Below, one piece after another: positions 1 to 64,000 of a DNA stretch of 64,000 nt. Positions within the stretch are counted from its first letter, which is position 1, and each line of letters begins with the position of its first letter. Below the pieces are notes generated by a model. It was not told where the DNA came from and did not search any database. It saw only the letters and a program-made list of their open reading frames with translations. The translations under genes and the position numbers were made by a program. This stretch comes from Dermabacter vaginalis (GTDB taxonomy: Bacteria > Actinomycetota > Actinomycetes > Actinomycetales > Dermabacteraceae): the NCBI RefSeq assembly GCF_001678905.1, contig NZ_CP012117.1, positions 1,054,001 through 1,118,000 of the forward strand, given 5' to 3'.

Positions 1-1
1 G

Positions 2-1084
2 ATCTATGCCCTCACCATTCCCGTGGGCGTTTCGCCTGCCACCCTTTCGACCGTTTCCGAGGCCGCGCTCGGCTGGGGCACGACACTCGGTGTCGTGGCT
101 ATGGCACTGTGCGTGCTGATTCCGGCGGTGCGTTTCGGTTTCGCCTATAGGCCGCGCCTTGCCCTTCCCCGGGGCGTGCGCTCGCGCGCGCTGGGACTTG
201 CGGGCTCAGGCCTTGCCACCGTCGGCGCCCAGCAGCTCACGACGGCACTGATCCTTGCACTCGCCGTTCGTGCGGGCGGCACGGGAACCCTTCCGCTTTT
301 CCAGTACGGTCAGGCCGTGCATCTCTTGCCCTATGCGGTACTCCTCGTTCCCGTGATGACGAGCGTTTTTCCCGAGCTCTCCGAACTTCGTGCCCTTGGT
401 GATCGGGTGAAATTTTCGGCCCTCACGCTGCGCTCGGTGCAAACGGTCGTGGCCTTTGCCGCGGTGGGCGGTGCAGCGCTCTGGGGTGCGGGCATGCCGA
501 TCGATCGGTTTTTCGTCGTGGTCGATCGTTCAGGTATCCGCGGGGTTGGCGCTGTCACGGCGGCACTTGCCATGGGACTCATCGCTTACGGGATTGTGAT
601 GCTGACGACCAAGGTGCTCTACGCGGCGCTTCGGCCCGGAGAAGCGCTCGCGATCGGCGCAACCGGCTGGGGAATTGCAGGTGTGCTGATCCTCGTGACG
701 GTTGTGACGTCGCCGCCGCGAACGACGGCGACCGCCGGGGTTCTTTTTGGTCTGTGCATTTCCGCAGGAATGTGGATTGCCTCGATCGGTGCACTCAACC
801 TTATTCGCGAACGTGTGTTGGTCCGTGAACACGTGCGACCACTTGTCACGACGGTTCTTGCGTCCATCATTGCCTCCGCGCTTGGGTCGATTGCTGGGCT
901 TGGGCTTGCGAAGCTGCTGGGCGAACTGTTCCGTGGCGTGTGGGGCACGCTTATTCTCGGCATCGGCACCGGTGTTGCAGGGGCAGCTGTGTGCCTCGGC
1001 GTGCTCATGCTCGCCGATCGTGCGCTCGCGGCCCCCGTGCTTGGACTCGTTTCACGCCTCGTGAAAATCCCGAAGGAAGCGTAG
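2..1084 (+). CDS. murJ: MurJ/MviN-type lipid II flippase, C-terminal part
   Basis: The reading frame is open from base 2, so the N-terminal part lies outside the window; about 360 residues remain. They form a chain of hydrophobic segments with short basic loops, typical of the MOP/MurJ superfamily. A loop around FPELSELRALGDR matches the conserved helix-loop that follows a membrane segment in MurJ proteins. The family moves lipid-linked peptidoglycan precursor across the plasma membrane. The next gene is a glycosyltransferase starting 4 bases after the stop, so an envelope-related operon is likely. A polysaccharide flippase of the same superfamily is the main alternative, because the N-terminal signature residues cannot be seen. 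Confidence 0.75.
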   Translation: MYALTIPVGVSPATLSTVSEAALGWGTTLGVVAMALCVLIPAVRFGFAYRPRLALPRGVRSRALGLAGSGLATVGAQQLTTALILALAVRAGGTGTLPLFQYGQAVHLLPYAVLLVPVMTSVFPELSELRALGDRVKFSALTLRSVQTVVAFAAVGGAALWGAGMPIDRFFVVVDRSGIRGVGAVTAALAMGLIAYGIVMLTTKVLYAALRPGEALAIGATGWGIAGVLILVTVVTSPPRTTATAGVLFGLCISAGMWIASIGALNLIRERVLVREHVRPLVTTVLASIIASALGSIAGLGLAKLLGELFRGVWGTLILGIGTGVAGAAVCLGVLMLADRALAAPVLGLVSRLVKIPKEA

Positions 1085-1088
1085 CGGT

Positions 1089-2219
1089 ATGCGCCGTGTG
1101 ATTCTCGTGCGGCCGCGCGCAGAAGGCGGTCTTCTCGCACACGTGCGCGAGGAAGCGCTCCTTCTCGCACATGCGGGTGTGCGCGTTGTGGACGCGGGGG
1201 AAGAGGCCCTCGTACCCAAGGCCACCCCCAACGCCAGTGCATCCAGCATCCACCACAGGCCTCTCGCAATCGCGTCCGGGGCGTCGCCGCGTCAAGCATG
1301 GGGTGCACGCCGGGCGCTGCGGGAGATCGTCCGGGAGGAAGTGGAAGGCGCCGACGGGGAGCTGCTCACGGTTCATGCCCACGGTGCGCGAGCCGGAGCG
1401 ATCGCGGCCCTCGCGCTCACACCAAAGCTTCGCGCGCGCGTGCGCCTTGTCACGACGCTCCATAACCGCATGCCACGTTCGGGCTTTGCCGCACTCATTG
1501 GACGGGCGCTCTTCACCCTCGTGTCGCGAAAGAGCGCTCTCATACTCGCGGTGTCGCCGGACCTCGCGGTTGCCGCGCGTGCCCGCGGAGCACGCAGGGT
1601 TGAGGGCGCAGTCATCCCGGCACCTGGCGTGGCGCTCCGCGGTGAACGGGGATCAGGCCAAAGCGATGTTCTTGAGGTCCTGTGTGTTGCGCGCCTCGCG
1701 CCTCAAAAAGACCTTGCGTGCCTGTGCGAGGCTGCACGGATCGTGGAGGAACGCTACCCCGGCGCGCTTCGCGTGAAGATCGCGGGGGAGGGGCCCGAAC
1801 GCCAAAACCTCTCCTCACGAATTACCGCCGAGAAGCTCCCCGTAGAGCTTCTCGGCCGGGTAGAAGATCCACGCGCGCTCATGCGCGAGGCCGATGTCGT
1901 TGTGCAGACGAGTCTCTGGGAAGGTCAGCCCGTCGCGCTTCAGGAGGCCATCAGCGAGGGCGCCGCGGTTATCGCCACGGATGCGGGCGGTACCCGGTGG
2001 GTGACGGGTGAGGAGATTCCTTTGGCCGCGCCGGGGGAGGCGCGCGAGATCGCCGAGCAACTCATAGCCGTGCTTCCCACCGTGCCCGGTTCCCGCGCGC
2101 GTCTTGAACGGATGCGCGAGGCCTCGCGACGACGCGCGGAGCAACTTCCCACCGAGGGCGATTTATTAGCGCAGCTCGAGAGCGCGCTTTTTCCCGACAC
2201 ACGCGACGAGGAGCGATAG
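1089..2219 (+). CDS. Glycosyltransferase family 4-like protein
   Basis: This 376-residue protein has the two-domain GT-B layout. The C-terminal nucleotide-sugar half is clear: a stretch beginning VLCVARLAPQKD, then KIAGEGPE, then EGQPVALQE, which holds the E-x7-E pair typical of GT4 enzymes. The N-terminal half is less conserved, as usual for the acceptor domain. It should transfer a sugar from a nucleotide donor to a lipid or polysaccharide acceptor at the inner membrane face; the substrate cannot be read from sequence. It sits between the flippase and a NUDIX gene with gaps of 4 and 3 bases, so all three are probably one transcript. Confidence 0.8.
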   Translation: MRRVILVRPRAEGGLLAHVREEALLLAHAGVRVVDAGEEALVPKATPNASASSIHHRPLAIASGASPRQAWGARRALREIVREEVEGADGELLTVHAHGARAGAIAALALTPKLRARVRLVTTLHNRMPRSGFAALIGRALFTLVSRKSALILAVSPDLAVAARARGARRVEGAVIPAPGVALRGERGSGQSDVLEVLCVARLAPQKDLACLCEAARIVEERYPGALRVKIAGEGPERQNLSSRITAEKLPVELLGRVEDPRALMREADVVVQTSLWEGQPVALQEAISEGAAVIATDAGGTRWVTGEEIPLAAPGEAREIAEQLIAVLPTVPGSRARLERMREASRRRAEQLPTEGDLLAQLESALFPDTRDEER

Positions 2220-2222
2220 TGC

Positions 2223-2822
2223 ATGAACATTCACGAGGACACGCTTGCCGACGATTTCTGCCCACGGCCCGTTGCCGAGAGTCGAACCGTGTACGAAGGG
2301 CTCGTGTGGAACGTCGCTCGCGATAGCGTCGATTTTGCTCCGGGCGTGCGTTTTTCCCGCGACTACGTTTCGCACACGGGTGCCGTGGCGATTCTCGCCT
2401 TCACGGTCGAGGGCGAAGCGATTGTGATCAGGCAATACCGACACCCCGCCGGTGCTCACATGTGGGAGCTTCCTGCGGGCCTCCTCGACAAGGAGGGCGA
2501 AGATCCCGCCGCGGCAGCGTTGCGTGAGCTCGAGGAAGAAACCGGGTACACAGCGCAGAGCGCGCGCCACTTGCTCGACTATTACCCGAGCGCTGGAGGC
2601 TCAAACGAGAAAATTCGCGTGTACGTGGCGCACGGGTGCACGAAGGCCTCGACCATCGATTTCACGCGCGTCGACGAGGAGGCGGAGATTCTTACGCGTA
2701 CCGTGCCAATTGACGATCTCGAAAGTGCGGCGCTTTCGGGCCGACTCCACAACGGTGCACTTCTCATCGCGACCCTCGCCTACACGTCACGCGCACGGAA
2801 AGGCGAGGACGTCGCGATCTAG
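2223..2822 (+). CDS. NUDIX hydrolase, ADP-ribose pyrophosphatase type
   Basis: This 199-residue protein has a NUDIX box at about residues 86-109, with GLLDKEGED followed by RELEEETGY, giving the metal-binding REx2EE core. The preceding QYRHPAG and WELPAG motifs are typical of ADP-ribose/nucleotide-sugar pyrophosphatases (NudF group). The expected reaction is ADP-ribose to AMP and ribose 5-phosphate. The ATG lies 3 bases after the glycosyltransferase stop. The gene ends on a CTAG tetranucleotide (2819-2822) that also supplies the stop codon of the convergent RNase D gene. Confidence 0.85.
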   Translation: MNIHEDTLADDFCPRPVAESRTVYEGLVWNVARDSVDFAPGVRFSRDYVSHTGAVAILAFTVEGEAIVIRQYRHPAGAHMWELPAGLLDKEGEDPAAAALRELEEETGYTAQSARHLLDYYPSAGGSNEKIRVYVAHGCTKASTIDFTRVDEEAEILTRTVPIDDLESAALSGRLHNGALLIATLAYTSRARKGEDVAI

Positions 2823-4069
2823 GTGCTCGGAGGTGTGTAATCGCGCAGCGATTCGATGATCGCGGGTGTCGCTTGTGCAGCCTGCCACGGCCGCGCGCCT
2901 ACGGCCTCGAGTTCGCGCTCGATCTGTTCGGGGCTTGCGTGAGGTATACGGTGTTCCGCCTCGGCGTTGAAGTGATTCCACACCCAGTGGCGCACATGGC
3001 CGGGAGAAATGAGATTCTCGACCGGCATGTGTAGTTCATCGGCGCGCGCAAGAAGCCCTTCACGAACCTTCTTGTAGGCGCCGAGAACCTCTGGGAAACG
3101 CTTCGGCCACGACCGGTGATTGGGGTAGGGGCCCGCGGGTCGCGTTGAGGGGAGGTGCACGCGGGGAAGTTCGCGTGCTTCGCGTACGCATCGCCACCAC
3201 TGCTCGCGATGCTTGAGATTTTTCGGTGCCGCCTTGTCGAATGCTTCGCGGCCTTTGCTCGAGGCCTTCGCCATGGCCACGAGTGGTTTATCGCGAAGCA
3301 CCATGAACGGCGCGATATCGGCATGACGGGCAATCGAATCGCGTCGCTCCCACATCGCACGTGCGACCGCCAGCTGAAGCGGGCTTTTGAGAGTACCGAG
3401 CCCGTGCAGGCTGCGCCACGGCTCGTCGGGTGTGTCGGGGTGCGCAAATGTTGCTTCGAACGCAAATTCTTCTTGAGCCCATGCGGCTTTACCGCTCTCG
3501 TCGAGCCGCCGCGTGAGAGCAGCCTTGAGCTCGGCGAGGTATTCCACATCGAGTGCGGCATAGTCGAGCCATGATTCCGGAAGCGGCCTCTTCGACCAAT
3601 TCGCGCTCGAATGCTCCTTGGCGAGCCGCACGCCGAGCAGTTCTTCGGTGAGGGCGCCAAGATTCACCTTGGGCAGTCCCAGAAGTCTGGCGGCGACCTC
3701 GGTGTCGAAAAGCGCGGGTGGTGTCAGCCCGAGCATCGAGAGTGAGGGAAGGTCTTGTCGAGAGGCGTGCAGAATCCACGGGTGAGAGTTCATGATGTCC
3801 GTGAAAGTTCCCGGGAGTTGGCACGCGAGCGGATCGAGCAGCAAAATTCCGGCTGCCTCGGTTTTGATCTGCACGAGGTAGGCCTTCGCGGAATACCGGT
3901 AACTCGAGGCCCGTTCGACATCGATCGCAAGGTCCTCGCCGCTTTCAACGCGCTCGCACCACTCGAGGATGCCCTGGATGGTCGCCACGAGAGCTGGAGT
4001 TCCTCCCGCGGGCTTCTTAATGAGAGGCGCGGATGCGGTTTCCGTCGCCTGAGCGTTCGCGTCAGTCAT
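2819..4069 (-). CDS. rnd: Ribonuclease D family 3'-5' exonuclease with HRDC domain
   Basis: Domains in order are a DEDDy exonuclease domain (about 25-200) and an HRDC domain (about 220-300). Metal ligands are visible as D50-x-E52, D106 and the Y170xxxD174 signature (YAALD). The family trims the 3' ends of tRNA and other stable RNAs. I chose the ATG at 4069 because AAAGGA lies just upstream and it falls 7 bases after the DUF3000 stop; a longer frame starting at 4117 would run into that gene. It is probably cotranscribed with the DUF3000 gene, a pairing that is common in actinobacteria. Confidence 0.88.
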   Translation of the reverse strand: MTDANAQATETASAPLIKKPAGGTPALVATIQGILEWCERVESGEDLAIDVERASSYRYSAKAYLVQIKTEAAGILLLDPLACQLPGTFTDIMNSHPWILHASRQDLPSLSMLGLTPPALFDTEVAARLLGLPKVNLGALTEELLGVRLAKEHSSANWSKRPLPESWLDYAALDVEYLAELKAALTRRLDESGKAAWAQEEFAFEATFAHPDTPDEPWRSLHGLGTLKSPLQLAVARAMWERRDSIARHADIAPFMVLRDKPLVAMAKASSKGREAFDKAAPKNLKHREQWWRCVREARELPRVHLPSTRPAGPYPNHRSWPKRFPEVLGAYKKVREGLLARADELHMPVENLISPGHVRHWVWNHFNAEAEHRIPHASPEQIERELEAVGARPWQAAQATPAIIESLRDYTPPST

Positions 4070-4076
4070 GGATCCT

Positions 4077-4685
4077 TTAGCGGTCCTTCGCGGCAGAAAG
4101 ATGAGGAGCCCTCGCACGGTGCGAGGGGTGAAGAGGGCTTACGGATAGCGGCTGCGGTGGGAGACCACCGGCAGCGCACAGAATCGCGGACCACGCGCCA
4201 AAGTGAGGCCCGAGGGCGAGCGAATCCGGTGTCCACGAAGCACGCATCGCGACGTCCACAGTCGTGGGGCGTGCCGCGAGCGCCCCGTAACTTTGCGACA
4301 CGACGCGCGTCACGGTGCATCCGAGTTCGTGTGCCTCGGCGCCCGCAAGTTCAAGCGACTCGGTGACCCAGCTCCACGCGACATCGCCGAGCATCGATTC
4401 GAGGGCGAATTCGTGCTCCAGTTGGGCTTGGATAAGGGTCACGACCCTGGCCCGGCCCTTCCAGTCATCCTTGCCGTTCGGGTCGTAGAGCACGATGAAC
4501 TTTCCGCTCGCGAGGTCGGTGTCGTGCATGACGACGTCGGCCTCGGCCGCCCATGAAAAGGGTGCCAGGCGAGAAGGCGCGGGGATTTCTTCCCACTGAA
4601 CCTCGTGGCGGAGGGGAGCGGCAGTGAGCGCGTCGATCGCGCTCACGAATTCTTCGCGCTCCTGAGGAAAGTGATGAATGGCCAC
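4077..4685 (-). CDS. DUF3000 domain protein
   Basis: This 202-residue soluble protein matches the actinobacterial DUF3000 family over its length: an N-terminal EFVSAIDAL helix, a GRARVVTLIQAQLE segment in the middle, and a threonine/valine-rich C-terminal part. The biochemical role of the family is unknown. The GTG start has no Shine-Dalgarno sequence, but TAGGTT lies 7 bases upstream on the same strand, so the mRNA is probably leaderless. It precedes the RNase D gene by 7 bases and is likely the first gene of a two-gene operon. Confidence 0.85.
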   Translation of the reverse strand: MAIHHFPQEREEFVSAIDALTAAPLRHEVQWEEIPAPSRLAPFSWAAEADVVMHDTDLASGKFIVLYDPNGKDDWKGRARVVTLIQAQLEHEFALESMLGDVAWSWVTESLELAGAEAHELGCTVTRVVSQSYGALAARPTTVDVAMRASWTPDSLALGPHFGAWSAILCAAGGLPPQPLSVSPLHPSHRARAPHLSAAKDR

Positions 4686-4692
4686 GGCTGCA

Positions 4693-4698
4693 AACCTA
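4693..4698 (-). promoter_or_regulatory. -10 box of a leaderless promoter for the DUF3000 gene
   Basis: TAGGTT on the minus strand is followed by exactly 7 bases and then the GTG start at 4685. There is no purine-rich ribosome site between them and no good -35 box. This geometry puts the transcription start at or next to the start codon. Confidence 0.5.
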
Positions 4699-4754
4699 TC
4701 GCCCCGTGTCGTGATGGCGGGGGAGGCGCGCCGCGACCGCGTTACTCGGCTGAG

Positions 4755-5195
4755 TTACTCGGTCGAAGCCTCCGCATCGTCGCTGTGAACGAGGCAGATG
4801 GAATTGATGCAGTAGCGCTCGTTGGTGGGCGTGGGGAACCCTTCCCCCCTGAAAACGTGCCCGAGGTGCGATCCACATGAGGCACAGCGCACTTCGGTGC
4901 GAACCATGCCGAGGCTGCGATCCTCACGCAATTCCACGCGGTCGCTTTCGGAAGGTGCCCAGAACGCGGGCCAACCGCAGTGGGCGTTGAACTGTTCGCT
5001 CGCGCGGAAAAGCTCTGCACCGCACGCGCGGCACGCGTAGGTTCCCGCCGCCCGCACTTCCTCGTATTCGCCTGTGAACGGTCGCTCCGTTCCGCCTTCA
5101 CGCAGTACGTGATATTCGTCAGCATTCAAACGCTCGCGCCATTCGTCGCGCGAAAGGGCAAAGCGGTAGTGGCCTTCACCAAGCGGTGAGTTCAT
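4755..5195 (-). CDS. msrB: Peptide-methionine (R)-S-oxide reductase
   Basis: This 146-residue single-domain MsrB reduces methionine-R-sulfoxide in proteins. Structural zinc ligands are two CxxC pairs (C55/C58, C104/C107). The catalytic cysteine is C129 in RYCINS, and CGWPAF at 73-78 is the usual family motif. I chose the ATG at 5195: it has AGGAGA upstream and overlaps the stop of the preceding reductase gene in an ATGA, so the two are translationally coupled. A longer in-frame reading to 5345 lies inside that gene and is rejected. Confidence 0.93.
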   Translation of the reverse strand: MNSPLGEGHYRFALSRDEWRERLNADEYHVLREGGTERPFTGEYEEVRAAGTYACRACGAELFRASEQFNAHCGWPAFWAPSESDRVELREDRSLGMVRTEVRCASCGSHLGHVFRGEGFPTPTNERYCINSICLVHSDDAEASTE

Positions 5196-5977
5196 CGGTT
5201 CTCCTTGAGCGTCGTGGGGACGTAGCGTTCGATGCACGCTCCGGGGCTGTGGAAGAGATCCGTGAGGTGCCACGTGAGTCGGTGCAATTTTCCGACGCTT
5301 GCCCGCGGTGCCTCGCCTCCCACGGTGATCGCCGAGCGTGTCCATACAAGTTCATCAAACGCCCCATCATCAAAAAACATTCCATTGACGGAAGGACCGC
5401 CCTCAACCTGAATGCCTCGAAACCCTCGCTCAGCGAGGGCCTCGACGATCGCGCGGGCTCCGTCGGCTTCGATGATGGCGTGACTCGAAAAACCACTTTC
5501 GCGCGCCACCCGGGAGCCATTCCCGGACGGGCACACGAGGAGTGTCGGCCACGTTTCGTCAATGTGCGGGGGGATCTTACCGCTCGTCGTGAGGATCGCG
5601 AGCGCGGGAAGTTCCGCACCGCATGGACGCAGCCCTTCGCCGCGGAGCACCTTCCGGCCCGAAGGACGGCGAAAGTCTTCGCGTCGCACGGTTGTCGCGC
5701 CGCTCACGATGATGTCGGGAAGGGCCCGTAGAACCGTGAGCATGAAGAAATCCCACGGGTTTGAGAGCGAACTGGAGGAACCATCCTCGCCAGCGGTGGC
5801 GCCGTCGAGACTCTGATTCATCATCGAACGCACGTGAACGCGGTCGCTCGGGAACGCGAGCAATTCGCCGAGGCGAAGCGCGCCTTCGTCGTCGAGCCTG
5901 ATCGACTCGGCGACGGGATGCCCACCTCCCACGAGGCGGGAGAGAGGTTGGGGGGTATCGGAACTGTGTGTCGCCAT
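5192..5977 (-). CDS. RibD C-terminal/dihydrofolate reductase-like reductase
   Basis: This protein of about 261 residues belongs to the RibD C-terminal (pyrimidine reductase) fold. A short segment RVHVRSMMNQSLDG is followed by SGATTVRREDF in the NADPH-binding region and VEGGPSVNG near the C-terminus, a glycine-rich turn typical of the family. It has no deaminase domain, so it is not a full RibD. The substrate is unknown; actinobacterial homologues are annotated as pyrimidine reductase family proteins. The ATG at 5977 shares its A with the treZ stop (TGATG) and has AAAGG upstream; the in-frame ATG at 5998 would place that ribosome site inside the gene. Confidence 0.8.
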   Translation of the reverse strand: MATHSSDTPQPLSRLVGGGHPVAESIRLDDEGALRLGELLAFPSDRVHVRSMMNQSLDGATAGEDGSSSSLSNPWDFFMLTVLRALPDIIVSGATTVRREDFRRPSGRKVLRGEGLRPCGAELPALAILTTSGKIPPHIDETWPTLLVCPSGNGSRVARESGFSSHAIIEADGARAIVEALAERGFRGIQVEGGPSVNGMFFDDGAFDELVWTRSAITVGGEAPRASVGKLHRLTWHLTDLFHSPGACIERYVPTTLKENR

Positions 5978-7758
5978 CAAGCGTCGGACCTTTCGCACAC
6001 GAGTGCCCCCGCCCCCTCGAGCGTGAGGCTCTCTCCCTCGAGGTGTGCCTCACCGAATGAGGCCAGTTTCCGCACGGGAGAGGGCGACTGCCACGTCACG
6101 GGGGCGTCCCCGCGTGAGGCAAGAATGCTGTAAAGGCCCCGATGCATGAGGATGGCTCCCTCGCTGAGCACTTCCACCTCGATCGAGGCGAAATCGCCGC
6201 ACTGGAAATCGGTGCGCTCGCGGCGAAGAGTAAGGAGAGTGCGGTAGAACTCGAGGAGCGCCGCGTGCTCACCGCTTTGAGTTTCACTCCAGTCGAGGAA
6301 TGACTCCTCAAAGGTGGTGCGCGCCTGGGGGTCGGGAACCGCGTCCCCCCAGCCCATGCGTGCAAACTCTTCCCTTCGACCCGTGCTCACGAGTGGGCCG
6401 ATTTCTTCGCCATGATCGCTGAAAAACGCGAACGGCACCTTCGTGCCCCACTCTTCGCCCATGAAGACCATCGGTGTCGTGGCGCCGAGGAGGTAGAGCG
6501 ATGCGAGTGCCGCGTGGGTGCCAAAGCCGATCGTCTCCGTGAGGCGGTCACCCGCAGCTCGGTTGCCCACCTGATCGTGGTCTTGGATGAACGCGACGAA
6601 GGCGTGCGCGTTGTAATCGCCGCTTGCGGGATCAACCTTCTGGCCCCAGGTCTTTCCCCGAAAGGTCGAAAAGGAGCCATCGTGCTCGAAGATTCGCTCG
6701 AGAGTTTTCTTGACGCCCCTCGCTTCTCCGAAGTCGACGTAATAGCCCTCGCGCTCTCCGCTCGCCCACGCATGTAAGTGGTGATGGATGTCATCGGCCC
6801 ATTGAGCATGCATGCCAAACCCACCCTCGGCCACGGGCGTGACCATTGCGGGATCATTGAGGTCAGACTCGGCGATGAGCGAGAGCGGGCGACCCTCCTC
6901 GGTGCTCATGCACTCTACGGCCCTGGAGAGCTCGGCGAGAATATGGGTGGGGGAATCGTCGCGAAGTGCGTGTACGGCATCAAGTCGAAGCCCGTCGAGG
7001 TGGAAATCACGCAGCCACTGGCGGGCGTTCGCGATGAGAAACGCGCGCACCTCGCTTGAACCATCGGCGTCGAGATTGACCGCGGGGCCCCACGGCGTGG
7101 AATGAGTATCTGTGAAGTACGGGCCGAAGTGCCCGAGGTAGTTGCCGTCCGGACCGAGGTGGTTGTACACGACATCGAGGATGACGGCGAGGCCGCGCGC
7201 GTGCGCAGCGTCGACAAAACGCGCCAAGGCCGCGGGGCCGCCGTAGGCCTCGTGCGTGGCGTAAAGACCAACGCCGTCGTACCCCCAGCCGCGTTCACCG
7301 GGAAACGTTGCGATGGGCATAATCTCGACCGCATTGACGCCGAGCGCACTGAGGTGGTCGAGGCGTGCGATCGCGGAGTCGAATGTGCCCGCGGTCCCGG
7401 CTGTACGATCTGCGCCGAACGTACCGATGTGCAGCTCGTAGATGACCTTCCCGCGAACGTCCATTCCCTTCCACGGAGCCTTGAAGCTCAAGGATCGCGG
7501 GTCGAAAACCTCGCTCAGGCCGTGTACGCCCTCCGGTTGTGAAAGCGAGCGCGGGTCGGGCAGCGGTGATGTCGAGCCGTTAAGGAGGAAGCCGTAGCGG
7601 GAACCGGGCTGTGCCGCGAGACCGGGAGCGTGCCACCAGTCGCCATCGCCGCGTTCCATCGCGATCTCACGGCGATGTGTGCCAGTGTGCGGCTCGAGCG
7701 CAAGGGCGACCTCGCGGGCGTTCGGCGCCCAAACCTCGAAGCGCGAATAGTCTCTCAT
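5977..7758 (-). CDS. treZ: Malto-oligosyltrehalose trehalohydrolase
   Basis: This 593-residue GH13 enzyme has an N-terminal beta-sandwich (about 1-95) and a TIM barrel. The catalytic nucleophile is D260 in GLRLDAVHAL and the acid/base is E297 in LIAESDLND; DVVYNHLGP is conserved region I. It releases trehalose from maltooligosyl-trehalose made by TreY. Its start overlaps the treY stop by 4 bases (ATGA), and its own stop overlaps the next gene, so expression is coupled. Together with treY and glgX/treX it forms the complete glycogen-to-trehalose route. Confidence 0.95.
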   Translation of the reverse strand: MRDYSRFEVWAPNAREVALALEPHTGTHRREIAMERGDGDWWHAPGLAAQPGSRYGFLLNGSTSPLPDPRSLSQPEGVHGLSEVFDPRSLSFKAPWKGMDVRGKVIYELHIGTFGADRTAGTAGTFDSAIARLDHLSALGVNAVEIMPIATFPGERGWGYDGVGLYATHEAYGGPAALARFVDAAHARGLAVILDVVYNHLGPDGNYLGHFGPYFTDTHSTPWGPAVNLDADGSSEVRAFLIANARQWLRDFHLDGLRLDAVHALRDDSPTHILAELSRAVECMSTEEGRPLSLIAESDLNDPAMVTPVAEGGFGMHAQWADDIHHHLHAWASGEREGYYVDFGEARGVKKTLERIFEHDGSFSTFRGKTWGQKVDPASGDYNAHAFVAFIQDHDQVGNRAAGDRLTETIGFGTHAALASLYLLGATTPMVFMGEEWGTKVPFAFFSDHGEEIGPLVSTGRREEFARMGWGDAVPDPQARTTFEESFLDWSETQSGEHAALLEFYRTLLTLRRERTDFQCGDFASIEVEVLSEGAILMHRGLYSILASRGDAPVTWQSPSPVRKLASFGEAHLEGESLTLEGAGALVCERSDA

Positions 7759-10274
7759 CTTCCACCCTCCTCCAGGCCATCGGCATCCTCGCGCACAAGG
7801 AGCGCGATGGGCCAGTCGGCGAGCAGCGCGTCGAGCTCGAGCGTTCCGCCTTCGATCCGCTCGCCCGTGAGAACGTTCGTGTAGCGCCCCTCGTCGATCA
7901 CGATCCGTGCATCCCGCCAGCCCTGAGCGCGCGTGTCGAGCACATGCGGAAGGCGGGTGGCGATGGTCACGACCTCGGCAGGGCCGCCAGCGCGGGCACG
8001 GGCGAACGCGACCGCGTGGGCGGACGACGTGGGGAGCGGCAGGTAGGTGGCATCGGGACCTATGAAAGCTTCGCGTCGATCGCGCCGGGCCTTGAGGACG
8101 CGGTGCACGAGCAGGAGCTTCTCATCGGCGATGCCGTCTAGCGCCTCACCGGCAAGAAGGGCGTCGAGCCGACTAGCGTGCGCATCGTGGTTTGCCGGGC
8201 GGCGGTTATCGGGATCCACGAGGCTCAGATCGAGAGTCTCGTTGCCTTGGTACACATCGGGAACGCCGGGCATGGTGAGCTGAATGAGCTTCTGGCCGAG
8301 GATCGCCGTACGCTGCGAGTCGAACGTGAGCGACGTCCACTCGTCGAGGATCGCGCGCACCTGCGTGCTGCCGAGAGCCCACCGCGCGAAGTCGAGCACC
8401 TCGCGCTCGTATTCCTCGTTGCCATCGACCCATGCCGTATGCACCTTCGCCTCGCGCATCGCCTTCTCGAGATAGCCCGTGAGGCGCTCATTCGTGAGGG
8501 GAGCGAGCCTCGAACCGGGAAGATCTGTCATCGCTGCGAGGGTCTGCCACACGAAAAGCTCGATGTGGGGGTCCACGAGTGGACCGCGGTGGTGAGTGCT
8601 TGCGGAATGCAGGCGCGCCACGTACTTGGCCCATTCCGACGGATACTCGGTGAGTGCCGATAGCCGCGCGCGCACGTCCTCGCTGCGCTTCGTGTCGTGC
8701 GTCGAGAGGGTCGTCATCGAGGCGGGGAATGTGTCGAGCATATGCAGGCAGAAGGCATGAAGCGCCTCGGGATCCACGCCTATGCGCCTCGGATCCGCTC
8801 CCACCTCGTTCACCGCGAGAAAGCGGTGGTAGCGGTAGAAGGCCGTGTCCTCGAGCGACTTTGCGTGAACGGGTCCGCATGTTTGCGCGAACCGCGTCAC
8901 GAACTCGGCACGCAGCGGATCGAGAGTACCGTCGGGCATGAACTGTCCCTGCCCGGCAGCGAGCGCGGTGATGGTCTCGAGCGCAGCGAGGTCATCCGCG
9001 TCGTTGCCGATCTCGAGGGCCGCGCGCTCGGCGGCCTCTGCGAGCACCTCGCGTTCGGTAGCGGGGGCTTTTTCACCCGGCACAATGTACGCACGGTAGC
9101 GGTCCATCGCCATCAGGAGTTCGATAATGGCCTGTTCGAGCCGACGCGTGGTCGTATCCCGCAGCATGATGTCCGCATCGCAAATACGCCTCGCAAGGCG
9201 AACCAGCCGCGAGATCTCAGCCCACAGTGAGCCGTCGATGATCTCTTTTGCGCTTTCACGCACGATCTGGTCGAACGAACGGGTGTCGGAAGTGAAAACC
9301 TGCCACAGGCGCGTGAGTTCCGTGGCACCGACCGGGTCGTGGAACAACCCTTGGACGCGCCAGAGGGCGTCGTAGCCCGTTGTTCCCGCGACCGGGAAAT
9401 CCGCGGGGAGCGACTCTTCGCCCTCGAGAATTTTTTCGATCACTGTCCAAGCGCCACCGGTCGCGCTCTCGAGGCGTCGAAGGTACCCGCGGGGGTCCGC
9501 GAGGCCATCGGGGTGATCGATCCGGTAGCCGTCTATGATGCCTTCGGATTGGAGGCGGATGAGCGTCGCGTGAGTCTTTTCGAAGACCGAAGGGTCCTCG
9601 ACCCGAATGGCGGCGAGGGTTTCGACGTCAAAGAAACGGCGGTAATTCAACTCGTCGGTTCCGATACGCCAATACGCGAGGCGATAGTGCTGGGCCTCGA
9701 GCAATTCCACGAGGGGAAGGTCCTCGGTGCCCTTCGCCAGCGGGAAAACGTGATCGTAGTAGCGAAGGACGCTCTCGGTGCGCACCGAACCGTCGGGTTG
9801 CGGCACCTCCGCCCTACTTCGTTCGAACTCCTCGTCGAGGATCGCCTTTGCCACGGGACTGCCCAGAACGGGCAGCACGATCCCGTGTTCGCCGGTCCAA
9901 TCGATATCGAACCACGAGGCGTAAACGCTCTCTTGCCCCTCCCTCAAGACTGACCACAGGGCGCTGTTGTGCCAGATTGGCGTGGGAATCGTCATGTGAT
10001 TTGGGACGACATCGACGATGAGGCCCATGCCGCGCTCGTGCAAGGCATCCGCGAGCCTCCTCAGCCCTTCCTCACCGCCGTTCTCCAGGCTCACGCGCGA
10101 GTGATCCACGACGTCGTAACCGTGCATTGAACCAGGTGAAGCCTGGAGGATCGGCGAGATGAACGCGTGAGTGACCCCGAGCTGGTCGAGGTACGGCACG
10201 AGTTTTTCTGCGTCCTGGAAGGTGAACTCGGGGGTGATCTGTAAACGGTAGGTACTCGTAGGTGCATCGAGCAT
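7755..10274 (-). CDS. treY: Malto-oligosyltrehalose synthase
   Basis: This 839-residue GH13 enzyme isomerises the reducing-end alpha-1,4 bond of maltodextrins to the alpha-1,1 bond of trehalose. Features are STYRLQITPEF at the N-terminus, VVPNHM (region I, about 90), GYRIDHPDGL with nucleophile D253, and the TVIEKIL acid/base region near E280. The large insertions in the barrel and the length match TreY. The start is 30 bases after the glgX stop, and the stop overlaps treZ. Confidence 0.95.
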   Translation of the reverse strand: MLDAPTSTYRLQITPEFTFQDAEKLVPYLDQLGVTHAFISPILQASPGSMHGYDVVDHSRVSLENGGEEGLRRLADALHERGMGLIVDVVPNHMTIPTPIWHNSALWSVLREGQESVYASWFDIDWTGEHGIVLPVLGSPVAKAILDEEFERSRAEVPQPDGSVRTESVLRYYDHVFPLAKGTEDLPLVELLEAQHYRLAYWRIGTDELNYRRFFDVETLAAIRVEDPSVFEKTHATLIRLQSEGIIDGYRIDHPDGLADPRGYLRRLESATGGAWTVIEKILEGEESLPADFPVAGTTGYDALWRVQGLFHDPVGATELTRLWQVFTSDTRSFDQIVRESAKEIIDGSLWAEISRLVRLARRICDADIMLRDTTTRRLEQAIIELLMAMDRYRAYIVPGEKAPATEREVLAEAAERAALEIGNDADDLAALETITALAAGQGQFMPDGTLDPLRAEFVTRFAQTCGPVHAKSLEDTAFYRYHRFLAVNEVGADPRRIGVDPEALHAFCLHMLDTFPASMTTLSTHDTKRSEDVRARLSALTEYPSEWAKYVARLHSASTHHRGPLVDPHIELFVWQTLAAMTDLPGSRLAPLTNERLTGYLEKAMREAKVHTAWVDGNEEYEREVLDFARWALGSTQVRAILDEWTSLTFDSQRTAILGQKLIQLTMPGVPDVYQGNETLDLSLVDPDNRRPANHDAHASRLDALLAGEALDGIADEKLLLVHRVLKARRDRREAFIGPDATYLPLPTSSAHAVAFARARAGGPAEVVTIATRLPHVLDTRAQGWRDARIVIDEGRYTNVLTGERIEGGTLELDALLADWPIALLVREDADGLEEGGR

Positions 10275-10304
10275 GGGCGCTCCCTCTCGTTGATGAGGCG
10301 TGTC

Positions 10305-12536
10305 TCAGTACTTCTCGCGGCCGTCTCCGCCTTCGGGCTCGCTTGGCGCTGCGGGAGTGAGCACTGACGTGTGAGGAGTGAGCGCAGTGGTGAGCGACGT
10401 GGAGTCGTCATTTTCGCCAGGGGGAGTCAGAGGCCCGCGGCCGAGAACGAGTGTGGTGAACGCAGGGCGCGTGAGCACCTGGCCGGCCTTAACCGTGTCG
10501 CCTTGGTTCAGCGACTTCGACGTCGAGGCGGTCACAACCCATTCGAGGCCGTACTCCTCACTCGGGACGGTGAACTCCACATCGGTTTCGGAGGCGTTGA
10601 ACATGAGGAGCGCTGAGTCGTCGACGATGTGCTCGCCGCGCTTGTTCGGCTCGGGGATCGCGCTGCCGTTGAAGAACACGGTGAGGCACTTCGCGACCGG
10701 GTCGTTCCACTCCTCATCGCTCATGGGGGTGCCGTCAACGCCAAGCCACGCGACGTCCGGAAGGCTCGACTCCGCGCCATCGCGCACCTCGCCGAGCAGG
10801 AAGCGGCGGCGACGGAAAATCGGGTGGGCGCGGCGAAGCTCGATCAGCATGCGAGTGAAGTTCAGCATCTCCTGCTGGCGCGGACCAATCTCCCAGTTCA
10901 TCCATGAGATCTCGTTGTCCTGGCAATACACGTTGTTGTTGCCCATCTGCGTGCGGCCGAGCTCATCGCCATGAAGGATCATGGGGACGCCCTGGCTGAG
11001 CAGCAGCGTTGCCATCATGTTCTTTGTGCGTTGAAGCCGAAGATCGAGGATGGATTCGTCATCCGTCGGCCCCTCCGCGCCCGAGTTCCACGAACGGTTA
11101 TTCGATTCGCCGTCGTTGCCACCTTCACCGTTGTCGTCGTTATGTCGCTCGTTGTAGCTCACGAGGTCGCGCAGGGTAAAACCGTCGTGAGCCGTAAGGA
11201 AATTGACGGAGGCGATTGGCGTGCGCCCCGTGTGCTGATAAAGGTCGCTCGAGCCCGCGAAACGATTCGCAAACTTCGCGAGCATGCCCGATTCCCCGCG
11301 ATGGAAATCGCGCATCGCATCGCGATATTTCCCGTTCCACTCAGACCACAGGGGAGGGAACCCACCGACCTGGTAGCCACCTTCGCCGAGGTCCCACGGC
11401 TCCGCGATGAGTTTGACCTGGGAGATAATCGGATCCTGCTGGATGATGTCAAAGAAGCTCGAAAGGCGATCGACCTCGTGGAGTTCGCGCGCGAGAGTCG
11501 AGGCCAAGTCGAACCGGAAACCATCGACGTGCATCTCGGTAATCCAGTACCGGAGCGAATCCATGATGAGCTGAAGGACGTGTGGCGTGCGCATGCGCAG
11601 GCTGTTGCCCGTGCCGGTCGTGTCGTAATAGTGCGCGAGATCCTCGTCCACGAGGCGGTAGTAATTCGCGTTGTCGATACCGCGGAAGCACAGCGTGGGT
11701 CCAAGATGATTGCCCTCGGCCGTGTGGTTGTACACAACGTCGAGAATGACCTCGATGCCTGCAGCGTGGAGGTTTTTCACCATCTGTTTGAACTCTTGAA
11801 CCTGTTGGCCCGTATCGCCCGCGTAGGCGTATTCATTGTGCGGGGCGAAGAAGCCGATCGTGTTGTACCCCCAGTAATTGCGAAGCCCTCGATCCTGGAG
11901 ATGTCCGTCCTGAACGAACTGGTGAAGCGGCAAGAATTCAACCGCGGTGATGCCGAGGGATTTGAGGTAGTCGATCGCCACGGGGTGCCCCATCGCCACG
12001 TAGGTACCGCGGATGCTTTCGGGGATTTCCGGATGCGTCGCCGTGAACCCCTTGAGGTGCGCTTCGTAAATGATCGAATCGTGGTACTCGTGGGCCGGCG
12101 GGTGATCATTGCCCCAGTCGAAGTAGGGGGAGACCACGACGGAGTGCATCGTGTGGTCTTTCGAATCGAGATTGCTGAGCTCGTCGGGGTTTTCGAGGTC
12201 ATAGCTTAGGAGGCTCGCATCCGTATCGGGCATCCCTGCGATTGCGCGCGCGTAGGGGTCGAGAAGCAGCTTCGAAGGGTCACAGCGATGCCCCGCCGCC
12301 GGATCATAGGGCCCGTGCACGCGAAAACCGTAGCGCTGCCCCGGCTGAACAGCAGGGAGGTACACGTGCCACACGAAAGCATCCACTTCGGTCATCTCTA
12401 CGCGGCGTTCGGAGAGATCGTCGCCTATGAGGCACAACTCGACCTTGTCGGCGATTTCTGAATAGAGAGCGAAGTTCGTGCCGCTGCCGTCGAAAGTCGC
12501 GCCGAGCGGATAGGGGGAGCCTGGCCAAATCTGCAC
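10305..12536 (-). CDS. glgX: Glycogen debranching enzyme GlgX/TreX
   Basis: Isoamylase-type GH13 debranching enzyme of 743 residues. It has an N-terminal CBM48-like domain beginning PGSPYPLGATFDG, region I DVVYNHTAE, nucleophile Asp in GFRFDLAST, acid/base Glu in LIAEPWDLG and TAHDGFTLRD. It hydrolyses alpha-1,6 branches so that TreY can act on linear chains. I chose the GTG at 12536, just before QIWPGSP, with AAGGA 10 bases upstream. The longer frame to 12665 would read through the tRNA terminator and adds residues unlike the family. It is the first gene of the trehalose operon. Confidence 0.93.
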   Translation of the reverse strand: MQIWPGSPYPLGATFDGSGTNFALYSEIADKVELCLIGDDLSERRVEMTEVDAFVWHVYLPAVQPGQRYGFRVHGPYDPAAGHRCDPSKLLLDPYARAIAGMPDTDASLLSYDLENPDELSNLDSKDHTMHSVVVSPYFDWGNDHPPAHEYHDSIIYEAHLKGFTATHPEIPESIRGTYVAMGHPVAIDYLKSLGITAVEFLPLHQFVQDGHLQDRGLRNYWGYNTIGFFAPHNEYAYAGDTGQQVQEFKQMVKNLHAAGIEVILDVVYNHTAEGNHLGPTLCFRGIDNANYYRLVDEDLAHYYDTTGTGNSLRMRTPHVLQLIMDSLRYWITEMHVDGFRFDLASTLARELHEVDRLSSFFDIIQQDPIISQVKLIAEPWDLGEGGYQVGGFPPLWSEWNGKYRDAMRDFHRGESGMLAKFANRFAGSSDLYQHTGRTPIASVNFLTAHDGFTLRDLVSYNERHNDDNGEGGNDGESNNRSWNSGAEGPTDDESILDLRLQRTKNMMATLLLSQGVPMILHGDELGRTQMGNNNVYCQDNEISWMNWEIGPRQQEMLNFTRMLIELRRAHPIFRRRRFLLGEVRDGAESSLPDVAWLGVDGTPMSDEEWNDPVAKCLTVFFNGSAIPEPNKRGEHIVDDSALLMFNASETDVEFTVPSEEYGLEWVVTASTSKSLNQGDTVKAGQVLTRPAFTTLVLGRGPLTPPGENDDSTSLTTALTPHTSVLTPAAPSEPEGGDGREKY

Positions 12537-12596
12537 TGTGAAAGATTCCTTGCGCTGAGGCAGCGGGTAGCTGCGCGTGAACAGGTCTGCGCCGCA

Positions 12597-12602
12597 ATTA
12601 TG
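12597..12602 (-). promoter_or_regulatory. Candidate -10 box for the trehalose operon
   Basis: CATAAT on the minus strand lies about 60 bases before the glgX GTG and after the tRNA terminator. It differs from TATAAT at one position. No good -35 box is visible at the proper spacing, so this is tentative. Confidence 0.3.
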
Positions 12603-12642
12603 TCCCGTTGGCCTGGCAGAAAACCGAAGTGCACAAGTATGA

Positions 12643-12674
12643 GAAAAGGCCTCGTGCGCGTGCACGAGGCCTTT
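12643..12674 (-). terminator. Rho-independent terminator of the Val-Gly tRNA operon
   Basis: An inverted repeat, AAAGGCCTCGTGC and its complement, encloses a short GC-rich loop and is followed on the minus strand by TTTTCTC. It starts a few bases after the tRNA-Gly 3' end and separates the tRNA unit from glgX. Confidence 0.85.
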
Positions 12675-12681
12675 CTACTGG

Positions 12682-12754
12682 AGCGGATGACGGGACTCGA
12701 ACCCGCGACCCTCACCTTGGCAAGGTGATGCTCTACCAACTGAGCCACATCCGC
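12682..12754 (-). tRNA. tRNA-Gly (anticodon GCC)
   Basis: A 73-nt cloverleaf with acceptor stem GCGGATG/CATCCGC and discriminator T. The anticodon arm is TCACC-TTGCCAA-GGTGA with anticodon GCC, and the T arm contains GGTTCGAGTCC. No CCA is encoded. It is identical to the plus-strand tRNA-Gly at 13195-13267. It is separated by one base from the upstream tRNA-Val. Confidence 0.97.
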
Positions 12755-12755
12755 G

Positions 12756-12827
12756 TGGGCGATACTGGGATCGAACCAGTGACCTCTTCCGTGTGAAGGA
12801 AGCGCGCTACCACTACGCCAATCGCCC
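12756..12827 (-). tRNA. tRNA-Val (anticodon CAC)
   Basis: A 72-nt cloverleaf with acceptor stem GGGCGAT/ATCGCCC and discriminator A. The anticodon arm is CTTCC-TTCACAC-GGAAG with anticodon CAC, reading GUG codons, which are very common here. The T arm contains GGTTCGATCCC. It is the first gene of the leftward tRNA pair. Confidence 0.96.
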
Positions 12828-12874
12828 GCATGAGCGCCGCGAAAATCTTCGGCTTCGCTCTGTGCGACTAGACA

Positions 12875-12902
12875 ACAGTACACCACCTAGGCCGGGTCCC
12901 AA
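12875..12902 (-). promoter_or_regulatory. Promoter of the leftward tRNA-Val/Gly unit
   Basis: On the minus strand TTGGGA (-35, 12897-12902) is followed by 16 bases and TACTGT (-10, 12875-12880). The tRNA-Val 5' end is at 12827, leaving a short leader. Confidence 0.45.
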
Positions 12903-13131
12903 ACTTTGATCGCCCTCGCGGGCCTCTTTTGTGGTGAGGCTCGCAGGCGCTTGAGGGAGTGCGGATTCTGCTATTGGAGCCGACCCAAACGAACGGGGTT
13001 CCAGAAAGTCTCGCCACTCACTACCAAGGCTCGGCGTTTCCGGAGCTTTCTTTATGGGCCGCGAATTTTCGCTAGTGGAGAAGGCGCGGGTGGGCTCCGA
13101 GGTGATCTGAGTCAAAAGGGGGCCTTTCGCT

Positions 13132-13160
13132 TTGCGCCGGGGGCCATCCTGACGTAATGT
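13132..13160 (+). promoter_or_regulatory. Promoter of the rightward tRNA block
   Basis: TTGCGC (13132-13137) and TAATGT (13155-13160) are separated by 17 bases. The tRNA-Gly 5' end is 35 bases downstream, giving a short processed leader. Confidence 0.55.
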
Positions 13161-13194
13161 ATCTATTCGTTGGTCCGAGCGATCGGCCAAAAAT

Positions 13195-13267
13195 GCGGAT
13201 GTGGCTCAGTTGGTAGAGCATCACCTTGCCAAGGTGAGGGTCGCGGGTTCGAGTCCCGTCATCCGCT
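13195..13267 (+). tRNA. tRNA-Gly (anticodon GCC), second identical copy
   Basis: A 73-nt cloverleaf, base-for-base identical to the minus-strand copy at 12682-12754, with anticodon GCC in TTGCCAA. The two copies form a 73-bp perfect inverted repeat about 440 bases apart. It leads a rightward Gly-Cys-Val block. Confidence 0.97.
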
Positions 13268-13289
13268 CTGGAATCTCAGGTTTCCACGT

Positions 13290-13360
13290 GGTGGGTTGGC
13301 CGAGAGGCGAGGCAGCGGCCTGCAAAGCCGTATACACGGGTTCGAATCCCGTACCCACCT
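13290..13360 (+). tRNA. tRNA-Cys (anticodon GCA)
   Basis: A 71-nt cloverleaf with acceptor stem GGTGGGT/ACCCACC and discriminator T. The anticodon loop is CTGCAAA with anticodon GCA. The T arm contains GGTTCGAATCC. It lies 22 bases after tRNA-Gly. Confidence 0.96.
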
Positions 13361-13407
13361 CTCGTGTGGCTTATGACCACGCATAAATAGACCGCACGGT
13401 CTCATAC

Positions 13408-13481
13408 GGGCGATTGGCGCAGTTGGTTAGCGCGTTTCCTTGACACGGAAGAGGTCGCTGGTTCGAGTCCAGTATCGCCCA
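13408..13481 (+). tRNA. tRNA-Val (anticodon GAC)
   Basis: A 74-nt cloverleaf with acceptor stem GGGCGAT/ATCGCCC. The anticodon arm TTTCC-TTGACAC-GGAAG gives anticodon GAC, reading GUC/GUU. It shares the acceptor stem of the CAC isoacceptor in the left block. Confidence 0.96.
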
Positions 13482-13486
13482 CAAAT

Positions 13487-13512
13487 AAAGGCGCCCCGCG
13501 GGGCGCCTTTTG
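13487..13512 (+). terminator. Terminator after the rightward tRNA block
   Basis: A palindrome of the type AAAGGCGCCCC-GC-GGGGCGCCTTT followed by TG sits 6 bases after the tRNA-Val. The stem is long and GC-rich, ending in a short T run. Confidence 0.85.
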
Positions 13513-13549
13513 TCATCTCTCGTGTTCCTTGACGTGAGAAGGTGGCAGC

Positions 13550-14404
13550 ATGAGCGAACAGCACGCACTCTTTCTCGACTTCGATGGCACCCTTGCCGAC
13601 CACGGCATCGTCCCCGCAGCGCACGTCGAGGCCCTCCAAAGGGTCCGCGAGGCCGGGCATCTCGCCTTTCTCTGCACGGGGCGCCCACACTCCCTCATTC
13701 CGCGCGACGTCGAGGAAGCCCTCGATGGCGTCATTGGTTCCGCCGGCGCCTACGTGAAATTTGGCGACCTTATTCTCGAGGATTCTCGATTCCCCGACGA
13801 TCTCGCGAAGCGCACGCTGCGTGTTCTTCAGGAGGCGGGCGATTTTCCCTTCGTGCTCGAATCTCCCGAGGCAACCGTCGGGAATCACACTGCCGAGCGG
13901 TACATTCGCGAGCGACTCACGCGCTCCTTCTCAAATCAAGAGGTGCTCCCCGCGAAAGAAGTGGGGACCCTCGGTGGGGGAGCGTCGGAGCTGCTCGACG
14001 CCTTCGTTCTTCGTGAAAGCCTTGCGGGGGTATCCCTCGCGAAAGTCGTGGCGTGGCAAATCCCCGTGAGTATCACCGAGATCGCCCGGCGCATCGGCCC
14101 GAAGGTGCGCGACATGCCCTACTCGATCGGCGAGGACAAAGACACTTCGGGTGAGTTGCAGCTTGCCGCGATCGACAAGATCGACGGTGTGAAGCGCATG
14201 CTCGCGCACGTTGGAATCCCGTGTGAGCGGGCGGTGGGCTTCGGCGACGGCATGAACGATATCGGCATGCTCAAAGGGGTGGGGCTACCGGTACCGGTTG
14301 AAGGATCCGACGCCTCCCGAGCGATCACCGATCCCGCATTTGTGATGCGCGGCCCGCGCGAAGGCGGCTTCGCCGAGGCGATTGAACAGTTGGGGCTCGT
14401 GTGA
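13550..14404 (+). CDS. HAD-superfamily (Cof-type) hydrolase
   Basis: This 284-residue protein opens with the HAD motif DFDGT (D10 nucleophile, D12). It has a large cap inserted after about residue 85, and motif IV near the C-terminus in GFGDGMNDIGML. These are hallmarks of class IIB (Cof-like) sugar-phosphate phosphatases. The substrate is not predictable. AGAAGG lies upstream of the ATG. It ends 1 base from the convergent lactate dehydrogenase gene. Confidence 0.88.
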   Translation: MSEQHALFLDFDGTLADHGIVPAAHVEALQRVREAGHLAFLCTGRPHSLIPRDVEEALDGVIGSAGAYVKFGDLILEDSRFPDDLAKRTLRVLQEAGDFPFVLESPEATVGNHTAERYIRERLTRSFSNQEVLPAKEVGTLGGGASELLDAFVLRESLAGVSLAKVVAWQIPVSITEIARRIGPKVRDMPYSIGEDKDTSGELQLAAIDKIDGVKRMLAHVGIPCERAVGFGDGMNDIGMLKGVGLPVPVEGSDASRAITDPAFVMRGPREGGFAEAIEQLGLV

Positions 14405-14405
14405 C

Positions 14406-15395
14406 CTATTCGAGCTCGAGGCCGAGCTCCTCCTGAATCGCGCTGAGCTGTCCGGCCGAGGCTCGGAAAAGCAGAGTTTCACGTTCGTCGAGGGGGATGT
14501 TGAGAACGCGCTCAACACCGCCACGGCCCACAACGCTCGGCACGCTCATCGCTACGCCGCTGACGCCGCGGTAGTCATCAAGCACGGTGGAAACGGTGAG
14601 CACGGCCTTTTCGTCATTGATAATCGCTTCGCAAATACGCGCGGCGGAAACGCCGATCGCAAGATTCGTGGCGCCTTTCCCCTGGATGATGGCGTAGGCC
14701 GAGTTTGCGACCTCGTCGCGCACCGCATCAAGGTCAGCTTCGGTGAAAGCGAGAGTCCCGTCGGCCCCTCGCCATTCACGAAGCGGAATCCCGCCGATGT
14801 TGGCGTTTGACCAGACCGCGAATTCACTGTCGCCGTGCTCGCCGATAATGCGCGCGTGTACGCTGCGGGGGTTCACGCCGATCTTCTTGCTGATGAGGAA
14901 TTTGAGGCGGCTCGAATCGAGTACGGTTCCGGAGCTGAAAACTCGCGAGGAATCAAGGCCGGTAATCTGCTGTGCCGCGACCGTGAGCACGTCGCACGGG
15001 TTCGTCACGAGCATGAACATCGCCTCGGGGGCCTGCTCAAGGAGCTGCGGCATGAGTGAACGCAGAATCTTGACGTTGATGCCGGCGAGGTCAAGGCGAG
15101 ACTGCCCCGGTTTCTGCCGGGCGCCGGCCGTGATGACGACGACATCGGCGCCGGCGACGCACGTAATGTCACCGCCACCGATGACGGTGGCCCCCGAGCC
15201 GAACTGCGACCCGTGAGCGATGTCGAGTGCTTCGGCCTCCGCCTTTTCGGCCGCAAGGTCATAAAGGGCGATCGTTTGCGCGCTTCCTCGCAGCATCGCA
15301 GCGTAGGCAACGGACGCTCCGACGCTTCCGGCGCCAACGATGGCGATCTTGGTAGGGCGGGTGGAAGGGGTGGCTGAAACATGCTGAGCGGTCAT
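14406..15395 (-). CDS. ldh: L-lactate dehydrogenase
   Basis: This 329-residue NAD-dependent enzyme interconverts pyruvate and lactate, consistent with a facultative anaerobe. The Rossmann motif is GAGSVGASVAY. The substrate loop reads TAGARQKPGQSRLDL; its arginines and the PG-x-SR pattern favour LDH over malate dehydrogenase. The catalytic histidine is in IIGEHGDSE. I prefer the ATG at 15395; the frame extends to a TTG at 15431, whose extra residues do not resemble the family. GGGAGG is 14 bases upstream, a rather long spacing, so the start is not certain. Confidence 0.92.
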   Translation of the reverse strand: MTAQHVSATPSTRPTKIAIVGAGSVGASVAYAAMLRGSAQTIALYDLAAEKAEAEALDIAHGSQFGSGATVIGGGDITCVAGADVVVITAGARQKPGQSRLDLAGINVKILRSLMPQLLEQAPEAMFMLVTNPCDVLTVAAQQITGLDSSRVFSSGTVLDSSRLKFLISKKIGVNPRSVHARIIGEHGDSEFAVWSNANIGGIPLREWRGADGTLAFTEADLDAVRDEVANSAYAIIQGKGATNLAIGVSAARICEAIINDEKAVLTVSTVLDDYRGVSGVAMSVPSVVGRGGVERVLNIPLDERETLLFRASAGQLSAIQEELGLELE

Positions 15396-15498
15396 ATTTT
15401 CATCGTTCGCCTCCCGGGCATCGTTTCGCAAGTCATTGATTCTCTTTTCACACCTTCCGCATGCGAAACCGGCGCAGAAACACTTCGTGGGTAGTCGT

Positions 15499-15504
15499 TA
15501 GACT
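15499..15504 (+). promoter_or_regulatory. -10 box upstream of thrS
   Basis: TAGACT matches the TAGNNT box seen repeatedly in this window. Transcription would start near 15511, giving a leader of about 50 bases that contains the thrS Shine-Dalgarno sequence. No T-box structure is evident in this short leader. Confidence 0.4.
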
Positions 15505-15560
15505 GTGCGGTGGAGCCGGCAGCGTAGGTCGGTTCGCCCCCGAGATTAAAGGAGTTACCC

Positions 15561-17561
15561 GTGTCCCAGCTTTCCATCGTCCTCGACGGCTCGCCCACCA
15601 CGATCGAGCAGGGGACCACGGGCGAAACCCTGTATGAGGGCCGCCGCGAAATCATCGCGCTTCGCATCAACGGTGAACTCAAGGACCTCTACATTGCGCC
15701 TGCCGACGGCGATGAGGTCGAAGGTGTGGATATCGCGAGCGACGATGGCCTCAATATCCTGCGTCACTCATGTGCGCACGTGCTTGCCCAGGCCGTCCAA
15801 CGCCGTGACGAAAACGCCAAGCTCGGCATCGGACCGTTCATCACCGACGGCTTCTACTACGACTTCGATGTTGTCGAGCCCTTCACGCCCGAAGACCTCA
15901 AGGCGATCGAGAAAGACATGCAGCGCATCGTCAAGGAAGGGCAGCGCTTCCAGCGTCGCGATATCGATGATGCCGATGCGCGCGAAGAAGAAAAGAATGA
16001 GCCGTACAAGCTCGAGCTCATCGGCCTGAAGTCAAACGCGGACACCGCAGCCGAAGGCGCAAGCGTCGAAGTGGGCGACGGCGGCCTCACGATGTACGAC
16101 AACGTCAATAAAAAAGGCGAGGTCGTGTGGACCGACCTGTGCCGCGGGCCGCACCTGCCCTCGACGCGCCTCATCGGCAACGGATTCTCTCTCATGCGCT
16201 CTGCTGCGGCCTACTGGCGCGGTAGCGAAAAGAACCCCATGCTCCAGCGCATCTACGGCACGGCATGGGCCACAAAAGACGACCTGAAGGCTTACAAGTT
16301 CCGCCTCGAAGAAGCGCAAAAGCGCGACCACCGAAAGCTCGGTAGCGAACTCGACCTCTTCAGCTTTCCCGATGAAATCGGCTCCGGCCTCGCCGTTTTC
16401 CACCCCAAGGGCGCCATGGTGCGCATGGAGATGGAAAATTACTCACGCCTACGCCACGTTGAGGCCGGATATGACTTCGTGTACACGCCGCACGCGACCA
16501 AAGGGCAGCTTTTCGAGACCTCCGGTCACCTGGACTGGTATCGCGACGGAATGTACCCCCCGATGCACCTCGATGAAGAGCGCGATGCCGAAGGCAACGT
16601 CACCAAGCAGGGCCAGGACTACTACCTCAAGCCCATGAACTGCCCGATGCACAACCTCGTGTTCGCCTCCCGCGGCCGCTCCTACCGCGAGCTTCCGCTG
16701 CGTCTATTCGAGTTCGGCACCGTGTACCGCAACGAAAAGAGCGGCGTGATCCACGGGCTCACGCGCGCACGCGGCTTTACCCAGGACGACGCGCACATTT
16801 ATTCCACGCGCGAGCAGATGCGCGACGAACTCACGACCCTGCTCACCTTCGTGCTCGACCTTCTGAAAGATTACGGGCTCGACGACTTCTACCTTGAACT
16901 CTCGACCAAGAACCCCGAGAAGTTCGTGGGCAGCGACGATGTGTGGGAAGAAGCGACCCGCACACTCGAAGAGGTAGCGACCGCCTCGGGCCTCGACCTT
17001 GTTCCCGATCCGGGCGGCGCAGCCTTCTACGGTCCGAAGATTTCCGTGCAGGCGAAGGATGCGATCGGGCGCACGTGGCAAATGTCGACCATCCAGCTTG
17101 ACTTCAACCTCCCGGAACGCTTTGACCTCGAGTACACGGCTCCTGATGGTTCGCGTCAGCGCCCCGTGATGATTCACCGTGCACTCTTCGGGTCGATCGA
17201 GCGTTTCTTCGGCGTGCTCACCGAACACTACGCGGGTGCGTTTCCGGTGTGGCTTGCGCCCGTGCAGGTCGTTGGCATTCCGGTCGCTGGCGAATTCGTG
17301 CCGTACCTCGACGAGGTCGCCCAAAAGCTCCGTGCGCACGGAGTTCGTGTGGAGGTCGACTCCTCAGACGACCGCATGCAAAAGAAAATCCGCAACCATA
17401 CGAAGGAAAAGGTGCCGTACATGCTCATTGCGGGCGGTGAGGATCGCGACGCCGGCGCCGTGAGCTTCCGTATGCGCGACGGTAGCCAGGACAACGGTAT
17501 TCCCGTTGATGACGCTGTCGAGCGGATCCTCGAGGCGATTCGCACAAAGGCTCAGGTGTGA
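15561..17561 (+). CDS. thrS: Threonyl-tRNA synthetase
   Basis: This 666-residue class II synthetase charges tRNA-Thr. Domains are TGS (about 1-60), the editing/second additional domain with [10 protein letters not shown] (about 70-220), the catalytic core with MNCPMHN (zinc cysteine) and [11 protein letters not shown] motif 2, and the C-terminal anticodon-binding domain. The GTG start has AAAGGAG 6 bases upstream. The gene is followed by a HIT gene whose start overlaps its stop. Confidence 0.97.
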
Positions 17562-18169
17562 ACCCGATGAACACAGAGCACGAGGACGGAGTCGGGCAGG
17601 CCTTCGAGAGCGCGCACGCGTTCGCCGGCACCCCCGACTACCTCCAGCGCCTGTGGACACCGCACCGCGTGGCGTACATTCAGGGGGAGGGCAAACCCTC
17701 GAGCGCGGAGGCTACCGACGAATGCCCGTTTTGCACGGGGCCGGACAAGAGCGATGAGGACGCACTCATCGTTCACCGAGGCGACTTCGCGTTTGTGATC
17801 CTCAACCTGTTCCCCTACAACTCGGGGCATCTGCTCGTGTGCCCGTATCGTCACGTGAGCGACTACACCGAATTGACGCGGGAAGAATACACGGAGATTG
17901 CGGAACTGACGCGCACCGCCATGAGCGTGGTGCGAGCGGTCTCGAAGCCCGCGGGTTTCAACCTTGGAATGAATCAGGGCGAGGCTGCCGGTGCCGGCAT
18001 CGCCGCGCATCTGCACCAGCACGTGGTGCCTCGCTGGCTCGGTGACGCGAACTTCCTCCCGATCGTGGGGCGCACGAAGGCTTTGCCCTTCTTGCTCTCG
18101 CAGACTCGCGAGATGTTTGCCGCCGCGTGGCCCGCAGCGGGGGAGAAAGGCACGAAGGAGCGCACGTGA
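17558..18169 (+). CDS. HIT-family nucleotide hydrolase/phosphorylase
   Basis: This 203-residue protein has the histidine triad [10 protein letters not shown] at about residues 148-157 and a CPFC motif near residue 57. This arrangement matches the actinobacterial Ap4A phosphorylase-type HIT proteins. It should cleave dinucleoside polyphosphates or related AMP conjugates. The GTG at 17558 overlaps the thrS stop; an ATG 9 bases later is an alternative start. The thrS-HIT-PrsW order suggests one transcript. Confidence 0.85.
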
Positions 18170-19446
18170 GCACTACTGGAAAGGCGCTCGGGTACGGGTA
18201 CGACGTGGAGCGTGAAATCCCCGCGGATCTTGCACATGTCATGCCGTCGTTTGCCGAGCGAGAGCAGCAAAAAAAGAAGCGCGGAAAGTTCGCCACGTGG
18301 GTCATCTTTACCCTTGCCTTCGCTGTTCTCGCGTTTGCCGCAGCAGCTCTTTTCCTGCTAGTGATTGTGCCGCTTGGGATCGGCACAAGCCTCGTCTCGC
18401 TCACGGCTGCGCTTGTGCCTTTTAGCATCGTGCTTTTCGCCGTGTGGTGGCTTGACCGAACGACCCCTCAACCGCGCTTCACGATGGCCTACGCCTTTCT
18501 ATGGGGGGCGATCGGCTCGATCTCGCTCACCTACATCTTCGGCACCGCCGTGGTGATCATCATCGCGCTCCAAACCCAGGATGCCACTGCTCAGGAGTTT
18601 CTCTCGGTGGCATTCCAGGCGCCGGTTGTGGAGGAAACAACGAAGGCGTTTGGTCTCGTATTGCTGCTCCTCTTCGGCAGGCGGTACATCTCGGGAACGA
18701 TCGATGGCGTGATCTACGCGGTACTGATCGCGGCCGGCTTCGCTTTCACTGAGAACATCACCTATTTTGCGCGGTCTTTCGCCGAGGCTCAGGTGATGGG
18801 GAACTCGACTGTATTCTGGCAAACATTTTTTATGCGCGGCCTGCTTTCGCCGTTCGCACATGCCTCCTTTACCTCGCTCGTAGGTTTGGGCATTGGCATT
18901 GCGGCACAGAGGCGCAGCCTTCCGCTCTACTTCTTCTTGGGAGCAGGCGGTCTCGGTCTTGGCATGGGGCTTCACGCCCTGTGGAATGGCGGCTCGATGC
19001 TCCTCGCGCTCAATGGCGTGACGAGCCTCAAAGAGTTGCTCTTTTGGTACGCCGTGATTGAAGTGCCAATTTTCCTCACGTTTGTTCTGGTCATGGTCTT
19101 CCTTCGGTGGCGTGAGAAACGTATGCTTCGAAGGCGGCTTTCGGAATACGGGCGCGCGGGATGGTTCACTCCGAGTGAGGTCGATATGCTCGTGAGCCTG
19201 CGCGGGCGGCGACGTGCGAAGGCGTGGGCCTCTAGTTTTGGCGCTGTAGCGACGTGGACCATGGCGGAGTTCCAGAGCCTTGCGCTTCGGCTCGCAGCCC
19301 AGAGGCAGGCGGCAGTTGCGGGACACACGTCCTCGAGAATCAAGGAATCCGAGGCACTGTTGCTTTCGCAACTCACCGAAACGCGCCGTGTGATAGCTGC
19401 ACTGACGACTCCCGTCGTACCGGCGCGTACAATGATTCAGCGATAA
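18166..19446 (+). CDS. PrsW-family intramembrane metalloprotease
   Basis: A 426-residue protein with several membrane segments from about residue 45 to 320 and a basic cytosolic tail. The PrsW/CAAX-protease-like signature is present: EETTKAFG (EExxK), then HASFTS and GMGLHALWNG further on, providing the glutamates and histidines of the intramembrane site. PrsW relatives cleave membrane substrates such as anti-sigma factors; no sigma factor gene is nearby. GTG at 18166 is chosen because AAGGAG lies 6 bases upstream and it overlaps the HIT stop (GTGA). Confidence 0.82.
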   Translation: MSTTGKALGYGYDVEREIPADLAHVMPSFAEREQQKKKRGKFATWVIFTLAFAVLAFAAAALFLLVIVPLGIGTSLVSLTAALVPFSIVLFAVWWLDRTTPQPRFTMAYAFLWGAIGSISLTYIFGTAVVIIIALQTQDATAQEFLSVAFQAPVVEETTKAFGLVLLLLFGRRYISGTIDGVIYAVLIAAGFAFTENITYFARSFAEAQVMGNSTVFWQTFFMRGLLSPFAHASFTSLVGLGIGIAAQRRSLPLYFFLGAGGLGLGMGLHALWNGGSMLLALNGVTSLKELLFWYAVIEVPIFLTFVLVMVFLRWREKRMLRRRLSEYGRAGWFTPSEVDMLVSLRGRRRAKAWASSFGAVATWTMAEFQSLALRLAAQRQAAVAGHTSSRIKESEALLLSQLTETRRVIAALTTPVVPARTMIQR

Positions 19447-19469
19447 TTGACGACGAATGAGGGAAACCG

Positions 19470-20225
19470 ATGTCAGGTCACTCTAAATGGGCAACGACGA
19501 AGCACAAGAAAGCGGCGATTGACGCCAAGCGTTCCAAGCTCTTCGCGAAGCTCATCAAGAACATTGAAGTTGCGGCGCGCATTGGCGGCCCCGACCCCGC
19601 CGGTAACCCGACGCTTTACGACGCCATCCAGAAGGCAAAGAAGAGCTCCGTTCCGAACGACAACATCGATCGAGCGGTCAAGCGCGGCGGCGGCCTCGAC
19701 GGCGCGGGCGTGAACTACGAAACCCTCATGTACGAGGGTTATGCACCCGGCGGCGTTGCGCTCCTCGTTGAATGTCTCACCGACAATAAGAACCGCGCCG
19801 TGTCCGAGGTGCGCGTGGCGTTCACCCGCAACGGCGGCAACATGGCTGACTCCGGCTCGGTGTCTTACCTTTTCCACCGCAAGGGCGTTGTGACCGTGGC
19901 GAAGGCCGGTCACACCGAAGACGAGCTTCTCGAGATCGTGCTCGATGCGGGCGCGGAGGAAATCAATGACGAGGGCGAGGTTTTCGAGATTATTTCGGAG
20001 GCCACCGACTTCGTGAACGTCCGTAAGGCACTCCAGGAGGCCGGGGTCGACTACGAGAGTGCGGAAGCGTCGTTCGTGCCGACTATGCGTACGGCTGTTG
20101 ATCTCGAGGGTGCCCACAAAGTGCTTCGTCTCATCGATGCACTCGAGGATAGCGACGACGTGCAGAACGTGTACTCGAACCTCGACATTCCCGAGGACGT
20201 GGCCGCACAGCTCGCGGCTGAATAG
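19470..20225 (+). CDS. yebC: YebC/PmpR-family protein
   Basis: This 251-residue protein begins [20 protein letters not shown], the invariant YebC N-terminus, and contains [10 protein letters not shown]. YebC proteins were described as transcriptional regulators and more recently as ribosome-associated factors that help at difficult peptide sequences. It lies directly before ruvC, its usual place in actinobacteria. GAGGGAAACC precedes the ATG. Confidence 0.95.
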
Positions 20226-20245
20226 TTCCTCCGTCGGGGGCTTTG

Positions 20246-20830
20246 ATGCGAGTCCTGGGTATTGATCCCGGTCTCACCCGGTGCGGGTTCGGGGTTGTCG
20301 ATGGCGGCCCCGCCCGCTCCGTGCGCCTCGAGGGCGTGGGGGTCATTACCTCGAACAAGGGCCAGGGGGTGGATTTACGTCTCCTCGAGATTTACCGCGG
20401 GCTTACACACGTGATCGAGCAGTATGCCCCCGACATGGTGGCGATCGAGCGCGTGTTTTCGCAGAATAACGTCTCGACGGTCATGGGGACGGCGCAGGTG
20501 TCGGGCCTCGCGATCGTGCTTGCCGCCGAGCGGGGGATTCCGGTCGAGATGCACACCCCCTCAGAAGTCAAGCGCGCGATCACGGGCAACGGACGCGCGG
20601 ATAAGGCGCAAATCCAGAACATGGTGCACAAAATTCTGAGGCTTGACGCGCCACCGAAACCGGCCGATGCCGCGGATGCGGTGGCGATCGCCATTACGCA
20701 ACTGTGGCGCGGTTCTGGCCCGGTCAAGTTAGGGTCCGACGGTGCCCGGCGCACGAGTGCCCAAGCTCAGTGGGCTGAAGCCGAGCGGAAGGCTCGACGC
20801 GCCCAGGAGAAGTCGACCTCCCGTCTGTAG
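20246..20830 (+). CDS. ruvC: Holliday junction endonuclease RuvC
   Basis: This 194-residue resolvase has the acidic site: the Asp in LGIDPGLTRCGFG, Glu in AIERVF and Asp residues in KPADAADAVA. It cuts Holliday junctions as part of the RuvABC resolvasome. I prefer the ATG at 20246 over the adjacent in-frame TTG at 20243. It is the first gene of ruvCAB. Confidence 0.95.
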   Translation: MRVLGIDPGLTRCGFGVVDGGPARSVRLEGVGVITSNKGQGVDLRLLEIYRGLTHVIEQYAPDMVAIERVFSQNNVSTVMGTAQVSGLAIVLAAERGIPVEMHTPSEVKRAITGNGRADKAQIQNMVHKILRLDAPPKPADAADAVAIAITQLWRGSGPVKLGSDGARRTSAQAQWAEAERKARRAQEKSTSRL

Positions 20831-20844
20831 TCGTACGCGTGTTC

Positions 20845-20850
20845 TAAAAT
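20845..20850 (+). promoter_or_regulatory. -10 box of a leaderless internal promoter for ruvA
   Basis: TAAAAT is followed by exactly 7 bases and then GTG at 20858, the start expected from RuvA alignment. No Shine-Dalgarno sequence separates them. This suggests that ruvAB has its own leaderless transcript in addition to readthrough from ruvC. Confidence 0.5.
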
Positions 20851-20857
20851 CGTGGGC

Positions 20858-21514
20858 GTGATTGCTTCCCTTCGCGGCGCCGTGAGCGCCATCGCTCTCG
20901 ATTCGTTCGTGCTTGATGTTGGCGGTGTTGGCTACTTGGTGAACACCTCGCCTCAAACTCTTTCCGCCGTCCGCACGGGGCAAGAGGTTCTCGTGCACAC
21001 AGAGCTTGTGGTGCGCGAGGATTCGATGACCCTCTACGGTTTCCTCACGAAGGATGAAACCGACCTCTTTCGCACGATTCAATCCGTCTCGGGGATCGGG
21101 CCGCGCATCGCCATTGCCGTGCTCGCGGTCATGGATCCCTCTCGATTTGCGCGTGCGGTGCTCGATGAGGATGTGAAGACCCTCACGTCGGTCCCGGGCA
21201 TTGGCAAGAAGGGCGCGCAGCGCATGGTGCTCGAACTGAAAGATAAGGTCGCACCTTTCGCCTCGAGTCCCAAAGAGAGCGGGGAGCCTGCACCTTTGGA
21301 AGCAGATCCCGCGCAAGAATCGGTTTCTGAGACACGTGCGGCAAAGGACGTCGTGCAGGGGCTCCAAGGCCTTGGTTGGCCCGAGAAAGGCGCGCGTGAA
21401 GCTGTCGAAGCGGTGCTTGCGGGCTACGAGGAGAAAGAGAAGGGCTCGAGTGCGAACCTCGATTCGGGCGTGCTGTTGCGCCTCGCCCTGCGTCATCTAG
21501 GTGGCCGTGCATGA
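20858..21514 (+). CDS. ruvA: Holliday junction helicase subunit RuvA
   Basis: This 218-residue protein has an OB-fold N-terminus beginning IASLRGAV, two helix-hairpin-helix motifs (SGIGPRIA and [10 protein letters not shown] at about 75-120), and a C-terminal UBA-like domain that contacts RuvB. It binds and flattens Holliday junctions. The GTG at 20858 gives the canonical start; a GTG 6 bases earlier would add two residues. The stop overlaps ruvB (ATGA). Confidence 0.95.
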
Positions 21515-22620
21515 TCGAACATTCACATGTGAGCGGCGAGAGCGAAGAGTCCAACGAGACCCTCCAGCGGATTATCGGTGCCGAGGCCGGTGCGCTCGAC
21601 CGCGCCGCCGAGGGCGCACTGAGGCCGAGAGAACTCGCGGACTTCGTGGGCCAAAAGAAGGTGCGTGAGCAGCTCTCGCTCGTTCTCGACGCCGCTTCGA
21701 TGCGCGGAACGCCGCCCGAGCACATGCTCCTTTCGGGGCCTCCTGGGCTCGGTAAAACGACTCTCGCGATGATCATTGCCCACGAGCTTGGTTCCCCGCT
21801 CAAGATCACCTCCGGTCCGGCAGTGCAGCACGCGGGTGACCTCGCCGCCATTTTGTCGTCCCTTGAGGAAGGGGAGGTGCTCTTCATCGACGAGATTCAC
21901 CGCCTCGCCCGCCCTGCCGAAGAGATGCTTTACATGGCGATGGAAGATTTCCGCGTTGATGTCGTGGTGGGGAAAGGCGTTGGTGCCACGGCTATTCCAC
22001 TCGAATTGCCGCCGTTCACCGCTGTCGGGGCAACGACGCGTGCTGGCATGTTGCCCTCGCCTCTTCGCGATCGTTTCGGTTTCACGGGGCACCTTGACTA
22101 CTACACTGCCGAGGAACTGTCTCGTGTGATCGCACGCAGTGCTGCGCGCTTGGAGATCGAGATTGAGGCGAAGAGCGCCTACGAAATTGCTTCTCGTTCG
22201 CGAGGCACGCCTCGTATCGCCAATCGGCTCTTGAGACGTGTGCGTGACTATGCCCAAGTCCGTGGCGGCGGCGCGATCACGATGGAGTCCACTCTCGAGG
22301 CGCTCACGGTGTACGAAGTCGATCCTCGCGGGCTTGATCGACTCGACCGCGCCGTGCTTCATGCGCTTTGTACGAAGTTCGGGGGCGGGCCAGTCGGTCT
22401 CTCGACCCTCGCGATCGCCGTGGGCGAAGAAACAGAAACCGTCGAGACTGTCGTGGAACCGTTCCTCGTGCGCGAGGGACTCCTCGGGCGAACTCCGCGC
22501 GGAAGGATCGCCACGCCGGCCGCGTGGCGGCACCTCGAACTCGACGCTCCGGCTCCTGATTCGGCGCATGACTCTACGCTCTTCGATGTTTCCGGACGTG
22601 AGGACGGTCGCTTTACCTGA
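21511..22620 (+). CDS. ruvB: Holliday junction branch migration ATPase RuvB
   Basis: This 369-residue AAA+ motor has Walker [10 protein letters not shown], Walker B FIDEIHRL, sensor GATTRAGML and the [13 protein letters not shown] sensor 2 region, then a winged-helix C-terminus. It drives branch migration with RuvA. The start overlaps the ruvA stop by 4 bases. Confidence 0.97.
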
Positions 22621-22688
22621 AGGGGAAATTGAGGGCCTTGCGCGGGTAGAGTGGAAGAGATTGTGACCCCCGATGGAAGGCTCGCCTC

Positions 22689-23072
22689 GTGCAAAACCCC
22701 ATGTTTTTGATGATCATCATGCTCGTCGTGATGGCCGTACCGATGTTCCTCATGTCGCGCGGTCAGCGCAAGAGGGTTCAGCAGCATCAGGAGCTCGTCA
22801 AGTCCCTCGGCGTCGGTGATGAAGTGCGCACGCACTCCGGGTTCTACGGCATGATCGTCGAAGAAGAGGGCGACACTGTCATTCTCGAAACCGAGGACGG
22901 CTCGCAGCTCAAGTGGAACCGCAATGCCATCGCTGAGCGCACCGAGAGCTTCGGTGAAAGCGCCAACGAGCAGTCGGCCGCTGGCAGCAACGAAGCGTCG
23001 GTCTCTGACGCCGACCTTCGCAGCGATGCGGAAAAGTCCTCGGACTTCCTCGCGGACGACACCAAAAACTGA
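22689..23072 (+). CDS. yajC: Preprotein translocase subunit YajC
   Basis: This 127-residue protein has one N-terminal membrane helix (about 5-24) followed by RGQRKRVQQHQE and GDEVRTHSGFYG, the YajC core. It associates with SecDF in the translocon. The acidic, serine-rich tail is variable. GTG at 22689 has GGAAGG 8 bases upstream; an ATG at 22701 is possible. It precedes secD. Confidence 0.92.
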   Translation: MQNPMFLMIIMLVVMAVPMFLMSRGQRKRVQQHQELVKSLGVGDEVRTHSGFYGMIVEEEGDTVILETEDGSQLKWNRNAIAERTESFGESANEQSAAGSNEASVSDADLRSDAEKSSDFLADDTKN

Positions 23073-23081
23073 ACCGTAAAG

Positions 23082-23110
23082 GGCGACGCGCGGAAGCTTC
23101 GCGCGTCGCC
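23082..23110 (+). other. Hairpin between yajC and secD
   Basis: GGCGACGCGCG and its complement form an 11-bp stem around a 7-base loop containing AAGCTT. Only TTCGTG follows, so it is a weak terminator at best. It may attenuate readthrough or protect the yajC end while secDF continues. Confidence 0.5.
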
Positions 23111-23134
23111 TTCGTGTGACATAAAGGACCGTTC

Positions 23135-25006
23135 ATGCCAGCACGACGCATAGCGCTTTCGGCGCTCACCGTCCTGATTCTCGTCCTCGGGGGCATCCTC
23201 GGCTTCGGTGTGGCGAACAACGGGTGGAAGGCCGCCCCGAAACTCGCGCTCGACCTCGAAGGCGGAACCCAGGTCATTCTTCAAGCCAAATCTCACAACG
23301 GCGAGACCATCACCTCCGAGCAGATGGAGCAAGCGCGACAGATCATTTCCCAACGCGTCAATGCGATGGGCGTTGCCGAAACGGAGATCACCGTCCAGGG
23401 CGGCACGAATATCGTTGTCAACGTTCCCGGAAAAATCGATGAAGCCACGAGCGAGGCACTTCGACGCACCGCGACGATGAGCTTTAGGCCCGTTCTCCTC
23501 CAGGTCGGGCCCAATGCGGGGGTTTCGGATGCGGGTGGTGCAAGCGACGGCACCTCGGGGGAGGACGCGGCATCCCTCGGGCCCGTTGCCCAGGATGTGG
23601 CGTCGGCATCGGACGGCGGGGGCGAGAAATCGTCTTCTTCGAGCGAGGGCGTGAACACCTACGAAGGTGAGAAGGCCTGGAGCCAAGCTTGGCTGAACAC
23701 CGTAGACCAAGAAGAATTCGCAAAACTCGACTGCACCGACCCGGATACTCTCAACAATCACACGATCTCGGGGCGTGACGACGAGGCAGTCGTCGCGTGC
23801 GGGGCAGGCGGTACCTCGAAGCTCATTCTCGGCCCCGTTGTCGTCTCCGGTGAGGCCATCAAGGATGCGAACGCCGGTGCTGATCACAACCAAGCGGGGC
23901 AGGCTACTGGGTATTACGCGGTCAACCTCTCTTTCAATGACGCCGCAGGCAAGGCCTTCGGGGAAATGAGTTCTGCGCTTTATGGCGGCCAGGGCGCAAC
24001 TCAGCAGTTCGGTATCGTTCTCGACTCGCTCGTGATTTCCGCTCCGCAAGTGCAAGCGGTCACCACAACACAGTCCACGATCACGGGCAACTTCACGGCT
24101 GATCAGGCGAAGGAACTCGCCAGCCAATTGAAATTCGGTGCGCTTCCGCTCGAGTTCACGGTGCAATCCGAGCAGCAGATCTCGGCGACCCTCGGTTCCG
24201 ATCAGCTCACTTCGGGTCTCATTGCGGGCCTCATCGGCCTCATTCTCGTCGTGATCTACGCGGCCTTCCAATACCGTGTGCTTTCGATCGTCACGACTGC
24301 CTCACTCGCCATCATGGGCGTGCTCGCCTACCTGATCATCACGCTTATGTCGAACATGCCGGAGATCGGCTACCGCCTGTCACTTGCGGGCGTTGCCGGC
24401 CTGATCGTGTCGATCGCCTTCACCGCCGACTCGTTCATCGTCTATTTCGAACGCGTACGTGATGAAATCCGCGATGGCCGCGGAATCGTCGCGGCAATCG
24501 ATCACGGTTGGGATCGCGCGAAGCGCACGATTCTCGCTTCCGATGCCGTCAACGTCATTGCCGCGGTCGTGCTTTACCTCGTGAGTGCTGGCGGTGTTCG
24601 AGGCTTCGCCTTCACGCTCGGACTCACGACGATCCTCGACCTTCTCGTGGTTTTCTTGTTCACCCACCCTCTTCTTCAGAGTCTCGGTCGCACGAATTTC
24701 TTCGGCAAGGGGCACCCGGCCTCGGGTCTCGACCCGGCGCTGCTCGGCCGCGACCTTCCCGCGTATGCCGGCCGCGCGCGCTTCCGCAGCCCTGAGGAGC
24801 GCGGGAAGAGCCGCAAGAAGAAAGTGGGCGATCAAAGCTCGGCAAGCGTCGGAACTGAAACGCTCGCCGAGCGAAAGGCGCGGCTTGCTCGTGAAGCTGC
24901 GGAGGATTCGCACACTTCGGACACCTTAGTTGAGCGCTCTGGCTCGCACGCAGCGACGAGCGGGGATTCCTCCGCTCCCACCACGACCCCGAAGGAGGAT
25001 CGCTGA
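23135..25006 (+). CDS. secD: Protein translocase subunit SecD
   Basis: This 623-residue inner-membrane protein has an N-terminal helix, DLEGGTQV (the D-x-GG motif), a large extracytoplasmic P1 domain with a low-complexity Gly/Ser/Asp insert at about 128-175, and six membrane helices. VSIAFTADSFIVYFER is in TM4. It uses proton flow to pull exported proteins out of SecYEG. The C-terminal tail is long and charged. AAAGGA precedes the ATG. Its stop overlaps the secF ATG. Confidence 0.96.
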   Translation: MPARRIALSALTVLILVLGGILGFGVANNGWKAAPKLALDLEGGTQVILQAKSHNGETITSEQMEQARQIISQRVNAMGVAETEITVQGGTNIVVNVPGKIDEATSEALRRTATMSFRPVLLQVGPNAGVSDAGGASDGTSGEDAASLGPVAQDVASASDGGGEKSSSSSEGVNTYEGEKAWSQAWLNTVDQEEFAKLDCTDPDTLNNHTISGRDDEAVVACGAGGTSKLILGPVVVSGEAIKDANAGADHNQAGQATGYYAVNLSFNDAAGKAFGEMSSALYGGQGATQQFGIVLDSLVISAPQVQAVTTTQSTITGNFTADQAKELASQLKFGALPLEFTVQSEQQISATLGSDQLTSGLIAGLIGLILVVIYAAFQYRVLSIVTTASLAIMGVLAYLIITLMSNMPEIGYRLSLAGVAGLIVSIAFTADSFIVYFERVRDEIRDGRGIVAAIDHGWDRAKRTILASDAVNVIAAVVLYLVSAGGVRGFAFTLGLTTILDLLVVFLFTHPLLQSLGRTNFFGKGHPASGLDPALLGRDLPAYAGRARFRSPEERGKSRKKKVGDQSSASVGTETLAERKARLAREAAEDSHTSDTLVERSGSHAATSGDSSAPTTTPKEDR

Positions 25007-25995
25007 TGTCGCGCTTTTCCACGTTCGGCAACGAACTGCATTCCGGTGAGCGTTCGCTTCCCATCGTGACCCGCCGCAAGTGGTGGTACCTCGCCTCCGC
25101 AACCATCCTCGTGATCCTCGCGGTCATCACGGGTGTGCGTGGTGTGAATTGGGGCATTGAATTTACGGGCGGGAGCGAATTCCAGATCTCGCACGTGCAA
25201 AATCCGGACCAGTCGCTCGCGCGTGACGTCGTTCGCGAGCACGTCCCCACGAATGAACCGCGCATCTCCCAGGTGGGCGGCAACATTCTTCGCGTGCAAA
25301 CCGAGGAACTCTCCACCGACGCCACCAAGGCACTCAGCGCTGACCTTGCGAAGGCCTATCGCGTTCCGGCAGAGGACGTCTCGAGTTCGTTCATCGGCCC
25401 AAACTGGGGTGGGGATGTCACCGCCAAGGCCATCCAAGGCATCGTGATCTTCATGCTCCTCGTGACCATCGTGATGGCGCTGTACTTCCGCAACGTGAAG
25501 TCGTCGATTGCGGCAATGGCCGCTCTGACGCACGATCTCCTGTTCACGGTTGTGGCCTACGGTGCGGTCGGCTTCGAGGTCACACCAGCGACCGTGATCG
25601 GTTTCCTCACGGTGCTGGGCTACTCGCTTTACGACACCGTGGTGGTGTTCGACAAGGTGCGTGAGAATACCGAGGGCTTCCTGGAGCGAACGGATGCGAC
25701 TTTTGCATCGCTAGTGAACCGCGCTACCAACCAAACCCTCGTGCGCTCGATCAACACCTCGGTTGTGGCGCTCCTTCCCGTCGGGTCGATCCTCGTGATC
25801 GGCGCATTTATTTTGGGTGCCGGCACTCTCAAGGACATTTCGCTCGCCCTCTTCGTGGGCATCATCGCCGGTACCTATTCCTCCATCTTTCTCGCGCCCA
25901 GTTTCCTAGTGGACTTGCGCAAGGGCGAGAAAGCCATCAAAAACCACACCGCGCGTGTTGAGCGCACACATGAAAAGGACGTTGCCACGGCATGA
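25006..25995 (+). CDS. secF: Protein translocase subunit SecF
   Basis: This 329-residue partner of SecD has an IEFTGGSEF motif after the first helix and GYSLYDTVVVFDKVREN in TM4, followed by a further run of hydrophobic segments. The start shares one base with the secD stop. The apt start overlaps its own stop (ATGA), so secD-secF-apt are coupled. Confidence 0.96.
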   Translation: MSRFSTFGNELHSGERSLPIVTRRKWWYLASATILVILAVITGVRGVNWGIEFTGGSEFQISHVQNPDQSLARDVVREHVPTNEPRISQVGGNILRVQTEELSTDATKALSADLAKAYRVPAEDVSSSFIGPNWGGDVTAKAIQGIVIFMLLVTIVMALYFRNVKSSIAAMAALTHDLLFTVVAYGAVGFEVTPATVIGFLTVLGYSLYDTVVVFDKVRENTEGFLERTDATFASLVNRATNQTLVRSINTSVVALLPVGSILVIGAFILGAGTLKDISLALFVGIIAGTYSSIFLAPSFLVDLRKGEKAIKNHTARVERTHEKDVATA

Positions 25996-26540
25996 CCACC
26001 ACTCCAGTTCCCCCCGAAATCGCCGAGATCGAGCGCACCCACATCGGGCTCTATAAGGACTTTCCACAGCCCGGTGTGCTGTTTCGCGACATCACCCCGC
26101 TGCTGCGCGACCCGAAAGCGATGAAGAGCATCATCAAGTATTGGGCGAGCACCGTTCCGGGCGACGTGGATCTGATCGTCGGTACCGAAGCTCGCGGATT
26201 CGTCTTCGGGGCCCCGCTCGCGTACGAGATGGATCGCGGCTTCGTGCCTGTTCGCAAGGCCGGAAAGCTGCCCGGTAAGCCCACGTCGCTGACGTACGAC
26301 CTTGAGTACGGCAGTGCAACGATCGAAATCGCTGAGAATGCCGTGCCGAAGGGCTCTCGCGTGCTCGTGCTCGATGACCTTCTGGCAACTGGTGGCACTG
26401 CGGCGGCCACGATCAAGCTCGTGGAGTCGCTCGGTGCCGAGGTTGTGGCGGCGAGCTTCCTGATTGAACTTCTTGGCCTGGGCGGCCGCGACAAGCTCGG
26501 CGATATTCCCTTGCACACGGTCTGGAGCATTCAGAACTGA
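25992..26540 (+). CDS. apt: Adenine phosphoribosyltransferase
   Basis: This 182-residue enzyme makes AMP from adenine and PRPP. The PRPP-binding loop is VLVLDDLLATGGTA, with EARGFVFG and the FPQPGVLFRDITPLL region conserved. Its position between secF and relA is the standard actinobacterial order and links purine salvage to stringent-response genes. Confidence 0.95.
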   Translation: MTTTPVPPEIAEIERTHIGLYKDFPQPGVLFRDITPLLRDPKAMKSIIKYWASTVPGDVDLIVGTEARGFVFGAPLAYEMDRGFVPVRKAGKLPGKPTSLTYDLEYGSATIEIAENAVPKGSRVLVLDDLLATGGTAAATIKLVESLGAEVVAASFLIELLGLGGRDKLGDIPLHTVWSIQN

Positions 26541-26579
26541 AGAGTCGCATCCCGGTGCAGGCGGTGGGCTAAAACGGTC

Positions 26580-26585
26580 TAGACT
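26580..26585 (+). promoter_or_regulatory. -10 box upstream of relA
   Basis: TAGACT lies 14 bases before the first in-frame ATG of relA at 26600. Transcription would begin only about 8 bases before that ATG, so the leader is very short. Confidence 0.4.
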
Positions 26586-26599
26586 GGGATGATTCCACG

Positions 26600-28903
26600 A
26601 TGAGGAAGGCGGTGAGCGGCATGGACGCGGATCGTGATGACTCCCGCCCGCGTAGCGTATGGGGAACGAAGGATGACCCTCTGCTTGTGCCGCTCATCGA
26701 AGCAATCAGGGAACTGCATCCTGACGCGGATCTCGCCCTCGTGTATCGGGCCTACGAGGTTGCCGAGTACTGGCATCGCCCGCAGTTTCGAAAAAGCGGC
26801 GAGCCTTACATCACGCACCCCATTGCGGTCGCGACTATCCTCGCAGGCATGGGCTCCCCGCCCGATGTGCTCGCTGCTGCCCTCCTTCACGACACGGTCG
26901 AAGATACCGACTACACGCTCGAGGAACTGACCGACGATTTCGGTGAAGTGATCGCGGTCATGGTTGATGGCGTGACCAAACTCGACAAGGTGCGTTACGG
27001 CGAGGCCGCCCAGGCCGAAACCGTCCGCAAGATGATCATCGCGATGAGCCGCGATATTCGCGTGCTGCTCATTAAGCTCGCCGATCGCCTTCATAACGCT
27101 CGCACCTGGAAGTACGTGTCGAGCTCGAGCGCCGAACGCAAGGCGAAGGAAACACTCGAGATTTACGCTCCTCTCGCCCATCGCCTCGGCCTCAACGCGA
27201 TCAAGTGGGAACTCGAGAACCTGAGCTTCCAGGTGCTGTATCCGAAGCTGTACAACGAGGTGGTCGCTCTCGTGGCTGAGCACGCCCCGGCGCGCGAGGA
27301 ATACCTCGCAGGCGTGATCGGCACGATTCAGGAAGACATTAAATCGGCACACATCGAGGGCACCGTGACGGGGCGCCCGAAGCACTATTACTCGGTGTAC
27401 CAAAAGATGATTGTGCGCGGGCGTTCCTTCAGCGACATCTACGATCTCGTGGGGATCCGCGTGCTCGTGGATACGGTGCGCGATTGCTACGCGGTGCTCG
27501 GTATTCTTCATGCGCGCTGGAGCCCCATGCCCGGCCGGTTCAAGGACTACATCGCGCTTCCAAAGTTCAACCTGTATCAGTCGCTCCACACCACCGTGAT
27601 CGGTCCGGGCGGAAAGCCAGTCGAAATTCAGATCCGTACGTGGGATATGCACCGGCGTGCCGAGTACGGCGTTGCCGCGCACTGGAAGTACAAGGCGGCG
27701 ACCGCGCGCGGGGAAAAAATCGATGATTCATCCCAGGATGCGGCCGTGGGTGGGGATATGTCGTGGTTGCGTCAGCTCCTTGATTGGCAAAGAGACACGA
27801 CCGATTCGGATGAGTTCCTCGATTCGCTGCGTTACGAGATGGCCTCGAACGAGGTGTATGTGTTCACCCCGAAGGGCGACGTGATTTCTCTGCCGCAGGG
27901 GGCAACGCCGGTAGATTTCGCCTACGCGGTGCACACGGAAGTCGGGCACCGCACGATGAGCGCGCGCGTGAACGGCAAGATCGTGTCGCTCAAGTCAGAG
28001 CTCGCCACTGGCGACGTCGTCGAGGTGTTCACATCGAAGGCCGAAGGGGCAGGCCCGAGCCAGGATTGGCTTAACTTTGTGGCTTCCACGCGTGCGCGCA
28101 CGAAGATCCGCCAGTGGTTTTCGAAGGAGCGCCGCGAGGAAGCCCTTGAGCGCGGACGTGATGAGCTTGCTCTCCAGTTGCGCAAGCAGAACCTTCCTCT
28201 TCGCCGGATGCTCACGCACGAGATGCTCACGAACGTCGCTGCAGACCTCAACTACGATTCGGTTGATGGCCTTTACACGGCGATCGGTGAACACCATGTG
28301 AGCGCCGAGAACATTGTGGGTCGCCTCGTTGCTGAGGTTGGTGGCGCGGAAGGGGCACAGGATGACATCGTTGAGTCGGTTGTGCCCTCGAGGGCACTCG
28401 CGAAACCACGCCGTACCACGCACGCTGATCAGGGAGTGGTCGTTGATGGTCAGCGCGACCTCTGGGTGAAGCTTTCCAAGTGTTGTGCGCCCGTTCCTGG
28501 TGACGAGATCGTGGGCTTCGTGACGCGTGGCAACGGTGTGAGCGTGCATCATGCGGCGTGCGCGAACGCGATTCAAATGCGCGAACAGCAAGCGGATCGT
28601 TTTGTTCCCGTGAGGTGGTCGGGTGCCACGAACCAGGCGTACCTCGTTCATATCAAGGTGGAGGCGCTCGACCGCGCGCGGCTCCTGACGGATCTCGCCG
28701 ACGTGATTTCGGAGCTTGAGGTCAATGTCCTTTCCGCTTCCGCTCATTCGTTGCCGGATCGGATTGGAATCGCGTTGTTCTCGTTCGAGCTTGCTGATCC
28801 GTCGCATCTTCGAACGGTACTCAAGCAGGTGCGAAAGGTCTCGGGAGTGTTCGATGCTTACCGCGTGACGAGCGACGGCAAACCGATGGGATCCACCCTC
28901 TGA
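26600..28903 (+). CDS. relA: Bifunctional (p)ppGpp synthetase/hydrolase
   Basis: This 767-residue RSH protein has an HD hydrolase domain (HPIAVATIL and LLHDTVEDT, about 72-105), a synthetase domain (about 245-360), TGS (VYVFTPKGDVISLP, about 415-475), a zinc-finger region (KCCAPVPGDEI) and a C-terminal ACT domain. It makes and degrades the stringent alarmone. Starts at 26600 and 26621 are both possible. Its 3' end overlaps the convergent AbiEi-like gene by 46 bases. Confidence 0.95.
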   Translation: MRKAVSGMDADRDDSRPRSVWGTKDDPLLVPLIEAIRELHPDADLALVYRAYEVAEYWHRPQFRKSGEPYITHPIAVATILAGMGSPPDVLAAALLHDTVEDTDYTLEELTDDFGEVIAVMVDGVTKLDKVRYGEAAQAETVRKMIIAMSRDIRVLLIKLADRLHNARTWKYVSSSSAERKAKETLEIYAPLAHRLGLNAIKWELENLSFQVLYPKLYNEVVALVAEHAPAREEYLAGVIGTIQEDIKSAHIEGTVTGRPKHYYSVYQKMIVRGRSFSDIYDLVGIRVLVDTVRDCYAVLGILHARWSPMPGRFKDYIALPKFNLYQSLHTTVIGPGGKPVEIQIRTWDMHRRAEYGVAAHWKYKAATARGEKIDDSSQDAAVGGDMSWLRQLLDWQRDTTDSDEFLDSLRYEMASNEVYVFTPKGDVISLPQGATPVDFAYAVHTEVGHRTMSARVNGKIVSLKSELATGDVVEVFTSKAEGAGPSQDWLNFVASTRARTKIRQWFSKERREEALERGRDELALQLRKQNLPLRRMLTHEMLTNVAADLNYDSVDGLYTAIGEHHVSAENIVGRLVAEVGGAEGAQDDIVESVVPSRALAKPRRTTHADQGVVVDGQRDLWVKLSKCCAPVPGDEIVGFVTRGNGVSVHHAACANAIQMREQQADRFVPVRWSGATNQAYLVHIKVEALDRARLLTDLADVISELEVNVLSASAHSLPDRIGIALFSFELADPSHLRTVLKQVRKVSGVFDAYRVTSDGKPMGSTL

Positions 28904-29586
28904 TGGCCCGGCGCTGGGCTGTGGGCCTCGAGTCTTTCCTCAATCTCTCTCGCGAGTGCGGCGAGCCGCTTGTAGAGTGCCCTCCCCGTGCGTGGACCTG
29001 AATAACCGCGGCCGCGGCCTGAGCGACGGGCACGATAGGCAATTCTCGTGAGGTCGCTGCTTGTGACCCAGCCCTGTGCCACGAGTCTTTCGGCGAAGTC
29101 CCTAGCGCCCTTCGGCGCGCTCGCGCGCGTTAATTCGGCGAACACGCGGTGAGGCGCGAGGGTAGGAACTCCGGCCGGGTAGGCGACGTCTCCCGTGGTG
29201 ATGGTGATTTTCCGCAGGTGGATGCCCTCGTGTTTTTGGCTGTGCCGCTCGGAGGCGACGATGAGGCATCCGTGAGGCTTACCTCCGCACCACACCCACG
29301 CGGCTGTGTGGTCGGCGAGCACGGCGCCGGGAGCAGTAGCAGCCTGGGGAGAGCGCTCAAGGGCTATTCCGACGGCGGCTGCTCTTTCTCGAACCCCCAT
29401 GTCGTGAGTGAGCATGACGGCAAAGCCGGCTCCAATCGGTGCGAGCGGTATGTCGCGTGCGTAAAACGGGAGGGATGCGCCGGGCGAAACGAGAAGGTCG
29501 TTTCCGGCTTCGAAAGCAAACGGCGAGCGGCCAGCGTTGCGAAGCAGGGGAGCGAGGGCCGCCGTGGCGTGTGAGTGCCGAGTCAT
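28858..29586 (-). CDS. AbiEi-antitoxin-like protein of unknown role
   Basis: This 242-residue soluble protein has the layout of actinobacterial AbiEi-type proteins: a TAAWVWCGG turn followed by VASERH, a region reading GDVAYPAGVPTLAPHRVFAEL, and a basic helical C-terminus. In true AbiE systems the antitoxin has an N-terminal winged helix and an AbiEii nucleotidyltransferase partner; neither is clear here. It may be a solitary regulator or an orphan antitoxin. It overlaps the last 46 bases of relA on the opposite strand. Family assignment is by pattern only. Confidence 0.55.
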   Translation of the reverse strand: MTRHSHATAALAPLLRNAGRSPFAFEAGNDLLVSPGASLPFYARDIPLAPIGAGFAVMLTHDMGVRERAAAVGIALERSPQAATAPGAVLADHTAAWVWCGGKPHGCLIVASERHSQKHEGIHLRKITITTGDVAYPAGVPTLAPHRVFAELTRASAPKGARDFAERLVAQGWVTSSDLTRIAYRARRSGRGRGYSGPRTGRALYKRLAALAREIEERLEAHSPAPGHQRVDPIGLPSLVTR

Positions 29587-29602
29587 GACTCAAGGGTCAC
29601 AC

Positions 29603-29635
29603 GAAAGGCGGGGTCCCGCTGGAACCCCGCCTTTC
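29603..29635 (-). terminator. Terminator after the DUF349 gene
   Basis: GAAAGGCGGGGT and its complement form a long stem, ending on the minus strand in a short T run. It lies between the end of the DUF349 gene and the start of the AbiEi-like gene, both on the minus strand. Confidence 0.75.
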
Positions 29636-29687
29636 ATTGTGGAGAACTTTCTCTCAGGAGCGTAAGGCGTACCTCGTGAGCCGTAGC

Positions 29688-31316
29688 TTAGCCGAGATCC
29701 TTTGCACTGCGCTCGATCACTTCGAGCCATTCACGCCTCGCATCGAGAGCGGCTTGCGCCTTCTCGATCTTCTTCGCATCGCCTGTAGCTTTCGCCTTCT
29801 CGAGGTCGTCCTCATAGCTCGCGATCGCGGCGTGTAGCTGCGAGGAAGCACCTTCAACGCGGGCTTTCGTGCGCGGGTCGGTGCGACGCCACTCGTCGTC
29901 CTCAGCCTTCTGGAAAGCGGCGCGCACGGCACGGATTCGCTCGTCGACGCGGCGCATCGCGTTGCGTGGAACCCGCCCCGCGGCATCGAAGCGGTCTTCG
30001 ATCGAGCGGAACTGCTCCTTTGCTTTGCCGAGGTCGGTGATGGGTAGGAGTGCCTCGGCTTCGGCGAGGAGGCCTTCTTTAACTTTGAGGTTTTCGGACT
30101 GCTCGGCGTCGATCTTCTTGAGGTCCGCGTTACGGCGCTCGAAAAATGAATCCTGCGCGGCCTTGAACTTGGCCCACTGGGCGTCGTCTTTCTTGCGGTT
30201 GCCGCGCGGAGCCGCACGCCACTGGTCCATCAGCGAGCGGAATTCGCGTGCCGTGGGGCCGAAATCTTCCGAGTCTTGAATCGCCTCGGCCTGCTCAATG
30301 AGGCGCGCCTTGATCTTCTCCGCTTCGGCGTGCTGCTCATCGAGTTCGCTGAAGTGGGCGCGCCGCTTGCGGTCAAACTCGCTGCGGGCAGCCGAGAGGC
30401 GTTTCCAGAGCTTGTCTTCGACCTCGCGCTCGAGCGAAACCTCGTTCTTCTGCATTTCCTTCCAGTCCGGAACCATCGAACGCATGCGCGCGGCAGCCTT
30501 CTTCCAGGAAATGCGGTGCGAATCAGTTGCGACGAGCTCCTCGATTCCTTCGACAAAGGCCGTGCGCTTCTTGGTCGATTCTTCGCGAGCCTCAAGGCGA
30601 GCTTTTTCAAGTTCACCAATCAGTTCTTTGGCCTTTTCTCGAAGCTCATGGGCGCGCTCGCGAAGCGCGGGAATATCGCCAACAACCTTCGGTTCCTTCA
30701 TGTTTTTTCGCATCTGCTCAAGGATGCGATTGAGATCGGCCTGGGTGAGCCCGGGGACCTGGAGTTTTTGATCCACGACATCGAGGAACGCGCTCAGGTC
30801 GAGATATGCGTGGGCGAAAGGCGTGAGAGCCTTGTCGCGCTCGGTGCCCTTTTCGACGGTACCGATCTCGCGGATCTGCGTGCCGTCTTTCACCGTGACC
30901 GTGCCTTCGGCGTTGACCTCGCCGTAAGCGAGTGCCTCGGTGACCTTGGCGTCGTCATAGCTCGTTGCGGTGGGAACGATGGGCACCAGGGGAGTGCGGG
31001 GGGCTTTGCCCTTGAGCTGCGCGGGGGAGCCGGGCTTCGGGGCCCCGGGCCTTGGCGCTTGCGGCTTTGGAGCGGCGGGTTTCGGTGCCTGGGGCTTTGC
31101 AGCGTTACCCGATGCGTCCATCGCCTCGAGGTCGTTGGCCGCGGCGGAGGCCTCAGGTGCGAGCCCGGCTTCCGAACCGCTCGTCGAGGATTCAGGAGCC
31201 TCCGTTGCCGTGGATGATTCGGTAGCCTCGGGCACTTCGGTCGTGCTGGGTGTTTCGACGGCTTCGGGAGCTTCAGGCGCGGTGGTCTCGGGGGTTTTCT
31301 GGTCGTTCTCGTTCAC
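29688..31316 (-). CDS. DUF349 coiled-coil protein
   Basis: This 542-residue protein has an N-terminal region of about 130 residues rich in Glu, Pro, Ala and Thr, then a lysine-rich patch. Several DUF349 helical repeats of about 70 residues follow, with the pattern W-K-x-A and FWxRF-like elements (DDAQWAKFKAAQDSFFERR). Charged heptads predict coiled coils to the C-terminus. The function is unknown. The GTG start has AGGAGA 5 bases upstream. Confidence 0.85.
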   Translation of the reverse strand: MNENDQKTPETTAPEAPEAVETPSTTEVPEATESSTATEAPESSTSGSEAGLAPEASAAANDLEAMDASGNAAKPQAPKPAAPKPQAPRPGAPKPGSPAQLKGKAPRTPLVPIVPTATSYDDAKVTEALAYGEVNAEGTVTVKDGTQIREIGTVEKGTERDKALTPFAHAYLDLSAFLDVVDQKLQVPGLTQADLNRILEQMRKNMKEPKVVGDIPALRERAHELREKAKELIGELEKARLEAREESTKKRTAFVEGIEELVATDSHRISWKKAAARMRSMVPDWKEMQKNEVSLEREVEDKLWKRLSAARSEFDRKRRAHFSELDEQHAEAEKIKARLIEQAEAIQDSEDFGPTAREFRSLMDQWRAAPRGNRKKDDAQWAKFKAAQDSFFERRNADLKKIDAEQSENLKVKEGLLAEAEALLPITDLGKAKEQFRSIEDRFDAAGRVPRNAMRRVDERIRAVRAAFQKAEDDEWRRTDPRTKARVEGASSQLHAAIASYEDDLEKAKATGDAKKIEKAQAALDARREWLEVIERSAKDLG

Positions 31317-31478
31317 GAGCTTCTCCTAGGATTCGAGGGCACCGGAGTGCCTCGGACAGGGGGCGGGGCGTATTGCCTCGCACCAACGGCGGCGCTTGGG
31401 CCACGACATCACGTAAAACTGTATCGCGGATAACACTGCTAACGGAATTTCATGTGTCTTTCTGGGAAAAGGGGCACG

Positions 31479-32219
31479 ATGGTGAGTATGAATGCAGAGC
31501 GCGCCACCCTCGATTTTGTTGTATCCCCTTATCTCAGCGCGACATGCTCGCTTCTCCACAACGACCGCGATGCGCTCCTCGTCGATCCCGGTCTCGACGT
31601 TGCGAAAGATGTGAGTGCCCTGCTCGAGAAGAATGACCGTGAACTTCGCGCGATCCTCGTTTCCCACGGCCACCTCGATCACGTCGCCGATGCGTCGCTG
31701 CTTGCCGAGACGTACGGCGTACCCGTGTACGTGGGCAAAGCGGATGAGTACAGGCTTGAGAACCCCTTGGGCCAGCTACCGTCGGCCTTTACGCATCACA
31801 TTCGCCCCCGCTGGGACGAGCGCGGATGGAGCAAGCCTCGGGGAGTACATGCTCTCGCCGATGGTGAAGTCCTCGAAGCTGGGACCCTTCGCCTCGGCGC
31901 GCACGCCTATCCCGGCCACACCGAAGGCTCGACACTCTACTTTTTCGACGGTGAGGTGCAGATCAATCCACTCGTTGGTGTCACGCCGCGCGCGATGACC
32001 GCACCCGCGCTTGCGTTCACGGGCGACGTGCTGTTCAGAGGCACGATTGGTCGCACCGATCTTCCGGGTGGCGATGCCGAGGACATGAAAGCCTCGCTCA
32101 CCAAGCTTCGTGCGTTCGCGCTTGAGCACGCTGAAGCCGTGATCGTGCCGGGGCACGGCCCGCTCAGCACCTTCCGCGACGAACTTGCCGATAATGGATA
32201 CCTGCGCACCGCTTTCTAA
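31479..32219 (+). CDS. MBL-fold metallo-hydrolase (glyoxalase II-like)
   Basis: This hydrolase of about 246 residues has the metal-binding HGHLDH motif, a second ligand in YPGHTEGS, an Asp in FTGDVLFRGTIGRTD and a final His in PGHGPLS. The pattern matches the glyoxalase II/hydroxyacylglutathione hydrolase branch; actinobacterial members may act on other thioesters. ATG at 31479 is chosen because AAAAGGGG precedes it; the frame extends to 31452. It is followed by hisS, its usual neighbour. Confidence 0.87.
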   Translation: MVSMNAERATLDFVVSPYLSATCSLLHNDRDALLVDPGLDVAKDVSALLEKNDRELRAILVSHGHLDHVADASLLAETYGVPVYVGKADEYRLENPLGQLPSAFTHHIRPRWDERGWSKPRGVHALADGEVLEAGTLRLGAHAYPGHTEGSTLYFFDGEVQINPLVGVTPRAMTAPALAFTGDVLFRGTIGRTDLPGGDAEDMKASLTKLRAFALEHAEAVIVPGHGPLSTFRDELADNGYLRTAF

Positions 32220-32267
32220 AGCGGGTTTCGCGCACACGACACCACGACCAGAAAAGGAGAAGTGCCC

Positions 32268-33614
32268 ATGGCGAAAGTGACGCCACTTTCCGGATTCCCC
32301 GAATGGCTTCCCGCCGAACGCCGAATCGAGCAGCACGTGATGGACACGTTCCGCGAGGTTGCCGAGCTGCATGGCTTCTCCAACATTGAAACGCGTGCGG
32401 TTGAGCCTCTCGATCAGCTCCTCCGTAAGGGCGAGACCAGCAAAGAGGTTTACCTGATCTCACGCCTTCAGGCCGAAGAGGAGGAGAGAGAAAAGGAAAG
32501 CCAAAAACTCGGCCTTCACTTTGACCTCACCGTTCCGCTCGCGCGCTACGTGCTTGAGCACCAGAACGACCTTGCGTTCCCGTTCCGCCGCTACCAGATC
32601 CAGAAGGTGTGGCGCGGCGAGCGTCCCCAAGACGGTCGCTTTCGGGAGTTTTACCAGGCCGATATCGACATCATCGGGCAGGATACTCTGCCGTCGCACA
32701 TGGATGCCGACGTCGCGATCGTCATGGCCGAAGTACTTGGCAAGCTTCCGATTCCCGGTTTCACCATCTCGATTAACAATCGCAAGCTCTCGCAGGGGGT
32801 TTTTGAGGCGCTTGGCCTGAGCGATATCGAAGGCGTTTTGCGCCAACTCGACAAACTCGCAAAGGTGGGGGAAGCGGAGGTGCGCAAGCTCCTCATCGAA
32901 CAGGTGGGGGCAAGCGAAGAGCAGGCCGACGGCTGCCTTGCCTTCGCGAGTATCAAGGCGACTCACGAGGACCTCGCCGACAAGGTTGGGGCGCTCGGGG
33001 TCTCGAGCGACGACATCACGAACGCACTCGAGGAACTGAGCTTCGTGATCCGCACCGTTAACTCTTCGGTGCCGGGCGCATGCATCGCCGATCTTTCGAT
33101 CGCGCGTGGGCTCGACTACTACACGGGCACGGTGTTCGAAACGTTCGTGGAGGGCCATGAGGATCTTGGCTCGATCTGCTCTGGCGGCCGTTATGACACG
33201 CTCGCGACCGACAACCGCCACTCGTATCCGGGCGTCGGCCTCTCGATCGGTCTTTCACGTCTCGTATCAAGGCTCGTGACGCGTTCGCTCGTGACGGCCA
33301 CGAGAGCCGTGCCGACCGTCGTGCTCGTGGCCGTGACGGATGAGGAGCACCGTGAGACGAGCGTCGAGCTGGCGCGAGTGCTGCGGTCACGTGGGATCGC
33401 CGCCGAGGTTGCGCCGAGCGCCGCGAAGTTTGGAAAACAAATTAAGTACGCGGACCGTCGAGGCATCCCGTTCGTGTTCTTCCCCGCCGAGGGTGGCGCG
33501 GGCGAAGTGAAGGACATCCGCACCGGCGAACAAGCCGCCGCCGACGCACACACCTGGCAGTCGCCGGAAGATGACATGTCCGCCCGTGTGGTAGCGGCCA
33601 CGCCGGGCAACTAA
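32268..33614 (+). CDS. hisS: Histidyl-tRNA synthetase
   Basis: This 448-residue class II synthetase has motif 1 around FPEWLPAERRIEQ, motif 2 with FRRYQIQKVWRGERPQDG and FYQADIDIIG, the histidine-specific RGLDYYTGTVFE, and a C-terminal anticodon-binding domain. ATG at 32268 follows AAAAGGAG. An in-frame GTG 6 bases earlier is rejected. Confidence 0.96.
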   Translation: MAKVTPLSGFPEWLPAERRIEQHVMDTFREVAELHGFSNIETRAVEPLDQLLRKGETSKEVYLISRLQAEEEEREKESQKLGLHFDLTVPLARYVLEHQNDLAFPFRRYQIQKVWRGERPQDGRFREFYQADIDIIGQDTLPSHMDADVAIVMAEVLGKLPIPGFTISINNRKLSQGVFEALGLSDIEGVLRQLDKLAKVGEAEVRKLLIEQVGASEEQADGCLAFASIKATHEDLADKVGALGVSSDDITNALEELSFVIRTVNSSVPGACIADLSIARGLDYYTGTVFETFVEGHEDLGSICSGGRYDTLATDNRHSYPGVGLSIGLSRLVSRLVTRSLVTATRAVPTVVLVAVTDEEHRETSVELARVLRSRGIAAEVAPSAAKFGKQIKYADRRGIPFVFFPAEGGAGEVKDIRTGEQAAADAHTWQSPEDDMSARVVAATPGN

Positions 33615-33652
33615 ACGGAAATAAGTGAACCGATCAGAGAGTTGGATGGAAC

Positions 33653-34024
33653 ATGGCTACCGTAGAAATGACCAAGGATAATCACGACGAACTCGTTAAA
33701 GACGGGATCGTTTTCATCGACTTCTGGGCGGAGTGGTGCGGCCCTTGCCAGCGCTTCGCGCCCATCTTTGAGAAGGCCTCGGAGGAGAACCCCGACCTCA
33801 CCTTCGCGAAGGTCGACACCGAGGACCAGACCGAACTCCAGATGCAGTACGGTGCGACCTCGATCCCCACGATCGTGGCCTACCGTGACGGCATCCCCGT
33901 TTTCGGTCAGCCAGGCGCCCTTCGCCAGGCTGACCTCGACTCGCTTATCTCGCAGGTGCGCGGCCTCAACATGGACGAGGTGCGCAAGGCTTACGAGGAG
34001 CAGCAGGCCAAGCAGGGCAAGTAA
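33653..34024 (+). CDS. trxA: Thioredoxin
   Basis: This 123-residue protein has the WCGPC active site at about 30-34 and the cis-proline loop TSIPT. The C-terminus is extended by about 15 charged residues beyond a minimal thioredoxin. It reduces cytosolic disulfides. A strong terminator follows. Confidence 0.96.
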   Translation: MATVEMTKDNHDELVKDGIVFIDFWAEWCGPCQRFAPIFEKASEENPDLTFAKVDTEDQTELQMQYGATSIPTIVAYRDGIPVFGQPGALRQADLDSLISQVRGLNMDEVRKAYEEQQAKQGK

Positions 34025-34042
34025 GCACTCGCTCTCCGCAAG

Positions 34043-34086
34043 AGGGAAGAGGCTCGCCAGGAACGGCGAGCCTCTTCCCTTTTTTG
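34043..34086 (+). terminator. Rho-independent terminator after trxA
   Basis: AGGGAAGAGGCTCGCC pairs with its complement across a 6-base loop (16-bp stem), followed by a run of T residues. It is the strongest terminator in the window and separates trxA from the next promoter. Confidence 0.95.
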
Positions 34087-34120
34087 AAAGGGTGCAGTTT
34101 TGAAAATGGGGAGCTGTCGG

Positions 34121-34126
34121 TATAGT
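34121..34126 (+). promoter_or_regulatory. -10 box of a leaderless promoter for the SIP gene
   Basis: TATAGT is followed by 7 bases and ATG at 34134. TTGAAA/TTTGAA at 34099-34105 gives a -35 candidate with 15-16 bp spacing. No Shine-Dalgarno sequence is present. Confidence 0.6.
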
Positions 34127-34133
34127 GCTGCGC

Positions 34134-34988
34134 ATGACATCGGAAAGCGCCGCAGCCCCTCCCCGTGGCAAAACCAAGCGCCAGCAGGCCTTGCTCACAG
34201 TTCAGGACAAGACGCAGGTGAGTAAGAACCTCGTGAGGCTCTGCCTTGGCGGCTCTGACTACGTAAAGCTCAACCGCAATTCGTGTACGGACGCATACGT
34301 CAAGCTCCTTTTGCCACAGCCGGGAAGCGGTCTAGCAGCACCCTTCGACATGGATCGGCTGCGAATTGAGGCCCCCGAACTCCTGCCCGCACGCCGCACG
34401 TATACGGTCCGCCGCTGGGATGATGCGAATGAACGGCTCTGGATTGACGTTGTCGTGCACAACGCTCCGGGTCAGCACGGCCTTGCATCCGACTGGGCCA
34501 CACGTGCGCACGAAGGTGACCAAATCGCGCTCATGGGGGCTGGTGGTGGCTATTTGCCGCACCCAGAAGCCGATCTCCACGTCCTCGTGGGAGATCACGC
34601 AACAGTCCCGGCGATCGCCGCCGCACTGGAGGCAATGCCATCGAGCGCGCGGGGCTACGCCGTCATCCACGTCGAGGACGAAGCCGACGCCCTTGCCCTC
34701 GCTCACCCGGAAGGCATTTCGCTCGAATGGGTCGTGGGAGCGCGTGAAGGGCTTCTCGTGGCTGTCGAAACGCTCGATATTCCACACGACATCATCGAGA
34801 GGCGCGGTGTCCATGTCTTTTGCCACGCCGAACGCGGCCTCACGAAGCAGTTGCGTGCCCATCTCGTGCGCGAAAGGGGTATTGCGCGCGAAGACATTTC
34901 GATCTCGGCGTATTGGGCGCTCGGCCGAGTGGAAGATCGATTCCAAGCAGAAAAGCGCGAAGCGATCGGTCGCATCGACCCCGATTGA
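34134..34988 (+). CDS. Siderophore-interacting protein (FAD-dependent ferric-siderophore reductase)
   Basis: This protein of about 284 residues has an N-terminal FAD-binding barrel with ARRTYTVRRWD (the RxYT flavin motif) and HGLASDWA, then a C-terminal NAD(P)H domain with LVGDHATVPAIAAAL. The C-terminal segment YWALGRVEDRF is the usual SIP ending (YW-x-G). It releases iron from ferric siderophores in the cytosol. The start is set by the leaderless promoter; a frame extending 9 bases upstream overlaps the -10 box. Confidence 0.9.
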   Translation: MTSESAAAPPRGKTKRQQALLTVQDKTQVSKNLVRLCLGGSDYVKLNRNSCTDAYVKLLLPQPGSGLAAPFDMDRLRIEAPELLPARRTYTVRRWDDANERLWIDVVVHNAPGQHGLASDWATRAHEGDQIALMGAGGGYLPHPEADLHVLVGDHATVPAIAAALEAMPSSARGYAVIHVEDEADALALAHPEGISLEWVVGAREGLLVAVETLDIPHDIIERRGVHVFCHAERGLTKQLRAHLVRERGIAREDISISAYWALGRVEDRFQAEKREAIGRIDPD

Positions 34989-35074
34989 GGGCGGTCTTGC
35001 TACGGCTCGTGCTCCACACCTTGGTGTTTTCCATGTCCTTGCACTGCCGAGAACATGCTGCGAAGAACAGTCGC

Positions 35075-35080
35075 TAGTCT
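35075..35080 (+). promoter_or_regulatory. -10 box of a leaderless promoter for tag
   Basis: TAGTCT is followed by 6 bases (CGAAGC) and ATG at 35087. No ribosome-binding site is visible. Confidence 0.5.
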
Positions 35081-35086
35081 CGAAGC

Positions 35087-35698
35087 ATGAACAGCACAGT
35101 CACGCAGTTGCCGAGCTGGGCGAGCTCGAGCCCGCTCATGGAGAACTATTACCTCACGGAATGGGGTGTCCCTGTCACTGATGAGACCGGCGTTTTTGAG
35201 CGTGTGAGTCTCGAGGTCTTCCAATGCGGGCTCTCGTGGTCCACGATACTTGCGCGCCGCGAGGCTTTCCGCGAGGTTTTTCACTCCTTCGAGGTGGACC
35301 GGGTCGCAGCGATGGGGGAGAGCGACGTCGAGCGCCTTATGGGGGACCGGCGGATCATTCGCAACCGTCGGAAAATCGAAGCGACCATTGGTAATGCTCG
35401 TGCCGCGCAGGTCTTGCGCGAAGAAGGTACCGACCTCGCCACACTCATTTGGAGTTACGTTCCCGAAGAGACGTACGCCCCTCAAGTACAAGAAGAAATC
35501 CCCTCGCGCGATGAAATCTCGACGCGAATGTCGAAGGACCTCAAAGCTCGAGGGTTCTCCTTCGTGGGGCCCACAACCTGTTTCGCCTTGATGGAGGCGA
35601 TTGGAGTTGTGGACACGCACCTCGTGACGTCACCGCGACGCGGTAGCTCGGGTGTTTTCGGTTCCGACGGCCGCCGGGCTGACGCCGCGACGCTTTAG
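35087..35698 (+). CDS. tag: DNA-3-methyladenine glycosylase I
   Basis: This 203-residue Tag-family base-excision enzyme has EWGVPV, the substrate-pocket segment LEVFQCGLSWSTILARR and IIRNRRKIEATIGNA, all in family order. It removes 3-methyladenine from alkylated DNA. It ends 12 bases before the end of the convergent nirD. Confidence 0.92.
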   Translation: MNSTVTQLPSWASSSPLMENYYLTEWGVPVTDETGVFERVSLEVFQCGLSWSTILARREAFREVFHSFEVDRVAAMGESDVERLMGDRRIIRNRRKIEATIGNARAAQVLREEGTDLATLIWSYVPEETYAPQVQEEIPSRDEISTRMSKDLKARGFSFVGPTTCFALMEAIGVVDTHLVTSPRRGSSGVFGSDGRRADAATL

Positions 35699-35710
35699 GT
35701 GAGGTCGAGG

Positions 35711-36064
35711 TTAGGCGGGATTTTTCGAATCGAGATCAACCTCGATCACGCCGTCACTCACGCGCGAATCGTAAACGGGCAGTGTGTAGGCATCGCTCCC
35801 GTAGCATTGACCATTCTCAAGGTCGTAGACCTCTTTGTAAATGGGGCTGGCGAGTGTGGGGCGTGAAGCGCCTTCCACGGTGCGGTCACCCACGATGCCG
35901 CGCGACATAACCCCCTGCTGGGTGCGCGGATCCACATTCGAGACAACGTAGATCTTGCCATTCCACGCCTTCACCACGGCAACCTGCTCGGTGCCGAAGA
36001 GCGCCGCTTCAGGCAGGTCCTGGTTGATGTCGGTCTCCTTGCAGATGCTCTGCCAGTTGCTCAT
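35711..36064 (-). CDS. nirD: Nitrite reductase small subunit NirD
   Basis: This 117-residue protein of the NirD/Rieske_2 fold starts NWQSICKETD and contains QVAVVKAWNGKIYVVSN and SPIYKEVYDL. The Rieske cysteine/histidine ligands are absent, as expected for NirD. It supports NirB in NADH-dependent nitrite reduction to ammonium. ATG at 36064 is preferred because GAGGAC lies just upstream. Unusually it is transcribed away from nirB, not behind it. Confidence 0.92.
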   Translation of the reverse strand: MSNWQSICKETDINQDLPEAALFGTEQVAVVKAWNGKIYVVSNVDPRTQQGVMSRGIVGDRTVEGASRPTLASPIYKEVYDLENGQCYGSDAYTLPVYDSRVSDGVIEVDLDSKNPA

Positions 36065-36292
36065 GGTCGTCCTCGCTTGTCGGTCAAGTGGCGGGCAATG
36101 TCGATGGCGGGAGAGTTCGGCCAAAACTGTGTTTGGCCTGCGGCGTAGCGGACCAAAGTCCCCCGTGGAACTCGTGTGGACCGGCGCGAAAAATCCCTCG
36201 CTTGTGCACCTCCACTGTACTCGAAAACGGGAGCCGATTTTGTGTAGGGTGGAAAGACATCTACACCCCTAAGCCTTGAAGTAGGAGCTGCC

Positions 36293-39001
36293 GTGAGCAC
36301 TACCGATGTTGCCCTCAACTCTGAAACCGCTAACGAGGATGCTCTCGTCAAGCACGTCGTCGTCGTGGGCGGCGGTCCTGCCGCGCAGCGCTTCGCCGAA
36401 ACGATGCAGGCACGCGACAAAGCCGGTGCCTACAAGATCACCGTCATCTCCGAAGAAAAGGTCGAACCCTACGATCGTGTCAACCTCGCGAAGCGCTGGG
36501 ACAAGAGCTACGACCTGACCCTCGGCGACCGCTCGCTGTGGGAGGATCCGCATATCGACCTGCGCCTCGGCGATCGCGTGAACTCGATTGAAACGGACTC
36601 GAAGCTCGTACGCACGTCCTCCGGCACGGTCTACGGCTACGACGAGCTCGTGCTCGCGACCGGTTCTAACGCCTTCACCCCGCCCATTAGTGGCTGGGAT
36701 ACGAAGGGTGTTTTCGTGTACCGCACCGTTGACGACGTTGACGGCATGAGCGCCACCGTCGAGGGGCTCAAGAACGACGCCAAGCGCACGGGCAAGGCAG
36801 TCGTGCTCGGTGGCGGTCTTCTCGGTCTCGAGGCTGCGGGCGGTCTCGCGAGCGAAGGCTACGAAGTGCACCTCGTTGAGCTTGCGGGCTGGCTCATGCC
36901 TTCGCAGCTTGACGAGGGCGGTGGCAACCTTCTCAACCGCCTCATTGAACAGCGCGGCATCGTGCTCCACACGGGCGTGAGCCTCGAGCAGGTGCTGCCC
37001 CGCGTCGAATACCGCAAGGGCAATACCGCTGACGAAGAGGCGATTAATGCCGCCGCCTCCAACGTGCGTGGCGTGAAGCTTTCCGACGGCACCGAACTCG
37101 ACGCCGACCTCGTGTGCCTCGCCGTCGGTATCCGCCCCCGCGACGAGCTCGGCAAGGTCAACGGCTTCGAAATGGGCCCGCGCGGCGGCATTATGGTCGG
37201 CCAGGATTGCCGCACCTCGGTTGAACACGTCTGGGCAATCGGCGAATGTGCCGCCATGGAAGGCCGCACGATCGGCCTCGTGGCCCCCGCCAACACGATG
37301 GCCGAGGTCGTTGCCGACCAGCTCCTCGGCGGCGAGAAGCTCTTCGGCGAAATCGACGGCTCGACCAAGCTCAAGCTTTCGGGCATCGATGTCGCAAGCT
37401 TCGGCGATGCGAAGGGCGCCGAGAAGGACTCGCTCGACGTGGTGTACGCCGATCCCACGCGTGGCATCTATCAGCGCCTCGTGATGAGCCCCGATGCAGC
37501 CGTTCTCCGCGGCGGCATCCTCGTGGGCGACGCTTCGAACTACTCGACGCTTCGCGCGTACATCGGCCGCGAGCTTCCGGGTGATCCCGCCGCTTACCTC
37601 GCTGCGGGTGGCGGCGAGGTTCCTGACTCGGGCGACATGCCCGACGACGTCATCGTCTGCTCGTGCAACAACATCTCCGCGGGCACCATCAAGGCAGCGA
37701 TCAACGGTGAGGGCGACTTCGCCGAAGCGTGCCACGATATTCCGTCAATCAAGGCTGCCACCACGGCAGGCACCCAGTGTGGCTCGTGTGTGCCCCTTTT
37801 GACCAAGATCCTCGGCAACGAGCTCGCAAAGTCGGGCATTGCCATGTCGCGCGGGCTCTGCGAACACTTCTCGATGCCCCGCGCCGAGCTGTTCCAGATC
37901 GTGAAGGAACATGACCTCAAGAGCTTCCCCGAGGTGATCGGTCGCTACGGTCAGGGCAACGGCTGCGATGTGTGTAAGCCGGTCGTGGCGTCGATTCTTG
38001 CGTCGCTTCGCGACGACTACATTCTCGGCAAGGGCCTGCAGGAACTTCAGGACACAAACGATCGCTTTATCGCGAACATGCAAAAGGATGGCACCTATTC
38101 GGTGATTCCCCGCATGCCCGGCGGCGAAGTGAACCCCGAAGCCCTCGTGGTTCTCGCCGAAGTTGCACGCGACTTCAACCTCTACACCAAGATCACGGGT
38201 GCGCAGCGCATCGGCCTCTTCGGAGCTCGCCTCGAGCAGCTCCCGAACATTTGGACTCGCCTCGTTGAGGCCGGATTCGAATCGGGCCAGGCATACGGCA
38301 AGAGCCTCCGCGCCGTGAAGAGCTGCGTGGGTACGGACTGGTGCCGCTTCGGCCAGCAGGATTCGGTTGGCATGGCCGTGCTTCTCGAGAACCGCTACAA
38401 GGGGCTTCGTTCGCCCCACAAGTTCAAGCTTGGTGTTTCGGGCTGTGCGCGCGAATGTGCGGAGGCCCGCGGCAAGGATATCGGCGTCATTGCGACCGAC
38501 AAGGGCTGGAACCTCTACGTTGGCGGCAACGGCGGCTTCACGCCTCGCCACGCCGACGAATTCGCGCACGACCTGAGCGACGAAGAACTCGTGAAGTACG
38601 TTGACCGCTTCTTCATGTACTACATCTCGGATGCCGACAAGCTCCAGCGCACGGCGTCGTGGGTGGAGGCACGCGGCATCGACCACGTCAAGGAAGCCGT
38701 GCTCGAGGATTCGCTCGGCATGGGCGAGCAGTGGGAACACGAGATGCAGAAGTTCGTGGACAACCACAAGGACGAGTGGGTCGAGGCCGTGAAGGATCCC
38801 GAGAAGCTCTCGCGCTTCCGTTCGTTCATCAACGCCCCCGAGACCCCGGACCCGCTGTTCGCGCGTGTTCCGATGCGCGATCAGAATCGCCCGGCCACCC
38901 TTGAGGAGCGCGAACAGGTGTTGATCTCCGGCCCGGTGATCTCCTTCCGAGATGCGCATGGCCAGGAGGTTCCCGCCGCGCAGGTTCTCGAGCGCAAGTA
39001 A
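36293..39001 (+). CDS. nirB: NADH-dependent nitrite reductase large subunit NirB
   Basis: This 902-residue enzyme has an FAD/NADH domain with VVVGGGPAAQRF and GGGLLGLEAAGGL (about 20-420), a BFD-like [2Fe-2S] region with CSCNN and CGSC (about 455-510), a ferredoxin-like half-domain, and the siroheme/[4Fe-4S] module. Cluster cysteines lie in SCVGTDWCRFG and SGCARECAEARG. It reduces nitrite to ammonium. The GTG start has TAGGAG upstream. The siroheme genes follow directly, so cofactor and enzyme are probably made together. Confidence 0.96.
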   Translation: MSTTDVALNSETANEDALVKHVVVVGGGPAAQRFAETMQARDKAGAYKITVISEEKVEPYDRVNLAKRWDKSYDLTLGDRSLWEDPHIDLRLGDRVNSIETDSKLVRTSSGTVYGYDELVLATGSNAFTPPISGWDTKGVFVYRTVDDVDGMSATVEGLKNDAKRTGKAVVLGGGLLGLEAAGGLASEGYEVHLVELAGWLMPSQLDEGGGNLLNRLIEQRGIVLHTGVSLEQVLPRVEYRKGNTADEEAINAAASNVRGVKLSDGTELDADLVCLAVGIRPRDELGKVNGFEMGPRGGIMVGQDCRTSVEHVWAIGECAAMEGRTIGLVAPANTMAEVVADQLLGGEKLFGEIDGSTKLKLSGIDVASFGDAKGAEKDSLDVVYADPTRGIYQRLVMSPDAAVLRGGILVGDASNYSTLRAYIGRELPGDPAAYLAAGGGEVPDSGDMPDDVIVCSCNNISAGTIKAAINGEGDFAEACHDIPSIKAATTAGTQCGSCVPLLTKILGNELAKSGIAMSRGLCEHFSMPRAELFQIVKEHDLKSFPEVIGRYGQGNGCDVCKPVVASILASLRDDYILGKGLQELQDTNDRFIANMQKDGTYSVIPRMPGGEVNPEALVVLAEVARDFNLYTKITGAQRIGLFGARLEQLPNIWTRLVEAGFESGQAYGKSLRAVKSCVGTDWCRFGQQDSVGMAVLLENRYKGLRSPHKFKLGVSGCARECAEARGKDIGVIATDKGWNLYVGGNGGFTPRHADEFAHDLSDEELVKYVDRFFMYYISDADKLQRTASWVEARGIDHVKEAVLEDSLGMGEQWEHEMQKFVDNHKDEWVEAVKDPEKLSRFRSFINAPETPDPLFARVPMRDQNRPATLEEREQVLISGPVISFRDAHGQEVPAAQVLERK

Positions 39002-39005
39002 CTTC

Positions 39006-40094
39006 GTGAAGGCTTCTGATCTCTCAGTAGCCCACCGGTGGCAGAGCCGCGCCGTTGATCTTACGGATCACCGCGGCCCCGCCACCTGGCGGGCGGCGCA
39101 AGCTCTCGCGCATGAGGGCGCTGCGGTATATGTCGGCGACTCCCCTGCTCGGGAACGCGCCCACGGGTTCGACCAGCTTGCGAAGGCACGTGGACTCGAG
39201 CAACTGACCCTCCAATGGGCGGCGGAGCCACGAGGCGTCATCAGTTTTGACGCATGCCCGCCCCACGCCGAAAAGATTGCGCTCCATGAGGTTGAGGAAC
39301 CGTCGGAAAGTGGGGAGAATCCCGCCGGCGTTGTGACGCTCGTAGGCGGTGGCCCAGGAGATCCGAGCCTCCTGACCGTGGCTGCACTTACAGCGATTGC
39401 GCGTGCCGACGTCGTTCTTCTTGATCGGCTTGGGATTGCACTGAACGTTGTGGACCTCGCGCCCGCCGCCCTCGTGATCGATGTGGGGAAAGCCCCGGGC
39501 CGCCACAAAATGTCGCAAGAATCGATCAACGAGACCATGCTGGCTTTCGCCCGCGCGGGTGCGCGGGTTGTGCGTCTCAAGGGCGGCGATCCGTTTATTT
39601 TCGGGCGCGGTGGCGAAGAGTGGCGTTTCCTCGCGGAACAGGGGATCCGTGTCGACGTTGTTCCCGGCCTGACGAGTGCCCTGAGCGTTCCCGCACACGC
39701 GGGAGTTTCAGCGACGTATCGTGAGGTCACGCGCGCCGTCACGATCATGTCGGGCCATCAGCCATTCAACCAGGCCGAACTCTCTTCTCTCGTGTCTCTT
39801 GGAAGCACCATCGTGATCCTCATGGGAGTCGCGACCTTCCCCTCAACCGTCGCGGGGCTTCGAAAGGCCGGCCTGCCCGATTCTACGGGCGTTGCACTCC
39901 TCGAGCAGGGGTACACCGCGAACGAACGGCACACCTTTACGACGCTCGGCGCCGCGATCGACGATGCGCGCGCCCGAGGTGTCACGAATCCCGCCGTCAT
40001 CGTCATTGGCGACGTCGTGAACGTCAGGGAAGCGTCGGCAGAAATCGTCGAAGCCTGCACCGATCGCTCTACTGAAGGAGAGGAACTCGCGTGA
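39006..40094 (+). CDS. cobA: Uroporphyrinogen-III C-methyltransferase with N-terminal extension
   Basis: The SUMT domain starts near residue 109 with VTLVGGGPGDPSLLT and continues with RLKGGDPFIFGRGGEE, VPGLTSALS and AVTIMSGH. It makes precorrin-2 for siroheme. The N-terminal 108 residues contain WRAAQALAHEGAAVYVGD, which looks like part of a Rossmann-type unit, but a GxGxxG motif is missing. The start is uncertain: GTG at 39006 lies 4 bases after the nirB stop and has no clear ribosome site; the frame also extends back into nirB. Confidence 0.88.
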   Translation: MKASDLSVAHRWQSRAVDLTDHRGPATWRAAQALAHEGAAVYVGDSPARERAHGFDQLAKARGLEQLTLQWAAEPRGVISFDACPPHAEKIALHEVEEPSESGENPAGVVTLVGGGPGDPSLLTVAALTAIARADVVLLDRLGIALNVVDLAPAALVIDVGKAPGRHKMSQESINETMLAFARAGARVVRLKGGDPFIFGRGGEEWRFLAEQGIRVDVVPGLTSALSVPAHAGVSATYREVTRAVTIMSGHQPFNQAELSSLVSLGSTIVILMGVATFPSTVAGLRKAGLPDSTGVALLEQGYTANERHTFTTLGAAIDDARARGVTNPAVIVIGDVVNVREASAEIVEACTDRSTEGEELA

Positions 40095-40936
40095 GTCACC
40101 CCAACCCCACGAGCCCGATTGACTCTCACGAGCGTCCTCTCGAGGGCCTCCGCGTGGCCGTGACCGCGGCACGCCGTGCCAACGACCAGATCGTCGCTCT
40201 TGAGCGAGCTGGTGCGAGCACCGTACATGCCCCGACGATGCGGATCGTGCCGGTAGAAGATGACACCGCCCTCATTGACGAAACCCGCGCACTCCTTGAG
40301 GCGGCACCGCCTACGTTCTTCGTGACGACCGGGCAAGGCATCAACTCGTGGCTCCAGATTCTCGAGGAGCCTCTCAAACAGCAGGTCCTCGACTACCTCT
40401 CGTCAACTCAGATCATTTGCCGCGGCGCCAAAGGGCGCGGCGCGGTTCGTAAGTGGGGCCTTCCCGACGCGCCGAGCAGTGAAAAGGAAACGAGCACGTC
40501 GATGGTGGAACTCGCCCTCGAGCTCGGTATTGCCGAGGGCCCCGTGGGCCTTCAGCGTCATGGCTACGTTCCCGAAAAGGCGCTTGCCCCGCTCGGTGAC
40601 CGTGAAGTGTATGTGGTGGCTCCCTACCGTTGGGAGCTCGCGGAAGACGTCACGCCCGTGCACAATCTCGTGAAGAGCATCATCGCTCGCGAGGTTGATG
40701 CCGTGACGTTCACGGCGGCCCCGGCAGTTGTGGCGTTGTGTGAGGTGGCCGCCGAAATGGGTGCTCGTGAGGAGCTCCTCGAAGCCTTCGGCAGCGATGT
40801 GCTTCCGGTTGCCGTCGGACACGTCACCGCCGAACCCCTCGAAGACGAGGGTCTTGTGCCGCTGTACCCCGAGCGCGAGCGACTTGGGGCGATGGTCAAG
40901 CTCATGGGGGAGAAGCTCAGTCCTCGCGGGCGCTGA
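40091..40936 (+). CDS. hemD: Uroporphyrinogen-III synthase
   Basis: This 281-residue HemD-fold protein has LRVAVTAARRANDQI at the N-terminus and DAVTFTAAPAVVALCE in the second lobe. It supplies uroporphyrinogen III to the adjacent methyltransferase. The GTG start overlaps the preceding stop (GTGA). Its 3' end overlaps the convergent ferrochelatase by 20 bases. HemD sequences diverge strongly, so assignment rests partly on the neighbours. Confidence 0.83.
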   Translation: MSHPNPTSPIDSHERPLEGLRVAVTAARRANDQIVALERAGASTVHAPTMRIVPVEDDTALIDETRALLEAAPPTFFVTTGQGINSWLQILEEPLKQQVLDYLSSTQIICRGAKGRGAVRKWGLPDAPSSEKETSTSMVELALELGIAEGPVGLQRHGYVPEKALAPLGDREVYVVAPYRWELAEDVTPVHNLVKSIIAREVDAVTFTAAPAVVALCEVAAEMGAREELLEAFGSDVLPVAVGHVTAEPLEDEGLVPLYPERERLGAMVKLMGEKLSPRGR

Positions 40937-41639
40937 TCGCTTCCAGCGCGGTTTCGTAGCGTGCCGCCACGGTCGGAGCGAGAGCATCGCCGAGGTGCGC
41001 GAGAACCTGCCAGCCGGCCCCTTTGGCGCGTTCACGTGCCTTATCGAGCAAAAGCCCGGGCGCAGTGAAAAGGGGCAGAACCGTGCCCGGCGTGTTGGCG
41101 GCTTCGAGACGGTCGTTTAAGCGCGGGGCACACGTGGCGAAACGCGCGCGCACATCCCGGCCCGTACGCTTGGCGAGTGCGGTCGCGAGCGACTCCACCG
41201 TTTCATTAGCGCCGGGGCGAGAGGAACCAACGGCGAGCAGAACGATTTCGCCGCGTGCACTTTGATCCTCGGTGCCGGCCAGATGAGTCTCAAGAACATC
41301 GACGAGATCCTCACCCGTGCCGATCACGTCAGCCTGGACGAGATCGAGGCCGTGGGCGAGCGTCGCGTCACGCAGCTCGCTCGGCGCATCCTCTGTTGCG
41401 TGATAGGCCTCAGTGAAAAGGAGAGGTACAGCGATCGCCGAGGAGTACCCGTGGTCGGCAAGCGCGCCCGCCACCTCTGGAATCGACGGCGAGGCGAAAT
41501 CCTCGAGGTACGCCGCGTGAGCCTCGACCCCGAGAATCGCGCCCGCTTTGGCCACAAGTGATTCGGTGGCGACCGCAGCGGCGGGGTTGCGGCTGCCGTG
41601 GGCGATGCCTATGAGGGCGGGTGTTTCGGTGTGCATCAT
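40917..41639 (-). CDS. Sirohydrochlorin chelatase (CbiX/SirB-like)
   Basis: This 240-residue two-lobed protein has the chelatase motif GIAHGSRNP at the N-terminus, AVPLLFTEAYHATEDAP with metal-binding His and Glu, and VLLAVGSSRPGANE starting the second lobe. It should insert iron into sirohydrochlorin for NirB. It is encoded opposite to nirB-cobA-hemD, downstream of the fetB-like gene (gap of 9 bases). Two adjacent ATG codons are possible starts. Confidence 0.88.
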   Translation of the reverse strand: MMHTETPALIGIAHGSRNPAAAVATESLVAKAGAILGVEAHAAYLEDFASPSIPEVAGALADHGYSSAIAVPLLFTEAYHATEDAPSELRDATLAHGLDLVQADVIGTGEDLVDVLETHLAGTEDQSARGEIVLLAVGSSRPGANETVESLATALAKRTGRDVRARFATCAPRLNDRLEAANTPGTVLPLFTAPGLLLDKARERAKGAGWQVLAHLGDALAPTVAARYETALEAISARED

Positions 41640-41648
41640 GCAAAAACC

Positions 41649-42422
41649 CTACCCGAGGTGGGATTTTTTCTCGCTTACGGCGCGCGAGGGGCGCCCGTTC
41701 GCGACGGGGTCCGAGCCCCACATCACGAGCGCCGCCGCGACCGTCCCCGTTGCCATGATGCCTGCAAGCACGAGAAGTTGGAACCGGCCTGCTTCGAGGG
41801 GGGAGGCACCCGCGAAGACAGCCCCCACGAATGCCCCCGGCATCGTGACAATGCCCGTCACACGCGTTTGATCAACGTTCGGAATGAGCGCCTCACTCAT
41901 CGCCCTCGAGGCAATATCGCGCACTGCCCGGCGATTTGTCGCACCGAGCGCGAGCCACCCTTCGATCTCACCCCAATGCTCAGCGACGTCCTGGATGAGC
42001 CTGCGGCCCGAAAGCGTCACGACGCTCATGGCATTCCCCGTGATAATGCCGCCAAAGGCGAGAAGGTTCTGGCCCGTGAACTCGAGTGCCCCGGTGAGGA
42101 ATACCGCAAGCACGGAGATCGCGACTGCGGCGGTCATGGCCCCTGCCACAAGCGCGACCGTGCGCGCATTGGCCCCGAGTCGGCGTGAGGAGGTCCAAAT
42201 GCCGAAACCAAGCATGATGAGCAGTGCGAGGAAAACGTAGGTGACCTGCGTAATCGCGATGCTGAGAACACTTGCGAGGATCGCGAGTTGCACGAGCGCC
42301 CGCAGCAGTGCCACGGCGGGATCAGCCCACTTTGGTACCGTCCAGGCGCGCCTAAGCGCCAGGGTGAGAGCGAGGCAGAGCGCTAAAGCAACCGCTGTCG
42401 ACACAAGAGAAACGGTGCTCAC
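41649..42422 (-). CDS. FetB/YbbM-type ABC transporter permease
   Basis: This 257-residue protein with about seven membrane helices belongs to the UPF0014 family. GNAMSVVTLSGRRL and GATNRRAVRDI in the cytosolic loop, and PGAFVGAVFAGASP are typical. FetB with the ATPase FetA is linked to iron export/homeostasis. No ATPase gene is adjacent, so it either uses a distant partner or works differently. GTG at 42422 has GGAGGAG upstream, 16 bases after the metG stop. Confidence 0.82.
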   Translation of the reverse strand: MSTVSLVSTAVALALCLALTLALRRAWTVPKWADPAVALLRALVQLAILASVLSIAITQVTYVFLALLIMLGFGIWTSSRRLGANARTVALVAGAMTAAVAISVLAVFLTGALEFTGQNLLAFGGIITGNAMSVVTLSGRRLIQDVAEHWGEIEGWLALGATNRRAVRDIASRAMSEALIPNVDQTRVTGIVTMPGAFVGAVFAGASPLEAGRFQLLVLAGIMATGTVAAALVMWGSDPVANGRPSRAVSEKKSHLG

Positions 42423-42437
42423 GGCGCTCCTCCCGAA

Positions 42438-44234
42438 CTATTCGCTTGCGACCCCGAGGCGCTCGAGCTCCTCTTCGACAATGCTGGGGTCGAGCTTCTG
42501 GAAAATCGGCTTGGGCTTTGCGACCGGAGCGCCCACCGTGACATCGCGATGCCCCCACGCAGGAACGTGCGTGTAATCGCCCGTGATGATGGGGTAGGTG
42601 GCGTCGGCATCGAGATCCTCAACCTCTTCGATGCGTGGCATCGGCGCGATCTCGAGCGTGCCGCCCAGAACCTTCTCGACCTGGTTTGCGGAGAACGGCA
42701 GGAACGGCGAGAGCATCGTGTTGAGGTCGGTCACGGCCTGCGCCAGTACATGCAGAATCGTGAGGAGGCGAGGGCGCTCTTCTTCGGCTTTGAGCTTGAA
42801 CGGCTCGGTCGCCGACACGTACGCGTTCGCTTCTCCCACGAGATGCATGATTTCGGCAATGGCCGCCCTCTGGCGGTGGGTGCGAATGAGGTTTCCGACG
42901 GTGTCAAAGCCCTCGGTGATCTTCGTCAGGAGGGCGTTGTCTGCTTCCGTGAGCTCGCCAGCTGCGGGAATTTCACCCACGTTCTTGGCGATCATGGCAG
43001 CGGTGCGGTTCACGAGGTTGCCCCATCCGGCAACGAGCTCGTTGTTCGTGCGCGACACGAACTCGCTCCACGTGAAGTCTGCGTCCTGGTTTTCGGGGCC
43101 AGCCGCGGAAATGAAGTAGCGCAGGGCATCGGCCTGGTAGCGTTCGAGGACATCGCGCACATAAATGACGACGCCCTTTGAGCTCGAAAACTTCTTCCCC
43201 TCCATCGTGAGGAACTCCGAACTCACGACCTCCGTCGGAAGATTGAGGGTGCCGAGCCTTCCCGGCTCACCGCCCTTGCTGCCGCCGCCGTTGTGCGCAA
43301 TGAGCTCAGCCGGCCAAATCTGCGAGTGGAAAACGATGTTGTCCTTGCCCATGAAGTAGTAGGAAAGAGCCTCGGGGTCGTTCCACCACTTGCGCCACGC
43401 TTCCGGATCGCCGGTGCGGCGCGCCCACTCAATCGAAGCGGAGAGGTAACCGATCACGGCATCGAACCACACGTATAGGCGCTTCGTGGGCTGATCTTCC
43501 CAGCCGGGAACGGGGATGCCCCAGTCGATGTCGCGGGTCATCGCGCGTGGCTTGATGTCCTTGAGGATGTTCTGACTGAAGCGAATCACGTTCGGGCGCC
43601 ACAGCCCCGTGGCCTCGCGCTCATCGAGCCACTTGCCGAGTGCATCGGCGAGTGCGGGCAGGTCGAGGAAGTAGTGGGTGGTTTCGATGAACTTCGGGGT
43701 TTCGCCGTTGATCTTTGAGACCGGGTCGATGAGGTCGGTCGGGTCGAGTTGGTTGCCGCATGCGTCGCATTGGTCGCCGCGGGCGCCGGGTGTCTTGCAC
43801 AGCGGGCATGTGCCTTCGATGTAGCGGTCGGGGAGTGTGCGGCCGGTCGACGGGGAGATTGCGCCCCGCGTCACCTTTTCGATCATGTAGCCGTTGTCGC
43901 GCACGGTCGTGAACATTTCCTGCACGATCGCGTAGTGATTGCCGGAAGTCGTGCGCGTGAATAGGTCGTAGGAGAGCCCGAGGTTCACGAGGTCCTCAAC
44001 GATCACGCGGTTGTTGCGATCGGCAAGCTCGCGCGCCGTAATTCCTTCTTGATCGGCAGCCACGAGGATCGGGGTTCCGTGTTCATCGGTTCCCGAGACC
44101 ATGAGCACGTCGTGCCCGGCCATGCGCATGTAGCGCGAGAAAACATCGGAGGGGACACCGAATCCGGCAACGTGGCCGATGTGGCGGGGTCCGTTTGCAT
44201 AGGGCCAGGCGACAGCAGAAAGCACAGTACTCAT
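42438..44234 (-). CDS. metG: Methionyl-tRNA synthetase
   Basis: This 598-residue class I synthetase has the HIGH motif as RHIGH, a zinc knuckle with CPLCKTPG and CDACGN, and the KMSKS counterpart KFSSSKG. It lacks the C-terminal tRNA-binding domain present in some MetG proteins. TAGAAT lies 9 bases upstream, so the leader is about 2 bases or absent. It is divergent from UGPase. Confidence 0.96.
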
Positions 44235-44243
44235 AGGGCACCA

Positions 44244-44249
44244 ATTCTA
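44244..44249 (-). promoter_or_regulatory. -10 box of a near-leaderless metG promoter
   Basis: TAGAAT on the minus strand is followed by 9 bases and the metG ATG at 44234. It lies back to back with the UGPase promoter in a 51-base divergent region. Confidence 0.45.
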
Positions 44250-44273
44250 CGACGTTTTATGAGGGAAGCGCCT

Positions 44274-44279
44274 TATCCT
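44274..44279 (+). promoter_or_regulatory. -10 box of a leaderless promoter for UGPase
   Basis: TATCCT is followed by 6 bases (GGACTC) and ATG at 44286, with no Shine-Dalgarno sequence. Confidence 0.5.
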
Positions 44280-44285
44280 GGACTC

Positions 44286-45659
44286 ATGAGTTACGACAAC
44301 GACACGAATGCCACCGGACTCACGCTTGCTCAGCAGAAAATGCGCGAGGCGGGCGTGGCCGAAGCCGCTATCAATGTCTTCAGCGATTTTTACCACCAGC
44401 TTGCGCAAGGCGTGACCGGTTCGATCCCGGAAGAGACGATCTCGCCGCTCACCGAGGTGGATCGACTTGCCGATGTCGAGGTTGATCCCGAGGTTGCGAA
44501 GGATGCTTTCTCGAAGCTCGTTGTCATTAACCTCAACGGTGGCCTTGGCACCTCGATGGGCATGGACCGCGCGAAGTCCCTCCTCCCCGTTCGTGAGGGA
44601 AAGAGCTTCCTCGAGATTATCGTTGAGCAGGTACTCGCGGCCCGTAAGAAGACCGGAGCGCGCCTCCCGCTTTTGTTTATGAACTCTTTCCGCACGCGCG
44701 AGGACACCCTCGAAGTACTCGCGAAGTACCCGGATCTTCAGGTGGGGGATCTGCCGCTTGACTTCCTCCAGAACAAGGAGCCAAAGCTCAAGCGCGATGA
44801 CCTCACCCCCGTGGAGTTCCCGGAAAACCCGGAGCTGGAATGGTGCCCGCCGGGCCACGGCGATATTTATACGGCGCTTCTCACCTCGGGCGTGCTCGAT
44901 GCGCTTCTTGAGCAGGGCTTTCGTTACGCATCGATCTCGAACTCGGACAACCTCGGCACGGTTCCTTCGCCCGAAATCGCCGGGTGGTTCGCCGCCTCGG
45001 GTGCACCGTACGCCGCGGAGTTGTGCCGCCGCACGGCCGCAGACCGCAAGGGCGGGCACCTTGCGATCCGCAAATCCGACTCCCGCCTCATCCTGCGTGA
45101 TACCGCCCAAACCCCGGCGGAGCAGATGGAGTACTTCACCGATGAACACCGCCACCCGTTCTTCCACACGAACAACCTGTGGTTTGATCTCGTGAAGCTC
45201 AAGGAGATCCTCACCGAGCGTGAGGGTGTCATGGGCCTTCCACTCATCCGCAACGAAAAGACTGTTGATCCTTCCGATAAGTCAAGCACCCCCGTCTACC
45301 AGATTGAATCGGCGATGGGAGCGGCCATCGAGGTGTTCGAGGGCGCGACCGCGATTGTGGTGGACCGCTCGCGTTTCCTGCCGGTGAAAACAACGAGCGA
45401 CCTGCTGCTCGTGCGCTCCGATGTCTACGAGCTCACCGAGGATTACGCTCTTGAGAAGGTCATCGAGAAGGCCCCGCTCGTCAAGCTCGCCGACAGCCCC
45501 TACAAGCTCGTGGGTGACTTCGAGAAGCGTTTCCCGGGTGGTGCGCCGAGCCTTAAAGACGCGTCTTCGCTCACCGTTGAGGGGGATTGGACGTTCAATG
45601 AGGGCGTCCGGATTGAAGGTGACGTGACCCTCGGAGCTGAGGGCGGAATCCTCCCGTAG
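44286..45659 (+). CDS. UTP-glucose-1-phosphate uridylyltransferase (eukaryotic-type UGPase)
   Basis: This 457-residue protein contains VVINLNGGLGTSMGMDRAKS, the UDPGP nucleotide-binding loop, and SISNSDNLGT and HRHPFFHTNNLWFDL further on. Fold and length match the UDPGP family of plants and animals rather than bacterial GalU. It makes UDP-glucose for envelope glycans and storage sugars. ATG at 44286 is fixed by the alignment start and the leaderless promoter; the frame continues upstream across metG sequence. A repeat unit begins 12 bases after the stop. Confidence 0.92.
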   Translation: MSYDNDTNATGLTLAQQKMREAGVAEAAINVFSDFYHQLAQGVTGSIPEETISPLTEVDRLADVEVDPEVAKDAFSKLVVINLNGGLGTSMGMDRAKSLLPVREGKSFLEIIVEQVLAARKKTGARLPLLFMNSFRTREDTLEVLAKYPDLQVGDLPLDFLQNKEPKLKRDDLTPVEFPENPELEWCPPGHGDIYTALLTSGVLDALLEQGFRYASISNSDNLGTVPSPEIAGWFAASGAPYAAELCRRTAADRKGGHLAIRKSDSRLILRDTAQTPAEQMEYFTDEHRHPFFHTNNLWFDLVKLKEILTEREGVMGLPLIRNEKTVDPSDKSSTPVYQIESAMGAAIEVFEGATAIVVDRSRFLPVKTTSDLLLVRSDVYELTEDYALEKVIEKAPLVKLADSPYKLVGDFEKRFPGGAPSLKDASSLTVEGDWTFNEGVRIEGDVTLGAEGGILP

Positions 45660-45670
45660 TTCCCCTCCTC

Positions 45671-45697
45671 GAATTGCATAGGGGTTGCGGGGGTTTG
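45671..45697 (+). repeat. Left copy of a 27-bp inverted repeat flanking the accessory locus
   Basis: This 27-bp unit containing ATAGGGGTTGCGGGGGTTTG matches, in inverted orientation, 50258-50284 at 25 of 27 positions. It lies 12 bases after the UGPase stop. The intervening 4.6 kb holds the DUF6318 and PKD remnants and the efflux insertion. A partial inverted copy, CCAAACCCCC, is at 45849-45858. Confidence 0.8.
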
Positions 45698-45946
45698 GCG
45701 CGGTGCATGTGGCCCGCCCAGGCCCCCGTTTCCATGCTGCGCCGCCGCCCAGTCGTCATTGACGCGCCTGGCCGAGGCGAGGCGCCGCTAAGTCGAGCGG
45801 ATGCCGGCTCGCCAAACTCTCTTCGCCCATGAAGAGCTTCCACAATTTCCAAACCCCCGTTGCGCAGGCTTTAGCGGTCTGGTTGGCTATGTGACATAGG
45901 CCTCGCTCGGGGGAGTGGGGCCGCGTCGAGCTGGATGGGGGAGTGT
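45698..45946. other. Intergenic region before the DUF6318 pseudogene
   Basis: No gene is apparent. It contains CCAAACCCCC at 45849-45858, which is complementary to the end of the left repeat (GGGGGTTTGG at 45689-45698), so the two could pair. The rest is GC-rich without clear promoter boxes. Confidence 0.5.
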
Positions 45947-46620
45947 ATGCGGAGTGGGCGGGCACAGGTTCTTGGTGCGTTGAGTGTCGCGGTTGTGGTG
46001 GCGGCGGGGTTCGTGGGCTGTGGTGGTGAGTCTGCGGGTGGTCCGACGCCTGCCGCGCAGTCATCCAGTTCTCCGCTGAGCAGTGATGCTGGCGGTGCAG
46101 ATTCGGGTGGTGGCAGTGATGGCGGTGGTGAAGCGTCCGGCCGCACGCCGAATCTTCCGCCGGAAAACGCGGCGCTTGAGGCTCCTGATTTCAAGGACTA
46201 CACGGGCATAAAGTACGAAACCGATCAGGGCGCCCAGGAGACAGCTAGGTACTTTGTTGATGGATGTATTACGGGTATGCCACGGGCGATACGGAACCGC
46301 TAGGGAACGTGGTTGATTCCCGTCAGTGCGAAAATTGCCAACGTGTTATTGACGGCATAGATCGGTGGCGGAAGAAGTCTAAACATATTTCGCCCGCCGA
46401 GATCTCTGAAGATGATATTTGGGTCGTTGAGACTAACGACGACTTCACTCAAGTGGAATATTGATACACCGTCAACGATGTGGTGGTGACAGAGCCGGGC
46501 CTAAGTAGTGAAACGGTTAAAGGTGAAAGAAAAGCATCAGCATTTCGCCTCCGTTACCTGAACGGATCTTGGAAGATCCAAGAGGGTGTTTGGAAAGGGG
46601 CGGACGATGTCTCGCGGTAA
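45947..46620 (+). pseudogene. DUF6318-type lipoprotein, broken by frameshift and stop
   Basis: The 5' part encodes a lipoprotein signal (VAAGFVGCGG) and a Gly/Ser/Asp-rich linker. The frame breaks at about 46259-46264: TARYFVD is in one frame and MYYGYATGDTEPL in the next, as if one base were lost. The second frame continues with CENCQRVIDGIDRW, meets TGA at 46462-46464, and then carries on readably (SAFRLRYLNGSWKIQEG) to TAA at 46618. The cysteine pair CENC and the YATGD motif match actinobacterial DUF6318 lipoproteins, whose role is unknown. Two independent lesions make a sequencing error less likely. Confidence 0.75.
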
Positions 46621-47359
46621 AATTTTCGGCTTGTTGATTGGTGCGGCAATCGCCATTTCAAGTTGGTCGGCACCGGTCTTAGGTGAAGAGAACTCAGATA
46701 TTGATTTTGATGGAGTCGCTGAAACTGGATCTTTGACAATCGAGGGTAGAAAACCTGGAGGCCCCATTAATGGCGGGTCAAATGGGCGGGCGCCGGATAA
46801 ACCTTCGGGCAAGCGTGATGCGGTGACGGATGGCCCGCGGCGGGTGTGGGTGTCGGCGAGTGATCGGGATTTGGGTTGTCGTAGTGGTGGGCCTGATGTG
46901 TTTCGGTTGCTTGCTGTGACGTCGTTTTGTCGCACTGCGCGGGCAGCGTGTCCGGTAGCGTTTCCGGGGGCGTCAGTTGTGGTGGGACATGAGGTAGAGG
47001 TATCGACGGGGGCGCCGATTTTGGGGACGGAGCGTGTGTCGGGGTGTTCGTCGCCGTCTTCGAGCTCGGGTGGCGGTGGTTCTGTGATGCCGGTGGTGTC
47101 GCAGGAGGATTTTCGGTCGCTTGGTGTGGAGCCGCTTGAGGCGCATTTGGGACCGCCGGGTGAGTGGATCCCGATCGGGTTGGACATGGTGGTCTGGGCG
47201 GAGTCTCGGGTGCAGACTTTTGAGGTGGAGATGCTCGGTCAAGCTGTGAGTGTGCGGGCGACGCCGGTGAAATATATCTGGGATTTTGGTGATGGGACGG
47301 TGTTGACGACTTTGTTTCCCGGTAGGCCGTTTCCGAGTAAGGATGTGTCGATGGGGTAT
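46607..47359 (+). pseudogene. PKD-domain secreted protein, 5' fragment
   Basis: The fragment encodes a signal peptide (GLLIGAAIAISSWSAPVLG), a variable region with cysteines, and the start of a PKD domain with YIWDFGDGTVLTT. It ends in SMGY at a GGGTAT sequence where an insertion begins. The coding continuation is at 49793-50062. Partner genes of this type with DUF6318 lipoproteins occur together in actinobacteria; their function is unknown. The downstream extension of the frame to 47497 is insertion sequence, not native protein. The ATG at 46607 overlaps the end of the DUF6318 frame. Confidence 0.8.
47354..47359 (+). repeat. Left copy of 6-bp target duplication
   Basis: GGGTAT here and at 49787-49792 bracket the inserted segment. 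Keeping one copy restores the PKD reading frame. Confidence 0.75.
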
Positions 47360-47365
47360 ACCCAG

Positions 47366-47383
47366 TGCGACAGATGTGTCGCA
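47366..47383. repeat. Perfect palindrome near the left end of the insertion
   Basis: TGCGACA and its complement flank a 4-base loop (GATG). Its position 6 bases from the junction suggests a recombinase or transposase recognition site. It also could act as part of a terminator for leftward transcription. Confidence 0.55.
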
Positions 47384-47556
47384 AAAATGGCGAGACCGAG
47401 CCTATTGGCAACAGCAAACTACTGCGCCGTAACTGTCCCGCTGGGGTGCCCCTGTATGGCACTGACTCGACGAGGCCGCGAACGAGCAGCCTCTTGAGAA
47501 GGCGAAAGGCAGCGGCAGCGAACCTGGATCGGTTCAGATCTGCGAGATGGATGCGC

Positions 47557-48129
47557 TCATCGGTTCGCCGCGTTGCTCGAGGTTCCGGCTGCGTCCGCAA
47601 CGGAGTGGGCGAGGTGCTCTGCCAGCGCGGCGCGCAGTTCGGGCGGAAGGGGGGCGGCTCCGACGGATTCGCTAAGCCAGAGTCCGTCGGCGGCAAGGTA
47701 CGCGACCATCTTCTGCAGCGCCCGAGGGTCAGTCGGGTCAATCTCGGCAGGGTCGGGTATCCATCGGGAGATGACCCTTCTCCACGGCTTGTTGAGCTCG
47801 CTGTCGGTGCTCGCCTCGAGCATGAACAGCAGCTCGGGGCCAGTGGCGCTGCGAGCGCTCACGCGGGCGTAGGCGGCGACGCGCTCGTCCTGCGTTGCCT
47901 CGTCTGGGTCCTTGCCCAGGACGTTGATCATCTCGTGGTCCCAGCGCTCGGCAAGATGCTCGTGCAGCGCGAGCACCAGGGCGTCCTTCGAGGGGAAGTG
48001 GTAGAGCAGCCCACCTTTGGTGAGTCCGGAGGCGGCGGCCACCGATTCGTACGTGACGGCCGTGACGCCGTCGGTTTCGACAACGTGGAGGGCGGCTTGG
48101 AGGATGGAGTCTCGTTTGCTGGTCCGCAT
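47557..48129 (-). CDS. TetR-family transcriptional regulator
   Basis: This 190-residue protein has an N-terminal TetR helix-turn-helix (ILQAALHVVETDGVTAV then SVAAASGLTKGGLLYHF, about 9-47) and a divergent ligand-binding domain. It lies 17 bases after the MFS stop on the same strand, so regulator and transporter are probably one transcript, giving autoregulation. A 34-bp imperfect palindrome upstream of the MFS gene is a likely operator. Confidence 0.92.
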   Translation of the reverse strand: MRTSKRDSILQAALHVVETDGVTAVTYESVAAASGLTKGGLLYHFPSKDALVLALHEHLAERWDHEMINVLGKDPDEATQDERVAAYARVSARSATGPELLFMLEASTDSELNKPWRRVISRWIPDPAEIDPTDPRALQKMVAYLAADGLWLSESVGAAPLPPELRAALAEHLAHSVADAAGTSSNAANR

Positions 48130-48146
48130 GAGCGGTCCTTTCGTGG

Positions 48147-49646
48147 TCAGTGCTCGGAGTGCAGCTGCGACTGCGTGCCAGGCAGGTACCGACGCAGCAG
48201 CACTCCCGTGATGACAGCGGCCGCTGCCAGGACGCCGGCAACGACTAGCATCACGACGAGGTACGCGGAGTCGAAGGCCGTGGAGGCCGCCTGAATGATG
48301 GCGGCGTCTCCCTGCGCCGCCTCCAGTGCCTCGGCGATACCGTCACCAGCCGCCGCCGGTGCGCCGTTGGGGAGGACAACACTGGCGGTATAGATGGCCG
48401 TGAGCAGGCTTCCGAGCACGGACACGGCGATGAGGCTGCCGAACTCGTAGGAGACCTCTTCGAGGGAAGCGGCCATGCCTGCACGGCGCACCGGCACGTT
48501 CCCGATGATGGCGGTGGAGGCGACCGACATGGCAGCTCCGAGACCGGCACTCGTCACCAGAAGGCCGAGAACCAGCACGCCGAAGGATGATTGGAACCCG
48601 ACTACCGTCACCACGACGCCGCCGGTGGCGACGGCGAGACCACCGGTGATCAGCGCGAGCAGCCCGACACGGTGCAAGAAGGCACCACCCAGGAGCGCTG
48701 TCGGCAACGAGCCCACGGCAATCACGGCAACCAAAAGCCCAGCCTCCAGCGGACTGAAGCCGACGACCTGCTGGAACCGTTGCGTGGTGACAAGCTGGAT
48801 GCCACCGATGGCGAACATCGCGCACGCCGCGGCGAGCACGCCAGCACTGAACGCCGGGTTGAGGAAGATGGAGAACTCCAGCAGCGGATTCTCCAGGCGC
48901 CGCTGACGGCGCACGAAGAGCCAGAACCCGATGGCAGCAACGAGCAGCGCAACAACAATGGTCGCGACAGACGGGGGCGCGTGGCCGATCTCCTTGATGG
49001 CCACCACCGTTCCGACGAGCCCGATCATCACCAGTATCGAAGACACGGCATCCCAGCGCTTCGAAGGATCCGGGTCATTGGCCGGGCGGATCAACCAGGT
49101 AGCAACCAGCGCCAGCGCCACTACGGGCACGTTCACCAGGAACACCGAGCCCCACCAGAAGTTCTCGAGCAAAGTTCCGCCGAGGATGGGGCCCAGCGCG
49201 GCACCCACCACGGAGAGGCTGCCCCAGATCGCGATCGCAAAATTCCGCTCGCGCTCGACCGTGAAGTACGTGCGGATCAGTGCCAGGGTTGCCGGCATCA
49301 TCGCTGCCGCACCGACAGCGAGCACAGCGCGTGCACCGATCAGCACCTCGGGCGACGGCGCCAACGCTGCGAGCAGGGACGCCAACCCGAAGATCACCAG
49401 GCCGACGACGAACATCCGCGTGTGGCCGATGCGATCACCGAGGGTCCCGCTACCGAGCAGCAGGCCCGCCATCACCAGGGGGTAGGCGTTGATGATCCAC
49501 AGGCTCTGGGTGCTTGATGCCTGAAGGTCCTCGGTCAGTGTCGGCAATGCCGTGTACAGGATCGAGTTGTCGAGGGTGATCAGTAGGAGCCCCGCTCCGA
49601 CAGTCACCAGCAGCGACCAGCGTCGCCGTTTCGTCATCGTGGACAT
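48147..49646 (-). CDS. DHA2-type MFS multidrug exporter (QacA/SmvA/LfrA-like)
   Basis: This 499-residue transporter has about 14 membrane helices. LDNSILYTALPTL (motif D1), GSGTLGDRIGHTRM (motif A) and GPILGGTL (motif C, antiporter signature) identify the 14-TM proton/drug antiporter group. It is expected to export cationic dyes, biocides or antibiotics. The ATG has AAGGAG 6 bases upstream, preceded by a tandem ACGATTAA repeat. The tetR gene follows. It entered as cargo of the insertion in the PKD gene. Confidence 0.93.
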   Translation of the reverse strand: MSTMTKRRRWSLLVTVGAGLLLITLDNSILYTALPTLTEDLQASSTQSLWIINAYPLVMAGLLLGSGTLGDRIGHTRMFVVGLVIFGLASLLAALAPSPEVLIGARAVLAVGAAAMMPATLALIRTYFTVERERNFAIAIWGSLSVVGAALGPILGGTLLENFWWGSVFLVNVPVVALALVATWLIRPANDPDPSKRWDAVSSILVMIGLVGTVVAIKEIGHAPPSVATIVVALLVAAIGFWLFVRRQRRLENPLLEFSIFLNPAFSAGVLAAACAMFAIGGIQLVTTQRFQQVVGFSPLEAGLLVAVIAVGSLPTALLGGAFLHRVGLLALITGGLAVATGGVVVTVVGFQSSFGVLVLGLLVTSAGLGAAMSVASTAIIGNVPVRRAGMAASLEEVSYEFGSLIAVSVLGSLLTAIYTASVVLPNGAPAAAGDGIAEALEAAQGDAAIIQAASTAFDSAYLVVMLVVAGVLAAAAVITGVLLRRYLPGTQSQLHSEH

Positions 49647-49677
49647 GCGCGTCTCCTTAATCGTTTAATCGTGAACA

Positions 49678-49711
49678 ACGTAAGTGTACCGGATGGATGG
49701 TGTAGTTATGT
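49678..49711. promoter_or_regulatory. Candidate TetR operator before the MFS gene
   Basis: Two 13-bp arms, ACGTAAGTGTACC and GGTGTAGTTATGT, are inverted around 8 bases with 9 of 13 positions matching. The site overlaps a possible -10 box (TACACT on the minus strand) about 35 bases from the start codon. This is the expected place for TetR binding. Confidence 0.45.
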
Positions 49712-49786
49712 CTACTGCGAGAGAGATCCGCGTCACTCCCTGTTCACGGCGCCTAAGGCCAGTAACTACGAGCGTGGCGCTCATTT

Positions 49787-49792
49787 GGGTAT
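49787..49792 (+). repeat. Right copy of 6-bp target duplication
   Basis: GGGTAT, identical to 47354-47359; the native PKD coding sequence resumes at the next base. Confidence 0.75.
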
Positions 49793-50062
49793 GCGTTTGA
49801 GGGGTGGTATGAGGTGTCGTTGGTGACGGTTTTTAGTGGGGAGTTTTCGGTTGGTGGGGGTGCGTGGCAGCCGATTGATGGCACTGTGCAGGTGAGGTCT
49901 GAACCGAAGTGGATGTATTCGGATCTTCGCCAGGCGCGTCTTGTGGGGGACGAGGTCCCCGAGGAGTATCTCGGCATTCCAGAGCGGGGTAAGGAAACGC
50001 TGGGGCCGTTGAACCCGGACGCGGAGAAGAAAACGCTCACGAAACCGCGCAAGAAAAACTAA
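49793..50062 (+). pseudogene. PKD-domain secreted protein, 3' fragment
   Basis: The frame encodes AFEGWYEVSLVTVFSGEFSV, then AWQPIDGTVQVRSEPKWMY and a lysine-rich tail ending at the stop. The first part completes the PKD beta-sandwich begun at 46607-47359, and the two fragments are in the same frame once the insertion is removed. On its own it lacks a start region and signal peptide. Confidence 0.8.
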
Positions 50063-50257
50063 ATTTTAGCCTCCCGTGGGGTGGGGCGAGGGTCGAGAAA
50101 GATGAGGCGCCACCGTTTCGGGAGTCCTCTCGTCGTTTTTCTCCACCCTCATGAGGCGGCCTCTGTCGCGCAAGTGCCCTGGGATCACAACTCCTGGGCT
50201 CTATAGAGTCAAAGCCCCACTGACCTAGGGGCCAATATCCCCTAAACCCTGTGGTTT

Positions 50258-50284
50258 CAAACCCCCACAACCCCTATGGAATTC
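50258..50284 (-). repeat. Right copy of the 27-bp inverted repeat
   Basis: On the minus strand this unit reads like the left copy at 45671-45697 with two substitutions. It overlaps the pdxY stop codon. Both copies therefore lie directly after a gene pointing into the locus. The preceding 200 bases contain a CTCTATAGAG palindrome and AGGGG/CCCCT arms but no gene. Confidence 0.8.
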
Positions 50285-51137
50285 AGTGAGGGAGGGGGTG
50301 GGCCTTGAATTTCGTGTCGGGATTGACGAACGCGTCCTGGCTTTCGACGATCAAGAGCTCACGTGCATTCACTTTGAGGGTGCGGTCGATGAGCTCGAAC
50401 ACCGACGCGGCAGTTTTCTCGAGCGCCTCAACGGGGCCGGCGCCGCCAAGCAAGTGTGCCGTGAAAAGAGCCGTCGTCACATCGCCGCTGCCGTGAACCT
50501 TGCGCTTCAGGCGCGGTGTCGAAATAAGGTGAGCGCCGGAAGAATCGGCCACGAGAAGTTCGAGGGTGCCGGGCGTGGTTTTATCGGTGAGTACGCTCGT
50601 GACAAGAACGGTGTCGGGGCCCTCGGCGCGCAGTTGTTCGACAGCAGTGAGGGTGCCCTCGAGAGTGGACACATCGGTGTCCGTGAGCACGCCCAGCTCG
50701 AAGTGATTCGGAGTCAGCACCTCCGCGGCCGGAACAACCTTGTTCGCCATGAGCGGCGGGATATCGGAATCGACGTAGAAACCTTCGCCCGCGTTGCCCA
50801 TCACTGGATCGGCGATATACACGGCGCGTGGATTGTGCTTCTTGACGCGCTCAACGGCATCGAGGATGACGTCAGTGACGGCAGCGGAGCCCTGATAACC
50901 GCTGAGAACAGCGTCGGCTTCGCCGAGGATGCCGAGCTCTTCGATGCCGAGAACGACCTCGTGTACGTCCTTCGCGTCGATCACGGGGCCACGGAATGTG
51001 GGGTGGCCAGTGTGATTGGAGAAGAGAACTGTATTTACGGGCCACACTTCGTGGCCGAGACGCTGGAGCGGGAACACCGCCGCGGAGTTGCCCGCGTGGC
51101 CGTAGGCCACGGCAGATTGGATCGACAGAATTTTCAT
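50283..51137 (-). CDS. pdxY: Pyridoxal kinase PdxY
   Basis: This 284-residue ribokinase-fold enzyme phosphorylates pyridoxal. It has ILSIQSAVAYGHAGNSAAVF at the N-terminus, YIADPVMGN, TPNHFELG, and the anion-hole/catalytic region VHGSGDVTTALF. It feeds the PLP salvage pathway. It is followed by the right repeat copy. Confidence 0.93.
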   Translation of the reverse strand: MKILSIQSAVAYGHAGNSAAVFPLQRLGHEVWPVNTVLFSNHTGHPTFRGPVIDAKDVHEVVLGIEELGILGEADAVLSGYQGSAAVTDVILDAVERVKKHNPRAVYIADPVMGNAGEGFYVDSDIPPLMANKVVPAAEVLTPNHFELGVLTDTDVSTLEGTLTAVEQLRAEGPDTVLVTSVLTDKTTPGTLELLVADSSGAHLISTPRLKRKVHGSGDVTTALFTAHLLGGAGPVEALEKTAASVFELIDRTLKVNARELLIVESQDAFVNPDTKFKAHPLPH

Positions 51138-51178
51138 GCGTCACTCCTTGACGGCTTGGGAACGGGAAACATCGGTGT

Positions 51179-51790
51179 TTAGAAGAGAGCGGGGCCGAGC
51201 GCTTGAGCTTTCTCATCGAGGTAGCACGTGCCACACAGCGACTCGTAGGTCACGCGGCCCGCGCCATCGATCGCTACTTGGTCGCCTTCGAACACGAACG
51301 CGCCGTTCACGCTTCGACAATTGAACTCGGCTTGCGACCCACAGCGGCACATCGTGGGGAGTTTCTCGAAGTTGTCGGCAAGCTCGAACAGGCGCGACGA
51401 GCCGGGAAATTGACAGGCGAGAAAATCGGTGCGAAGCCCGTAGCAGATGACGGAGATCTGGTCGTTCTTGGCGACGAGGAACAGCTGGTCGATTTGATCG
51501 CGGTCCAGGAATTGGCTCTCATCGACGAGAACGACATGAAAGTTTCGCTCAGGGCGAGCAGCGATGAACGCTTTGATTTCTTCGCGAAGGTCGTGCCCGG
51601 ACTCAATGAGAACATCGACCCGTCGCTTCGCGCCTCCGCGCGCGAGCACCCAGTCTTCGCCCTTCGTATCGACAGCGGGCTTGACGGTAATGGTGCCGAG
51701 GCCGCGTTCCTCGTAGTTGTAGGCCGTCTTGATAAGGGTGTCGGATTTTCCCGAGTTCATCGCGCCGTATTTGAAGTGGAGCTTAGCCAT
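51179..51790 (-). CDS. tdk: Thymidine kinase
   Basis: This 203-residue type II thymidine kinase has the P-loop GAMNSGKS, VVLVDESQFL with the catalytic Glu, CYGLRTDF for lasso contacts, and structural zinc ligands in MCRCG and CGTCY. It salvages thymidine to dTMP. AGGAGG lies 6 bases before the ATG, so this gene is leadered, unlike its divergent neighbour. Confidence 0.95.
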   Translation of the reverse strand: MAKLHFKYGAMNSGKSDTLIKTAYNYEERGLGTITVKPAVDTKGEDWVLARGGAKRRVDVLIESGHDLREEIKAFIAARPERNFHVVLVDESQFLDRDQIDQLFLVAKNDQISVICYGLRTDFLACQFPGSSRLFELADNFEKLPTMCRCGSQAEFNCRSVNGAFVFEGDQVAIDGAGRVTYESLCGTCYLDEKAQALGPALF

Positions 51791-51860
51791 CGGTTCCTCC
51801 TGAGCATCCCTTCGGCGCGCGTGAATATATCCTCCACAACCTTAGTGCACCTGGCCTTGC

Positions 51861-51866
51861 TAGCGT
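51861..51866 (+). promoter_or_regulatory. -10 box of a leaderless promoter for the isomerase-like gene
   Basis: TAGCGT is followed by 6 bases and GTG at 51873. The geometry supports this GTG rather than a start closer to the conserved domain. Confidence 0.5.
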
Positions 51867-51872
51867 GAAGGC

Positions 51873-52844
51873 GTGACGACAAGCGACAAAAGTGGCAACG
51901 GCCGAAAGGTCTTCACCCGTAAGAACCAGGCGAGAAAAAACTCGAGAGCGTGGCGTGAGAGGAGCCGAGCAGGCGTCGGACCCAGCGCTTCTCACTCCAA
52001 TGATGGGGCGGGCCGAACTGAAACAAGCGAAGCCGCACACCCGAGAACCCGCGCTGGTCGCACGATTCCCATTGGGCTTTCCACTTCGTCGCTGTTCCCG
52101 CTCGGCCTCGAGGAAACATTCCAGGCTGCGCGGCACACGGGCTACGACGGCGTCGAGGTCATGTGTTCGCTCGACCCGGCTACCCGTGACGCCATGCGCC
52201 TTGAGACCCTCACGCGTGTGTATGACCTGCCGATTTTGTCGCTTCATGCCCCGACCCTCTTCTTTTTGCAGTTCGCAGGCGGCCTTGACCCCAAAAAGAA
52301 GCTTGAGGACACGATGCGTCTCGCCGTGGATCTTGGGGTTCCGACGGTTGTCGCCCACCCGCCGTTCCGATGGCAGGGGCGTTACGCCAAGAACTTCGTG
52401 GAGATCGTTGCCGAGCTCGAAGAGCGCTACGGGATCGCGCTTGCCGTCGAGAATATGTATCCGTGGCGCCTCGGGGTGCGCGAGGCCCTTCCGTATTACC
52501 CGGATCATGACCCGACCGATGAGGATTACGCCCACCTGACGATCGACCTCTCTCATGCGTCAACCGCGGGTGATGATGCCCTCGCGATGATCGAACGTGT
52601 CGGGGATCGGCTCAGCCACCTCCACCTCACCGACGGTTCAGGCCACACGCTGCGCGATGAACACCTTGTGCCGGGCGAGGGGGATCAGCCGGTTGCCGAG
52701 ATTCTGCAGAGGCTCGCGCGTCGTGGATGGGGCGGGTCTGTCATCGTGGAGATCGCGACGGGCACGAGCCGGAACTTCGACGCGAAGCTCGCCCCTATCG
52801 AACGTTCGCTCGTCGTTGCGCGCCGAGAACTCAGTCACGTTTGA
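51873..52844 (+). CDS. Sugar phosphate isomerase/epimerase-like TIM barrel protein
   Basis: This 323-residue protein has a TIM-barrel domain of the AP endonuclease 2/xylose isomerase-like family from about residue 65: IGLSTSSLFPLGLEETF, YDGVEVMC, VENMYPWRL, IDLSHAS and VIVEIATG provide typical metal-site Glu, Asp and His residues. The first 65 residues are basic, Ser/Arg-rich and not part of the barrel. The substrate is unknown. It precedes oleA but has its own promoter. Confidence 0.82.
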   Translation: MTTSDKSGNGRKVFTRKNQARKNSRAWRERSRAGVGPSASHSNDGAGRTETSEAAHPRTRAGRTIPIGLSTSSLFPLGLEETFQAARHTGYDGVEVMCSLDPATRDAMRLETLTRVYDLPILSLHAPTLFFLQFAGGLDPKKKLEDTMRLAVDLGVPTVVAHPPFRWQGRYAKNFVEIVAELEERYGIALAVENMYPWRLGVREALPYYPDHDPTDEDYAHLTIDLSHASTAGDDALAMIERVGDRLSHLHLTDGSGHTLRDEHLVPGEGDQPVAEILQRLARRGWGGSVIVEIATGTSRNFDAKLAPIERSLVVARRELSHV

Positions 52845-52955
52845 GCGCCAAAGCCCTTTGAACTGGTCACTTTTTCACCAAATCTCCAGTGCTTCGGTGG
52901 ACAATAATGGGGCGCTTTGAGAGGCGCGAACCGAGACCGAAAGCGAATAGTAGTA

Positions 52956-53984
52956 GTGATTCCCAACACCGCGTTTGACCATAAAAACGCCGCCATTCTC
53001 TCCGTTTCCGCCGTGGAAGCTCAGGTTCCCGTCACTTCTGACTCGATCGACGAGATGCTTTCACCGGCCCGCAAGCGCTTGCGGTTGCCGAAGGGCACAC
53101 TTCAGCGCGTCGCCGGTGTGTACGAGCGGCGATGGTGGAAAGATCCCGAGAACGGGTGGAAACAGGGTGCTGTGATTGCCGCTGAGCGTGCGATGGCGAG
53201 CGCGGGCATCACGCGCGAGGACATCGGGATCCTCATCAACGCTTCCGTTTCGCGTCAGCACCTCGAGCCGGCGATGAGTGCCCATATTCACGCGGCGCTC
53301 GGTATGCCCGCTTCGTGCATGAATTTTGACATCACGAATGCGTGCCTCGGCTTTGTTAATGCGATGACCCTCGCCGCCGGGCTCATCGACGCCGGTCAAA
53401 TCGACTACGCACTCATCGTGGGCGCGGAGGATGTTGAAGAGGTGCAGCGACGCACCATCGCGCGCCTCAACGACAAGAACTCGACCCGCCAGGATTTCAA
53501 TAACCAGTTTGCGTCGCTCACGCTCGGTTCGGGCGCTGCCGCGGCTGTCGTGGGACGCTTCGATAAGCACCCGGATGGCCACCGGATCGTGCACACGCAG
53601 ACGCGCGCGGGCACCGAGCATCACGAGCTGTGCATCGGCAATATGGACGACATGCGTACCGATACGGCTGGTCTGCTCGAAAACGGCCTCGAGCTCGTGA
53701 CGCAAACGTGGCGCGCCGCCGAAGAAAGCGGTCGCGAATATTCGAATAAGCAGTGGTACATCACCCATCAGGTGTCGATGGTGTACACGCGTGCGTTCGC
53801 GAAGGCCATGGGAATCAACCCTGAGATCATTCCGGTGACGTTCCCCGAACTTGGCAACATTGCCGCCGAGGCCGTTCCGCTTACGCTTGCCCTCAACCAA
53901 GACCGTTTCGCGAAGGGTGATGAGCTGCTGCTCCTCGGCGTAGGCTCGGGCCTCAACACCGCGATGATGGAGGTGCAGTGGTGA
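52956..53984 (+). CDS. oleA: OleA: head-to-head acyl-CoA condensing enzyme
   Basis: This thiolase-fold protein of about 342 residues condenses two long-chain acyl-CoAs to a beta-keto acid. The active-site cysteine is C130 in NACLGFVNAM. HLEPAMSAH supplies the second-monomer-type glutamate, ITHQVSM the histidine and PELGNIAAE the asparagine, matching OleA rather than FabH. I prefer GTG at 52956 because OleA homologues begin near this point. The frame extends to a TTG at 52917 with AATAAT 8 bases upstream, so a longer leaderless product is possible. Confidence 0.9.
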   Translation: MIPNTAFDHKNAAILSVSAVEAQVPVTSDSIDEMLSPARKRLRLPKGTLQRVAGVYERRWWKDPENGWKQGAVIAAERAMASAGITREDIGILINASVSRQHLEPAMSAHIHAALGMPASCMNFDITNACLGFVNAMTLAAGLIDAGQIDYALIVGAEDVEEVQRRTIARLNDKNSTRQDFNNQFASLTLGSGAAAAVVGRFDKHPDGHRIVHTQTRAGTEHHELCIGNMDDMRTDTAGLLENGLELVTQTWRAAEESGREYSNKQWYITHQVSMVYTRAFAKAMGINPEIIPVTFPELGNIAAEAVPLTLALNQDRFAKGDELLLLGVGSGLNTAMMEVQW

Positions 53985-56641
53985 GCGCCAAGGACTTCCA
54001 CGATGTACAGGACGTTCCCGACCTTCCCGGAGTGCAGCCTGAACTGCACCACACCCTTGAGGTGCGTGATTCGTTTGGCGATGTGCGCCGTTGGCACTAC
54101 CTCGACAATGCCCGCCAGCTAGAGGAGCGAGGCGTCGAGCCCCGTGGCACGCTTCTGTGCGTGCACGGCAATCCCACCTATTCCTTCCTGTATCGCAGCC
54201 TGTTCAACGAGGAGATGCTCGCATCCGGCTGGCGCGTCGTTGCCGTTGATCAGCTTGAGATGGGGTACTCGGAGCGCACGGGTCACGAGCGCCGCCTTCA
54301 GGATCGCATCACCGATCTCTCGCTTTTCACGGATGCGCTCGGCCTTGCGGGCAATGTCGTGACGGTGGGTCATGATTGGGGCGGCATCGTCTCGATTGGT
54401 TGGGCACTCGATAATCGCCACGACGTGATCGGCATGATTCTCACGAACACCGCGATTCACCAGAAGCTCGGCGAATCGCTGCCGGCCTCGCTTCAGCTCG
54501 CGACCGCGCCTGGCTTCTTACCGTTCTCGACCTCGCGCACCGACGCTTTCCTCCGCACGACCGTCAATCTTTCCAAGCCGCCGCTGCCTCGCGAGGTGCG
54601 CGAGGGCTACTACGCTCCGTACCGTGGGAAGGCGCGCCGTCGCGGAATTGAAACCTTTGTGGCCGATATCCCGGCGAGTGCAGAACACCCGTCGCGCGCG
54701 ACCTTGGAGCGTCTTGCCGAAGGTCTCAAGAGCATGGCCGTTCCGACCCTCATGGTGTGGGGGCCGCGAGATGTCGTGTTCTCGGACCGCTACCTGCGTG
54801 ATCTTCTCGAACGTGTACCGCACGCGGATGTGCATCGCTTCGAGGGTGCGTCGCATCTTGTGTGGGAGGACGCGCCCGTTGCGGGTGTCGTGAGTCGCTG
54901 GCTCGATGAGCGTCTCGTCAAGGGCGAAAATCTGCGCGAGCGTTCCGTGTCGACCTACGCTGAGCAACCCGAATATCAACGCCTCGGATCTCTCATCACG
55001 GAGCGTGCGAGCGATCCCGCAACGGCCTTTGAACCCGCGGTCGTGGAGATGCTCGCCGAAGGGCCGCGAACGATTACGTGGAGCCTGCTTGAAAAGCGCG
55101 TCTCGCAGCTCGCGAGCGGCATGCGCGCGCACGGAATCAAGGCGGGAGATCGCGTAAGCGTTCTCGTCACCCCGGGCGCTGACCTCACCGCCGTGTTGTA
55201 CGCGTGTTTGCGTATCGGCGCGGTCGCGGTCGTCGCCGATGCAGGCCTCGGCATTAAGGGCCTGACCCGGGCGATCGTGGGTGCGCACATCGACTACGTC
55301 GTGGGTATCCCCACGGCTCTCGCGGGGGCGCGGGCACTCGGTTGGCCGGGCGAACGCCTTTCGGTGCGCACACTCCCCACGATTGATCGCACCGTTTTTG
55401 GCGTCAGTACGTCGATTGACGAGCTTATGCGCGAGGGGGAGCAGATCCATGCGCTGGGCGGCGGGGATGACACCGCGGATATTGATCCGGATGCGGATGC
55501 GCTCGTGTTGTTCACGTCTGGTTCCACAGGGCCCGCGAAGGGTGCCGTGTACACGCACCGCCAGGCGAGCGCGATGTTTGCGGCCGTTGGCGACACGCTT
55601 CAGCTTCGCCCGGAGCGCGGCCTGGTTGCCGGCTTCGCGCCGTTTGCTCTGCTCGGGCCGGCTCTTGGTGCGCCGAGCATCGTGCCTGAGATGGATGTGA
55701 CACGACCGGGAGAGCTCACGGCTAGCGCCCTCGCCGATGCCGTTGATGAACTCGGTTCGCCCGCGGTCTTCACCGCGCCGGCGGCGCTCCAGAACATTAT
55801 CGATACCGCAGGTGATCTCAACGACCGCCAGCGCGAAGCGCTTTCGCGTGTGCCGAGCTTCTTTAGCGCCGGCGCGCCGATCCCGGCGCCTCTTCTTCGC
55901 GCGCTACGCGATGTGTTGCCGAATGCGCACTCGTACTCGCCGTATGGCATGACCGAGTGTCTCGCGGTTGCCGCGATTGATCTTGAGGGAATCGAATCCG
56001 CAGGCGAGGGCAGCGGTGTGTGCGTGGGCGGGCCCGTACCACGCGTGGAGCTTGCAATTGCACCGCTTGAGTCCGACGGTTGCGCAGCCTCGACTGTGAC
56101 GACAGAGCCAGGCGTCGCTGGCGAGATCATGGTGCGCGCTGCGCACGTTCGCGACCGCTACCTCATGTTGTGGGATACGACCCGCGAGTCGATGCGCTGC
56201 GAGGGCTACCACGCGACGGGCGATGTTGGCCAACTTGATGCCGAGGGGCGTCTTTGGGTCGAGGGCCGCCTCGCCCACGTGCTGACCACCGCGGCGGGCC
56301 CCGTGACTCCCGTGCAAATTGAGAAGGCCGCGGAAAGCCTCGAGTTTGTGCGCCGCGCGGGTGTGTGCGGTGTGGGCCCTTCGGGCACCCAGCAGGTAGT
56401 GGTCATCTATGAGGATCCCGCGACGTTCCGCCCGGGCAAGGGCCAGACGCCGAAGCCTGCGACCCCGGAGCGTCAGGCTGCGATTCGTGAAGCGGTTGAG
56501 GCAGCGACCGGCATCGCCGTGACCGCCGCTTTTGAGACGACAACGCTCCCCACCGATATTCGCCATAACTCGAAGATCGAGCGGGCGCGTCTCGGAGCGT
56601 GGGCCGAGCGTGAACTTGCCGGTGAAAGGAGCGCGCTGTGA
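53981..56641 (+). CDS. oleBC: OleBC fusion: beta-lactone decarboxylase plus beta-lactone synthetase
   Basis: This protein of about 886 residues has two domains. The N-terminal alpha/beta hydrolase (about 1-310) has GHDWGG with Asp as nucleophile and ASHLVWED with the His, as in OleB and haloalkane dehalogenases. The C-terminal adenylate-forming domain (about 330-886) has LFTSGSTGPAKGA and YGMTECL, as in OleC. OleC closes the beta-lactone and OleB decarboxylates it to the olefin. GTG at 53981 overlaps the oleA stop (GTGA) with GGAGG upstream. Confidence 0.94.
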   Translation: MSAKDFHDVQDVPDLPGVQPELHHTLEVRDSFGDVRRWHYLDNARQLEERGVEPRGTLLCVHGNPTYSFLYRSLFNEEMLASGWRVVAVDQLEMGYSERTGHERRLQDRITDLSLFTDALGLAGNVVTVGHDWGGIVSIGWALDNRHDVIGMILTNTAIHQKLGESLPASLQLATAPGFLPFSTSRTDAFLRTTVNLSKPPLPREVREGYYAPYRGKARRRGIETFVADIPASAEHPSRATLERLAEGLKSMAVPTLMVWGPRDVVFSDRYLRDLLERVPHADVHRFEGASHLVWEDAPVAGVVSRWLDERLVKGENLRERSVSTYAEQPEYQRLGSLITERASDPATAFEPAVVEMLAEGPRTITWSLLEKRVSQLASGMRAHGIKAGDRVSVLVTPGADLTAVLYACLRIGAVAVVADAGLGIKGLTRAIVGAHIDYVVGIPTALAGARALGWPGERLSVRTLPTIDRTVFGVSTSIDELMREGEQIHALGGGDDTADIDPDADALVLFTSGSTGPAKGAVYTHRQASAMFAAVGDTLQLRPERGLVAGFAPFALLGPALGAPSIVPEMDVTRPGELTASALADAVDELGSPAVFTAPAALQNIIDTAGDLNDRQREALSRVPSFFSAGAPIPAPLLRALRDVLPNAHSYSPYGMTECLAVAAIDLEGIESAGEGSGVCVGGPVPRVELAIAPLESDGCAASTVTTEPGVAGEIMVRAAHVRDRYLMLWDTTRESMRCEGYHATGDVGQLDAEGRLWVEGRLAHVLTTAAGPVTPVQIEKAAESLEFVRRAGVCGVGPSGTQQVVVIYEDPATFRPGKGQTPKPATPERQAAIREAVEAATGIAVTAAFETTTLPTDIRHNSKIERARLGAWAERELAGERSAL

Positions 56642-57618
56642 AGGTTCTCGTGACCGGTGCGAGCGGCATGCTCGGCGGTGAAGTAGCAAAGCGGCTCCGC
56701 GATGCAGGCCATGAGGTGAGCGCGTTTCAGCGCCGCCCCGCTGGGATCGACGGCGTCAAGGACGTGTGCGGTTCGCTCACCGAAGCGGCTGATGTGCGAC
56801 GCGCCGTTGACGGTCACGATGCAGTCGTGCACCTCGCTGCCAAGGTCTCGATCTCGGGCCCCGAAGAGGAGTACCGCGCCGTCAATATCGATGGCACCCG
56901 CAACGTCGTGAATGCACTTCGCGCGCAGGGCGGCGGAAAGCTCGTGAACACCTCTTCGCCGTCGGTCGCACACTTTGGCGAGGCGATCGTCGGACTCGAC
57001 GCGACCGCCCCCGAACCCACGCGCGCCCGCGGGCCCTACGCCCGTACCAAAGCCGCCGCCGAGCTCGTGGCGATGGAGGCTGACGGCAGCGATGGTATTC
57101 TCGTGACGACTTTGCGCCCGCATATCGTGTGGGGGCCTGGCGACACGCAACTTGTTGAGCGCATCGTCGAGCGTGGCCGCAAAGGCACCATGCCTCTCCT
57201 TGACCGCGGTATGGCGCTCATTGACACGACGTACATCGACAACGCCGCGGAGGCGTTCGTGGCAGCTCTCAACCGCATCGAGCACGTGCATGGCGAGAGC
57301 TTCGTGATCACGAATGGCGAGCCGCGCACCGTTCGCGACTTCGTAGTGGGGCTGTGCGACGCCGCAGGCGTCTCACGCCCACGGATCACGGTTCCCGGCC
57401 CTGCTGCGCGGATTGCCGGTCGCGTCATCGAGAAGGTGTGGGAGCTTCGCCCAGGTTATGATGAGCCGCCCATGACCGAGTTCCTCGCGGAGCAGCTTTC
57501 GACCGCGCACTGGTTTGATCAGCGCCGCACATGCGAGCGTTTGCAGTGGAAGCCGCGCGTAAGTATGGACGAGGGCTTCGCGAACCTCAAGGTATACTAC
57601 GATAAGCAGCGTGACTGA
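56638..57618 (+). CDS. oleD: OleD: NADPH-dependent 2-alkyl-3-ketoacid reductase
   Basis: This 326-residue extended short-chain dehydrogenase of the 3-beta-HSD type has VTGASGMLGG for the cofactor and YARTK as the catalytic Tyr/Lys pair. It reduces the OleA product to the beta-hydroxy acid used by OleC. The GTG start overlaps the oleBC stop, and its stop overlaps the VKOR start by 8 bases. Confidence 0.94.
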   Translation: MKVLVTGASGMLGGEVAKRLRDAGHEVSAFQRRPAGIDGVKDVCGSLTEAADVRRAVDGHDAVVHLAAKVSISGPEEEYRAVNIDGTRNVVNALRAQGGGKLVNTSSPSVAHFGEAIVGLDATAPEPTRARGPYARTKAAAELVAMEADGSDGILVTTLRPHIVWGPGDTQLVERIVERGRKGTMPLLDRGMALIDTTYIDNAAEAFVAALNRIEHVHGESFVITNGEPRTVRDFVVGLCDAAGVSRPRITVPGPAARIAGRVIEKVWELRPGYDEPPMTEFLAEQLSTAHWFDQRRTCERLQWKPRVSMDEGFANLKVYYDKQRD

Positions 57619-58279
57619 AGATTTAACCATCTCCTCCGCTCATGATGCGGAGATTGCTGCCATTGATGCCGAGATTCGTGCCGAGCGGGATGCGAAGCCT
57701 CGCGCGTCGAGATTGACCGTAGGGCTCGTGTTGGTGCTCGGATCGACTCTTGGCCTCATCGCGTCTTTCGCGCTCATGCAGGATAAACTCGCGATTCTTG
57801 AAGATCCGAACGCGTCGCTGGCCTGCGATATCAACCCGTTCATTTCGTGCGGGACGTTCCTCCAAACATGGCAGGGGCAAACGTTCGGCATGCCCAACAT
57901 GTACCTCGGCTTTTTCGGCTTTTCGATCATGGGGGTTGTGGGGGCGCTTCATCTTTCGCGCGTCGAGCTTCCGCGATGGTTCCAGTGGGCGACCTTCGGT
58001 GGGCTTGCCTTTGCCTTTGCTTTCGTGCTGTGGCTCTCGAGCAACGCGCTGTTCGCGATTCGCGCGCTGTGCCCGTGGTGTCTCGTTGTGTGGGTTGTGG
58101 TGGCGCCCATGTTCTTCTCCTTCGTGGCTTTCCTCGTTGAGGAGAACGTGATTGAGGTGAGGGGGCCGGTGCGCGCTGTACTGCGCTCATGGGTTGTGCT
58201 TTCGCTTGCGTGGTACGCGCTCGTGATTATTACGGCGTTCTTCGTATTCCTTCCTGAGTGGCAGGCGATGTTTTTCTAG
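57611..58279 (+). CDS. VKOR-family membrane thiol oxidoreductase
   Basis: This 222-residue protein has about five membrane helices. The redox cysteines are the CPWC pair C154/C157 and the loop pair C72/C80, as in bacterial VKOR homologues. These reoxidise a DsbA-like partner using quinone, forming disulfides in exported proteins. No DsbA-like domain is fused. The GTG start overlaps oleD by 8 bases, so it is translationally linked to the ole operon. Confidence 0.9.
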   Translation: MTEDLTISSAHDAEIAAIDAEIRAERDAKPRASRLTVGLVLVLGSTLGLIASFALMQDKLAILEDPNASLACDINPFISCGTFLQTWQGQTFGMPNMYLGFFGFSIMGVVGALHLSRVELPRWFQWATFGGLAFAFAFVLWLSSNALFAIRALCPWCLVVWVVVAPMFFSFVAFLVEENVIEVRGPVRAVLRSWVVLSLAWYALVIITAFFVFLPEWQAMFF

Positions 58280-58359
58280 TCCTGCTGCGCTTCTGCCTCC
58301 ACATGCCCCGGTTATCCCCAGCGGATGGCCGGGCTATTTTCATGGTCGTTTCTTGTTTT

Positions 58360-58365
58360 TAGTGT
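58360..58365 (+). promoter_or_regulatory. -10 box of a leaderless promoter for comEA
   Basis: TAGTGT is followed by 6 bases (GAGGCT) and ATG at 58372. Confidence 0.5.
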
Positions 58366-58371
58366 GAGGCT

Positions 58372-59214
58372 ATGAACACTGACACGGGGCGCGAGGGGCG
58401 GCATCGCGCGGACATCAACGGGAGCACGGGCACGCGCTCGTGGGACGAGATCGAGGAATGGTCCCGCGAGAGTTCGGGGGAACGCAGAGGGTTTCGATGG
58501 TCAGCGCTCAAGGAGCCTCGAGTGCTCCTCGGCATTCTCACGGCGGGTGCACTCGCCCTCGGCGGTGCCCACATGGCGACATCGATGACACCACGTGAGG
58601 ACACGGTTGCCGTCAATGAGGAGGCGCCACCGGGACCGCCGCACTCCACTAGTTCGCCGCGGGACTTCGCGAGTGCAGCGCCCACGGCCTCAAGCCCTCC
58701 CGCAATTGTGGGCGGTGCAGCCCAGCCCGTAGCCTCGCCAGAGGCGCCGCACACCATACTCGTTCATGTTGTGGGAGCCGTGAAGGATCCTCGCGTTGTG
58801 GAACTTCCCGCCGATTCCCGCGTAGGGGAGGCACTCGAAGCGGCGGGTGGCGCCACGGATGAAGCTGACCTCAGCCGGCTCAATCTCGCACGAGTGGTGA
58901 GTGACGGTGAGCAGGTGTTCGTTCCGCGCCAAGGTGAGGATATTCCCGCAGGGCTACCCGCTCCTTCGCCGCAGCAAGGTGCAACACCCGGTGACTCCAC
59001 GGGAGAGAACCCTTCGGATCACGGACTCCTCAACATCAACACCGCCACGGAAAGCGAGCTTGAAGAACTTCCCGGCGTGGGGCCCGCCATCGCGTCCCGG
59101 ATTGTTGAACATCGCACCACAAACGGCGCCTTCACGAGTATCGAACAGCTCCAAGACGTCAAAGGGATTGGTCCCGCGATCTTCGAGAAACTTCGTGAAC
59201 GCATCACCGTGTGA
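58372..59214 (+). CDS. comEA: ComEA-like DNA-binding protein
   Basis: This 280-residue protein has one membrane helix (about 47-65), a proline-rich spacer, a SLBB domain (about 125-185, VHVVGAVKDP) and a tandem helix-hairpin-helix domain (about 222-280, LLNINTATESELEELPGVG). ComEA proteins bind extracellular DNA and pass it to ComEC. comEC follows. Whether this organism is transformable is unknown. Confidence 0.92.
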   Translation: MNTDTGREGRHRADINGSTGTRSWDEIEEWSRESSGERRGFRWSALKEPRVLLGILTAGALALGGAHMATSMTPREDTVAVNEEAPPGPPHSTSSPRDFASAAPTASSPPAIVGGAAQPVASPEAPHTILVHVVGAVKDPRVVELPADSRVGEALEAAGGATDEADLSRLNLARVVSDGEQVFVPRQGEDIPAGLPAPSPQQGATPGDSTGENPSDHGLLNINTATESELEELPGVGPAIASRIVEHRTTNGAFTSIEQLQDVKGIGPAIFEKLRERITV

Positions 59215-59284
59215 CGCTCTCGGCGCTGGAGTCGGCGGTTTCGGCGAGAAGCCCGTTCGGGGTTTAAGCCTTATCCCTCACGCT

Positions 59285-61588
59285 GTGGTGGTATGGCCCG
59301 CGACGATTGCAGGGGTTGCCTTCGGCCCCGTTGTTCTGCTCGCCGTGATCCTCCCGGGCCTCCTCATGCTCATGGTTCGCGATAGGCGCGTGCGGGCACA
59401 CGCCCTCCTTGCCGTTGCTCTCGGGGCGGCGATCGCCGGGCCGGTCGGGCGTGCGCACGCCGCGGAGCTGAGCCTCGACGAGGCGCTCTCGATAAGAAAC
59501 GTCGTGACCGAGGTGCAGGTCGCTCTTGGCGAGCAACCGTCGGAACCCAGGAAAACACGCGCATGGGATACGGCACGCGCCCGCGCATCCGCTCGGCCTG
59601 TGACGCCGACGATTTCGGTGGGAGCGGGGAAGCAGGAGCTTCCTGGCAACGGACGCATTGTGTTGACGTGGAGCGAGAAGACGCGCGGGGAAAATCCGTT
59701 TTCGCTTGCACGGGGCGAGATTCTCACGGCGCGGGGCTACGCTGAACGGGACGGTTCGACCCTTTTCCTCGACGTCACCGAGTGGGAGCGATCGAAGGTC
59801 GCGAATGAGAAGAATGAGGGATTTGCGTCACGAATAGGGCGCTTCCTCGAAGACTGGCGCAACGCACGCAAGGACCTCGTGCGCGAGACATCGGCATTCC
59901 TCCCGCTAAATGAATCCGCGCTCGTGGTAGGCATGACGCTTGGCGACGTGACCGGGCTTGACAAAGACACGAAGGATGCCATGGCGACTTCGGGTCTCAC
60001 CCACCTCGTTGCCGCCTCGGGCGCAAACATCGCGCTAACCTACGCGTTTGTCACTCTGCCGCTTCTCGCGTTCGGCGTGCGACGCAAGGCGAGGGTAGTC
60101 GCGGGTGCGGTGGGAATCGTCGTGTATGTCGCTGCCGTGGGATCCGAACCTAGTCTGCTGAGAGCCGCGCTCATGGCCGTGCCCCTCATGATTGGTCGCT
60201 ACTGGGGATTTCGCACCCCAGCCGTGAACGCCCTCGCTCTCACCGTACTCACATGGTGCCTCCTTGACCCTTCACTCGTGGGGGAAGTGGGATTCGTGCT
60301 GAGCGTCGGGGCCACGTGGGCGATCCTCGCTCTCTCAGTTCCACTCGCGGATGTCCTCCAGCAGGTCAGCGGTGGGCGAATCTCGCGGAATCTTGCGCTC
60401 GTGCTTGCCGTTCCGACGGTTGCCCAGGCTGCGTGTACTCCCGTCTTGCTTTTGCTCGCTCCCGAAACTTCCGTGTGGGCGGTACCTGCCAATATCGCTG
60501 CCGAAATTGTTGTGGCTCCCGCGACCGTGGTGGGGTTCGCGGGCATTCTTGTCGCGCACGTCTGGCCGCCGCTGGCGATGCCGTTTTTCGCCGTCTCCGG
60601 GGCAGGCGCACACATCCTTGTGCTCATCGCGCAGGTAAGTTCCTCACTTCCGGGTGCGCATATTGCTCTTCCTGTCGGTGCAACAGGGGCGCTGACCGTG
60701 GCTGGGGTGATTGTGCTTGTGGGTCTCACGCTATGGCTTCGCAAGCGGAGAGAAGTGCGCCTCGCGATTGCCTTCGTTGTGATCGTTCTTCTCGTGGTTG
60801 GTGGCTCACGGATCGTGAGTCACGACGCGGGGGACTGGGATGTCGTGATGTGCGACGTGGGGCAAGGCGATGCCATGCTCGTGCGCGCGGGCGAGCACAC
60901 GGTGCTCATCGATACGGGACCCGACCCGGCAAAGCTCGCGAGTTGCCTCGATCGGGCCAGCGTAGAGTCGATCGATCTTCTCGTCGTGACCCACCCTCAC
61001 GCCGACCACGACGGGGGTATCCCTGCACTTGAGGGGCAGTGGGCACCAGAGAGTGCATGGGTGTGCCCTCTGGATACATCTACGGAACCCAAACTCCCGC
61101 GTGCTGAGGTGGAAGCGGTGCTCGCACCCCGCACGGAAACCCTGGGGGCGCTTTCCCTCGAGGTTGTGTGGCCGCGCTCAGCCGAGGAAGCGCGAGTCGT
61201 TGGTGCTGGCGAGGGTGGGGGAGAGGAGTCCGCGCTTAATGACTGTTCAATTTCGATGCTTGTGAAGGCGCCCGGATGGAGCGCCTTGACGCTAGGGGAT
61301 CTAGAGCCAAATGCGCAAGCTAGCCTTGCGCGTTCGGGGGTCGTGGAACCCGTTGAGTTCGTTAAGGTTGCGCATCACGGTTCCCGGCGGCAGGCGCCCG
61401 AGCTTTATGAGCGCTCGCGAGCCGCACTCGCCGTCATCGGTGTTGGTGAGAACACCTTCGGGCATCCGCATCCACGAACGCTCACGATGCTTGAGCGGCA
61501 AGGGGCGGTGCTGAGGCGCACCGACACGGACGGAATGCTGGCCTTTGAGCGCACCCCGGAAGGGTGGAGGGTTGTCCCATTGCCATGA
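59285..61588 (+). CDS. comEC: ComEC/Rec2 DNA channel with MBL domain
   Basis: This protein of about 767 residues has N-terminal membrane helices, an OB-like external segment, a competence domain (GLTHLVAASGANIAL, about 230-470), and a C-terminal metallo-beta-lactamase domain with DVGQGDAMLV, THPHADHDGG and KVAHHGSR. It imports single-stranded DNA. The start is uncertain: tandem GTG codons at 59285/59288 fit the first helix, but no ribosome site is visible. Frame extension into comEA is not counted. Confidence 0.9.
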   Translation: MVVWPATIAGVAFGPVVLLAVILPGLLMLMVRDRRVRAHALLAVALGAAIAGPVGRAHAAELSLDEALSIRNVVTEVQVALGEQPSEPRKTRAWDTARARASARPVTPTISVGAGKQELPGNGRIVLTWSEKTRGENPFSLARGEILTARGYAERDGSTLFLDVTEWERSKVANEKNEGFASRIGRFLEDWRNARKDLVRETSAFLPLNESALVVGMTLGDVTGLDKDTKDAMATSGLTHLVAASGANIALTYAFVTLPLLAFGVRRKARVVAGAVGIVVYVAAVGSEPSLLRAALMAVPLMIGRYWGFRTPAVNALALTVLTWCLLDPSLVGEVGFVLSVGATWAILALSVPLADVLQQVSGGRISRNLALVLAVPTVAQAACTPVLLLLAPETSVWAVPANIAAEIVVAPATVVGFAGILVAHVWPPLAMPFFAVSGAGAHILVLIAQVSSSLPGAHIALPVGATGALTVAGVIVLVGLTLWLRKRREVRLAIAFVVIVLLVVGGSRIVSHDAGDWDVVMCDVGQGDAMLVRAGEHTVLIDTGPDPAKLASCLDRASVESIDLLVVTHPHADHDGGIPALEGQWAPESAWVCPLDTSTEPKLPRAEVEAVLAPRTETLGALSLEVVWPRSAEEARVVGAGEGGGEESALNDCSISMLVKAPGWSALTLGDLEPNAQASLARSGVVEPVEFVKVAHHGSRRQAPELYERSRAALAVIGVGENTFGHPHPRTLTMLERQGAVLRRTDTDGMLAFERTPEGWRVVPLP

Positions 61589-61603
61589 GTATGCATACAA
61601 AAG
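61589..61603. promoter_or_regulatory. Possible additional GntR half-site after comEC
   Basis: GTATGCATAC, a perfect 10-bp palindrome followed by AAAAG, resembles the GTATACAAAG core of the two conserved sites in this locus. Confidence 0.3.
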
Positions 61604-61652
61604 ATCTCAAGATGTGAACCAAGTCGACGCACTCGATGTCACCCTTCAGGTC

Positions 61653-61668
61653 GTATACAAAGCTTCGG
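61653..61668 (+). promoter_or_regulatory. Shared 16-bp operator-like site, copy 1
   Basis: GTATACAAAGCTTCGG lies 39 bases before the binding-protein ATG. The identical 16 bases occur on the minus strand at 63576-63591, before the TauE-like gene. The GTATAC core is typical of GntR/FCD operators, and a GntR gene lies between the two. Confidence 0.6.
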
Positions 61669-61706
61669 GGAGGTGCCTCGAAAGCTCCTCTGAAGGGGGC
61701 TCCGGG

Positions 61707-62060
61707 ATGAAGCGCAGAACGGTACTTAGCGCAGGCCTCGTGGCGTTCGTCGGCGCGGGGTGCGTCCCACGCCAAAGTCTCGAAGATCCACCGGAGCGGC
61801 CCGACATTGTGGACAGTAATTCCACGGGACAGAGCTTTCGCAATGGTGGCGATCTCGCCATGGCTCTCTCAGCAGAACCCGACAAGCTTGACCCCGCGAC
61901 CTCGCGGTGGTGGCGAATCTCGCGGATCACGTTGCCGTGATGAGGTCCGGAAAGCTCGTGGAAATGGGCCCGGTGTACGATGTCGTGCGAAACCCCCCAA
62001 CATGAGTACACCCGGGGGTTGCTCGATGCCGTCCCCGGAAGGGAGTTCATGCGTGTCTGA
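61707..62060 (+). pseudogene. Fusion of peptide-binding lipoprotein start and Opp/Dpp ATPase end
   Basis: The first 66 codons encode a lipoprotein signal (LVAFVGAGC) and DLAMALSAEPDKLDPATS, the N-terminus of an SBP family 5 peptide-binding protein. At about 61905 the sequence switches to another frame reading VVANLADHVAVMRSGKLVEM and NPQHEYTRGLLDAVPG, the C-terminus of an OppF/DppF ATPase; the latter needs one C removed from the six-C run at 61993-61998. A deletion has thus removed the rest of the binding protein, presumably the permeases, and most of the ATPase. No functional product is expected. Confidence 0.82.
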
Positions 62061-62751
62061 CGCCGCGGCGAAGACCGTGACCGCCACTCTCCGTAAGCGA
62101 ATTATTGCCGCCCAGTATCAGGCTGGCACGCCGCTTCGCGAGGTAGCGCTCGCAAAGGAGTTCGAGTTCTCCCGCGTTCCCATCCGTGAGGCGTTGCGCA
62201 TTCTCACAGCCGAAGGTTTCGTGGAGACGCGGGCAAACGTCGGATCCCGCGTGGCCCACCCACCCTTTGATGACGCGCGCGAGCTGTTTGACCTGCGCAT
62301 CACTCTCGAGACCTCCCTCGTGCATGATGCTGCCGCCAGTTTTGCCGAGTTTTCCGCCCCCGGCGCCGCCCATGTGGAACGTTCGCGCCGTCTGTGCACG
62401 GAAATTGAGGAAGCCCTCGCGCAGGGGGATCAAGCCTTCGCGAACCGCGATGGTGCGGGAATCGCCGAGGCCAATCTTCGCGTGCACCAGGGGCTCGCGG
62501 ATCTCGCCATGCGCCCGGTTCTCAGCAACATTCTTCAACAGATTGGGGGGCGTGTGGAGTGGCTTCACAGCGCCCACCACGGGTTCACGCTCACTCGCGA
62601 CACGTCCGCGTGGGATGAGCATAAGCGGATCTACGAACTTGTGCGTGCGGGAGAGGCGATAAAGGCGCAAACGCTCATGGGCGAGCATCTCAAGGCCTCG
62701 CGCGATTCTTTCCTCGCGAGTCTCGCCAACCTCGCGGACGAGGATCGTTAG
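62053..62751 (+). CDS. GntR-family regulator, FCD type
   Basis: This protein of about 232 residues has an N-terminal winged helix (LRKRIIAAQYQAGTPLREVA, then SRVPIREALRIL, about 10-70) and a helical FCD domain beginning DLRITLETSLV. GTG at 62053 has AAGGGAG upstream and overlaps the ATPase remnant's stop by 8 bases, so it was part of the lost transporter operon. It is intact while both presumed target genes are broken. Longer frames upstream are remnant sequence. Confidence 0.87.
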   Translation: MSDAAAKTVTATLRKRIIAAQYQAGTPLREVALAKEFEFSRVPIREALRILTAEGFVETRANVGSRVAHPPFDDARELFDLRITLETSLVHDAAASFAEFSAPGAAHVERSRRLCTEIEEALAQGDQAFANRDGAGIAEANLRVHQGLADLAMRPVLSNILQQIGGRVEWLHSAHHGFTLTRDTSAWDEHKRIYELVRAGEAIKAQTLMGEHLKASRDSFLASLANLADEDR

Positions 62752-62770
62752 ACCGTAACCGCCTCGGAAT

Positions 62771-63564
62771 TCACACGAATTGGCGCACGAGAGCGACGAG
62801 CGCTACGACGACGATCGTCGCACGCAAAACAGAGTTCGGTAGGCGCTTTGCGAGGTGTGAACCCACGTACCCCCCAATCATTCCGCCGAATGCGAGGATG
62901 GCGACTCCAACCCACCACACGGGTGCGTCGAAAAAGACAAAGGCGACGAGGTACACGAGCGCCGCGGTCGCGTTTACATACAACTGCGTGAGGTTCTTAA
63001 CGGGGTTGACGTCCTTCATGCTGCGCGAAGTGGTGATACCGAGGATGCCCATGTAGAGCACACCCTGGGCCGCGGTGAAATATCCGCCGTAGATCGCTGC
63101 GGCGCCCATGGGTGCCACGAGCCACGGGCTTTCGTATGCCGCCCCCACGGGACCTGTGGGCTCACTCGGCTCTGTCTCTCGTCGTTTTTTGAGCCATGCC
63201 GTGAGGGAAGGCTGGCCGATCACGAGGATGAGCGCAACGATGATGAGAATGGGGACGACAATATCGAGTGCGCGTGAGGGGGAGAGCAGCAGCAGGATTG
63301 AGCCGGCGCTTGCACACAGAATAGTCGTGATCGATAGCGGGGCGAGGTGAGCTTTTCCGCGGCGATTTCCTTGCGGAAGCCGAGCACCGAGGCGATCGTG
63401 GCGAATGACATGCCGATCGTATTGGTGCGAACGGCGACGCCGGGTGGAACTCCGAGTGCGAGGAGCACCGGGAGCGTGAGGAGAGACCCGGAGCCCACGG
63501 CGGCGTTGACGATGCCCGCGAGTATGCCCATGACGAACAGGAGCAACACGCTCAGGATCTCCAC
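62771..63564 (-). pseudogene. TauE/SafE-family membrane transporter, frameshifted
   Basis: The N-terminal part reads VMGILAGIVNAAVGSGSLLTLPVLLAL and TNTIGMSFAT in one frame. After FRKEIAAEK (about 63350-63356) the continuation AHLAPLSITTILCASAGSI lies in a second frame, which runs on through GGYFTAAQGVLYMGILG and GGMIGGYVGSHLAKRLP to the stop. One missing base next to the AAAAG run explains it. Members export or import sulfur-containing or organic anions. GTG at 63564 has GGAGG upstream. A sequencing error is possible. Confidence 0.8.
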
Positions 63565-63575
63565 GCGACCCACCT

Positions 63576-63591
63576 CCGAAGCTTTGTATAC
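63576..63591 (-). promoter_or_regulatory. Shared 16-bp operator-like site, copy 2
   Basis: On the minus strand this is identical to 61653-61668 and is followed, as there, by a GGAGGTG-like sequence, here serving as the ribosome site of the TauE-like gene. The flanking TAT extends the dyad to ATGTATACA. Confidence 0.6.
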
Positions 63592-63660
63592 ATAGAAACG
63601 ATAGGCGTTACGCTAGCCGGTTGATGGCGCGTAGACGCGGGATGTTCGCCCTGTGGTCGA

Positions 63661-63666
63661 TAGACT
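63661..63666 (+). promoter_or_regulatory. -10 box of a leaderless promoter for holA
   Basis: TAGACT is followed by 6 bases (CTCCCC) and ATG at 63673, with no purine-rich ribosome site. Confidence 0.5.
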
Positions 63667-63672
63667 CTCCCC

Positions 63673-64000
63673 ATGGCCGAAGTCCAGTGGCACAGTATCG
63701 AACCCGCGCCCGTTGTGCTCATCGCGGGCAAGGAGGCGCTCCTCGCCCAGCGCGCGCTCGAACGCATCGTCGACCTCAGTCGCGAACGCCATGCGGACCT
63801 TGAGGTTCACCGTTTCATTTCGACTGAGATCACGAAGAGTGGCCTGCTCCAATACACGGCACCCTCGCTGTTCGGCGAGCCACGCCTCGTCATTATCGAC
63901 GAGGTGACACGCGGCGCGGAGCCTCTCATCAACGCTCTTCTGGAATACGTGAAGAGCCCCGAGCAAGATGTCACGCTCGTGCTCATTAACCGGGGGGATC
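63673..64000 (+). CDS. holA: DNA polymerase III delta subunit, N-terminal part
   Basis: The 109 residues in the window match the start of HolA: VVLIAGKEALLAQRALERIV, then YTAPSLFGEPRLVIID and LLEYVKSP. The rest lies beyond the window. HolA opens the sliding clamp in the clamp loader. comEA-comEC-holA is a common gene order in actinobacteria. Confidence 0.88.
   Translation, partial: MAEVQWHSIEPAPVVLIAGKEALLAQRALERIVDLSRERHADLEVHRFISTEITKSGLLQYTAPSLFGEPRLVIIDEVTRGAEPLINALLEYVKSPEQDVTLVLINRGD

Follow-up and report, generated by a model that had tools for sequence, protein, structure and literature searches.

The window analysed here, the whole 64,000-nucleotide stretch from 1054001 to 1118000 of the 2.39-Mb single-contig genome of Dermabacter vaginalis, carries oleA, an oleBC fusion and oleD, followed by a VKOR gene (Table 1). 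The ole genes overlap by 7 bases (oleA/oleBC, 53978-53984) and 4 bases (oleBC/oleD, 56638-56641), and the oleD stop overlaps the VKOR start by 8 bases (57611-57618 (+), GTGACTGA); GTG 57611 is the sole VKOR start codon found in the window from the opening of the frame to residue 20. A sequence-only reading of this DNA had described both the overlapping oleA-oleBC-oleD unit with its catalytic motifs and the 8-base oleD-VKOR overlap, and both are present on the forward strand where it had placed them. Upstream, an AP_endonuc_2 TIM barrel gene ends 111 nt before oleA and is possibly the first gene of the ole-VKOR unit. Downstream, VKOR and comEA are spaced by 92 nt with a hairpin between them, and by several hundred nt in most relatives.

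Table 1. Features of the ole-VKOR locus (positions in the window)
Feature	Position	Strand	Basis or remark
Thymidine-kinase-like gene, left edge of conserved block	51179-51790	-	named by eye
Xylose-isomerase-like TIM barrel (AP_endonuc_2)	51873-52844	+	Pfam E 3.4e-24
oleA, acyl-CoA condensing thiolase-like	52956-53984	+	GTG start
oleBC fusion, alpha/beta hydrolase (beta-lactone decarboxylase-like) + AMP-binding (beta-lactone synthetase-like)	53978-56641	+	Pfam
oleD, 2-alkyl-3-oxoalkanoate reductase-like	56638-57618	+	NF042422, Rossmann and YxxxK motifs
VKOR, 222 aa	57611-58279	+	Pfam VKOR
Terminator-like hairpin (11 pairs) followed by T-rich stretch, between VKOR and comEA	58307-58333	+	
comEA-like gene, next unit	58372-59214	+	HHH and SLBB domains; TIGR00426 above cut-off
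comEC-like ORF, right edge of conserved block	58901-61588	+	named by eye and position; true start uncertain, probably ~59213

The gene identities proposed earlier for oleA, oleBC, oleD and VKOR agree with Pfam domains and with motifs that we take to be catalytic. OleA carries ACP_syn_III/_C domains and the motifs NACL (Cys130), HQVS, GNI and GSGLN; it scored 416.9 bits against NF006720 (cut-off 285), as expected of an OleA-type enzyme, and its best PDB matches were 3s21 and 3row (E 2e-73), with NACL, HQVS and GNI aligned. OleBC joins Abhydrolase and AMP-binding domains in one 887-aa chain, with GHDWGG in the OleB part and TSGSTGPAKG and YGMTE in the OleC part, and OleD has Epimerase/3Beta_HSD domains with TGASGMLG and YARTK. 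The Micrococcus-type fusion noticed before was borne out; according to the accessible part of PMC7064751, it is already known as typical of Micrococcales. The domains for all four Ole activities are encoded together, those of OleB and OleC with their catalytic motifs, and on the strength of these gene identities and motifs the earlier prediction that Dermabacter makes long-chain internal alkenes is probable.

The NCBIfam OleC model matched OleBC at E 8e-81, yet below its cut-off; the OleC models gave 272.1 of 900 bits and 221.6 of 850, and OleD likewise fell short with 289.6 and 223.9 of 580 bits (E 3.5e-86 against NF042422). Two genomes of another family (f6) scored alike, with 239-292 of 850-900 for OleBC and 226-292 of 580 for OleD, so the shortfall does not set Dermabacter apart. 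These cut-offs appear to be tailored to the Xanthomonas and Shewanella types, and we assign the window cluster only to a broader Micrococcales type.

The VKOR domain was recognized by Pfam at E 4.2e-34 (118 bits, cut-off 27.5) in a protein that has five transmembrane-like stretches and whose four cysteines lie in CDINPFISC (Cys 72/80) and CPWC (154/157). All four cysteines are invariant in 33 aligned relatives, which represent 33 of the 43 ole-linked sequences. The predicted model has a mean pLDDT of 81, with cysteine-loop residues 73-84 below 50, and the best twelve rows of a structural search with it were all solved VKORs at Z 11.6-14.3 (next row 8.9), a range that helical models can reach without kinship. 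Foldseek placed solved VKORs at E 0.002-0.18, none at or below 0.001, and a sequence search against the PDB found them at E 0.076 only. With the domain, the fold, the two loop cysteines and the CxxC all present, the protein is a member of the VKOR family; it is 96% identical to the VKOR of Dermabacter indicis (Dermabacteraceae).

Proteins of the VKOR family act at the outer face of the membrane. The one encoded at 57611-58279 is the only VKOR found in its own genome, where no DsbB match was found and two DsbA-like Thioredoxin_4 proteins are encoded (genome positions 347889 and 189467), both far from the ole-VKOR locus. By eye, one of them has CPFC and an N-terminal membrane stretch, and the other, which also matches DSBA, has CPHC and is lipoprotein-like. 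Because it is the sole VKOR, with no DsbB found and two DsbA-like proteins elsewhere, the window VKOR most likely has a general task, the menaquinone-coupled regeneration of DsbA-type oxidases. According to the accessible part of PMC5478893, MdbA of Actinomyces oris is reoxidised by VKOR, and the likely acceptor is menaquinone. The make-up of the Dermabacter genome is that of this actinobacterial MdbA/VKOR system, with a four-cysteine VKOR and DsbA-like proteins, but in the window VKOR lies behind oleD, with no DsbA-like gene next to it.

The conservation of this arrangement was surveyed in 47 Dermabacteraceae genomes, own included, with oleD relatives called at E <=1e-79. oleD was present in 46 of them, and comparison of the places of matches put VKOR directly behind oleD in 44 of these 46. 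The two remaining oleD-bearing genomes were G040, in which oleD and VKOR both run into contig ends and VKOR adjoins comEA and comEC, and G020, in which comEA follows oleD and a divergent VKOR lies elsewhere in the genome. The placement of VKOR behind oleD is thus more than chance in this family, and the outcome under which the sequence-only reading would have given up its proposal, absence of the adjacency from all relatives, did not occur. Of the 26 VKOR-matched loci, six with names, three from Dermabacter and three from Brachybacterium, displayed the order; in the other 20 no oleA or oleD match was found, and L095 has one 25% oleBC-like stretch. Genome G041 is 85% complete, and in its locus L051 (~1938544-1939499 of the contig) oleD matches in two overlapping pieces, through either a frameshift or an error of assembly.

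Forty-three of the 44 pairs were fetched and measured, G045 being judged from the places of matches alone. Measured from oleD stop to VKOR start, the gap was -8 in four loci, each of them from Dermabacter, and -4 in two others, and the remaining 37 have 1-117 nt; a simple rule picked the VKOR starts, and starts further upstream exist in two of the Dermabacter loci, so that single gaps may be off. As the -8 gap was seen in Dermabacter loci alone (4/4 genomes compared, window included), the overlap is a feature of the genus and the gene order one of the family.

The pair belongs to a longer kept block that spans thymidine kinase to comEC. The thymidine-kinase-like gene was found beside the ole block in 39/41 family loci, L019 and L037 being the exceptions, and comEC in 41/41. 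Of the 43 family loci that have oleA, 40 showed the TIM barrel gene before it, all but L016, L019 and L020. Window genes beyond comEC were found in only 2/41 family loci, and pdxY, left of thymidine kinase, in 4/41; this left edge is partly tested, many fetched stretches ending close to thymidine kinase. Within the block, L020 and L050 have insertions between VKOR and comEA, and none was found between oleD and VKOR in the 43 loci having both. The L020 insertion (L020:5370-7114, genome G009) consists of two overlapping genes, the first without a Pfam match and the second matching the Kiwa defence protein KwaB (E 1.1e-8), and the one in L050 (L050:3802-6909, genome G038) contains genes that by eye resemble a TRAP-type transporter.

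Of the 43 ole-linked rows in an 88-VKOR tree, 41 grouped together with that of G040 (97/68), and the L016/L020 pair fell outside the main group with weak support, beside long branches. When eight long-branch rows, chosen after seeing the full tree, were left out, all 44 ole-linked VKORs (G040 included) lay on one side of a branch with SH-aLRT 94.9, not starred. These relationships suggest that the ole-linked VKORs share one origin. A single placement of VKOR behind oleD, dating from the last common ancestor of the family or from earlier, is probable, and G020 fits one later loss from the ole locus; the three changes counted for the ole-linked group stem partly from labelling the G040 row with the paralogs. 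The L016/L020 VKORs have 31-32% identity and CPYC, and replacement in place was considered for them; fast evolution is as likely, since the grouping returns without the eight long rows.

A separate VKOR lineage forms a second copy in nine family genomes, with no ole match beside it. In G006, the family genome without oleD, a divergent VKOR (CTAGIYFRC, CLWC; L017:8008-8706) adjoins leuS; leuS and VKOR are likewise no more than ~1.5 kb apart in five loci from other genomes (L098, L100, L105, L116 and L131). Close to the divergent VKOR of G020 (L032:7370-8065) are genes that look by eye like those of an ABC transporter and of a PadR-like regulator.

Predicted ribosome-binding energies were -9.9 kcal/mol for oleBC and -8.2 for oleD, both strong, and -2.8 for VKOR, against a background mean of -2.7. 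The background-level energy together with the overlap suggests translational coupling in Dermabacter, VKOR being translated by ribosomes that finish oleD. Such coupling would not be general in the family, because VKOR starts 1-117 nt behind oleD in 37/43 loci, many of which have a ribosome-binding-like site of their own before VKOR. The close packing of the genes points to one ole-VKOR transcript. No terminator-like hairpin was found at the oleD-VKOR junction in 43/43 family loci (63-nt scan), and a consensus scan of the window detected no promoter-like site just before VKOR, although a promoter for VKOR may lie inside oleD. The one promoter-like site of the scan (56532-56560, inside oleBC) was not used, 1.3 such sites being expected. 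The proposal that VKOR is coupled to the ole genes is upheld as probable, on the adjacency in the family and the overlap in Dermabacter.

The hairpin at 58307-58333 has a counterpart in two of three other Dermabacter loci and may end the ole-VKOR unit before comEA; terminator-like sites in the scanned stretch numbered 7, against 6.8 expected by chance from shuffles. A terminator after VKOR as a family trait was not adopted, the difference between 14/43 loci and 6/43 in a coding control being weak.

Outside the family, an even set of 297 genomes of the order was searched with oleD relatives accepted at E 1e-60 or better, and the full oleA-oleBC-oleD order was checked in 15 other-family loci and in the stretches of family f3. 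oleD relatives occurred in 121/297 genomes, 98 of them outside Dermabacteraceae. VKOR was found somewhere in 92 of these 98, and within 10 kb of oleD in none; no VKOR was found in the other six (G107, G115, G146, G172, G211 and G284). The two genes share a contig in 36 of the 92 genomes having both, four times within 50 kb and 13 times within 150 kb; in the other 56 they are on different contigs, where a pair split by a contig end is possible, and in G163 and G317 the contig ends <400 nt downstream of oleD. From each of ten of the 15 other-family loci a single long downstream ORF was scanned; the choice was mechanical, so some of these ORFs may not be the gene that actually follows. Matches to named families were obtained for five ORFs, to a different family each time and never to VKOR (alcohol dehydrogenase, acetyltransferase, a desaturase encoded on the opposite strand, phosphotransferase and APP1); of the remainder, one had a sub-threshold DUF6297 match and four no match. 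Across the order sample VKOR was present in 115/121 oleD-bearing and 113/176 oleD-less genomes, and outside the family in 92/98 against the same 113/176; kinship being controlled in neither comparison, the association was not pressed.

Four f3 genomes have oleD and VKOR on one strand, VKOR being 14-42 kb downstream. By eye, the 14-kb stretch between them in G109 (L141:778-16242) contains other genes, and a search of the f3 stretches for the genes of the window found ole and VKOR alone, so an ancestral ole-VKOR linkage was not pressed from this proximity. Among the sampled genomes, the ole-VKOR pairing is kept in one family and was not seen outside it.

We consider it likely that the locus is a Micrococcales-type ole operon with a general VKOR as its last gene, kept there by inheritance and shared expression and not by a role in alkene synthesis. 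OleA would condense two acyl-CoAs, OleD would reduce the resulting beta-keto acid, the OleC part would close the beta-lactone and the OleB part would decarboxylate it to the internal alkene. VKOR probably shares the ole transcript, and in Dermabacter ribosomes completing oleD would go on to translate it; the enzyme would pass electrons from DsbA/MdbA-like thiol oxidases via its four cysteines to menaquinone, and its activity would thereby support disulfides in exported proteins. No direct chemical step between the two is apparent, because the Ole enzymes look soluble and VKOR acts at the outer face; since the pairing was not seen outside the family, a shared operon is probably the better description than a new pathway step.

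The strict retention of the oleD-VKOR pair could nevertheless reflect a functional tie, in which alkenes and quinone-coupled disulfide formation are adjusted together and co-expression was selected, for example if alkenes in the bilayer alter menaquinone mobility or envelope load. The near-constant adjacency, the insertions that spare the oleD-VKOR junction and the frequency of VKOR in oleD-bearing genomes of the order speak for such a tie, but thymidine kinase and comEC are about as well kept, and since everything between thymidine kinase and comEC is conserved as one block, retention of the pair within it is not special. Against it also stand the 98 oleD-bearing genomes of other families, in none of which VKOR was found within 10 kb of oleD and six of which yielded no VKOR, as well as G006, with VKOR and no ole, and G020, with ole and VKOR elsewhere. 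The same observations leave unsupported the shared role under redox or membrane stress that the sequence-only reading had conceived. Its argument that both systems are membrane associated is weak, as no transmembrane-like stretch was seen in OleA or OleD and just a marginal one in OleBC. Selected co-expression therefore seems unlikely to us, and a bolder form of the idea, in which the Dermabacteraceae operon is a membrane-state module whose single transcript sets alkene and disulfide-oxidase levels and so co-regulates alkene synthesis with the entry of thiol electrons into the menaquinone pool, seems more unlikely still.

Position might also carry no meaning for expression at all, with VKOR transcribed alone in a merely inherited neighbourhood and the Dermabacter overlap reflecting genome compaction. 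The range of oleD-VKOR gaps from -8 to 117 nt and the retention of the whole block would suit this, but the shared strand, short gap and hairpin-free junction of 43/43 loci and the window scan, in which no promoter-like site directly preceded VKOR, make it quite improbable.

A service of VKOR to ComEA/ComEC or a competence pilus, with ole as a bystander, is not favoured and appears highly improbable: comEA and comEC stand behind VKOR in nearly all family loci, but ComEA has no cysteine in 42/43 loci (aligned part to the stop), the window ComEC has none before residue 349, over the large stretch between its first and later membrane segments (a statement on the window alone, as some relatives, L015 and L016 among them, have cysteines nearer the front of the aligned part), the 92 nt and hairpin part VKOR from comEA, and no comEA or comEC match was found in the ~5-kb flanks of 31 other-family VKOR loci. 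Bacillus BdbDC serves competence, and the Dermabacter locus resembles BdbD/BdbC in having a DsbB-type enzyme near competence genes, but it has no DsbA partner at the locus and its ComEA is free of cysteine.

The preferred reading, a shared operon, makes the ole-VKOR arrangement a family-level operon variant of known enzymes. It has the oleA, oleBC and oleD content of the ole cluster of Micrococcus luteus and other Micrococcales, and differs in the VKOR gene behind oleD. Literature searches, with most subscription papers outside their coverage, found no description of the ole-VKOR gene order. To our knowledge, the cellular role of bacterial long-chain alkenes is still unclear, and a family with a firm link between alkene genes and a VKOR, which in Dermabacter is the only one, offers a cheap test of whether alkene synthesis tracks oxidative folding. 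Alkenes have been measured in many Micrococcales genera according to the accessible part of PMC7158056, the main text of which makes no mention of VKOR, vitamin K, Dermabacter or Brachybacterium. Deletions of ole genes in the family may be polar on VKOR, an enzyme that could matter for growth, because deletion of its partner gene mdbA is lethal in many actinobacteria, as stated in the accessible part of PMC9974433.
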